DNA of 33,626 nucleotides, from IMG/VR virus record IMGVR_UViG_3300037189_004204, positions 1-33,626 of that record; one strand, written 5' to 3'. Source of the DNA: a virus. A program made the translations under genes and the position numbers. Shown here piece after piece: positions 1-33,626 of this stretch. The notes under the pieces are model-generated. The model had not been told where the DNA came from. It saw nothing but the letters and a program-made list of their open reading frames with translations, and ran no database searches. The stretch's first letter is position 1, and the number at the start of each line of letters is the position of its first letter.

Positions 1-2
1 AA

Positions 3-629
3 GAACTCACTGGAGCAGATGAAGAAGCAATCGCAAGAGCTGGTTCTTTGTCTAAAGCTTTTACGACTCTTCTTCAACGAGGATTGACAAAGCTTGGTTC
101 TAGGGACGTTACTAAAGAAGACCTTGACAACCTATTGTCAGGTGACCGCGATGCTATCTTGTTAGGTATCCGTCGCGTCACTTTTGGTGAAACGTTAGAC
201 GTAGGAGCTAGTTGCCATAATTGTTCTGTTGAACAAAAAGTGGCAATTAACTTAATTGATGACGTGCCAGTAAAAGAATTAAAAGACGGCGTAGCAAGCA
301 GGACTTGGGACGTTCAAACAAAGAAGGGGCCCGTACGCGTGACTCTTCCTGTTGGAAGCGTTCAAAAGAGATTAATTGAAAACTCAGAGAAAACATCAGC
401 TGAGATTAATACTCTTCTTCTTTCTGGTTGCATACTGTCAGTAAATGGAAATGTCTCAGTTGGAGCTTCAACAGCTTTATCTTTAGGTATGGCTGATAGA
501 ACAAAGATTGTAGATGAGATTTTAGACCGCAACCCAGGCCCACGCCTTGGGGAGGTGACCAAAGCTTGTCAGGCATGTGGAGAAGAGATTTCTCTCCCAC
601 TTAGCTTGCTTGATTTGTTTCGTCTATAG
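3..629 (+). CDS. T4 gp26-like baseplate/tail-assembly protein, 5' end outside window
   Basis: The reading frame is open from base 3, so the gene begins upstream of the window; a TTG at 48 is internal. The visible 208 residues resemble the T4 gp26 baseplate-hub family: a helical N-terminus ending in a 'LLGIRRVTFGE' type strand, then two CxxC pairs (CHNC and CQAC) that could hold zinc, and a 'LPLSLLDLF' C-terminus. Its place just before the tape measure gene is where tail-assembly chaperones lie in most long-tailed phages. I infer a chaperone or hub-assembly role. The stop at 627-629 may be bypassed by frameshifting into the next open frame. Confidence 0.65.
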   Translation, partial: ELTGADEEAIARAGSLSKAFTTLLQRGLTKLGSRDVTKEDLDNLLSGDRDAILLGIRRVTFGETLDVGASCHNCSVEQKVAINLIDDVPVKELKDGVASRTWDVQTKKGPVRVTLPVGSVQKRLIENSEKTSAEINTLLLSGCILSVNGNVSVGASTALSLGMADRTKIVDEILDRNPGPRLGEVTKACQACGEEISLPLSLLDLFRL

Positions 630-771
630 ACAACAAGATTATGAAGAATTACTCGACCAGTACGAGGTTCTAACAAGAACGTTTACTGGATGGACTCTTT
701 CAGATATCCGCGGATTATCTGTTAGAGACAGGCTTAACTGGATAGAGCGCTCTAAACGATTTAGGAGATAA
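577..771 (+). CDS. Probable frameshift extension of the tail-assembly chaperone
   Basis: This +1 frame is open from 559 to 771, overlaps the end of the gp26-like gene, and runs to 2 bases before the tape measure start. Its conserved-looking part begins after the upstream stop (about residue 18, 'YRQQDYEELLDQYEVL') and ends in 'RDRLNWIERSKRF', a pattern typical of the second ORF of tail-chaperone pairs. Start candidates GTG 577 and TTG 610 have no convincing ribosome-binding site. I infer it is made mostly as a frameshifted fusion. No classical heptanucleotide slip site is visible, so the mechanism is uncertain. The alternative is a separate small gene of about 50 residues. Confidence 0.5.
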   Translation: MEKRFLSHLACLICFVYRQQDYEELLDQYEVLTRTFTGWTLSDIRGLSVRDRLNWIERSKRFRR

Positions 772-773
772 GT

Positions 774-2798
774 ATGGGTAGCAAAGAGGGTCTTAACCTC
801 GGCGGGTCTAATAACCGCATGAGCTCTCAGCTTGCCGATTTCCAAAAAAATCTTTTAGCTATTGCTAATATCTTAGACAGCGTAGTCAAGCCTAAGATGG
901 CTGGACTTGAAAGTATTGTTGGACGAATGAGCGGCTCTTTAACCGGAGTCGCTAACATCTTTGGTGCTGTTAACTCAGGCGGAGGTAATGGCGGAGGAAG
1001 CAATGTAATTGCTGCTAGCGCTGGTAACCCTGGCGGTGGCGGAGTTGCTGCTGGCTATGCTGCTTACAAAATTGGTGGGGCAGCAATGGCTGCACTACCA
1101 AGCACTAACTTAGCTGTTCAACAAGATTTCTTAACTAACCGTACTCGTGCTTATGGTATGGCAGGGCTTGGAAATAATAATTTAGTAAATGCTGCTCAAA
1201 ACCGTATTGCTCAAAATGGAACAATCACTGACACGCTAGACCCCACACGCGCAATTATTGCAGCACAAGCTGGTGGTTTAGGTGGAGCACCCAACTTAAA
1301 TAGACTTCTTGCCGGTGCAGCAACTATGTCTAACCTTACTCCTGGAGTAGGTTTGGCTGGCAGCGTAGAAGCTAACGTAGCAATGCAACAAGGCCGTAAC
1401 GTAAATATGATGCGCGCTCAACTAGGTATCCAACTTCGTGGTCCTGACGGCTCTATGAAGTCTGTAGATAAAGTTGTAGATGAACTTTGGAACAAGATGC
1501 GCACCCAACAACGTGGCGGAGCTTCTCACGTAATTACTCAACAAGATATTTTAATTTCTCTTGAGCCGGGTAACTCTCTTGACTCAATGCTTAATATGTA
1601 TTTTGGAAATGACCCAGTTCTGCGCAAGCAAGTAGAAACAGGGTTGTTGGTAAAAGCAGCTACTGGTGGAAATACTGCGCTTGCTGATGTAAGTAAAAAA
1701 ACATTACAAAAGCTTGGGTTCAGCACTGCAGCAGTTAACTCACTTAGCAATAGAACCGCTCAGTCAGCTCAAACTTTACAAAATACGGCTGGGGCTTCAG
1801 CTGCTGGGTTTGCTACAGCTAACACTATGGCCGCTGATGTTTCTAAAATTGCTAACTCTTTGCCTGGAATTGCTGATGCCCTTTCTTATGTAAATAGTAC
1901 TAGAAATGGTATTAGCGGAATTGGCGGCGGAAGCCTTGTAAAAATATTAGGAACTTTACTTGGCGGAGGAATAGGACTCGCTACTGGCGGTCCTTTAGGC
2001 GCTATTGCTGGAATGTCTATTGCAGGAATGATTACTGGAAAAGCTAGCGGTGGGCCAGTTAATGACAAAGTGCCTTACATTGTTGGTGAAAAGGGTCCTG
2101 AGCTTTTTGTACCTAAAACAGACGGAACCATTATTCCTAACCACGTTATTGGTAGAGCTGGGGGCGGAGACGTAAGCGCTAAAGGTTTTGCGACCAAACT
2201 TTTGCAAGGGCTTGGCGCGACACCTACCCCGGAAGCTATAGCAAATGTTATGTATTGGGAAGGTAAAGAAGGCGGTAACTGGAATAACTCCGCTAAATTT
2301 AACCCGCTTAATACTTCGTATCAACTACCTGGTTCTAAAAACTTCGACACAGGTAAATCTGGGAGTGGAGTTCAAGCTTATAAATCTTGGAACCAGGGGC
2401 TAAAAGCTACTATAAATACTCTTACTGGAAAGTCTGCTGATGCTCGCGGTTATACAGATATTGTTAACTTTTTAAAAAGCGGTGGGGGAAGTAACGAAGA
2501 CTTCTTAAAACTTATGCAAGCTTCTTCTTGGGATGCGGGTAAATATGGCGGAGGTAAATCCTCAAGCTTATTACCAAACGTTGAGTCGTTTGTTGGAAAT
2601 AGCTCAGGGTTTACTCAACAACAAATTTTAAATGGAGCTACTGCTGGAGCAAAGGCAAATGCTGCGGGAAATACTTATAACTATGGTGGCGTAACAGTAA
2701 CTATTAATGGAGCTAACCAAAGCCCAGAAGCTATAGCTAAGGCGGTAAAAGAAGCGATGAAGGACCCACTTGTTAACGGAAAGGTGGCTACAAAATAA
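774..2798 (+). CDS. Tape measure protein with C-terminal glycan-hydrolase-like domain
   Basis: At 674 residues this is short for a tape measure protein. The ATG is preceded by AGGAG with good spacing. After a Gly/Ala-rich helical region there is a hydrophobic stretch (about 385-425) suited to membrane insertion. It is followed by the motif found at the end of many tape measure proteins, 'ASGGPV...GEKGPELFVP' (about residues 424-447) and 'GTIIPN'. Downstream, residues about 490-560 carry 'KFNPLNT', 'GVQAYKSW' and 'GLKATINTL', resembling lysozyme/transglycosylase-type domains that act on peptidoglycan during entry. By the family rule of about 1.5 angstrom per residue the tail would be near 100 nm. 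The stop overlaps the next ATG (TAATG). Confidence 0.85.
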   Translation: MGSKEGLNLGGSNNRMSSQLADFQKNLLAIANILDSVVKPKMAGLESIVGRMSGSLTGVANIFGAVNSGGGNGGGSNVIAASAGNPGGGGVAAGYAAYKIGGAAMAALPSTNLAVQQDFLTNRTRAYGMAGLGNNNLVNAAQNRIAQNGTITDTLDPTRAIIAAQAGGLGGAPNLNRLLAGAATMSNLTPGVGLAGSVEANVAMQQGRNVNMMRAQLGIQLRGPDGSMKSVDKVVDELWNKMRTQQRGGASHVITQQDILISLEPGNSLDSMLNMYFGNDPVLRKQVETGLLVKAATGGNTALADVSKKTLQKLGFSTAAVNSLSNRTAQSAQTLQNTAGASAAGFATANTMAADVSKIANSLPGIADALSYVNSTRNGISGIGGGSLVKILGTLLGGGIGLATGGPLGAIAGMSIAGMITGKASGGPVNDKVPYIVGEKGPELFVPKTDGTIIPNHVIGRAGGGDVSAKGFATKLLQGLGATPTPEAIANVMYWEGKEGGNWNNSAKFNPLNTSYQLPGSKNFDTGKSGSGVQAYKSWNQGLKATINTLTGKSADARGYTDIVNFLKSGGGSNEDFLKLMQASSWDAGKYGGGKSSSLLPNVESFVGNSSGFTQQQILNGATAGAKANAAGNTYNYGGVTVTINGANQSPEAIAKAVKEAMKDPLVNGKVATK

Positions 2799-3994
2799 TG
2801 AACGGCGGCTCAGTTAATACTCCTCCTAAGCAACCAAAGCCTAAGTCAGCTATTACTACTTTAACAGCCGACGCTACTAATAAGCGAAGCCCTAATGGTA
2901 TGAAGGCTAACCTTCCTCCGCATAAGTGGAGCCTTCCTATTGAGTCTGGCGCTCTTGACTACACAGAAACTGCCTATGTAGGCTCACAACTTGGTACTGT
3001 TGAAGGCAATCATCCAGTCATTAACAATGGAACTCGTAGAGCTATTCTTTGGTATTTTAACGGCCCAGACGTTCTATTAAATGAAACTACAAATACCGAA
3101 ACGCCTAAAAAGCCTGTCACTCCTAAGATGACCTCTATCTCTGAGCTGGTTAAACTTCCTTACAATCAAGCTGTTGATGCAGCTCTTGCTAGTGTTTCAT
3201 ACGGAACTGGTACTACCGGATATCCGGGCGTGCCTCAATCAATTAATAATCAAATATTTGGAAAAACAGCTACTAGTTCTCAAAAGAATAAATTAGCCAA
3301 CTCTTTAAAACAAGCTGTGGCAACAACTACTAAAAAGAAAAAAGTTACTGATGCTAAAGCAGCGTCATCAACTAGTACGCCAAAAAACGCGGTTAACTAC
3401 ACAATTGACAACGATTGGGCTTTTCAATTCTTATGGAACCCAACAGATATTAGTGTCAGTTTGCAGCGCAATGTGAATGTGACCCCCAACGTGTCAGACC
3501 AATTTGCTACTGTTGCGGGCTTTTTTCCTTCTCAAGAAAGCGTCACTTTTACTATTACTTTAGATAGAACTTGGGATATGGCTTGTATTAGAAATATGAG
3601 CACAGAAGAAGCTGTCAAGTACTACATCACTGACGGTAACCCTCTTCAACTTGACCTTGGGGATATGAACCGTAAAGTCGAAGCATTAAAAAAGCTTGGA
3701 ACTGGCGCAGACATTGAGTACCTTCTTAAAGTAATTAACGGAGAAGGTAAAGGTAACCAAGGAGTATGGACAAATGGACTTGGTAAACAAACTGCTGACA
3801 TTGGTTACCTTTTGCCTAACTTATTAGCTGTAAGTTTTGGACCAATGCCAGACTCCCTATCTTATGTAGGATGGATTTCTAGCTTACAAATTTCTCACGC
3901 CGCTTTTACTGAAGACATGATTCCAATTAGAACTAGTGTGCAAGTATCACTAGATTGCCTTTCAGCTTCCAGAATGGATTCGGTACAATACTAA
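2798..3994 (+). CDS. Afp7/CIS-tube-like baseplate hub adaptor
   Basis: The protein has 398 residues; the first half is low-complexity (Thr/Lys/Asn-rich, residues about 1-200). The second half has the layout of the contractile-system tube-to-hub adaptor family (Afp7, CIS_tube): 'FQFLWNPTDIS', a 'ESVTFTITLDRTWD' strand pair, a helix with 'YLLKVIN', then 'LLAVSFGPMP' and 'YVGWISSLQISH...PIRTSVQVSL'. Family members sit between the tube and the hub, usually with a LysM domain at their C-terminus. Here the LysM-like domain is the separate next gene. The identification rests on pattern, not on a database match. Translation is probably coupled to the tape measure gene through TAATG. Confidence 0.5.
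   Translation: MNGGSVNTPPKQPKPKSAITTLTADATNKRSPNGMKANLPPHKWSLPIESGALDYTETAYVGSQLGTVEGNHPVINNGTRRAILWYFNGPDVLLNETTNTETPKKPVTPKMTSISELVKLPYNQAVDAALASVSYGTGTTGYPGVPQSINNQIFGKTATSSQKNKLANSLKQAVATTTKKKKVTDAKAASSTSTPKNAVNYTIDNDWAFQFLWNPTDISVSLQRNVNVTPNVSDQFATVAGFFPSQESVTFTITLDRTWDMACIRNMSTEEAVKYYITDGNPLQLDLGDMNRKVEALKKLGTGADIEYLLKVINGEGKGNQGVWTNGLGKQTADIGYLLPNLLAVSFGPMPDSLSYVGWISSLQISHAAFTEDMIPIRTSVQVSLDCLSASRMDSVQY
3984..3989 (+). promoter_or_regulatory. Candidate -10 box (TACAAT) for a leaderless transcript
   Basis: TACAAT fits the actinobacterial TAnnnT -10 consensus and lies exactly six bases before ATG 3996. That would place the transcription start on the A of the start codon. The gene has no Shine-Dalgarno sequence. 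No clear -35 box is seen. The spacing is shared with five other genes in the window. Confidence 0.4.
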
Positions 3995-3995
3995 A

Positions 3996-4277
3996 ATGAC
4001 TATATATAAAGGTTCTAGATACGAGTACTCTGTAATTGACTATGTGGCTACCAGTGTTGACGGCAGCCCTGACCCGGTAGTTTTTTATGAGTTTTCTGAT
4101 ATAGGTAAAATTTCTTACTATGAGCACACATATGTATATGGAGAGCGCTTAGACCAAATAGCTCATAAGTACTATAAAAATCCTGAGTATTGGTGGATTA
4201 TCCCTGAATATAACCCAGAAATTAGCGACTTTACAAACATTACTCCTGGAACTATTTTGAGGATTCCTCGTGTTTAA
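3996..4277 (+). CDS. LysM/Tail_X-like baseplate protein
   Basis: This 93-residue protein ends in a LysM-type fold: 'YGERLDQIAHKYY' then 'PEYWWIIPEYNPEI' and 'ITPGTILRIP'. These are the hallmarks of P2 gpX (Tail_X) and T4 gp53-like baseplate proteins. Such domains clamp hub and wedge parts of the baseplate and may touch peptidoglycan. The gene lies between the CIS-tube-like adaptor and the hub gene, as expected for a part of the same complex. Its stop overlaps the GTG start of the hub gene by 8 bases. The start has no Shine-Dalgarno but has TACAAT six bases upstream. Confidence 0.75.
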   Translation: MTIYKGSRYEYSVIDYVATSVDGSPDPVVFYEFSDIGKISYYEHTYVYGERLDQIAHKYYKNPEYWWIIPEYNPEISDFTNITPGTILRIPRV

Positions 4278-5619
4278 TTTTGTAAAAGTATCTTTTCCTG
4301 AAACATCTATTACACCTAAAGCTGTTTACTCTGCTGAAGTATATCAAAATAGGTATGAGCACGAAATAGCTGTTGTCAGGTTTAGAGATTGGGGAGTTGA
4401 GTACGACGTAGTTTCACCCGGCTCACTGGTGGCTCTTCATATTTATAACTTAAAGCATGAAGAAAGAAATTTTCATGGGTACATCCATCACATAAAAGCT
4501 GTTAAAACGCCGGGCACAGATTTAACTGAAATGGTAATAGTTGGCGGCTCATTTCCTATGAAACAGCCGTCTCAAACTGTGTACCGTGATATGTCTGCAG
4601 ATATGGTTATTAAACAAATTGCTTTAAACCACGGATTTGCTTGTTATGCGGAACCTCATCCCAGAATTTATCCTCAAATATCTCAAGCCGGACATACCGA
4701 CTGGGAATTGATGGTAAAACTTGCAAAACAATCTGGGTACACATTAAGAACTCAAAATACTGAGTTGTACTTTCAACCTATTATGAAAGACTACACAGAT
4801 TTACGCAGCGAAGCACATAAGTTTACAATGAGAAATGCCAATAGCCCAGACGGCTCTAACCTGTACTCATTCTCTTTAATGGTGGGTGAATCTTTGCCGT
4901 TTGAAGACGCTATGAAGTCTGCCGTAGCTATTACAGGAGTTGATGCTGGCTCAGCCTCTATAACGTCTATAACTAAACAAGTAAGAAACAAAAAAACAAG
5001 GACTAAATCTAAACCTGAGTTTTTTGATATGTTTGCTACAGATATCGTGGCTACTGACGCTTTAGTTGCTAAACACGAGGCTGAAGCAGCTGAAAATAGG
5101 AACTCGTTTCCTTATAGAGCAACTGCTGAAGTTATAGGCACCCCATCTTTACGCCCTGATATGCCTGTGTACTTAGAAGGACTTGGACCTGATTATTCAG
5201 GATATTGGATTATCTTAGGCGTCGAACACAGAATAATTGAAGACGAAAGAAACGCTCAAAAATTCACAACAGTGCTTTACCTAGGAATTGATTCTTTGGG
5301 CAGCCACGCTGTTTGGACAGATGGGACTTTAATTTCTAGCCCTGACTACCGCCCATCTAGAACCGTAATCCCTAACGTGCGTCAAGTTAATATTGTTCCA
5401 AAAACAAAAATGGTTCAGACCTATAACAAGATAGGTCCTCAATCCTCTGCCGCATTTAGTGCTGTAAAAAATAGAGCTGTTCCAAAAATTAACAATAGAG
5501 CATCCGCAGCATCAAAATGGAAAACTGTAACCCCGTTAATCTCAAATGTAACTCAACATAACGACACTACGCCAAGCACAGTAAAAGCTAGATACAAGAA
5601 AGCGCTCGGGTTAAAATGA
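4270..5619 (+). CDS. Baseplate hub protein, P2 gpD / T4 gp27-like
   Basis: This 449-residue protein has the organisation of the late-control gene D family. An N-terminal beta domain ('AEVYQNRYEHEIAVVRF', 'VSPGSLVALHIY', 'FHGYIHHIKAV') is followed by 'MSADMVIKQIALNHGF', 'HTDWELMVKLAKQSGYTL' and 'TELYFQP', which are the helix and strand signatures of the second hub domain. The hub forms the trimeric platform that holds the spike. The C-terminal 90 residues are basic and low-complexity. The start is GTG with GAGGA just upstream. The stop overlaps the spike gene (ATGA). Confidence 0.8.
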   Translation: MFNFVKVSFPETSITPKAVYSAEVYQNRYEHEIAVVRFRDWGVEYDVVSPGSLVALHIYNLKHEERNFHGYIHHIKAVKTPGTDLTEMVIVGGSFPMKQPSQTVYRDMSADMVIKQIALNHGFACYAEPHPRIYPQISQAGHTDWELMVKLAKQSGYTLRTQNTELYFQPIMKDYTDLRSEAHKFTMRNANSPDGSNLYSFSLMVGESLPFEDAMKSAVAITGVDAGSASITSITKQVRNKKTRTKSKPEFFDMFATDIVATDALVAKHEAEAAENRNSFPYRATAEVIGTPSLRPDMPVYLEGLGPDYSGYWIILGVEHRIIEDERNAQKFTTVLYLGIDSLGSHAVWTDGTLISSPDYRPSRTVIPNVRQVNIVPKTKMVQTYNKIGPQSSAAFSAVKNRAVPKINNRASAASKWKTVTPLISNVTQHNDTTPSTVKARYKKALGLK

Positions 5620-5963
5620 CAGACGACAATAAGTTTTATGGGCTATACAGGGGAATATGTATTGATAACCAAGACCCTGAAAACTTAAATAAAATACTTT
5701 TACAGGTCCCACAAATTTTAGGAGAAGCTGTTACTAACTGGGCTCCAGCCTGCGCCCCTGTAACTAATAACACTACTCACGATACTCACACCGATGTATA
5801 CACAAGTAGCGGGACATCTGTCAGCACTTTTGGAGCACATACGCACACTGTTACGTTAAACTCTACACATAGCGCTCACAACTCTGTTCCAAATGTAGGA
5901 CAATTGGTGTGGGTAATGTTTATAGCAGGCGACCCTAACTTTCCGGTTTGGATTGGAGTATAA
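5616..5963 (+). CDS. Small OB-fold baseplate spike protein (gp5/gpV-like) with His-rich insert
   Basis: The 115 residues begin 'FYGLYRGICIDNQDPENLNK' and 'KILLQVPQILGE', and end 'PNVGQLVWVMFIAGDPNFPVWIG'. This is the classic OB fold of gp5_N, VgrG and gpV spike bases. It lacks the lysozyme domain of T4 gp5 and any long beta-helix. Instead residues about 50-88 form an insert rich in Thr, Ser and His, with HDTH and HTH motifs. In P2 gpV and phi92 gp138 the spike tip uses HxH residues to bind iron, so a metal-binding role here is plausible inference. ATG 5616 overlaps the hub stop. Confidence 0.8.
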   Translation: MTDDNKFYGLYRGICIDNQDPENLNKILLQVPQILGEAVTNWAPACAPVTNNTTHDTHTDVYTSSGTSVSTFGAHTHTVTLNSTHSAHNSVPNVGQLVWVMFIAGDPNFPVWIGV

Positions 5964-5965
5964 CT

Positions 5966-6379
5966 ATGGCTCAATCAGCTATATCACTTCCTTTTTCATT
6001 TGACTCGGCTGGAGCTGTCTCAAGTACCACAGATGAAAACAAAATTTGGCAAGATAGAGTTGTTCTTGTTGTTATGACTTTGCTTCAAGAACGTGTTATG
6101 CGTCCATCATTTGGTACAAATATAAAGTCTTTTGCTTTGGATAATCGAGCAGCTGCCGCAGATGCTATAAAGTCAGAAATCTATAACGCTTTTCCTTTGT
6201 GGCTGTCTGAGCTTACAGTCACGGGTGTAAGCACTACAATAGACCCTGCAGACGGATATTTATTAATTGAAATTACGTACAAGTACGGTGTTTCAACAAC
6301 TGTAGGAAAAGTAAACATAAAGACCGCCATATTTAACAGGTCTGGCGACGTAATCGTGGAGGTACCAAATGGCCAGTAA
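5966..6379 (+). CDS. Baseplate wedge protein, gp25/GpW family
   Basis: This 137-residue protein has the lysozyme-like gp25 fold signature: 'WQDRVVLVVMTLLQERVMRPSFGTN', an Ala-rich helix ('AAAADAIKSEIYNAFPLW'), then beta strands 'VTGVSTTIDP' and 'LLIEITYKY'. Proteins of this family start sheath assembly at the baseplate. I chose ATG 5966, preceded by TTGGAG at suitable spacing, over the upstream in-frame TTG 5948. It is followed directly, with an 11-base overlap, by the J-like wedge gene, the usual neighbour. Confidence 0.85.
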   Translation: MAQSAISLPFSFDSAGAVSSTTDENKIWQDRVVLVVMTLLQERVMRPSFGTNIKSFALDNRAAAADAIKSEIYNAFPLWLSELTVTGVSTTIDPADGYLLIEITYKYGVSTTVGKVNIKTAIFNRSGDVIVEVPNGQ

Positions 6380-8084
6380 TAACTACGTTCTTACGGTTGA
6401 TTACACATCAAGAGATTATGCGTCTATCCGTCAAGACCTTATAAATCTTATTCCTACTTTTGCACCAACTTGGACCAACAGAGACCCAGCTGACTTTGGC
6501 ATGACCTTGTTGGAGCTTTTCTCATATATGGGCGACCTTATTAACTACTACATTGACCGTTCCGCTAACGAAGCATTTATTAATACCGCTAGCCAACGTC
6601 AAAATGTACTTAGTATTGCAACATTGTTAGGGTATGCCGCTACAGATAGCACTGCAGCCACAGTGACCTTAACTTTTCAAAACTCTACGGCATCCCCTAT
6701 TACTGTTCCAGCTCTTACACAAGTAGCTACAAACAGCGTTTCAAACGGAATTACTTCTCAAATTGTATTTGAAACAGATACCTCAGTAGTTGTTCCAGCC
6801 AAAGTCGGCACTACTAATGGGTCAGCTACAGTCACAGCTACTCAAGGCGTCACTGTAACTAATGAACTAGTCGGAACTTCAGATGGTAATGCTGGACAAT
6901 CATTTGCTCTTTCTCAATACCCAGTAATTAACGACAGTATGGTTACCACTGTTGGCGGTATTAACTACGAAAAGGTTGAGTACCTTATTGACTACAACGG
7001 ATATGACCCAGTTGTTGTTAGTAACACAGACTCTTTGGGTATTACTTCGGTTGTCTTTGGCGACAATATCAGCGGACGTGTTCCTCCTAGTTCTACCCCG
7101 GTTTATGTAACCTATCGTGTAGGCGGCGGTGCAGCGGGTAACGTAGCGGCTGCAACTATTAAATACATTTTAAGTTTTCCATCTAGCTCAGTACCTGCTG
7201 GTCTTAGCGTATTAAACCAAGGTTCGGCCGCTACTGGCGGAGCTGACCCGGAATCTACTGACTCTATCCGCGTAAACGCTCCTTTAAGTATTCGTTCATT
7301 AAACAGAGCTGTATCACTAGACGACTATGCTTCTTTAGCTCTTCAAGTCAGCGGAGTAAGCAAAGCGGTAGCGGTAGGTTCTACCTACAACAGCATTACG
7401 CTTTACTTTGTTCCTTACGGAGACACCGGAGTATTGATTGATGGAATTACCCCATCAACCGTGTTTAACACAATGAAAACCGATTTACAACACTTCTTTG
7501 TTGGAAAGACTCCTCCGGGAACAACGATTACTTACCAACCAGCTAAGTATGTAAACACTGACATTATTATCAATGTTACAGTTTTGAATAACTACAAAGC
7601 TACTGCGGTCCAAGCAGCGGTTACTGCGGCAATTCAAAGCCTTTTCTACATTGATAATGTTATTTTCCAAGACAGAATTTCTTACCAAGATGTTATGGCA
7701 ACTATTGCTGCAATTGATGGCGTTGCATACTCTCAAATACAAAAACTGGTACGCGCTGATGAAGACTTGACGTACACAATTACTAATAAAGCTTCTAATG
7801 GAACTGTGGCTACTCTTACTACTTCTGCGGCTCATTCTTTAAAAGTCGGGCAAACAGTATTAGTAAGCGGAGTAGACACTACTTACAACGGCGTGTTTGT
7901 TATTACTGCGGTAGCCTCAACTACGTTTTCTTACGCTTTGGTGTCTCCTACTTTAGTAACAACTGCTGCTACAGGGTCTGTTACCACGCTTATTCAAAAC
8001 GATATTGTATGTGCAGTTAATGAAGTTCCACAGATTGCTACTGGCGGACTAACAGTTAATACTGTTGGTGGAATTGTAGGCTAA
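6369..8084 (+). CDS. Baseplate wedge protein, gp6/J (gp47) family, with extra C-terminal module
   Basis: This 571-residue protein begins 'VDYTSRDYASIRQDLINLIP' and 'DPADFGMTLLELFSYMGDL', typical of baseplate J-like proteins that form the wedge ring. The central part has 'ATGGADPESTDSIRVNAP' and 'RAVSLDDYASLALQVSGV', both characteristic of the family. Residues about 475-550 hold an extra small beta module ('GTVATLTTSAAHSLKVGQ...VLVSG...GVFVITAV..TTFSY'). The same module occurs twice in the next gene. GGAGG sits seven bases before the ATG. Confidence 0.85.
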   Translation: MASNNYVLTVDYTSRDYASIRQDLINLIPTFAPTWTNRDPADFGMTLLELFSYMGDLINYYIDRSANEAFINTASQRQNVLSIATLLGYAATDSTAATVTLTFQNSTASPITVPALTQVATNSVSNGITSQIVFETDTSVVVPAKVGTTNGSATVTATQGVTVTNELVGTSDGNAGQSFALSQYPVINDSMVTTVGGINYEKVEYLIDYNGYDPVVVSNTDSLGITSVVFGDNISGRVPPSSTPVYVTYRVGGGAAGNVAAATIKYILSFPSSSVPAGLSVLNQGSAATGGADPESTDSIRVNAPLSIRSLNRAVSLDDYASLALQVSGVSKAVAVGSTYNSITLYFVPYGDTGVLIDGITPSTVFNTMKTDLQHFFVGKTPPGTTITYQPAKYVNTDIIINVTVLNNYKATAVQAAVTAAIQSLFYIDNVIFQDRISYQDVMATIAAIDGVAYSQIQKLVRADEDLTYTITNKASNGTVATLTTSAAHSLKVGQTVLVSGVDTTYNGVFVITAVASTTFSYALVSPTLVTTAATGSVTTLIQNDIVCAVNEVPQIATGGLTVNTVGGIVG

Positions 8085-8086
8085 CA

Positions 8087-10657
8087 GTGTCGCGCTATGG
8101 AATTGATTACTATCTAGCTAGTTACTATGGCTCCGATAATCCTGTTCAATACGACGCTACCCCTTTTACAGCTGCGCCTAATGGGTACGGTTCTATACAG
8201 CTTAACTGGACAGACCCGAATGGAGACTGGTCCCGTTTAAAGATAGTTAGAAACAGCTACGGTTATCCTGTAGACGCTTTTGATGGAATTACTGTTTTAG
8301 AGGTTTACCACGACAGTGACCCTATTAAGTACACAGATACTTACAACTTAGTCCCTGGAGCGTTCTACTACTACTCTATTTACGTATACAGCACAGTTCA
8401 ATATCGTTGGCTTAACGCTGGAAACGCTATTGGAGTTTCTGTTAAAAACTTTGCAAATTCTGACAAAATGTACAACTATCTTCCAGAAGTGTACAAAATT
8501 ACGCAACCATACTCAGCTACATCTGACTTTGAAAACGATGACCTATATAACTTTTTGCGTTTATTTGGGTTTGAATTAGACTACGAACAAACCCTTACTG
8601 AACTGTTAATTGATAGATATAACGTAGAAAAAGTAAGTGGCAGTCTTATCCCTTCTATGCTTAATCAATTTGGGTTTAACTATGAGCCTGAAATTGGGTA
8701 TCAGCAAAGCCGTGTTTTGTTAAGAAACAGTATTAAATTTTTACAAAAAAAGGGTTCAGCTGACGGACTACGTGAATATATAAAAGCTTTTAGTAGTTAT
8801 GCGGTTCCTGCTCCTATTACTGGAACACCGAACCCAAGTATTGATGGTTTGGTGGTAGGCCATAATAAAATGCTTGATTATAACGACTCTTCTTTTGAAG
8901 AAAGCACAGGTCGTTGGCACCCTAACTATACTTCTGGAGCTTATGCTACAGATGTAACGGTATCAAAACTATCAAACACAACCGCTACCTCTATCTCTTT
9001 AACTGGCAACGTTGCAACTTTAACTATCGGTTCACACGGTTTTGCTGTTGGAAATAAAGTAGTTGTCTCTAACTGCCCAATGCCCCTATTCAACACACCT
9101 TTGGCTTCTGTGGCTATTACCGCAGTAACCGCTACTTCTATTAGCTATGCGTTAACTGGAACTGACACTGCAGCATTTTCTGGGTTAAACCCAGCTACTG
9201 GAACATACACAATCGTAGAGCTAGACCCAACTCCGTGGCACGAGCCCACATCCCCATACTCATTCCCAAATAAGCGCGTTTCTATTTTGTCAATAAAGAA
9301 CGCTACTGGCTCTGCTGCAACTTTAAACATTTACTGCGGTCAAGTAACTTCTATAGAAAACGGTATCCCAGTAGATGCTGGTACCACTTATACATTTAGC
9401 GTCTATACCGCTAAGAGCACTACTGCCAGAAACGTAACCGCAAAGATTAACTGGTACAACAGATTCGGTATTTTTTTGTCTACCTCATCTGGCTCAGCAG
9501 TATCCAATAACACAGCTACATTCTCTGCGTCTTACCGCCCATATGTATCTGCTGCTGCGCCAACTGGGGCTTATTACGCTGTTCCTCAAATCAGTGTTGC
9601 TTCTGCTGCAGCTAGTTCATCTAATGAGTACCACTATTTTGACTGTGCTCAATTTGAAGCTAGTGCATCAGTTACTGATTTTGATGATGCCCGACAAGTC
9701 CACATCACTGTACGCGCTACTAGAATTAATGAGTTGCTCAACCCTGAGATTGCGTATAACGGAACTAACTATGCCCCTTGGTCATTTACAAATGCTGGAA
9801 CAGTCACAGTAGACAACACAACTGCGTCAGCGGACATTATTCAATACTCTATTACTAACATACAAAACGTTTCTGGAACAGCAACAATTACTTTGGGTCA
9901 TAACCACGAGTTTAAAGTGGGAGACAGCATTTATATAAAGTCTTTAACTGCTGCAGTAACAAGCACAACTCCTTATCTTGGAGTACACGTTGTGACTGCG
10001 GTTACAGCACTAACTGTCTCATTTACTGTAGTAGCGCCAAACGAAACTTCAATGACAGCTACTGGAACTATGTACTTTAATGGTAACGGCATTAGAATTT
10101 ATCCTGGCACAGACCCAGTAACTATTAAGTCATACACAACTAATGCTGACTACTGCGGTATCTACTACCCAGAAACCTCTTATACGTTTAGCATCTATGC
10201 AAAGCTGTATACAGATGGATTATCTGTCTCTACATTAACACCAAAAATCAAATGGTATGACGCGTCAAAAGTTTTAATTAGTACAAGTACCGGAACTCCA
10301 TATACAGTTACTACTTCTTGGGGCCGCCTATATGTAACAGCTACTGCCCCTTCCAATGCGGCATACGCATCTGTAGAAGTTGAGTGGGACAGAACAACGG
10401 CGGCCACACAAGATGAGATTTCATTTGATATGGCTTTGTTTGAAAACACAGCTTTTGTACTTGATTATTTTGATGGAAGCAAAGGCCCTGCAGAATCTGG
10501 TTCTTTGTTTTGGGAAAACAGCAATGTTAACTATGGCCGTAGCCACCTATACAGAAACCGCGTTGCAACAGAGAATCGTCTAATACATGGAGGAATCCAA
10601 AGCTATTTGCCTTTAGGCTCAACGTTTGCTTTGTATTTAGCACAGCCTCAGACGTAG
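8087..10657 (+). CDS. Tail protein I-like baseplate protein fused to repeated adhesin-like modules
   Basis: The 856 residues show several parts. Residues 24-120 look like a fibronectin III domain ('YGSIQLNWTDP', 'FYYYSIYVYST'). Residues about 125-250 match the P2 gpI family ('YNYLPEVYK', 'LLIDRYNVEKVSGSLIPSML', 'NSIKFLQKKGSADGLREYI'). After that come two copies of a composite unit: a small beta module (about 300-375 and 595-665) followed by a carbohydrate-binding-like beta sandwich (about 380-545 and 665-820). The last part, 'YGRSHLYRNRV...IHGGIQSYLPLGSTFALYL', is a short C-terminal cap. I infer a baseplate edge protein that also contacts host glycans. The start is GTG with only a weak ribosome-binding site. 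Confidence 0.7.
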   Translation: MSRYGIDYYLASYYGSDNPVQYDATPFTAAPNGYGSIQLNWTDPNGDWSRLKIVRNSYGYPVDAFDGITVLEVYHDSDPIKYTDTYNLVPGAFYYYSIYVYSTVQYRWLNAGNAIGVSVKNFANSDKMYNYLPEVYKITQPYSATSDFENDDLYNFLRLFGFELDYEQTLTELLIDRYNVEKVSGSLIPSMLNQFGFNYEPEIGYQQSRVLLRNSIKFLQKKGSADGLREYIKAFSSYAVPAPITGTPNPSIDGLVVGHNKMLDYNDSSFEESTGRWHPNYTSGAYATDVTVSKLSNTTATSISLTGNVATLTIGSHGFAVGNKVVVSNCPMPLFNTPLASVAITAVTATSISYALTGTDTAAFSGLNPATGTYTIVELDPTPWHEPTSPYSFPNKRVSILSIKNATGSAATLNIYCGQVTSIENGIPVDAGTTYTFSVYTAKSTTARNVTAKINWYNRFGIFLSTSSGSAVSNNTATFSASYRPYVSAAAPTGAYYAVPQISVASAAASSSNEYHYFDCAQFEASASVTDFDDARQVHITVRATRINELLNPEIAYNGTNYAPWSFTNAGTVTVDNTTASADIIQYSITNIQNVSGTATITLGHNHEFKVGDSIYIKSLTAAVTSTTPYLGVHVVTAVTALTVSFTVVAPNETSMTATGTMYFNGNGIRIYPGTDPVTIKSYTTNADYCGIYYPETSYTFSIYAKLYTDGLSVSTLTPKIKWYDASKVLISTSTGTPYTVTTSWGRLYVTATAPSNAAYASVEVEWDRTTAATQDEISFDMALFENTAFVLDYFDGSKGPAESGSLFWENSNVNYGRSHLYRNRVATENRLIHGGIQSYLPLGSTFALYLAQPQT
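8985..10560 (+). repeat. Duplicated two-domain coding module (A-B-A-B)
   Basis: Within the tail protein, module A is encoded near 8985-9215 and 9850-10080, and module B near 9230-9705 and 10080-10550. Both A copies share a 'ATLTIG.H.F.VG' opening and 'VTAVTA' core. Both B copies share 'TYTFS[VI]YAK', an Ile/Lys-Trp-Tyr core, 'LSTS.G', 'A.AP..A' and 'D.A.FE'. The copies are divergent at DNA level, so the duplication is old. Boundaries are approximate. Confidence 0.6.
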
Positions 10658-10663
10658 TAAGAT
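10658..10663 (+). promoter_or_regulatory. Candidate -10 box (TAAGAT) for a leaderless transcript
   Basis: TAAGAT is exactly six bases before ATG 10670. That gene lacks a Shine-Dalgarno sequence. The box starts immediately after the tail protein ORF and would begin a new unit after the structural block. The -35 region is weak (TTGTAT lies 21 bases upstream of the box). Confidence 0.4.
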
Positions 10664-10669
10664 ACCTCT

Positions 10670-10948
10670 ATGCTAAACCTACTACTAATTGGATTATTCA
10701 CTGGTTTCTTTCTTGCGGTACTAGAACCTCTAACTTCTTTTCTTGAAGTGGTTATTAGCCCCGTTCTTACCAACTCTACTGCTGCGCTTTTATTTGCGTG
10801 CGTAGGCACCTACCTGGTGGGAATATCTTCAGTTAAAGAGTTTATTCTTTACTCCTGCGCTGGAGCTTTTTTAGGAGGAGCCGCGCTTATGGTTACTGAA
10901 AAAGCCGCTTCTCGCCGTTCCGTAGTTATCAATAGGGTTGCGCAATAA
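10670..10948 (+). CDS. Small membrane protein, possible holin-like
   Basis: This 92-residue protein has three hydrophobic stretches (about 2-24, 38-56, 60-78), the last Gly/Ala-rich, and a short basic C-terminus containing 'RRSVV'. That layout fits an inner-membrane protein with two or three spanning helices. Its position between tail genes and the replication block is compatible with a holin, but no endolysin gene is next to it in the window. The holin idea is only a suggestion. The ATG has no ribosome-binding site and may be read from a leaderless transcript. Confidence 0.55.
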   Translation: MLNLLLIGLFTGFFLAVLEPLTSFLEVVISPVLTNSTAALLFACVGTYLVGISSVKEFILYSCAGAFLGGAALMVTEKAASRRSVVINRVAQ

Positions 10949-10965
10949 AAACCCTGTGCTAATGT
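10938..10965 (+). promoter_or_regulatory. Candidate promoter TTGCGC-N16-TAATGT
   Basis: TTGCGC at 10938-10943 and TAATGT at 10960-10965 are separated by 16 bases. The predicted start near 10972 gives a short leader containing AAGGAGGT before ATG 10990. It would drive the acidic-tailed gene and the replication genes behind it. Confidence 0.4.
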
Positions 10966-10989
10966 ATGCCTCCCCTACAAGGAGGTCCT

Positions 10990-11640
10990 ATGGACAAATA
11001 TTATGTGTTAGTCGTTGGTAACGGAGTTACCAGCCGCGCCAACCTAGAAGCGCTTATGGAAGACCACTATTACGCTAATGGCCCTAAAGGAACATTGGTA
11101 TTAGCGTTTGATGGCAAACCTAGCCAAGGGCAAGTATTTGCAGCCCAGCTAGCCAAAGATAAAAATATAGATATCTTGGTTTGGAACACCAAAGAAGACG
11201 CTGAAAGCATTCCGCCTTGCAGTGTTACCCAAGCCGATAACCCATTGTTATCTGCAATGACATATATCGAAGATGACAAATCTTGTGCGTTTATCCTGTG
11301 GTCAGACGAAGACCCAACTTGTATGAACGCGCTGGCTTACGCAAAAGATTTGGGCATTGCCTGTTTTGATTTAACAGACGGGTTGAACAAGCTAGTTTCA
11401 ACCGCCGACATTAAAGCGGAGGAAGCTAAGCCGGTTATGCCAAAGGTTGAGATGGCTGAAACAGAGCCTGAAGAAGACCCAGAGGACGACGTAGACGAGG
11501 ACGACGAGGATATGGACGAGGAAGACGAAATCTACGAGGACGTCTACCTGGGCCTAGAAGCGTTTGCCCGTCTTATAGCTAAGGCTGTGGTGGCAGAGAT
11601 GAATGCCTCAAATCAGCCTCAGAAGGGCTCTAAGGCGTGA
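10990..11640 (+). CDS. Unknown protein with Rossmann-like N-terminus and acidic tail region
   Basis: I chose ATG 10990 because a near-perfect AAGGAGGT precedes it; the upstream in-frame ATG 10966 has none. The 216-residue product starts 'MDKYYVLVVGNGVTSRANLE', an alternating strand, glycine and helix pattern that suggests a nucleotide- or ligand-binding alpha/beta fold. No family was recognised. Residues about 145-185 are almost wholly Asp/Glu, and a helix with a basic end follows. Such acidic stretches can mimic DNA or bind basic partners. The gene is the first of the replication block and its stop overlaps the GTG of the initiator-like gene. Confidence 0.6.
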   Translation: MDKYYVLVVGNGVTSRANLEALMEDHYYANGPKGTLVLAFDGKPSQGQVFAAQLAKDKNIDILVWNTKEDAESIPPCSVTQADNPLLSAMTYIEDDKSCAFILWSDEDPTCMNALAYAKDLGIACFDLTDGLNKLVSTADIKAEEAKPVMPKVEMAETEPEEDPEDDVDEDDEDMDEEDEIYEDVYLGLEAFARLIAKAVVAEMNASNQPQKGSKA

Positions 11641-12449
11641 TTACAGCCCGTGCCCTAGGTGTCTATGTGTACTTAAAGGCTACAGAGGCTCCTATAAGCG
11701 CTGAGAACCTGGCTAGGGTGTTCCCCGAAGCTGGGAGAAAGTCCTTTTTGGCTGTCTTGAAGGAGCTGAGGGAGGCTGGTTTAATAATCACTAGCCGAGC
11801 GGTCATCAACGGCAGGTACGTAACCTATTCCAAGATAGTGGATGGGAGTCCCATCAGGGCACTCCTATCACAACAGACACAGCAGAATAGCTATATACCC
11901 AATATAGCTAATTCATATATAAGCAAACCGAATAGCGAAACAAGTTCGCAGGAGGGCACTCGCGTGAGAGAGTATTATGAAAGTGAAGAAGACCGTTTAG
12001 AGGCACAGGCTAAGTTCTATGCCAAGAAGAAAGCTGAGAAGGCAGAGGCTCACGCAAAACGTCAGTCTGAGAGTATGGTTCGCCGCAGTGAAGAGAATGC
12101 CTTCGGTTGGTCTGTTACAGATTCCACGTTTGAGTTTGCTGCTCAGATGCATAACCTTTGGCATATTGAGCCTTGGCAAGTTACCCGTAGTAGGTTTAGG
12201 TTTGCATTAGCGACTAAGCGCTCGGAGTACGGAACTACGGGTGATATAGAGATAGTGATGATGAAGCTGTTCTTTGACAAGATTAAGCACGATACTAAGC
12301 TTCACGACCCAGAGATGGTTTGGAAGAAGTTTATTATTCAGTTTGGCGTATTGCTAGAAGATGCAAAGAAGTCTATGGTTACTCAAGAAGAAGTTGTTGC
12401 TGAAAGAGAAGAAGCTAAGAAGTCTAGAGATTGGCTAAGGAATGTTTAA
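11637..12449 (+). CDS. Winged-helix, replication-initiator-like protein
   Basis: This 270-residue protein starts with a winged-helix DNA-binding domain (residues 1-70: 'ALGVYVYLKATEAPISAENLARVF', 'KSFLAVLKELREAGLI', 'GRYVTYSKI'). A Gln/Asn/Ser-rich linker follows, then a highly charged coiled coil (about 115-150, Lys/Ala/Glu), and a helical C-terminal domain with 'HIEPWQVTRSRFRFAL'. The next gene is a DnaC-like helicase loader. The pair therefore resembles initiator-plus-loader arrangements such as lambda O/P or DnaD/DnaI systems; the role is inferred from structure and position. Like lambda O, the linker-coding DNA is AT-rich and repetitive (see the repeat at 11885-11949). The start is GTG, four bases overlapping the upstream stop. 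Confidence 0.55.
   Translation: MITARALGVYVYLKATEAPISAENLARVFPEAGRKSFLAVLKELREAGLIITSRAVINGRYVTYSKIVDGSPIRALLSQQTQQNSYIPNIANSYISKPNSETSSQEGTRVREYYESEEDRLEAQAKFYAKKKAEKAEAHAKRQSESMVRRSEENAFGWSVTDSTFEFAAQMHNLWHIEPWQVTRSRFRFALATKRSEYGTTGDIEIVMMKLFFDKIKHDTKLHDPEMVWKKFIIQFGVLLEDAKKSMVTQEEVVAEREEAKKSRDWLRNV
11885..11949 (+). repeat. AT-rich inverted repeats inside the initiator-like gene; candidate replication origin
   Basis: A perfect 9-bp inverted repeat, TAGCTATAT (11888-11896) and ATATAGCTA (11902-11910), is followed by an AT-rich run. A second inverted repeat lies at 11935-11949 (GCGAA and TTCGC around five bases). GAATAGC occurs twice (11885-11891 and 11930-11936). The clustering in the linker region of the initiator-like gene parallels lambda O, whose gene contains the origin. 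Confidence 0.35.
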
Positions 12450-13131
12450 GTTAGACGAGGTAAAGCTAAGACGTCGTTCTTGGATTAAGATGGCAAACAT
12501 TCCATCCGCTCGTATTGGTTGGACTTTAGATGACTGCGTTGATATTGAGCCGGATGATGTAGCTGACATACGTGGATGGCTTAAGTCAGTGGAGAACAAA
12601 ACTGTTATTCGCGCTAACGGTCTACCTTTTTGCGGTAAAGGCTTACTGTTTTGGGGAACACCGGGACAAGGAAAAACAACATTAGCGTTGTCTATTATTC
12701 AAGAAGCAATGCTTAATTTTTCTTTAGATTCTTTTGATGTTGCTGAGAATAAAACTCTTATTCGCCCTTGTTACTTTGCTACCTTCAATGATGTACTTGA
12801 TTTAAAGGGTGCAATAATGGACGGGCCAACAGATGACCAAGAGGTTATATACCAAGGTATGTTAGGCGAATGCCTAAACGACGCTTTTAATATTCGTCTT
12901 TTAGTTATAGATGATGTAGGTAAAGAGCACGCTACTTTAACTGGTTGGCAAAAAAATACACTGCATGATGTTTTACGTACTCGCTTTAACAACGGACTGC
13001 CTACTATTGTTACTACAAATGTCAGGCGAGCAGATTGGGCCGCTCTATATGGTGATGCCACAGAAAGCTTTGCAAATGAAGCGTTTCAGTATTTTCCAAT
13101 TACTACAGTTAAAGGCGACCTACGTAAATGA
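12442..13131 (+). CDS. DnaC/IstB-like AAA+ helicase loader
   Basis: This 229-residue protein has a Walker A motif 'WGTPGQGKTT' (71-80) and Walker B 'LLVIDDVG' (153-160), spaced as in the DnaC/DnaI family. Near the C-terminus it has 'GLPTIVTTNV', a sensor-1-like strand ending in Asn. These loaders open the DnaB ring and place it at the origin. The gene lies between the initiator-like gene and the DnaB-like helicase, supporting that role. The ATG is preceded by AAGG and overlaps the previous gene by 8 bases. The arginine finger was not located with certainty. Confidence 0.85.
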   Translation: MFKLDEVKLRRRSWIKMANIPSARIGWTLDDCVDIEPDDVADIRGWLKSVENKTVIRANGLPFCGKGLLFWGTPGQGKTTLALSIIQEAMLNFSLDSFDVAENKTLIRPCYFATFNDVLDLKGAIMDGPTDDQEVIYQGMLGECLNDAFNIRLLVIDDVGKEHATLTGWQKNTLHDVLRTRFNNGLPTIVTTNVRRADWAALYGDATESFANEAFQYFPITTVKGDLRK

Positions 13132-13442
13132 AAGAGGGCAACGTGAGTAAGGAACCACGCCTAGTACAAGTATTTCTTAGTCAGGCAACTGTTCCAGGCC
13201 CAGGTATTTATGAAGTGTCTTCTACGGTAAATGGAGAGCTTTCTTGTACGTGCCCAGGGTTTAAAAGCCGCGGTTCTTGCAAACATATTAAGTTTGTAAA
13301 CAACAGGCTTGAGAACAACAATGGAAACTATCCACTAGAGATATCTAGCCGTGCTACTCAAGAAGACGCTGAAAAAGCAAAACTGTCTAATGAAGACTTT
13401 CGTGAGTTTATTATTAAGTTTGGGAAGATAGAGGTTTTTTAA
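13128..13442 (+). CDS. SWIM zinc-finger protein
   Basis: This 104-residue protein has the SWIM pattern CxC-x(8)-CxH at residues about 38-51 ('CTCPGFKSRGSCKH'). SWIM domains bind zinc and often mediate DNA or protein contacts in recombination and replication factors. The position between the helicase loader and the helicase suggests a replication accessory role, which is inference. The start is ATG 13128 (ATGA overlap); GTG 13143 is an alternative. The stop is TAATG-coupled to the next gene. Confidence 0.7.
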   Translation: MKEGNVSKEPRLVQVFLSQATVPGPGIYEVSSTVNGELSCTCPGFKSRGSCKHIKFVNNRLENNNGNYPLEISSRATQEDAEKAKLSNEDFREFIIKFGKIEVF

Positions 13443-13849
13443 TGAGAAAAGGGGACATCAGTAATGAGCTCCCCAAAAGAATACTCGTAGCAACAGATGT
13501 ATTTTTAATTGTAGAGCTCACTGTAAAAAAGAGGTTCAAGGTAGTTCCTGTTCCTCAAGTAGACAAAAAGATTAGAAGAGAGATACTTAGCTATCTTTAC
13601 CTGTATACAACCAGGAACGGGATAACTTTAGAGTTAATCTCTTTTGATTTAGATGATGAAGAACTTAATAAAGTAATTGAGATGCTTGACAGCATGGGTA
13701 CTAATCCGTTTAGATACTTCTCGGCATACGGTTCCGTTAACCAACTGGTTGACGAGCTTCCTTATCGCCCCGAAGTAATAGGTGTTTTAGATAAGCCTGA
13801 ACGTCTATTACGATACGGTCACTGGGGATTGGATATAAATAGTCTATGA
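13442..13849 (+). CDS. Unknown protein in the replication operon
   Basis: This 135-residue protein of unrecognised family alternates strands and helices: 'KRILVATDVFLIVELTV', 'RREILSYLYLYTT', 'GITLELISFDLDDEELNKVIEM'. It ends with 'RPEVIGVLDKPERLLRYGHWGLD', which faintly recalls the C-terminal part of HAD-type proteins, but no DxD catalytic motif could be shown. GAGG before the ATG and the overlaps on both sides (TAATG, ATGA) place it in the loader-helicase operon. Confidence 0.65.
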   Translation: MRKGDISNELPKRILVATDVFLIVELTVKKRFKVVPVPQVDKKIRREILSYLYLYTTRNGITLELISFDLDDEELNKVIEMLDSMGTNPFRYFSAYGSVNQLVDELPYRPEVIGVLDKPERLLRYGHWGLDINSL

Positions 13850-15072
13850 ATAACGAAGCAAGATTACTTAGCAAGGTAGTCGAAGAGCGCAACATAGGGC
13901 TGATGCTTGAAAGAAACATCAACGAGTCCTGGTTTCCCGATGCCGCAGATAAGAAACTATTTAAGTTCCTTCACGAGCATTACTCTAACTATCAAGAATG
14001 CCCCAGCCTTGAAGTTATTCAAGAAAACTTTCCTACTTATGCTTTGCTACAGGTAGACGACAGTATTCATTATTTACTGGACCGTTTAATAAATGCCCGT
14101 AGAAAGATAACAATTGTTAACACTATCGGCTTAGCTTTAGACACACTTGAGAACCAAAAAGACCACGAGGCAGCACTTACGGCTTTAGAGCGCGGTCTTA
14201 TAAAGTTAGAAGAAGAAGGCCTTAACCGTTCTAACGATTTAGAAATTACGGCTGCTGCAAAGAACGCTAAAGAAGAATACGAGTATCGTAAGAACAACCC
14301 TGGACTATTAGGTTTGCCAACAGGCTTTAGAACAATGGATGACGCTACATCCGGTCTACAGCCAGGGCAATTGATTGTTATTGTTGCTCCACCTAAAACA
14401 GGTAAGTCAACTCTTGCTTTGCAGATTGCTATTAACTGTCACCTTAACGGCAAAGTTCCTATGTTTATGTCTTTTGAGATGAGTAACTCAGAACAGAAGA
14501 GTCGTTACTTTGCAATGCGCGCTCGCATATCCCATCGCCGTCTTATGACAGGTACTTTGACCCAAGAAGAAGAGGGTCGATACTTAAAGATTGCTTCAGG
14601 TATTGAGCAAATGAATGACAAGTTTTGGTTTGTCGATTCAGCTAATGGTCAGACAGTAAGCGCCGTAGCAAGCAAGATTCAAAGCAAGAACCCAGACATT
14701 ATCTTCATTGATGGTACTTATTTGATGATTGATGAGCTAGGGGCAGATGCTGGTACACCACAGGCAATTACCAACATCACCCGTTCTCTTAAACGCCTTG
14801 CGCAAAAGGTTAATAAGCCAATTGTTATCTCTACTCAAGCTTTGACGTGGAAGATGAAGAAGGGACAAGTGAGCGCTGACTCTATTGGTTACTCTTCTTC
14901 GTTCCACCAAGACGCTGACGTTATCTTTGGTTTGCAGCGCGAGGATGAAAACGTAGATGACACTCGTTTATTGCGTGTTATTGCTTCTCGTAACGGCGGT
15001 CTAAGCGAAGTATCTTTGATTTGGGATTGGAACACCGGACAGTTCCGCGAGGTCAGCGAGGAAGACCTATGA
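13846..15072 (+). CDS. Replicative DNA helicase, DnaB-like
   Basis: This 408-residue protein has a helical N-terminal domain (1-130) and a RecA-type core. The core starts 'GLPTGFRTMDDATSGLQPGQ', the usual DnaB entry. Walker A is 'APPKTGKST' (181-189), 'MFMSFEMS' follows, and the Walker B strand is 'IIFIDG' (285-290). 'KPIVISTQ' and 'SFHQDADVIFGLQR' match the late DnaB motifs. It is slightly shorter than bacterial DnaB. It would unwind the fork with the primase encoded two genes downstream. The ATG shares ATGA with the previous stop; there is no strong Shine-Dalgarno close by. Confidence 0.9.
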   Translation: MNNEARLLSKVVEERNIGLMLERNINESWFPDAADKKLFKFLHEHYSNYQECPSLEVIQENFPTYALLQVDDSIHYLLDRLINARRKITIVNTIGLALDTLENQKDHEAALTALERGLIKLEEEGLNRSNDLEITAAAKNAKEEYEYRKNNPGLLGLPTGFRTMDDATSGLQPGQLIVIVAPPKTGKSTLALQIAINCHLNGKVPMFMSFEMSNSEQKSRYFAMRARISHRRLMTGTLTQEEEGRYLKIASGIEQMNDKFWFVDSANGQTVSAVASKIQSKNPDIIFIDGTYLMIDELGADAGTPQAITNITRSLKRLAQKVNKPIVISTQALTWKMKKGQVSADSIGYSSSFHQDADVIFGLQREDENVDDTRLLRVIASRNGGLSEVSLIWDWNTGQFREVSEEDL

Positions 15073-15272
15073 CACACGATGAATTGCTAGAGCGAGTCAA
15101 TGACCAAGACTTTTCTTATGACCGTTTAGCAGAAGCGGTGATGGCGGTAATGAAACTACATAATCCTTACATCACTGACTGTGAGTGTTGTGGAACAAGT
15201 TCTGTATGCGATGAGTGCGGAAATAACTACCCTTGTCTTACTATCCAAGCCATTGAGAAGGAGTTGGAATGA
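15069..15272 (+). CDS. Small Cys-rich protein
   Basis: The 67-residue product starts at ATG 15069, overlapping the helicase stop, with GAGGAAG upstream. Its C-terminal half packs seven to eight residues of metal-ligand type: 'CECCGTSSVCDECGNNYPC'. A single zinc-binding knuckle is likely. No family function is recognised; its position between helicase and primase suggests a replication accessory or only translational coupling. Confidence 0.7.
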   Translation: MTHDELLERVNDQDFSYDRLAEAVMAVMKLHNPYITDCECCGTSSVCDECGNNYPCLTIQAIEKELE

Positions 15273-16198
15273 CGGTAGAAGAGATGACCGACACTCTTGC
15301 TCGTCTAGGTGTAGAAGTTATCGACAGTCGCGGAGATGAGCTTAATGGTTACTGTTCTGCTCACGAAGAGCGCACAGGGCACGTTGACCACAACCCTTCT
15401 TGGTGGATTAACGCAGACTCTGGCGCGTTCATTTGTTTTTCGTGCGGTTGGAAAGGGAACTTATACACATTAATTGGTTATGTAACCGGCATTGACTACG
15501 ACAAAGTTAATGAGTGGATTGGTTCTCCAGCCAGTATGGTCTCAAGGTTTAATCGCCTATCACAGGAGAAGAAACCAGTTATTGAAGATGTAACCCACGT
15601 AACAGAATCTATGCTTAGCGCTTTTGTTAATCCTCCAGAGCACGCCTTACAGTCCCGCGGTTTAACATCTAACGCGGCTTTTTCATATGGACTTCTATGG
15701 GATGAAAGACAAAGTAATTGGATTATTCCTATACGAGACCCTAACTCCGAAGTTCTATTAGGGTGGCAAGAGAAGGGCTACACGCGCAGGTACTTTAATA
15801 ATAGACCGAGCAAAGTTAAGAAAAGCCAGTCGCTATACGGTTACCGTCAGTATGTTGGCGGAGATATGATTGTTGTTGAGTCCCCGTTAGACGTAGTTCG
15901 ATTAGCCTCTATAGGTATCTTCAGCGGGGTTGCTACGTACGGCGCTATTGTGTCTCAAGCACAGTTCAACATTATTCGCGGCGCAGACAGAATCATATTT
16001 GCTATGGATAACGATGAGGCTGGGCGCAAGTCTTCTATGGAACTACTTCGTCTTTGTCAGGAGTTTGGTGTAGAGTGCTGGTTCTTCAACTACTCAGGCA
16101 TAGACGTCAAAGACGTAGGTGGTATGAGTAAGGCTGAGGTTTTACAAGGACTTCAGAAAGCAAAGCATCTCATCAGAGGGGAAAAGGCAATCGTATGA
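15269..16198 (+). CDS. DNA primase, DnaG-type (CHC2 zinc finger plus Toprim)
   Basis: This 309-residue protein has an N-terminal zinc-binding domain with Cys29, His32, Cys56 and Cys59 ('CSAH...CFSC'). The Toprim domain has the catalytic Glu in 'IVVESPLD' (201-208) and 'AMDNDEAG' (245-252) carrying the metal-binding Asp residues. It is much shorter than DnaG, lacking a clear helicase-binding C-terminal domain, as is common in phage primases. It primes lagging-strand synthesis with the DnaB-like helicase. AAGGAG precedes the ATG. Confidence 0.88.
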   Translation: MTVEEMTDTLARLGVEVIDSRGDELNGYCSAHEERTGHVDHNPSWWINADSGAFICFSCGWKGNLYTLIGYVTGIDYDKVNEWIGSPASMVSRFNRLSQEKKPVIEDVTHVTESMLSAFVNPPEHALQSRGLTSNAAFSYGLLWDERQSNWIIPIRDPNSEVLLGWQEKGYTRRYFNNRPSKVKKSQSLYGYRQYVGGDMIVVESPLDVVRLASIGIFSGVATYGAIVSQAQFNIIRGADRIIFAMDNDEAGRKSSMELLRLCQEFGVECWFFNYSGIDVKDVGGMSKAEVLQGLQKAKHLIRGEKAIV

Positions 16199-16722
16199 TT
16201 ATCGGTCTTACTGGTTACGCTCGCTCAGGAAAAGATACCGTAGCAAATATTCTTATAGAAGAATACGGGTTTACCCGTTTAGCATTTGCCGACAAGATAC
16301 GCGACCTTCTGGTAGAGGTTAATCCCATCCTTTCAGATGGGCATAGACTTAATGAGATTTTAAAAGACTACGGGTGGGAAGTAGCTAAAGCTAAGACAGA
16401 GGTTCGCCGTCTATTGCAGGACCTTGGAGTGGGAGCTAGAAAAGTATTTGGCGACAACCATTGGATAGTAGAAGCGTTTAAAGACATTGACCGCAGCAAA
16501 AATTATGTTGTTACCGACGTTCGCTTTGAGAATGAAGCAGAGTTCATTAAGTCTTTTAGCGGTCAAATATGGAGGATTAAACGCCCAGGGATTGAGGCAG
16601 TAAACGCTCACGTTTCAGAGTCAGAGTTAGACGGGTACAAGTCCGACCAAATTTTTATGAACAATGGGACTATTGATGATTTGACTGCGCTAGTTAAAAC
16701 TCGTATGACAGGTCTGCTTTGA
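16195..16722 (+). CDS. Deoxynucleoside monophosphate kinase
   Basis: This 175-residue protein begins 'MIIGLTGYARSGKDTVAN', a P-loop (7-15) typical of phage dNMP kinases, followed by 'LAFADKIRDLL', which is the nucleotide-monophosphate binding region of the T4 gp1 group. 'VVTDVRFENEAEFI' is another family signature. It would phosphorylate dNMPs, including those from host DNA breakdown, to supply replication. The ATG is coupled to the primase stop (ATGA) with AAAAGG upstream. Confidence 0.85.
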   Translation: MIIGLTGYARSGKDTVANILIEEYGFTRLAFADKIRDLLVEVNPILSDGHRLNEILKDYGWEVAKAKTEVRRLLQDLGVGARKVFGDNHWIVEAFKDIDRSKNYVVTDVRFENEAEFIKSFSGQIWRIKRPGIEAVNAHVSESELDGYKSDQIFMNNGTIDDLTALVKTRMTGLL

Positions 16723-18308
16723 CCTTTACAGGCACGCTTCTTCCTTACCAACCCGAGGCAGTAGACCGTATGTGCGAACGCGGTAAAATGCTCGTTGCTT
16801 ACGACCTTGGGTTAGGTAAAACCGTTCTCACCATTGCAGCCATAGAAAGACTTATGGATGAGACAAAAATTAAAGAGCCTGGCCTTATCATTTGTCTATC
16901 CTCACTTAAATATCAGTGGGCTAATCAGATTGAGAAATTTACAAATGGAACTTCTAAAGCTTTGGTCATTGATGGAACGCCCTCTAAGCGAGCCGCACAA
17001 TATGAACAAGCGATGGATTGGAAGAACTCGGGTGTTGACTATATTGTCCTCAACTATGAGCAAGTGGTTAACGACTGGGAACGCGTCAAGCAATTACCAA
17101 GAGGATTTGTCGTACTTGACGAAGCAACAGCGATTAAGTCCTTTAAATCTAAACGCTCTAAAACCGTCAAAAGATTAATTAACGCTCCATATCGTTTTGC
17201 TTTAACAGGTACACCTATTGAGAACGGAAAACCTGAAGAGCTTTACAGCATTATGCAGTTTGTCGATGCTACTTTGTTAGGTCGGTTTGACATATTTGAC
17301 CAAGCTTTTATTGTGCGCAATAGCTGGGGCGGCGTAGAAAGATACCGCAACTTAAAAACTTTGCACGAAAAGATGAAAGAGGGTTCTGTACGTAAAGCGC
17401 AGAAAGACCCAGACGTTGCGCCGTTCCTACCCGATTCTATTCACAAAGACCCAGTTAATATTGTCTTTGACCGCAAAGCATCTAAGTTGTACTCCCGTGT
17501 CACCAGCGATTTGTTAACTGATTTAGACGACGCTCAAACTTTGTTTGGTTCTACTTTTAATATAAACGCGCATTACGGGTATGAGTCTAAGCGCGGAGGT
17601 CCCGAGGACGAGATGCGCGGTAAGATTATGTCCAAGATTGGGTGTTTAAAGATGTTATGCTCACACCCAGATTTACTTAGGACAAGTGCTTCTAAGTTTC
17701 ATTTAATGAACGGGGAAGGGTCTGCTTATGCTGCGGAACTTGTTAGCTCTGGTGCTCTCGACGACGTTACTAATTCGCCTAAATTGGATTACCTTGTCCA
17801 ATATGTTAAAGACTTTCTTGAACAGGATGAAGCGAACAAAGTAGTTATTTTTGCTACCTACGTAGATATGTTAGATATGATTGCTGAGGCACTAGGCCCA
17901 GACATATGCAAGCTTTACTCTGGTAAGTTAGACGCTAAATCCAAGGAGGATAACAAAATTGCATTTAATACGGACCCTGCTATTCGTGTGCTTATATCTA
18001 GTGACGCTGGTGGCTACGGTGTGGACCTCCCAGCTGCTAATCTCCTCGTTAATTACGACCTTCCCTGGTCAAGCGGCGCGGCTACGCAACGCAATGGTCG
18101 CATTAAAAGAGCGAGCTCAACGTGGGGGACGATTGTAATTCAAGACCTGTTGATGGCGGGGTCAATAGAAGAACGCCAATATGAAGCGCTTCAGTTTAAG
18201 ACGTCATTAGCAGACGCTGTTATGGATGGCAAAGGAATCAATGAAGCAGGCGGTTTAGACCTATCTGTGGGCAGTTTAAAGCAATTTTTAACAGGTTCGA
18301 CGGTATAG
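16719..18308 (+). CDS. SNF2-family DEAD-like helicase/translocase
   Basis: This 529-residue protein shows the superfamily 2 motifs in order: Q-like 'LLPYQPEAVDRM' (7-18), motif I 'DLGLGKT' (29-35), motif II 'LDEA' (133-136), motif III 'TGTPIENG' (163-170), and in the C-terminal lobe 'SSDAGGYGVDLPAAN' and 'QRNGRIKRASS' (motifs V and VI). This matches SNF2-type ATPases common in phages, which remodel DNA or branched intermediates. The start is TTG 16719, overlapping the kinase stop. Its stop codon lies inside the -10 box proposed for the next gene. Confidence 0.85.
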   Translation: MTFTGTLLPYQPEAVDRMCERGKMLVAYDLGLGKTVLTIAAIERLMDETKIKEPGLIICLSSLKYQWANQIEKFTNGTSKALVIDGTPSKRAAQYEQAMDWKNSGVDYIVLNYEQVVNDWERVKQLPRGFVVLDEATAIKSFKSKRSKTVKRLINAPYRFALTGTPIENGKPEELYSIMQFVDATLLGRFDIFDQAFIVRNSWGGVERYRNLKTLHEKMKEGSVRKAQKDPDVAPFLPDSIHKDPVNIVFDRKASKLYSRVTSDLLTDLDDAQTLFGSTFNINAHYGYESKRGGPEDEMRGKIMSKIGCLKMLCSHPDLLRTSASKFHLMNGEGSAYAAELVSSGALDDVTNSPKLDYLVQYVKDFLEQDEANKVVIFATYVDMLDMIAEALGPDICKLYSGKLDAKSKEDNKIAFNTDPAIRVLISSDAGGYGVDLPAANLLVNYDLPWSSGAATQRNGRIKRASSTWGTIVIQDLLMAGSIEERQYEALQFKTSLADAVMDGKGINEAGGLDLSVGSLKQFLTGSTV

Positions 18309-18311
18309 AAT
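18306..18311 (+). promoter_or_regulatory. Candidate -10 box (TAGAAT) for a leaderless transcript
   Basis: TAGAAT, overlapping the previous stop codon, is exactly six bases before ATG 18318. No Shine-Dalgarno is present. A distinct -35 box is not seen. Confidence 0.4.
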
Positions 18312-18317
18312 ATACGG

Positions 18318-18464
18318 ATGCCTAACGCACCTAAGACGCCTACGCGCACCATTCGAGTAGCTGACGACCTCTGGAAGGCTGTCCAAAAGAAGGCTGCTTC
18401 AGAAAAAGTTACTGTTACCAGCATCATCATTGACGCTTTGGAAGAGTACGTTCGTGCCAAGTAA
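18318..18464 (+). CDS. Ribbon-helix-helix DNA-binding protein
   Basis: A 48-residue ORF. It has the Arc/CopG layout: a basic strand 'TRTIRVADDLWKAV' followed by helix 1 'QKKAASEKV', a Thr-Val-Thr turn and helix 2 'SIIIDALEEYV'. Such proteins dimerise and bind short inverted half sites through the strand. A promoter with repeated CTAGT half sites lies 130 bases downstream and is a possible target, though this is inference. There is no Shine-Dalgarno; TAGAAT is six bases upstream. Confidence 0.75.
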   Translation: MPNAPKTPTRTIRVADDLWKAVQKKAASEKVTVTSIIIDALEEYVRAK

Positions 18465-18591
18465 CCACGAAAAGATTAAGGCTGCGCTAGAGATTCGCAT
18501 AGCTAATATGCCTAAAGGCTCTGGGTACAAGAAGCCTGGCAGTATGAACAAGAAAAAGACCGGCTACGCTCGGACAGGCAAGAAAAGATAA
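18454..18591 (+). CDS. Very small basic protein, tentative
   Basis: A 45-residue ORF from GTG 18454, overlapping the previous gene by 11 bases. It is strongly basic, with Lys/Arg/Gly-rich 'MPKGSGYKKPG' and 'GYARTGKKR' at the end. Short basic proteins of this look occur in phages, but no function is known. An internal ATG at 18508 would give only 27 residues. Evidence is the lack of another gene in the space and the phage-like sequence bias. Confidence 0.45.
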   Translation: MPSNHEKIKAALEIRIANMPKGSGYKKPGSMNKKKTGYARTGKKR

Positions 18592-18592
18592 T

Positions 18593-18622
18593 TTGACACG
18601 TCCCTAGTCTTCGTACTAGGTT
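18593..18622 (+). promoter_or_regulatory. Promoter TTGACA-N18-TAGGTT
   Basis: A consensus -35 TTGACA (18593-18598) and a TAnnnT -10 TAGGTT (18617-18622) are 18 bases apart. The predicted start near 18629 gives a leader that includes GGGGAGA before ATG 18648. The same architecture recurs at 28188-28217. Confidence 0.65.
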
Positions 18623-18640
18623 ATCCCCATATACTAGGGG
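18602..18640 (+). promoter_or_regulatory. Operator-like CTAGT half sites over the promoter
   Basis: CCTAGT (18603-18608) and ACTAGG (18615-18620) form an inverted repeat between and over the promoter boxes. A third site, ACTAGGGG (18633-18640), lies downstream of the predicted start. A repressor bound here would block polymerase. The nearby ribbon-helix-helix and MerR-like genes are candidate binders. Confidence 0.45.
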
Positions 18641-18647
18641 AGATTCA

Positions 18648-19052
18648 ATGGAACTAAATGAAGTAAAGCGCAACTTGCGCCAATACCTTGCTCTTAAAGA
18701 TGAAGTTGCGCTTTTGACTGCGCGACAAAATGAACTTAAAACACGTCTTACAGAAGCAGTAACCGAAGTAGAGCCTAACGACAGTGGCCACAACGTTATG
18801 ACTGTAGAAGATGACATATCTGGAGAAGTAACTATTACTCGCCAGCGCAAAGTATCTAAAGTTCTTGATATGGAAGTTGCTGAAACTATCCTTTCTAAAA
18901 AAGGAATTAAAGATACTTGCATTAAGATGGTTCCTATGTTAGATGAAGATGCGATTATGTCTGCCTTCTATGAAGGTTACCTAACAGAAGAAGACATCGA
19001 CGCAATGTTTCCAGCAAAAGTTAGTTACGCTTTTATAGTGAAGGCACAATGA
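18648..19052 (+). CDS. Unknown coiled-coil protein
   Basis: This 134-residue protein is first after the 18593 promoter, with GGGGAGA upstream. Residues 1-45 form a likely coiled coil ('YLALKDEVALLTARQNELK'). The middle holds a beta region ('HNVMTVEDDISGEVTITR'), and the C-terminal part is helical and acidic. No catalytic motif is visible and no family was recognised. It is coupled to the MerR-like gene by an ATGA overlap. Confidence 0.7.
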   Translation: MELNEVKRNLRQYLALKDEVALLTARQNELKTRLTEAVTEVEPNDSGHNVMTVEDDISGEVTITRQRKVSKVLDMEVAETILSKKGIKDTCIKMVPMLDEDAIMSAFYEGYLTEEDIDAMFPAKVSYAFIVKAQ

Positions 19053-19516
19053 CAGAGGATTTTATTGATAAAGCATTTGCTGATTTGGATGAGTATTACC
19101 CAGGAAGCAAACGCAAACGCAAAGAAAAAGTAGTGAAGGCGCACGAGGTAGAGCCTGATTTAACTTGGGACTCAAAACCTTATATGAAGCCTTTGCCTAA
19201 CGGGATAGAGATTGAGATGTTTACTATCGGTGCATTAGCAGCCGCATTAGGTAGACCAGTAATCACTATCCGTACTTGGATAAAAGAAGGCTATTTGCCT
19301 TCATCACCATATAGGCTTCCCACTAAGAAGAACTCTAAGGGGGAGGACCATCAAGGGCGCAGGCTCTATTCACGTGCGATGGTCGAAAAACTTGTTGAGT
19401 TGTTTGATAGGGCTGGACTTCTGTACGTAAAGCGTATAGACTGGTCACTACACCGACAACTCAGCAATGAGATTGCCGAGGCGTGGAGTGAAATCCGCGC
19501 AATCGAAACTAAATAA
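19049..19516 (+). CDS. MerR-like winged helix-turn-helix protein
   Basis: This 155-residue protein has an acidic/basic N-terminus and then a MerR/excisionase-type domain (about 50-115): 'MFTIGALAAALGRPVITIRTW', 'KEGYLPSSPYRLP' and 'RRLYSRAMVEKLVELF'. The first helix-turn-helix and the Arg-Tyr turn are typical of DNA-binding regulators. No effector domain follows, so it may be a simple regulator or architectural factor. AAGG precedes the ATG. Confidence 0.7.
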   Translation: MTEDFIDKAFADLDEYYPGSKRKRKEKVVKAHEVEPDLTWDSKPYMKPLPNGIEIEMFTIGALAAALGRPVITIRTWIKEGYLPSSPYRLPTKKNSKGEDHQGRRLYSRAMVEKLVELFDRAGLLYVKRIDWSLHRQLSNEIAEAWSEIRAIETK

Positions 19517-19542
19517 AACTATGACAAAAGGATATGAAAACT

Positions 19543-20211
19543 ATGGCAGTAAACAGAACAGATGAGTACATCGTGGAAAACGACGAGTTTGCAAATGTCG
19601 ATACTCCACTAACAGACCGCCCATCCCAATCAACCAGTTCCGCAATTAAGTCTGGCTGGGATGCCGCAGATAAGACAACCGCTACTGGCGACTTTCCAAA
19701 GGAATTTAAGTTCGTCGATGGTGAGTTTCAGATTGTAAAGTTCCTCGACCAAGATGGACCTTTTGCAATTTACAAGCAACACTTCCTATCACAAATCACA
19801 ACTGGTAAGCGTTCATTCGTTTCCCTTGGTGCTAACGACCCACTTTGCATGATGGGCAGCAAGCCTGAAGATAAAAAAGCTTTCAGTATTGCTAACCTCA
19901 GCGCTGCTGGTGGACCACAACGCCAGATGTTGATTGCAAGTCCAAGACTTTATAAGTCCCTACACGCTGCGCACTTCTCGCCTCAAGGTCCTCTAACAAA
20001 GAACTACTGGGCTATTAGTCGCACTGGCAAGATGCAGACAACCGTTTACCACATCAATTCTGTTAAGGCTCGCGACCTCGCTGAGGACTGGGGCATTACA
20101 GACATTGATGCAATCGAAACTGCTATTGCAGAAATGAAGCCGTTTGACCGTTCCGCAATTAAGGAACCAACTTGGGAAGAGCTTGAAGTAATCGCTGCTT
20201 CGCTTTCCTAA
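19543..20211 (+). CDS. Putative single-stranded DNA-binding protein
   Basis: I chose ATG 19543 (222 residues) because AAGGA ends ten bases upstream; ATG 19534 is too close to it. The central part is beta-rich: 'FKFVDGEFQIVKFLD', 'GPFAIYKQHFLSQ', 'GKRSFVSLG', 'NYWAISRTGK'. The C-terminus is acidic ('EEPTWEEL'-like). These features and the place directly before DNA polymerase suggest an SSB, but no diagnostic motif proves it. The gene ends at a strong terminator, which fits the need for abundant SSB relative to polymerase. Confidence 0.45.
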   Translation: MAVNRTDEYIVENDEFANVDTPLTDRPSQSTSSAIKSGWDAADKTTATGDFPKEFKFVDGEFQIVKFLDQDGPFAIYKQHFLSQITTGKRSFVSLGANDPLCMMGSKPEDKKAFSIANLSAAGGPQRQMLIASPRLYKSLHAAHFSPQGPLTKNYWAISRTGKMQTTVYHINSVKARDLAEDWGITDIDAIETAIAEMKPFDRSAIKEPTWEELEVIAASLS

Positions 20212-20221
20212 TCACTAGGCT

Positions 20222-20269
20222 GCTGAAGGGTCAGGACTGCCCCCCTGGTTCTGGCTCTTCAGCTTTTTT
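20222..20269 (+). terminator. Strong intrinsic terminator between SSB-like and polymerase genes
   Basis: A 15-bp stem (20222-20236 with 20249-20263, including four G-U pairs, and seven perfect base pairs at the foot, GCTGAAG with CTTCAGC) is followed by six T residues (20264-20269). No promoter is seen downstream, so polymerase expression probably depends on read-through. Confidence 0.85.
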
Positions 20270-20282
20270 AAGGGGACATAAT

Positions 20283-22250
20283 TTGAATATCATTACGACT
20301 ACAGAGCAACTGCAAGAGATGGTTGCTTACTATATGCAACAAGATGCGTTTGCATTTGACGTTGAAACTGTTGGTGAGCACAGAGGTGTTCCCGCTGTTA
20401 ACGAAGTTTTATGGATTAGCTTTGCTACACACGGTCGCGGTGACGTTATTCCTATGGGTCACCCGAACGGAGATTTTTTAGAAGAAGTTTTTCCTTTAAC
20501 AGGTCAAGGACAAAAGCGCGTAGACGCCGGTCTTCCTGCACGAGAAGCGGATTACTCTAGAGATAAAAAGAAAGCAACAAAGTATTTTGGTCCTGCCCCA
20601 AAGCAATTGTTCCCAGCAGAAGTATTTAAAGCAATTAAGCCTTTACTGTTTAACGAAAACATTCTTACTATTGGTCATAACTTAGTCTTTGACTTAAGTG
20701 CCGTTGCAAAGTATTACGGCGGACAGATTCCAGTAGGTCCTTACTTTGACACTCTTATGGCTTCTTTCCTATACAACAACTTAAACCGCGGAAAGCTTGG
20801 TTTAGATGACTGCTTACAGCGAGAGCTCGGCTACAGTATGGAAAAAGGTATTGGGCATATGGTTGAGCTGTACTCATTTGATGAGGTAGCTAAGTACTCA
20901 TACCTCGATGCTAAGTACACATTTTTGTTATGGAAAGTTCTTGCCCCAAAGATAGTTGAGGCGGACGTTGAGACAGTAATGAAGTTAGAAATGGATGTAC
21001 TAAGCGTCCTTTGCGATATGAAGTTGACAGGTGCGCCGATTGATGTAGATGAATTAAAGGTATTGCACGAGAAGATTAGTGGTGAGATTGAAGCCGTTAA
21101 GTCAGATATCTACCGCATCGCTGGTCGCGTCTTTAATATGAACTCCAACCCAGAAAAGCAATACTTATTGTTTGGTCCAAAGGAAGAAGGGTGCCGTGGC
21201 CTTAAGCCAGTATTGTTAACAGGCAAAGGTCAAAAGAAAGAAGGCGACCTAGACTACAGCGACTATTCTGTATCAGCAGAGGCACTAGAGCCTTTCCGTG
21301 AGAAGGATGAATTTGTTACTAAACTTCTTGAGTACACAGATTTAAACAAGTTGATTGGCACTTATGTAATTCCATACCTAGGCGGCGAAGTTGTTAAGAC
21401 CGTTAACGGAAAGACCAAGGTAGAAGATAAAGAAAGCCTACTAATTAACGAACGAATCTATGGTGACTTCGTGCAGTGGGGTGCTGAAACTGGTCGTTTC
21501 TCTAGCCGTAACCCTAACTTGCAGAACATTCCTAACCCTTCTGCTAGTGAGCACGGTCGCGCTATTCGTAATCTGTTTACAGCCCCAGACGGTTATAAGT
21601 TAGTTGTTGCTGACTACTCACAGATTGAGCCTCGCATTATTGCGGCAATGTCTGAGGACCCTATTATGATGAAGAACTACCTAGAAGGCGGAGATATTTA
21701 TACCACTGTGGGTGACACTATGGGAGTAGACCGCAAGGCAGGTAAGGTTCTTGTTCTTGCTATGGCATACGGCGTAGGTCCAGACAAGATTGCGCGTTCT
21801 ATTGGTTGCACAGTTCCAGAGGCTAAGAAGCTACTCAATGACTTTTCAGATAAGTTTTCTTCTGTAGACAAGTATCGTTTACGCGTAGTAGGTGTGGCTA
21901 GAAACAAGGGCTACGTGACCACAATACTAAAGCGTAGGCGCTATCTACCAGAGATTACCTCTAGAAGCCACGGAGATAGAGCTTCAGCTGAGCGTCAAGC
22001 GTTCAACACGCGCATCCAGGGGTCAGCCGCGGATATCATTAAGCTTGCTATGATTAGGGCCCATCAGATGATTCCAAAGGAGGCCAAGTTGATTCTTACT
22101 GTTCACGATGAACTTGTGACTTTGACTCCCGACCATCTTGTTGATGAAACTACAGAAGCTATTCGTGAGGCTATGGAAGGCATAAAGCTTATTCCTATCC
22201 CCCTTGTTGCTGACATTAAAGTTGTTCAGAAGTGGGGAGAAGCCAAGTGA
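20283..22250 (+). CDS. Family A DNA polymerase with 3'-5' exonuclease domain
   Basis: This 655-residue protein has an exonuclease domain with 'FDVETVG' (Asp26, Glu28), 'IGHNLVFDL' and 'YSYLDAKYT'. The polymerase palm shows motif A 'ADYSQIEPR' with Asp444, motif B around 'RKAGKVLVLAMAYGVG', and motif C 'TVHDEL' (His608-Asp609-Glu610). The motif A Asp and motif C Asp bind the catalytic metals. There is no 5' nuclease domain, as in other phage enzymes. The start is TTG with AAGGGG seven bases upstream. It lies directly behind an intrinsic terminator. Confidence 0.93.
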   Translation: MNIITTTEQLQEMVAYYMQQDAFAFDVETVGEHRGVPAVNEVLWISFATHGRGDVIPMGHPNGDFLEEVFPLTGQGQKRVDAGLPAREADYSRDKKKATKYFGPAPKQLFPAEVFKAIKPLLFNENILTIGHNLVFDLSAVAKYYGGQIPVGPYFDTLMASFLYNNLNRGKLGLDDCLQRELGYSMEKGIGHMVELYSFDEVAKYSYLDAKYTFLLWKVLAPKIVEADVETVMKLEMDVLSVLCDMKLTGAPIDVDELKVLHEKISGEIEAVKSDIYRIAGRVFNMNSNPEKQYLLFGPKEEGCRGLKPVLLTGKGQKKEGDLDYSDYSVSAEALEPFREKDEFVTKLLEYTDLNKLIGTYVIPYLGGEVVKTVNGKTKVEDKESLLINERIYGDFVQWGAETGRFSSRNPNLQNIPNPSASEHGRAIRNLFTAPDGYKLVVADYSQIEPRIIAAMSEDPIMMKNYLEGGDIYTTVGDTMGVDRKAGKVLVLAMAYGVGPDKIARSIGCTVPEAKKLLNDFSDKFSSVDKYRLRVVGVARNKGYVTTILKRRRYLPEITSRSHGDRASAERQAFNTRIQGSAADIIKLAMIRAHQMIPKEAKLILTVHDELVTLTPDHLVDETTEAIREAMEGIKLIPIPLVADIKVVQKWGEAK

Positions 22251-22717
22251 GATGGTGGAAAAAGTTCTTTAGTAAAGAGCCAGAGTATGCTGTTGTTGAG
22301 CGCGACGTCCCTATGAGCACCATTCTTAGATGGTATTTGTATGACACAGCTATTGGTAATGAGAATTCAATTGCCGAGTTAATTGGCCTTACTCCAGTCA
22401 GTGCTGAGGGAGACGCAAAAGAACGAGAAGATAGCGAAAATCGTTTACTTCATATTCTTCCTTTATTTCCTTACATCGAATCCATTTCAGATATAAGTGC
22501 TAACGTTATGACGACTATGCATTTAAAAGAAATGAGCGAAAGCGAAGAAGATGTTTCTAATGAAATTTTGTCCGATATTGAAAGTATGAAATCTGTTTAT
22601 AAAGCCGTAGCACTTTCCACATTAGTAGGTGCTATGTCAATTGCTGTAAACTTAGAGCTCATATACCCAAGTGCAATAACATCCGCAGAAATAGAAATGG
22701 AAAACTTCGATGAGTAA
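22247..22717 (+). CDS. Unknown acidic helical protein
   Basis: The 156-residue product starts at GTG 22247, overlapping the polymerase stop, with GGGGAGA seven bases upstream. A short basic start ('RWWKKFF') is followed by an acidic, helical body, with a hydrophobic segment near the C-terminus ('ALSTLVGAMSIAVNLELIY'). It is not a clear membrane protein. No family recognised; possibly a polymerase partner by position. Confidence 0.65.
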   Translation: MRWWKKFFSKEPEYAVVERDVPMSTILRWYLYDTAIGNENSIAELIGLTPVSAEGDAKEREDSENRLLHILPLFPYIESISDISANVMTTMHLKEMSESEEDVSNEILSDIESMKSVYKAVALSTLVGAMSIAVNLELIYPSAITSAEIEMENFDE

Positions 22718-23081
22718 CAGCGCCGATTGGTTCTCACGTAAGATGGGTTCACCAGCACCAGTTCAACCACAACAGCCACAGTATCAACAACCTGTGCAAC
22801 AACCTGTGCAACCACAGATGCCTCAGTATCAGCAACCAACTATGCCTCAGTATCAAGCACCTGCAGCTCGTTGCCCTGGATGCGGTAGCGGTAACTATTT
22901 AGGCGCAGAGAATACTAAGCCACGTTGTTATGACTGCGGTTACCCAATTCAACAGTCAGGTAGTGGTATGGGGACAGGTATTGTAGGCAATGGTCCTAAA
23001 GCAAGTGGTCCCGCTACACCAGCTACTCAAGTAGCAACAGGCGGATGGAATCCAACAACAATCGTAGGGAAAATAGAATAA
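22710..23081 (+). CDS. Pro/Gln-rich zinc-ribbon protein
   Basis: A 123-residue protein. Residues 15-50 are built from repeated Pro-Gln-Tyr units, visible as DNA direct repeats at 22755-22860. A zinc ribbon follows ('CPGCGSG' and 'CYDCGYP'), then a Gly/Pro/Thr-rich tail. It sits between polymerase and RecA genes. The repeat region is likely disordered, and its length may vary between strains. No specific function known. Confidence 0.7.
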   Translation: MSNSADWFSRKMGSPAPVQPQQPQYQQPVQQPVQPQMPQYQQPTMPQYQAPAARCPGCGSGNYLGAENTKPRCYDCGYPIQQSGSGMGTGIVGNGPKASGPATPATQVATGGWNPTTIVGKIE

Positions 23082-24139
23082 TGGCAATTTCAGGAGAACT
23101 AGCAAAAGTATTTAGCGCAATCAATAAGAAGATGGGCGCGGATACTATTGTTCTAGGTTCAGATATCCGTGACGATATCTTGGACAGAATTACCACAGGC
23201 TCAGTCGCTATTGATGTTGCCCTTGGTGGAGGGTGGCCGGTCAATCAATGGCACGAGATTATTGGAGAAGCGAGCAACGGTAAGACCGCCCTCGCATTAA
23301 AGACTATTGCTGCCAACCAAAAGCGTGACCCAGAGTTTACAACTGTGTGGGTTGCCGCTGAGCAGTGGGTACCAAAGTACGCAGAGATGTGTGGCGTTGA
23401 TACCTCAAGAGTATACGTAGTATCGACAAACATTATGGAGGAGGCCTATGAAGCCGTCATTCAAATTACTGAAAGTAAGTCCGTGGATTGCATTGTTGTT
23501 GATAGCCTTCCTGCCCTCGTTCCTACATCAGAGAATGATAAAGAAATGGAAGAGTCAACAGTAGGTCGTTCAGCTCTTCTAACTAATAAGTTTTTCCGTA
23601 AGGTAGGGCTTGCTTCTAAGCGTTCCCTTACAGAACACGAGCGCCCATTTATTGGAATCATTATTAACCAATGGCGTTCAAAGATTGGCGTTATGTACGG
23701 TGACCCACGCACCACCCCAGGTGGTCTAGGCAAGGATTACGCTTTCTTTACTCGTATGGAAGTGCGCCGTGATGAGTGGATTGAAGCCGGTACGGGACAG
23801 GAAAAGCGCAAAGTAGGACAGGCTATTAAGGTACGCGTCCTAAAGAACAAGTCTGCTCCGCCATCAACTACTGCTGTGGTTGACTTCTACTTCTCTAACG
23901 GAGGGGATATCCCTGCAGGAGAGTTTGATTTTGCTAAAGAGATTTTGGCTATTGGAATTATCAATAAGGTCATAACACGCGCAGGAGCCTATTATCGCTA
24001 TGCGGAACGTCAATGGCAGGGAGCAGATGCTATGCTTAGCTCCATACGGGAAGAAGTAGACCTGAAGGAATCTTTAGAGCGCGAGGTTCTAGAGTCCATA
24101 AAAGCAGGTTCGAAGTACGTAGCGGAAGATGAAGAGTAA
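23081..24139 (+). CDS. RecA/UvsX-like recombinase
   Basis: The 352-residue product starts at ATG 23081 (TAATG overlap with the previous stop). Walker A is 'GEASNGKT' (62-69). The Walker B strand 'CIVVDSLPAL' follows, and 'PFIGIIINQWRSKIGVMYGDP' with 'TTPGGLGKDYAF' matches the RecA core loops. It forms filaments on single-stranded DNA for strand exchange and repair of phage genomes. The C-terminal domain is short. A candidate mediator (25614) and two junction nucleases lie nearby. Confidence 0.88.
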   Translation: MAISGELAKVFSAINKKMGADTIVLGSDIRDDILDRITTGSVAIDVALGGGWPVNQWHEIIGEASNGKTALALKTIAANQKRDPEFTTVWVAAEQWVPKYAEMCGVDTSRVYVVSTNIMEEAYEAVIQITESKSVDCIVVDSLPALVPTSENDKEMEESTVGRSALLTNKFFRKVGLASKRSLTEHERPFIGIIINQWRSKIGVMYGDPRTTPGGLGKDYAFFTRMEVRRDEWIEAGTGQEKRKVGQAIKVRVLKNKSAPPSTTAVVDFYFSNGGDIPAGEFDFAKEILAIGIINKVITRAGAYYRYAERQWQGADAMLSSIREEVDLKESLEREVLESIKAGSKYVAEDEE

Positions 24140-24557
24140 AGGCCAAAGGGAGTCGAAGAAACACGAGGACCGACTAGCTAAGAAGATTGGCGGTCAGCGC
24201 AATGCTGGCAGCGGAGCTTTTTGGAGTCGTAAAGGCGATGTTCGTTCATCTGATTTGCTCATAGAGCACAAGTGGACTGGCAAAGCTTCCTTTACCGTCA
24301 AAGCAACGGTTCTGGAAAAGATTGTTAAAGAAGCAATACTTGATGGGCGTATGCCTGTTCTCGGTGTTAGTTTAAACAACGAGAACTACGTGTTGCTAAC
24401 TGAAGACGATTTTCTAGAACTACGCCAAACTCTTCAGGAGCATACATGTACGATGACGTCGGACACGACGAAGGATGGCGATACGAAGCCAAATGTCAAG
24501 GAATGGACACCGAACTCTGGTACCCACCTCGAGATAAATCCAAATATAAATCTATAG
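24129..24557 (+). CDS. PD-(D/E)XK Holliday-junction resolvase-like nuclease
   Basis: The 142-residue ORF begins 'KKHEDRLAKKIGGQRNAGSG', with Glu13 and the G-x-R-N-A-G-S-G turn of Hjc-type resolvases. The catalytic core is 'RKGDVRSSDLLIEHKWT', with Asp, Glu46 and Lys48 as the D-E-x-K ligands. It overlaps RecA by 11 bases. The domain appears complete by about residue 110. The remaining residues, hydrophilic and low-complexity, are encoded by DNA that also encodes the WhiB protein in another frame, an overlap of 112 bases. Confidence 0.75.
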   Translation: MKSKGQRESKKHEDRLAKKIGGQRNAGSGAFWSRKGDVRSSDLLIEHKWTGKASFTVKATVLEKIVKEAILDGRMPVLGVSLNNENYVLLTEDDFLELRQTLQEHTCTMTSDTTKDGDTKPNVKEWTPNSGTHLEINPNINL

Positions 24558-24763
24558 CAGAGATTTCTAAAGCCGTGTGTTACGGCAAAGACGGGTTACC
24601 TGAGTGCCCTGTCCGTAAACAATGTTTACTTTACTCAGACAAGATGGATGAACAGCATGGCATATGGGGTGGCATGAGTCACCGAGAAAGAAATGCTTTA
24701 AAGAGAAAAGCAGCTAAGGCTGGATTGACTCTTGAGGACTGGATAAACACTAAGAAGTCGTGA
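24446..24763 (+). CDS. whiB-like: WhiB-like iron-sulfur transcription factor
   Basis: The 105-residue product has the four Wbl cysteines (Cys17, Cys45, Cys54, Cys60), 'CPVRKQC', and the 'GIWGG' turn (72-76), then a basic tail ('RERNALKRKAAKAG') for DNA contact. Wbl proteins hold a 4Fe-4S cluster and act with the sigma factor; phage versions can reprogramme the host. Between Cys45 and Cys54 there are eight residues rather than the usual two. CAGGAG precedes the ATG. Cys17 lies within the overlap with the resolvase gene, so the overlap is real coding. Confidence 0.9.
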   Translation: MYDDVGHDEGWRYEAKCQGMDTELWYPPRDKSKYKSIAEISKAVCYGKDGLPECPVRKQCLLYSDKMDEQHGIWGGMSHRERNALKRKAAKAGLTLEDWINTKKS

Positions 24764-24769
24764 TAGGTT
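24764..24769 (+). promoter_or_regulatory. Candidate -10 box (TAGGTT) for a leaderless transcript
   Basis: TAGGTT lies six bases before ATG 24776, immediately after the WhiB stop. It is identical to the -10 of the 18593 promoter. The AGG within it could also act as a weak ribosome-binding site, so leaderless use is not certain. Confidence 0.4.
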
Positions 24770-24775
24770 ACCGCC

Positions 24776-25621
24776 ATGACTAAATACAAACCCAGCGGTG
24801 CATTAAAGAGTTTTATTAACGTGGCTAAAAAAGAAACACGCGTCCTTGGTTCTGTAGAGCGTTTCCTACTATCAAAGCCAAAGGATAAATCTCGTAGAAC
24901 AGACGTCCTACATCCATCAGAGATGGCTGGCGGTGAATGGTGTTACCGCGCTTCTTATTATCAGCTCTTGGGAAGAGAAGCCATTAGTAACCGCAAGATG
25001 AGTTTCCGTCTTCTTTCGGTATTTGAAGAGGGCCACGCTATCCATGCTAAGTGGCAGAAGTGGTTCTATGAGATGGGCGTTATGTTTGGCAAGTGGTACT
25101 GCCAAGACTGCGGAGAGATGTTCTGGGGCGGTTCTGACTGTCACGAAGGTCCACTTGAATATCGTGAAGTACCTTTGTTCTACGAACCATTGCGTATCTT
25201 TGGTCATTCAGACGGTTGGCTAGTCGGTCTTGGTGAGCCTCTAATGCTTGAGATTAAATCTGTAGGCGAAGGCACCCTTCGTTGGGAATGCCCAGAGTTG
25301 TACGCAGAAAATGATTTTGATTTTAATAAAACTTGGAAGGCTATAACACAGCCGTTTATGAAGCACATAACCCAAGTGCAGATTTATATGAAGTTAGCTG
25401 AGCTTCTTGGCTATGAGAACCCTCCACAAGAGGCAGTTATTATTTATGAAGCCAAGCCTAACCAAGAGGTCAAAGAGTTTGTAATCCCTAAAAGCGATTT
25501 CGGTATCACCGAATTGTTTGAGGCAGCAGAGATGATTATTAACGCGATTAAAACCTTGACCCCACCATCGTGTAATATAAGTCAAAACGGATGTTCAAAA
25601 TGCGGAGGATATGATGATTAA
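24776..25621 (+). CDS. Cas4/RecB-like Fe-S PD-(D/E)XK exonuclease
   Basis: This 281-residue protein has the RecB-nuclease order: His144/Asp146 in 'GHSDGW', 'LMLEIKS' with Glu159 and Lys161, and a 'HITQVQIYMKLAELLG' helix with the Q-x3-Y motif. Cys56, and Cys266, Cys273 and Cys276 near the C-terminus, fit the 4Fe-4S cluster pattern of Cas4 and AddB. A separate Cys trio (109, 112, 122) and a His form a likely zinc-knuckle insert. It would resect DNA ends for recombination. No CRISPR array or cas1 is present. Confidence 0.75.
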   Translation: MTKYKPSGALKSFINVAKKETRVLGSVERFLLSKPKDKSRRTDVLHPSEMAGGEWCYRASYYQLLGREAISNRKMSFRLLSVFEEGHAIHAKWQKWFYEMGVMFGKWYCQDCGEMFWGGSDCHEGPLEYREVPLFYEPLRIFGHSDGWLVGLGEPLMLEIKSVGEGTLRWECPELYAENDFDFNKTWKAITQPFMKHITQVQIYMKLAELLGYENPPQEAVIIYEAKPNQEVKEFVIPKSDFGITELFEAAEMIINAIKTLTPPSCNISQNGCSKCGGYDD

Positions 25622-26090
25622 TCTACACACCACGGGCGTTACTGAAGATGTATTAAAGGTACTAGAGGCTCAAGGACTACCTGTTCGCCGTAGTCTAGAT
25701 ATTGATGTCCCACCTTTTCCACGAGACATTACGATGGTTGATGACCAAGAGCTAATGATGTTAGCTACTCAATATATGGAGAACTACAGCTTTATTCGTA
25801 CCCAGGTTGCTGCTGCATCATTGGCTGAGATGGAAGCCGAAAACGCATACAACACAGCGGAAGCCAAAGCTTTTCTTGCAAAAACCAACGGCAAGAGCAC
25901 AGAGAAAGCCACGATGTTAAAAGCAGCTGTCAGCATTGACCCTGAGATTGTTGAGTTGAACGCGGTAAAGCTTCAAACCTATGCTTATCGTAAGATGCTA
26001 GAGACAATGCAAGATAACTTAGAGCGTTACTATCAACTTACAAGTCGTGAGCTAACCCGTAGAACTTCCTCAATGAGGTCACGTTTTTAA
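25614..26090 (+). CDS. Possible UvsY-like recombination mediator
   Basis: ATG 25614 is preferred, as GGAGG lies five bases upstream; ATG 25611 is too close. The 158-residue, all-helical protein has a pattern reminiscent of T4 UvsY: an N-terminal helix with 'YMENYSFIRTQVAAASLAEMEAE', a charged middle, then 'MLKAAVSIDPEIVELNAVKL' and a long helix. In T4, UvsY loads UvsX on SSB-coated DNA. Position amid RecA and resolvase genes supports this, but the sequence evidence is weak. Confidence 0.4.
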   Translation: MINLHTTGVTEDVLKVLEAQGLPVRRSLDIDVPPFPRDITMVDDQELMMLATQYMENYSFIRTQVAAASLAEMEAENAYNTAEAKAFLAKTNGKSTEKATMLKAAVSIDPEIVELNAVKLQTYAYRKMLETMQDNLERYYQLTSRELTRRTSSMRSRF

Positions 26091-26629
26091 TGAAAGTCTT
26101 TAAGGGCGGTTCGTTAGACCCCGATAAGGCTGTCTATCTAGGTATAGACCAGTCTTACAGTGGGTTTGCGATAACTGCCTACCAAGATGGCGCGTACTAC
26201 ACAGAGGTATATAAATCTGAAAAGCGTGGCATAGATAGGCTTAGAGACATCCAAGCGCACGTTATGAACTGGTTGCATCAGTTTGACAAGATTACCGATG
26301 TAGCAATAGAAGGCTACGCTTTTGGGTCACAGATGGCTAATATGCTGGGCGAGCTTGGCGGAATGGTAAAGCTAACCCTTCTTGACTTTGGCATCTACCC
26401 ACTGATTGTTCCACCAACTAACCTCAAAAAGTATGCAACGGGTAAGGGTCAGGGCATATCTAAAAGCCAGATTCTTTTACACGTGTATAAGAAGTGGGAC
26501 GCAGAGTTTACAGACGACAACGCTGCAGACTCGTACATTTTAGCTAGGCTTGTAGCCGGAGCACACACTCTTGGGTATGAGAAAGAAATTTATGATAAGC
26601 TTCAGGACCCAAAGTTTAGGGAGAAATAA
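26090..26629 (+). CDS. RuvC-like Holliday-junction resolvase
   Basis: This 179-residue protein has an RNase H fold signature: 'YLGIDQSYSGFAI' (Asp20), 'VAIEGYAFG' (Glu74) and 'DDNAADSYILARL' (Asp143, Asp147). These are the four acidic ligands of RuvC/poxvirus-type resolvases. It cuts four-way junctions that arise during recombination or before packaging. GAGGT lies upstream, and the ATG overlaps the previous stop (TAATG). With the 24129 gene this is a second junction-resolving nuclease in the block. Confidence 0.82.
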   Translation: MKVFKGGSLDPDKAVYLGIDQSYSGFAITAYQDGAYYTEVYKSEKRGIDRLRDIQAHVMNWLHQFDKITDVAIEGYAFGSQMANMLGELGGMVKLTLLDFGIYPLIVPPTNLKKYATGKGQGISKSQILLHVYKKWDAEFTDDNAADSYILARLVAGAHTLGYEKEIYDKLQDPKFREK

Positions 26630-26796
26630 TGCCAGCATATGATTTTAAATGTGATAACTGTAATTCTGTAGTTGAACTTCGTATTATCTACGGAGCTACA
26701 GATACACCCCTTTGCACTACCTGCAACGGCACGATGACTAAAGTTTGGACTGCGCCAGCAGTTCACTTTAAGGGCGGCGGTTGGGGCGGTCAATGA
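26629..26796 (+). CDS. FmdB-type zinc-ribbon protein
   Basis: A 55-residue protein. It begins 'MPAYDFKCDNCNSVVE' and continues with 'LCTTCNGTMTKVW' and 'VHFKGGGWGG', the full layout of FmdB/CxxC-CxxC zinc ribbons widespread in bacteria and phages. The molecular role is unknown. The ATG is TAATG-coupled to the RuvC-like gene with GGGAG upstream, and the stop overlaps the next ATG. Confidence 0.8.
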   Translation: MPAYDFKCDNCNSVVELRIIYGATDTPLCTTCNGTMTKVWTAPAVHFKGGGWGGQ

Positions 26797-26984
26797 TTAT
26801 TGACATTCTAATCCTGCTTTCAGGTATGGCCATTATGTATGTATGGCTTGAGGCAGACAAGATAGACAAGTTAATGACAAAAGAAAAAGCTAACACCGTA
26901 AATGTTTTATGTAGGAAGTGCGGCGTTATGTCTAAGTTTAAATACAACGAGCCCTTTGAGTGTAAGGATTGTATCTATGAGTAA
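26793..26984 (+). CDS. Membrane-anchored mini zinc ribbon
   Basis: The 63-residue product starts at ATG 26793 (ATGA overlap). Residues 2-20 are hydrophobic ('IIDILILLSGMAIMYVW') and would span the membrane. A cytoplasmic zinc ribbon follows with 'CRKCG' and 'CKDC'. No family is recognised. The pairing with another zinc ribbon gene upstream and a third downstream is notable. Confidence 0.65.
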   Translation: MIIDILILLSGMAIMYVWLEADKIDKLMTKEKANTVNVLCRKCGVMSKFKYNEPFECKDCIYE

Positions 26985-27219
26985 GACACAGGATAAAAAA
27001 GCCGCAAACATCGCAGAAGCTGCCGCCTTCGTTAAAGAACGCAGACAAATTCAACTTGCTATGTTGAAGCAAAACTTTGAAGTTGGCGTAATGTTGTACG
27101 AGCAGAACAAGGACACCTTATCTGCAGATGAGATTGAACAGCTAGAGAAGATGATGGCTGAGCAAAAAGCGGCATTAGATAAGTTAGAGAATGAACTCAA
27201 TTCGAGCACTGAAGCCTGA
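26977..27219 (+). CDS. Small coiled-coil protein
   Basis: The 80-residue product starts at ATG 26977, with AAGGA upstream, 8 bases before the previous stop. It is fully helical: a Lys/Ala-rich start and a heptad-like C-terminal half ('IEQLEKMMAEQKAALDKLEN'). Function unknown. Confidence 0.6.
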   Translation: MSKTQDKKAANIAEAAAFVKERRQIQLAMLKQNFEVGVMLYEQNKDTLSADEIEQLEKMMAEQKAALDKLENELNSSTEA

Positions 27220-27403
27220 TTACACGGGGTCGATGGAGTATGAAAATACTGTTTGCCATGACTGCCCTAAATGCGAGTCCAACCTGTGGAACGTCAAAGT
27301 TTCATTTGACGACTATGAAATAGCCCAGTACTTGCTGGAAATGGAGTGTTCTGTCTGTGGGACTTACGCCTTAGCGCCTACCCCTTTAGACAGACCTAAC
27401 TAA
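27191..27403 (+). CDS. Small zinc-ribbon protein
   Basis: A 70-residue ORF overlapping the previous gene by 29 bases. It has 'CHDCPKC' and 'CSVCG' pairs separated by a beta region, so a zinc ribbon is likely. The shorter start ATG 27233 (56 residues) is possible; neither start has a clear Shine-Dalgarno, though GGGG lies just before 27233. Confidence 0.6.
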   Translation: MNSIRALKPDYTGSMEYENTVCHDCPKCESNLWNVKVSFDDYEIAQYLLEMECSVCGTYALAPTPLDRPN

Positions 27404-27459
27404 AAAACTCCCTCATAATTTACCTACGGGGAATCCACTATTCGTAAACCGAGGTATAA

Positions 27460-27738
27460 ATGTCCGAGCAAACAGAAGAGAATATCCTTCGCGTCAGCGC
27501 AGGAAGTAACCCCCAGGCAGTGGCGTCAGCTATTGCTCACAGCGTATATGAAACCAGAACAGCTAAAATTCGTGCTGTAGGTGCAGGCGCAGTAAATCAA
27601 GCCGTAAAAGCCCTAGCAATTGCTGGTGGGTACACCGCCCCACGTGGTATTCACCTGGCTTTTGTGCCTGGTTTTACTACCATTGAGAGTCACGACGGTC
27701 AGATTTCTGCAATAGTTCTTACGGTAATCGTTATTTAA
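27460..27738 (+). CDS. spoVS-like: SpoVS (stage V sporulation protein S) family protein
   Basis: This 92-residue protein matches the SpoVS layout throughout: 'ILRVSAGSNPQAVASAIAH', then 'IRAVGAGAVNQAVKALAIAG', 'APRGIHLAFVPGFT' and 'ISAIVLTVIV'. B. subtilis SpoVS has the same order ('KVSAKSSPNSVAGAL', 'IQAIGAGALNQAVKAVAIA'). SpoVS is a small Alba-like fold protein, probably nucleic-acid binding, that affects septation and sporulation. Alba-like proteins can compact DNA or bind RNA. In a phage it could act on phage or host chromatin; this is inference. GAGG precedes the ATG. An operator-like inverted repeat follows the stop. Confidence 0.88.
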   Translation: MSEQTEENILRVSAGSNPQAVASAIAHSVYETRTAKIRAVGAGAVNQAVKALAIAGGYTAPRGIHLAFVPGFTTIESHDGQISAIVLTVIVI

Positions 27739-27765
27739 TACTGTATTTAAATAGTAAATACCGTA
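27739..27765. promoter_or_regulatory. Operator-like inverted repeat
   Basis: TACTGTATTTA (27739-27749) and TAAATACCGTA (27755-27765) are inverted copies matching at ten of eleven positions, with a five-base spacer. The element lies between the SpoVS-like and basic protein genes and overlaps a weak promoter region. It could be a binding site for a dimeric regulator. Confidence 0.4.
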
Positions 27766-27769
27766 CATT
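27764..27769 (+). promoter_or_regulatory. Weak candidate -10 box (TACATT)
   Basis: TACATT fits TAnnnT and would start transcription near 27776, giving a short leader with AAAGGA before ATG 27799. There is no good -35; the inverted repeat occupies that space. It is offered as a possible promoter only. Confidence 0.25.
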
Positions 27770-27779
27770 TATTAAACCC

Positions 27780-27791
27780 CCTTTGCAAAGG
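27780..27791. repeat. Perfect palindrome over the ribosome-binding site
   Basis: CCTTTGCAAAGG is a perfect 12-base palindrome. Its right half contains the AAAGGA ribosome-binding region of the basic protein gene. As RNA it could form a four-pair stem with a four-base loop, partly hiding the site; as DNA it could bind a dimer. Confidence 0.4.
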
Positions 27792-27798
27792 AAACTAT

Positions 27799-28131
27799 AT
27801 GAAATCAGATTCAACTAAGAACAAGGCGCCATTGGCACCAGCATCAGCTGAGCCAACTGCATCTTCAAGCGCAAAGCCACGAGTCGCACCAACAGAAAAA
27901 GGTACACTCGTAAAGAAGAAGGGCGCACAAGCTGGCGACCCAACTAAAATGGCAAAGCCTGCACGTAAAAATGTGCTTGGCGCACTTGCCCGCGGAGGTG
28001 CCCGTTACGGTATCCGCGTAAAGTTTCAACAGACAACTGCACCAGAAGCAGGCGCTACTCAAGGCAACGGAAGAATTCTTCCAGCAGCCAAGGGTCAGTC
28101 AGCTAACTGGAAGTCAGGCTCTGCTGAATAA
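27799..28131 (+). CDS. Basic, Ala/Pro/Lys-rich protein, possibly nucleic-acid binding
   Basis: The 110 residues contain 'KRVKKKGA'-like basic runs, many Ala and Pro, and few hydrophobic residues outside 'NVLGALARGGARYGIRVKF' (about 54-72). The N-terminus is likely disordered. Such composition suits a histone-like or RNA-binding protein. AAAGGA is placed well before the ATG. It lies between the SpoVS-like gene and a strong terminator; I suggest, without proof, that the pair acts together on nucleic acids. No family was recognised. Confidence 0.6.
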   Translation: MKSDSTKNKAPLAPASAEPTASSSAKPRVAPTEKGTLVKKKGAQAGDPTKMAKPARKNVLGALARGGARYGIRVKFQQTTAPEAGATQGNGRILPAAKGQSANWKSGSAE

Positions 28132-28146
28132 CTAGTAACTTCATTA

Positions 28147-28177
28147 AACCCCATCGCAAAACGCGGTGGGGTTTTTT
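28147..28177 (+). terminator. Strong intrinsic terminator
   Basis: An 11-bp stem AACCCCATCGC (28147-28157) with GCGGTGGGGTT (28163-28173, one G-U pair), a five-base loop and a run of six T (28172-28177). It closes the block ending with the basic protein gene. Confidence 0.9.
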
Positions 28178-28187
28178 GCGCTTTGGG

Positions 28188-28217
28188 TTGAATTGTCCAA
28201 TTTATCTGTGTTAGGCT
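28188..28217 (+). promoter_or_regulatory. Promoter TTGAAT-N18-TAGGCT
   Basis: TTGAAT (28188-28193) and TAGGCT (28212-28217) are 18 bases apart, the same architecture as the 18593 promoter. It lies just after the terminator and before a leader with AAGGAG ahead of ATG 28255. ATTGTCCAATTT within it recurs at 33495-33506. Confidence 0.6.
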
Positions 28218-28254
28218 TACCACGTTGCGTCGTGATGTCAACAAGGAGAGAGAT

Positions 28255-28485
28255 ATGTTAGAAGTACTAAACAAGCACTTAACAACAGATAATACCGTAT
28301 GTATTGTTGCTCAATGGATTTCTACTTTACCTGCTGAAGAACAGGAAGTATTGAATGCCCTTAAAGATAATAACGCCCGTGTAATTATTTCTGACTTATA
28401 TAAAGACCTAAAAAAAGAAGTCGAATTGCCCTATAAATTAACTGCTTTCCGCTCCCATTTGCGAGGATATTGCACATGTCGATAA
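28255..28485 (+). CDS. Small protein of unknown function
   Basis: The 76-residue product starts at ATG 28255, with AAGGAGAG upstream; a TTG at 28225 lacks one. It is helical, with a possible helix-turn-helix pattern ('EEQEVLNALKDNNARVIISDLYKDL'). It is the first gene after the promoter and overlaps the phosphoesterase gene by 10 bases. No family recognised. Confidence 0.6.
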   Translation: MLEVLNKHLTTDNTVCIVAQWISTLPAEEQEVLNALKDNNARVIISDLYKDLKKEVELPYKLTAFRSHLRGYCTCR

Positions 28486-29681
28486 AAATAAATGCGCTGA
28501 ATAAAGCCTTAATAAATGCTGAACTTAACGGCCTTGAATCAAATATAAAAAACGCCAACGTTCCACAAGAGTACAGAGCCAGACTAGACGTAGGTCCTGA
28601 CGGTGGATATTTTGTTTCTACCCCACGCACAGCCGGCGAGCTTCCAGACGCCGTAGATTTATTTAAAGATTTTGATTTAGACCCAGAGGTTTGGACTGTA
28701 GTCAGTGTGCGTAAAAGCCGTTGGCAACGTTTTGATGGTGAGTGGTTAGAGGCTGCTAAAGTAACCATCAAGCCTGCCGAACAAGCTTACGGCGGTTCAG
28801 ATTTAGATTACGACCAACTCGTATCAGACATTAGTAAGTGGAAGCCGGGAAAAGTAGAAAAGTCGTCAGGTCCTTTGTACGCCATCTACGCCATTGGCGA
28901 CACCCAGTATGGTAAAGATGCCGGCGGCGGTACAGAAGCAACCGTACAGCGAGTACTAAAAGGTATAGAAGAGTCGGTAGAACGCCATAAAGAATTATTA
29001 AAGACAGGCCGCAAGATTGGCACCGTTGTGTTGCCTCAGTTGGGCGATTGCATCGAGGGTTCCACAAGTCAGAATGGAAAAGTATTAGGTCGTAGTGACC
29101 TTGGCGTTAGCCAACAGGTGCGCATTGGACGCAGAGTTCTTATGGCTTGGATTAAAGCATTTGCTCCATTGTGCGAAGAGTTAATCGTCCCTGTAGTTCC
29201 AGGCAACCACGATGAGACCCATAGAATTGTTATGACAGACCCAATTGATTCTTGGCAAATTGAAGTTGTAGCTGCAGTTCAAGATGCGTGCGCAGAAAAT
29301 CCTGCGTTAGCGCACGTTAAGTTTTATTATCCTAAGCCAGACAATGCAACACTTGCTATTGATTTAGGTGGAACAGTATTAGGTATGGCTCACGGTCATC
29401 AAGCTAAAGATATGGGCAAGTGGATTGCGGGACAGGCAACAGGTCGTACTCCAGTAGGTTCAGCAGATGTATTGTTAACTGGCCACTTCCATCATTTCCG
29501 CGCAGACCAAGTTGGCCCTCGTTTATGGATTCAAGTACCTGCTATGGATGGCGGTAGTGCCTGGTTCCGTGACAAGAGCGGTCTTGAGTCACCGACAGGT
29601 ATTGTTTCACTTGTTGTTGGGGATGGCTATGACCCGCGTCGCGATTTAGCAGTTCTTGCGGGAGAAAACCGCATAAACTAG
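28476..29681 (+). CDS. Calcineurin-like metallophosphoesterase
   Basis: This 401-residue protein carries all motifs of the family in order: 'GDTQ' (141-144), 'LGDCIEG' (189-195), 'GNHDE' (243-247), 'AHGH' (305-308) and 'GHFHH' (336-340). These coordinate two metal ions. The first 130 residues form a separate alpha/beta N-terminal domain ('DPEVWTVVSVRKSRW') seen in related phage proteins. The substrate cannot be told from sequence; DNA 3' ends, cyclic nucleotides or phosphoproteins are possibilities. ATG 28476 has GAGGA nine bases upstream. Confidence 0.85.
   Translation: MSIKINALNKALINAELNGLESNIKNANVPQEYRARLDVGPDGGYFVSTPRTAGELPDAVDLFKDFDLDPEVWTVVSVRKSRWQRFDGEWLEAAKVTIKPAEQAYGGSDLDYDQLVSDISKWKPGKVEKSSGPLYAIYAIGDTQYGKDAGGGTEATVQRVLKGIEESVERHKELLKTGRKIGTVVLPQLGDCIEGSTSQNGKVLGRSDLGVSQQVRIGRRVLMAWIKAFAPLCEELIVPVVPGNHDETHRIVMTDPIDSWQIEVVAAVQDACAENPALAHVKFYYPKPDNATLAIDLGGTVLGMAHGHQAKDMGKWIAGQATGRTPVGSADVLLTGHFHHFRADQVGPRLWIQVPAMDGGSAWFRDKSGLESPTGIVSLVVGDGYDPRRDLAVLAGENRIN
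29674..29679 (+). promoter_or_regulatory. Candidate -10 box (TAAACT) for a leaderless transcript
   Basis: TAAACT ends exactly six bases before ATG 29686, overlapping the end of the phosphoesterase gene. No Shine-Dalgarno is placed for this ATG. It would start the small-gene cluster. Confidence 0.4.
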
Positions 29682-29685
29682 AGCT

Positions 29686-30219
29686 ATGCCAGGACCACAT
29701 CAAAACATTCAAAACCTCGGCGAAGGTGGAATGTATGGAACCAATACCAATTATGGTGGCGGTGGCGTTCCTGTTGCTCGTTCTGAACTTGACTTCCTTC
29801 GTTTAGGCGTAGGTCGTACTCCACAAGCAGAATATCCAGATGGTTATCTAGGAACTATTCGTTCACGTCGTGATGATAAAGGCCGTGATTCTAGTACCTC
29901 AGATAAAGTACTTAATGGTTTAAAGGTACGCGTAGGTCAGCGTTCATATCAACGTGGTGTTCACCGCGGTGAGCGCATTGATGTACAAGATTACTATTAC
30001 CCAGAAGGTTTAGATAATATGCGTGGTATTCGTCGTCAGATGAAAGCCACAAAAGATGGAAACGTATATCGTTCAAAGCGAAATGTAGAAGACGCTATGG
30101 CTGCGCCAGCGCCTCATCTACCAAATGATGGTAAAGCAAACATTCGAAGCACATCCCCTATGTCTTTGAATAAACAACGCGTAGACCAAATGGCTCGTAT
30201 GCGACCAGGTTGGAGATAA
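29686..30219 (+). CDS. Unknown basic, Gly/Arg-rich protein
   Basis: This 177-residue protein has a Gly-Tyr-Asn-rich start, a folded-looking middle ('RSELDFLRLGVGRTPQAEYP') and many Arg/Lys/Gln. It does not match any family I recognise. Codon use favours GGT, CGT and GTA, suggesting good expression. It opens a run of tightly packed small genes and may belong to the same functional group as those up to 32750. It has no ribosome-binding site but a TAAACT box. Confidence 0.55.
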   Translation: MPGPHQNIQNLGEGGMYGTNTNYGGGGVPVARSELDFLRLGVGRTPQAEYPDGYLGTIRSRRDDKGRDSSTSDKVLNGLKVRVGQRSYQRGVHRGERIDVQDYYYPEGLDNMRGIRRQMKATKDGNVYRSKRNVEDAMAAPAPHLPNDGKANIRSTSPMSLNKQRVDQMARMRPGWR

Positions 30220-30220
30220 A

Positions 30221-30373
30221 ATGGCACCAAAAGATAGAGCGCATGACCCAAAGCGTAAGCCACTTACTTCAAATGACTTGTGGGCTAAATCGCTTGGTCT
30301 TGAAGATGACGAGCCTGCAGACTCACATTGGGAGCCTAACGATACTGAAATGAACCGTGGTCATGGCCGGTAA
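30221..30373 (+). CDS. Small unknown protein with DRxxxxKR motif
   Basis: A 50-residue ORF with GGAGA before the ATG. It starts 'MAPKDRAHDPKRKPL', similar to the start of the 31542 gene. The rest is hydrophilic and acidic. It overlaps the next gene by 11 bases. No domain recognised. Confidence 0.6.
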   Translation: MAPKDRAHDPKRKPLTSNDLWAKSLGLEDDEPADSHWEPNDTEMNRGHGR

Positions 30374-30725
30374 ATTTTCTGACGGCGTTTACAATCGCCG
30401 ACCTTGGGTAGCCCCAACTGAATCCGCTTACCCTCCACAGGCATACATCGGTCCTTTCAAGAGCAACAGCGAGCGCCTATTAAGCCAATCCCTTGCCGCT
30501 TGGTCAATGACAGGCGAAGAGATTCAAGAATATGTGCGCCCACCACTTCCACAGGTTAAGCTATTCCCTGCACGATATGGTTATACAGACCAAGAGATTA
30601 GTATTGAGGATTTAATTGACCTTCCACGCAGAGCTGAGACCCAGCAACGTGTAGAATCAGACTTTAGTCAAACACCAAACAGCACACAATCTAGCAGCCG
30701 CAATACCCTAGGAGGGTCAGTCTAA
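30363..30725 (+). CDS. Small unknown protein
   Basis: The 120-residue product starts at ATG 30363, overlapping the previous stop. It is Pro/Tyr/Ser-rich ('YNRRPWVAPTESAYPPQAYI') with a helical middle ('SLAAWSMTGEEIQEYV') and a Ser/Asn-rich disordered end. The next gene starts in TAATG with GGAGGG upstream. No family recognised. Confidence 0.6.
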   Translation: MAGKFSDGVYNRRPWVAPTESAYPPQAYIGPFKSNSERLLSQSLAAWSMTGEEIQEYVRPPLPQVKLFPARYGYTDQEISIEDLIDLPRRAETQQRVESDFSQTPNSTQSSSRNTLGGSV

Positions 30726-30874
30726 TGGGACGTATGAAAGACTTGCACACTGATATGGTAATTAAGCGGGAAAATAGACTTCAAGCATTTCGCGATGCTT
30801 CAGTAGAAAAAGCTGAAGATGCCTATGACAAGTCCGTAACAGATTATTATGAAGGAGAGCACGATGGCCGATAA
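30725..30874 (+). CDS. Small helical unknown protein
   Basis: A 49-residue ORF. It is helical and charged ('MKDLHTDMVIKRENRLQAF', 'EKAEDAYDKSVTDYYEGE'). GGAGG lies upstream and the ATG overlaps the previous stop. The stop overlaps the next gene by 11 bases. Confidence 0.55.
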   Translation: MGRMKDLHTDMVIKRENRLQAFRDASVEKAEDAYDKSVTDYYEGEHDGR

Positions 30875-31106
30875 AGAACATTTTTATAAGGTCCCAGACA
30901 GAGATAAAGGGCCAGACAAGCACGGAAGAAGTATGTCTGATGAGGTTCACAATGAGCGTGTTCATGCTCAATTAGGCAGTCGCAAAAACAAAAGCCTTAG
31001 CCAATATATAAACCCAGCTTCTTTTTGCGACACCCCTGAGTGTCAAAATCCAGCAACTAAGTTTACTTGGGAAAACGGCTTAGGATGCGAAGACCACAGC
31101 GTATGA
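30864..31106 (+). CDS. Small unknown protein with Cys/His cluster
   Basis: The 80-residue product starts at ATG 30864, with GAAGGAGAG upstream. The first half is basic and hydrophilic; the second has 'FCDTPECQNPATKF' and 'GLGCEDH', a likely zinc knuckle of the Cys/His type. ATGA overlap with the next gene. Confidence 0.6.
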   Translation: MADKEHFYKVPDRDKGPDKHGRSMSDEVHNERVHAQLGSRKNKSLSQYINPASFCDTPECQNPATKFTWENGLGCEDHSV

Positions 31107-31336
31107 TTAACGACCCAGGATTATTTACAGATTCCACAGGCGAAGGCATGGCCGGAGCTGAAGACGTACGTCTAGATACCCAACGAGAGATGGGAAAGAC
31201 CCAATATAACGGGGATAATTCCTGTACTAAGTGCGGAATGGCTATAGACCCAGTACAATCATTACTTAACAAAGATGTTTGCCCGTCTTGCGTTCGCAAG
31301 CAGCAATACACACGAGTGAAAGGACGAATGGCATGA
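31103..31336 (+). CDS. Small zinc-ribbon protein
   Basis: The 77-residue product starts at ATG 31103. It has an acidic, disordered start and a C-terminal zinc ribbon with 'CTKCG' and 'CPSC'. It ends with 'RKQQYTRVKGRM', basic. ATGA overlap with the next gene. Function unknown. Confidence 0.6.
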   Translation: MINDPGLFTDSTGEGMAGAEDVRLDTQREMGKTQYNGDNSCTKCGMAIDPVQSLLNKDVCPSCVRKQQYTRVKGRMA

Positions 31337-31539
31337 CCGTTCGCAAAGCACGTTCAGAGAATGCTGAACTCCTAGAAGGCGCAACCGACGGCAAGTACCG
31401 CAAGCGTCGTCCTAATACCACTGTTGCTGCAGGTATGGGTGACCAGACCGTAGTACAGAACCGCGCAGACCTACACCCATATATGAACTATGGGTTTATT
31501 AACTCTGAAGAGCCCTCAAAGGTAAACCCAGGTAAGTAA
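31333..31539 (+). CDS. Small basic unknown protein
   Basis: The 68-residue product starts at ATG 31333. It is Lys/Arg-rich in the first half ('YRKRRPNTTVAAG') and otherwise hydrophilic. No family recognised. It is followed two bases later by the next gene. Confidence 0.55.
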   Translation: MTVRKARSENAELLEGATDGKYRKRRPNTTVAAGMGDQTVVQNRADLHPYMNYGFINSEEPSKVNPGK

Positions 31540-31541
31540 TA

Positions 31542-31904
31542 ATGGCTAAAGATAGAGCCCGTGATTCTAAGCGTGTACCAACGCTTCCTCCGTCATTAAA
31601 TAACCTTTCACAAGGGTCGGCAGGTAGTGGTTGGAAGCCTCGTGAGGTTCCTACTAATGTTATGGATATTGCTGGCATTGGTTCTGTTAAAGAAAAGTTT
31701 TCGCCTAACGTGACACTTGTTCGACGCGACAAGAAGAGCGCGTTTGGTTATATGCCTAACGAACAATTTAATAAAATGAGTTCAGAACTTACTGAAGCAA
31801 CCAAAGAAGGAACAGTTGCAAAGTACAACGCTGCTGCTCGTGAAATTTCAAACGAAGGTAAGCCAAAGCCTGTTATTGATATTGACTCAGCAAAGAGGAA
31901 ATAA
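31542..31904 (+). CDS. Small unknown protein with DRxxxxKRVP motif
   Basis: The 120-residue product starts 'MAKDRARDSKRVPTLPPSL', which aligns with the start of the 30221 product and with 'DRSGNLKRVPNV' in the next protein. The rest is hydrophilic with a helical part ('NEQFNKMSSELTEATKEG'). The stop is TAATG-coupled to the next gene, where GAGGA acts as ribosome-binding site. Confidence 0.6.
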   Translation: MAKDRARDSKRVPTLPPSLNNLSQGSAGSGWKPREVPTNVMDIAGIGSVKEKFSPNVTLVRRDKKSAFGYMPNEQFNKMSSELTEATKEGTVAKYNAAAREISNEGKPKPVIDIDSAKRK

Positions 31905-32143
31905 TGGCAAGTAACCCACCAGACCGTTCAGGAAATTTAAAAAGAGTTCCCAACGTAGCCCCAACTCACCATATTTGGCCACCAAAGACAACACCATTTA
32001 ATCCTGTTCGCACAAGAGCTGAGTCCGGAGATATGCGCCACGTAAGTATTGAAGCTGTGGAAGACGACCAAAAGCACAAAGAAGCTTACGCTGAGTACCA
32101 ACGTCAACTTAATAGTCCAGACGCTAAATCATCTAACGAATAA
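31904..32143 (+). CDS. Small unknown protein with DRxxxxKRVP motif
   Basis: The 79-residue product is Pro/Asn-rich at the start ('MASNPPDRSGNLKRVPNVAP') with His-Trp-Pro around residues 22-26, then a charged helical end. It shares the DRxxxxKRVP segment with the gene upstream. No domain recognised. Confidence 0.55.
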   Translation: MASNPPDRSGNLKRVPNVAPTHHIWPPKTTPFNPVRTRAESGDMRHVSIEAVEDDQKHKEAYAEYQRQLNSPDAKSSNE

Positions 32144-32159
32144 TTTAATAGGAGATACC

Positions 32160-32750
32160 TTGGCACGAGTAAAGCAACCACACGTTTCCTTAGCTCAACG
32201 TTTAGGTTTATCTACGCCTGCTCCTGCAGCAGAACCAGTCGCTACCCCTGTTCAAGAGCCAATTCAAGGTCGACAATGGACAGAAGCCAAAGCTAATTCA
32301 GGTACTCGGTTCGGCCCACTTAGACGAGAAACTACTGTAATTGAATCCGGGTCAGGCCCAGCAAGAATCGGTCATAGAAACTGGCAAGGCGATATTGAAG
32401 TTCACAAAGGTGAACGCGAAGGCGCAGAAAAGCACGGACGCAAGTTTAAATTTGACAAGGCTTCAGAGTCTCACAAGCATTTCCTATTAAACTCCAAGGG
32501 CGCAAAAGTCCACCCTGGAGGCTTTATGTCCCTGCCTAAATCAGATATGGCAGCACTTAAAGAGATGCAAAAGCCTAAGAAGGCCCCTGCAAAAAATAAA
32601 GCGAAGGGTCCGAAGGTTGAAGCAGTAGCTGCTCCAAAGATGGCACCATTTGTTTCAAAGCCTGCTGTTAGCCCAGCTGAGAAAGAAAGACTGCGCCAAG
32701 AAGATATAGCTCGTAGAAACGCAGCCCTGAAAGCACGTAAAAACAAGTAA
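32160..32750 (+). CDS. Basic disordered unknown protein
   Basis: I chose TTG 32160 because TAGGAG lies seven bases upstream, giving 196 residues. It has a Pro/Ala-rich linker, a charged middle ('HKGEREGAEKHGRKFKF'), a possible folded stretch ('KHFLLNSKGAKVHPGGF') and a Lys/Ala-rich C-terminal half. The composition suggests a DNA- or RNA-binding tail. Function not known. Confidence 0.6.
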   Translation: MARVKQPHVSLAQRLGLSTPAPAAEPVATPVQEPIQGRQWTEAKANSGTRFGPLRRETTVIESGSGPARIGHRNWQGDIEVHKGEREGAEKHGRKFKFDKASESHKHFLLNSKGAKVHPGGFMSLPKSDMAALKEMQKPKKAPAKNKAKGPKVEAVAAPKMAPFVSKPAVSPAEKERLRQEDIARRNAALKARKNK

Positions 32751-32756
32751 CTATGG

Positions 32757-32762
32757 TAGGCT
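32757..32762 (+). promoter_or_regulatory. Candidate -10 box (TAGGCT) for a leaderless transcript
   Basis: TAGGCT, the same sequence as the 28188 promoter's -10, ends exactly six bases before ATG 32769. The -35 region is weak. Its AGG could also serve as a poor ribosome-binding site. Confidence 0.4.
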
Positions 32763-32768
32763 TCTGCT

Positions 32769-33317
32769 ATGTCAGAAGACCTAACTAAAGAATATATCCT
32801 CCTGCTTATTTGCTATACCTGCAAAACAGTTGAGGAAATCCCATACGATAAAACGGGAACCTATTTAGGTGACGGTAAGTATGACCAAACTGATAATCCA
32901 TTTTTAGCAGAAGCTAACGCTCCTCACGAGCGCGGCGGCCACTACGGTGCATTAACCGACATTTTGTGGGCATACTGGATGACCCCTAAGATTAAAGAAG
33001 GTTTAATTGCTCAGCTTAAAGAGCAGTTTGTAAAAAATGGCGGAGCCTCCGGTCTTGATGTATTTGGCACTAATTTTTATGACCTAAAAGATACATACTC
33101 AGCTGACGCGATGAGCTGTTGGAGTATCCACAACAGTCCTAAAGGACAATGTTCAGACTATAAGAACGAACGTAAGATTTTAAAGCCTGGAACAGATGGA
33201 GAACGTAAAGCCGCAGGTTTAGCAAAATCTACATCAAAGATTTATTTGTGCGATTTTTGCCCAGTTAAGATGTATAACCAAAAGAAAGCATATGAAAGCA
33301 AGGGTCTATACGACTAA
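32769..33317 (+). CDS. Unknown Cys-rich protein
   Basis: This 182-residue protein has a 'CYTC' pair near the start (15-18), an isolated His-rich piece ('APHERGGHYGAL'), and at the end 'CSDYKNERK' and 'LCDFCPVKMY'. The Cys pairs probably bind one or two zinc ions. The middle is helical, with aromatic residues. No family recognised. The next ATG overlaps its stop. Confidence 0.65.
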   Translation: MSEDLTKEYILLLICYTCKTVEEIPYDKTGTYLGDGKYDQTDNPFLAEANAPHERGGHYGALTDILWAYWMTPKIKEGLIAQLKEQFVKNGGASGLDVFGTNFYDLKDTYSADAMSCWSIHNSPKGQCSDYKNERKILKPGTDGERKAAGLAKSTSKIYLCDFCPVKMYNQKKAYESKGLYD

Positions 33318-33580
33318 TGCAAGCGCAAACAGCCATCTTATTAGTGCTTGAACACGATGGGTCGTTTAAAGCTATTACAGATTTATCCGTTGAGCTAGAG
33401 TTATCACGAAAAGCCACTCGCCAAGACATAAAGACGGGGTGCCAAGAAGTCTTAGACGCAATAAATAGATTAGACCTAGCCGAGACAATAGTGTCTAAAT
33501 TGTCCAATTTGCATGCTAGCGATACAGAAAAGGCTACTAGTTCAATCCGCGAAGCCTTACAACACAAGGGTATACTGTAA
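33317..33580 (+). CDS. Small helical unknown protein
   Basis: An 87-residue protein. It is all-helical; residues 15-40 have a helix-turn-helix-like pattern ('AITDLSVELELSRKATRQDI'), so a DNA-binding role is possible. AAGGG lies 12 bases upstream of the ATG. Its coding sequence contains AAATTGTCCAATTT, seen also in the promoter at 28188. Its stop codon lies in a palindrome. Confidence 0.55.
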   Translation: MQAQTAILLVLEHDGSFKAITDLSVELELSRKATRQDIKTGCQEVLDAINRLDLAETIVSKLSNLHASDTEKATSSIREALQHKGIL

Positions 33581-33586
33581 TTACAG
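33575..33586. repeat. Perfect palindrome CTGTAATTACAG
   Basis: A 12-base perfect palindrome that includes the stop codon of the preceding gene and lies before the ribosome-binding site AAGGA of the next. No T-run follows, so it is not an intrinsic terminator. It may be an operator site or chance. Confidence 0.3.
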
Positions 33587-33605
33587 CCTAAAGGACGGGA
33601 CGCCC

Positions 33606-33626
33606 ATGTTCGTAGAAATGACCTGC
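33606..33626 (+). CDS. Start of next gene, cut by window end
   Basis: ATG 33606 follows AAGGA at 33590-33594. Only seven codons (MFVEMTC) are visible, so nothing can be said of function. Confidence 0.4.

Follow-up and report, generated by a model that had tools for sequence, protein, structure and literature searches.

The locus examined here raises the question of whether a cluster of short repeats in the middle of a protein-coding gene, at positions 11885-11949, forms a replication origin inside the gene of its own initiator, as a sequence-only reading had proposed. The DNA analysed (the window) is the whole of the viral IMG/VR record IMGVR_UViG_3300037189_004204, 33,626 bases in length, with nearly all of its genes on the plus strand. 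The gene that holds the repeats is an open reading frame on the plus strand (11637-12449) encoding a protein of 270 amino acids. An AlphaFold2 model of this protein, built on an alignment of 36 relatives, comprises a winged helix (residues 1-70), a linker with pLDDT below 50 (residues 75-110) that is predicted to be disordered, and a helical C-terminal domain. In structure comparison the winged helix resembles DNA-binding proteins of the MarR/PadR type (best Z 9.2 over 85 residues, rmsd 3.8), and the C-terminal domain found no convincing fold match in the PDB, an absence there excluding nothing.

The gene is followed on the plus strand by a DnaC-like helicase loader (12442-13131; phrog_50, E 1e-26) and, further on, by a DnaB-like replicative helicase (13846-15072; phrog_19, E 1.6e-61; PF03796), so that the context described in the earlier reading, a winged helix and linker followed by a DnaC-like loader, is correct. 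With this winged helix and these neighbours the gene at 11637-12449 is a probable replication initiator. The 270-residue protein matched no PHROG family at E 0.001 and no Pfam family at E 0.1, and on the strength of these profile searches it is not assigned to the lambda O family. Among the annotated phages compared, the DnaB-like helicase is nearest to those of Streptomyces phages (∼33% identity), from which an actinobacterial host seems likely. Between the loader and helicase genes, 13128-13442 encodes a small protein with a SWIM zinc-finger match, and two short tandem repeat arrays with units of 12 and 24 bp lie in coding sequence at 22785-22855. A tRNA scan found no tRNA genes and a promoter scan returned no sites.

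The repeats themselves are present as described. The perfect 9-bp inverted repeat consists of TAGCTATAT (11888-11896) and ATATAGCTA (11902-11910), separated by 5 nt, and is part of a longer, AT-rich imperfect palindrome with one bulge, GAATAGCTATAT-ACCCA-ATATAGCT(A)ATTC, which spans 11885-11914 (hp1, codons 84-93) and contains two ATAGCTA units in direct repeat, at 11887 and 11904. An A-rich spacer (11915-11934) ending in ACCGAATA leads to a second, shorter palindrome, GCGAA-ACAAG-TTCGC (hp2, 11935-11949), with a stem of 5 bp and a loop of 5 nt. The repeated GAATAGC lies at 11885-11891 and 11930-11936. The AT-rich run is there as well, the best 45-bp stretch of the linker being 73% AT, and only 0.5% of the record's 45-bp windows are richer; across contigs the linker falls within the top 0.93% or better in all eight. 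Many other places in the window nevertheless reach or exceed 73%, and AT content by itself is unremarkable. A further perfect inverted repeat of 9 bp (I2) occurs in the window some 300 bp from this one, and the window's repeats, short as they are, could be due to chance if judged alone. That they exceed chance follows from their conservation, in the form of hairpins in the linkers of relatives and a suppression of synonymous change.

Relatives were gathered by three protein searches of viral contigs, which gave overlapping sets of 14, 70 and 80 loci. The first two sets yielded 41 non-redundant genes; 26 apparently new loci of the 80 in the third were examined, 11 of which proved redundant, and the remaining 15 brought the total to 56. 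No relative was found in one scan of bacterial and archaeal genome contigs, nor in a collection of annotated phages for the two family members queried. Six of the relatives (L008, L010, L023, L024, L028 and L077), compared with the window and L004, carry differing winged-helix modules on similar linkers and C-terminal halves, a pattern of module swapping at the linker. In the Streptomyces phages BRock, LuckySocke, GiJojo and pSt2308 a stand-alone protein of 151-158 residues is encoded just 5' of the DnaC-like loader, with one small gene between the two in BRock; its gene lies at 3001-3477 in L192-L194 and at 715-1176 in L121, and in L192-L194 the early codons also hold a GC-rich inverted repeat. 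This protein is perhaps the C-terminal domain in separate form, judging by an hhalign profile comparison that is suggestive at most (P 0.057) and a weak fold match to the BRock protein (E 2.9). Single-sequence comparison of the C-terminal domain with it gave no match, and the small gene preceding it in the Streptomyces phages showed nothing, by eye, to suggest a winged helix.

One of the checks proposed with the original claim was whether the repeats are conserved at synonymous positions; they are, sharply and over the linker only. In a first comparison of nine genes, 6% of comparable synonymous sites differed in codons 81-92, against ∼25-60% outside the linker. The main analysis used 733 gene pairs among the 56 genes, pairs that share sequences and hence are not independent, with correction for amino acids and with the C-terminal domain set to 1.00 by construction. 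On this scale the ratio of observed to expected synonymous change is 0.94 in the winged helix and 0.66 just before hp1, falls to 0.43 in hp1 (0.40-0.45 on leaving one out), 0.29 in the spacer and 0.25 in hp2, and recovers to 0.63 over a Shine-Dalgarno sequence and start codon described below and to 1.11 in the codons right after them. As it is the disordered linker that bears the constraint, the structure of the protein offers no reason for it.

The architecture is conserved along with the codons. The hp1 palindrome extends over some 30 bp, and its bulge of a single base is conserved; among 19 distinct 30-mers from 29 of the 56 genes, all 76 cells of the four outer pairs are complementary, as are 49 of 57 cells of the next three. 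Its inverted-repeat score exceeds that of shuffles (P 0.0125) and its direct-repeat score does not clearly do so (P 0.0995), and we therefore describe hp1 as an imperfect palindrome with repeat units. There are two related units, of the AATAGC type in most genes, of the ACAGTAGT type in L071, L074 and L129, and of a variant of the latter in L130; in the linkers of these four genes the two ACAGTAGT-type units are placed symmetrically between the outer and inner stem. The spacer usually ends in ACCGAATA or GAAAGAGTA. hp2 occurs in 51 of 56 genes, its perfect stem measuring 5-7 bp and its loop 3-5 nt, and is absent from L052, L053, L059 and L070, and from L073 by the loop rule. In those 51 genes complementarity is kept across at least 15 different stem sequences, among them GCGAAC, CTCGGG, ATCGGG, CTTGGG, CCTTGG, CATTGG, CCTGGG and GCGGAT, as well as TATCGAC, TATCGAT, CACAAAC, GCAACGC, TCCCGGC, CCCGAC and CACGGAC.

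The two palindromes are also held at a set distance: of the 45 genes in which both anchors were located, 42 have the start of hp2 50-52 nt after hp1. A hairpin with a perfect stem of at least 6 bp and a loop of 3-4 nt is present in 49 of the 56 linkers, compared with 5.5 expected from shuffling of synonymous codons; the window gene is among the seven without one. When both strands were searched, the spacer motif (ACCGAATA or variants) followed by a hairpin was found once per contig in eight of eight contigs, always inside the initiator-like gene, and in the lists inspected, searches with the element pattern matched only contigs that have such a gene. Synonymous suppression confined to the linker, together with conserved geometry and complementarity, is what a cis-acting element overlapping coding sequence should display, and that 11885-11949 is some cis-acting element is nearly certain.

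A second feature, absent from the earlier reading, seems to share the linker. A Shine-Dalgarno sequence, AGGAGG (11950-11955, plus strand), stands 8 nt 5' of an in-frame GTG at codon 110, and initiation there is predicted to give a C-terminal form of 161 amino acids (11964-12449, plus strand). In or just past the linker an in-frame NTG codon with a Shine-Dalgarno match of at least 4 is found in 52 of 56 genes; when a match of at least 5 is required, 37 of 56 remain, where synonymous shuffles would give 16.0. Val, Leu and Met codons lying 3-11 nt past GGAG take the NTG form (ATG, GTG or TTG) in 55 of 58 cases in the linkers and in 24 of 86 elsewhere in the genes, in which 152 of the 771 Val codons are GTG and 166 of the 1309 Leu codons are TTG. 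The gene thus has a conserved internal ribosome-binding site in frame, the property by which an in-frame dual initiator is recognised. The start lies right behind hp2 in some clades and ∼40-60 nt further on in others; L052, L053, L059 and L070 have the Shine-Dalgarno sequence and start without hp2, and L055, L056, L129 and L130 have hp2 without a Shine-Dalgarno match. This variable position, and the occurrence of each feature alone in a few genes, indicate that the linker houses two distinct features, the palindromic module and the start.

Control of this internal start by RNA is the main rival to the origin reading. On such an account hp1 and hp2 would be RNA hairpins regulating how the transcript is translated or processed, and the processed message would yield the C-terminal form and the loader. 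It would explain why hp2 is followed directly by the Shine-Dalgarno sequence and NTG in the window, with these close by in most relatives, and why pairing in hp2 persists despite changes of sequence. The manner in which the pairs change points the other way. Covariation is clearest in a subset of 15 sequences (13 distinct) from the clades around L041 and L177, where the 17 pairs are 99.5% paired among 221 cells, compared with 23-40% in slid controls. Changes on both sides occur at seven pairs (32 cells), one-sided changes at none, and there are no G-T intermediates; a fast-evolving RNA helix should pass through G-U pairs, and the pattern favours palindromic DNA over RNA, although repair by template switching from arm to arm could look alike. 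The mismatches in the middle of the hp1 stem (no G-T, two A-C and six others) are the opposite of what a sense-strand RNA should have; one G-T was seen in hp2, at the sixth pair of L042. The alignment that includes the window (A8) has high complementarity but is nearly invariant, with double changes at one pair only, so the window's own subset gives little evidence of covariation. Folding energy of the whole linker gave no signal against synonymous shuffles (56 genes; mean z -0.49 for the linker and -0.52 for a control stretch), folding was not better on the sense strand, and an Rfam search of 11500-12600 returned no match at E up to 1. With hp2 and the start also separable across clades, by the shift in distance and by either standing alone, we consider RNA control rather unlikely, if still the strongest of the competing accounts.

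On a second alternative the linker has no origin function and is the joint at which recombination brings exchangeable winged-helix modules onto a C-terminal half that stays stable; repeated exchange would keep divergence low there and template-switch correction would keep the palindromes, template switching being able to alter both arms together without G-T intermediates. In keeping with it, 89 gene pairs have winged helices more than 60% different and an hp1 no more than 20% different, and L008 resembles L004 closely in its C-terminal half but has a different winged helix. But the sequence of hp2 turns over in parallel in many clades with its geometry kept, and exchange alone does not account for each genome having a single palindrome at a set spacing, so that we judge a mere joint improbable. 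Still less probable is that hp2 is an intrinsic terminator of antisense transcription, with the complement of ACCGAATA or GAAAGAGTA as its T-rich tail: the minus strand at 11949-11935 does pass a terminator-like scan, and the stems of terminators are free in sequence, yet the two sites of that scan match the 1.9 obtained from shuffles, there is little T in the tail, whose conserved form TATTCGGT is not a T tract, and hp1 and the spacer are left unexplained. That only the protein linker is conserved and the repeats arose by chance is scarcely credible. The stretch is coding, and single repeats of this length do arise by chance, as I2 illustrates, but the constraint acts at synonymous sites, after amino-acid correction and in a segment predicted to be disordered, and hairpins are present in 49 of the 56 linkers where synonymous shuffles give 5.5.

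GC skew, the other check proposed, was followed in eight of 17 long records (the window and seven of the 16 others), three of the eight in part, and is not decisive. The raw cumulative minimum lies 459-1544 bases (0.46-1.54 kb) upstream of the linker in seven of the eight contigs, the global minimum of G007 being elsewhere, but the skew at fourfold-degenerate sites does not change sign at the element in any of the eight; the raw minimum therefore reflects the amino-acid composition of genes on the same strand, and we rejected GC skew as proof of an origin. An acidic tandem repeat of the GACGAGGAA type at 11485-11528, within the upstream gene (10966-11640), contributes to the raw purine skew. 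Co-variation of hp1 was assessed in 47 of the 56 genes, after nine without the anchor motif had been dropped. Variation in the sequence of hp1 goes with the C-terminal half (partial r 0.43) and not clearly with the winged helix (partial r 0.06, P 0.065), so that it is only assumed that the winged helix recognises hp1. This is unlike what recognition of the lambda type predicts, and counts against the origin reading.

Lambdoid origins sit in the middle of the O gene, and the lambda iterons are inverted repeats and two iterons with the AT-rich region make up the minimal unwinding unit (PMC7466680). The parallel with lambda that had been put forward stands in the order of parts, in the gene neighbours and in the order of elements along the linker. 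As in lambda, the element lies in the linker-coding middle, between the DNA-binding and loader-recruiting halves, and the loader gene adjoins; the lambda O linker likewise has dyad repeats, an A-rich tract and then a 7-bp palindrome (GTCAGAG...CTCTGAC). It fails in homology, in iteron number and in clear co-variation between the repeats and the DNA-binding domain. PHROG and Pfam searches detect no homology of the initiator here with lambda O, the element has two short related units and not four 18-bp iterons, and hp2 is much tighter (loop of 3-5 nt) than the lambda palindrome and is conserved in its own right. Unlike the window gene, lambda O has no in-frame start preceded by a Shine-Dalgarno sequence past codon 105 under the same rule. 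A control on eight lambda O genes, counting codons that vary only synonymously (none of 28 in the iterons, 5 of 116 in the N half and 19 of 133 in the C part), had too little variation to be more than consistent with synonymous constraint.

Other systems offer further likenesses. SPP1 has oriL within gene 38 (PMC6316719), in a system of gp38, the gp39 loader and the gp40 helicase; SPP1 has a second copy, oriR, and the spacer-hp2 motif here has none in eight of eight contigs. Homology with this system was compared by family searches only. For P1, synonymous changes in the AT-rich part of repL are reported to lower RepL-driven replication (PMC9948254). Like that oriL in repL, the present element is an AT-rich stretch of an initiator gene, and the logic is the same as that of the synonymous constraint seen here. 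Internal starts that give N-terminally truncated initiators are described for pIGRK RepR/RepR', RK2 TrfA-44/33 and R6K pi (PMC6854812). Those in-frame pairs are plasmid proteins; the predicted phage short form differs in losing the whole winged helix and keeping the C-terminal half. Our search of the literature found no paper on the linker element or its internal start, which is not proof of absence.

Synonymous constraint, fixed geometry, compensatory change, a single copy per contig and a conserved Shine-Dalgarno sequence and start are established by computation. The proposed origin is borne out as far as synonymous conservation and a conserved palindromic architecture go, and is not helped by the fourfold-site skew, which does not flip, or by hp1, which does not clearly co-vary with the winged helix; it is from the former that we infer an origin. 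The order of parts, the DnaC-like and DnaB-like neighbours, the AT richness and the single copy all fit one. Against it, there are two related repeat units only, rather than four or more iterons, five of the 56 genes lack hp2, and other 45-bp stretches of the window are equally AT-rich. On balance the evidence tips, slightly, towards 11885-11949 being a replication origin inside the initiator gene in the manner of lambda, SPP1 and P1, here in a family of genes that is new.

Such an origin might work as follows. The winged-helix half of the initiator would bind the paired repeats of hp1 and the AT-rich tract would melt, whereupon, as gene order and family matches suggest, the helical C-terminal half could pass the site to the DnaC-like loader and DnaB-like helicase. 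hp2, free in sequence but self-complementary, would form a cruciform, or a hairpin of single-strand DNA, by which the opened site is marked or positioned. From the internal ribosome-binding site would come a C-terminal form devoid of the DNA-binding domain, which could either add loader-recruiting domain or damp initiation. A bolder proposal, which we offer tentatively and regard as possible rather than probable, is that this is a new and compact type of origin, in which about 65 bp of initiator linker codons would hold two DNA palindromes at a fixed distance, with arms that undergo wobble-free paired changes and are not defined by any recognised sequence. An internal start tied to this origin would make the initiator form that lacks the DNA-binding domain, and the same codons would then serve the origin, the initiator and a possible regulator of initiation.

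If the origin reading is true, a large group of uncultured phages would acquire a predicted origin, and origins could be sought in metagenomes by looking for collapsed synonymous change in the disordered linkers of initiators. It would also predict an initiator made of two proteins, and would raise the question of why a palindrome of arbitrary sequence is held at a fixed distance from the region of unwinding.
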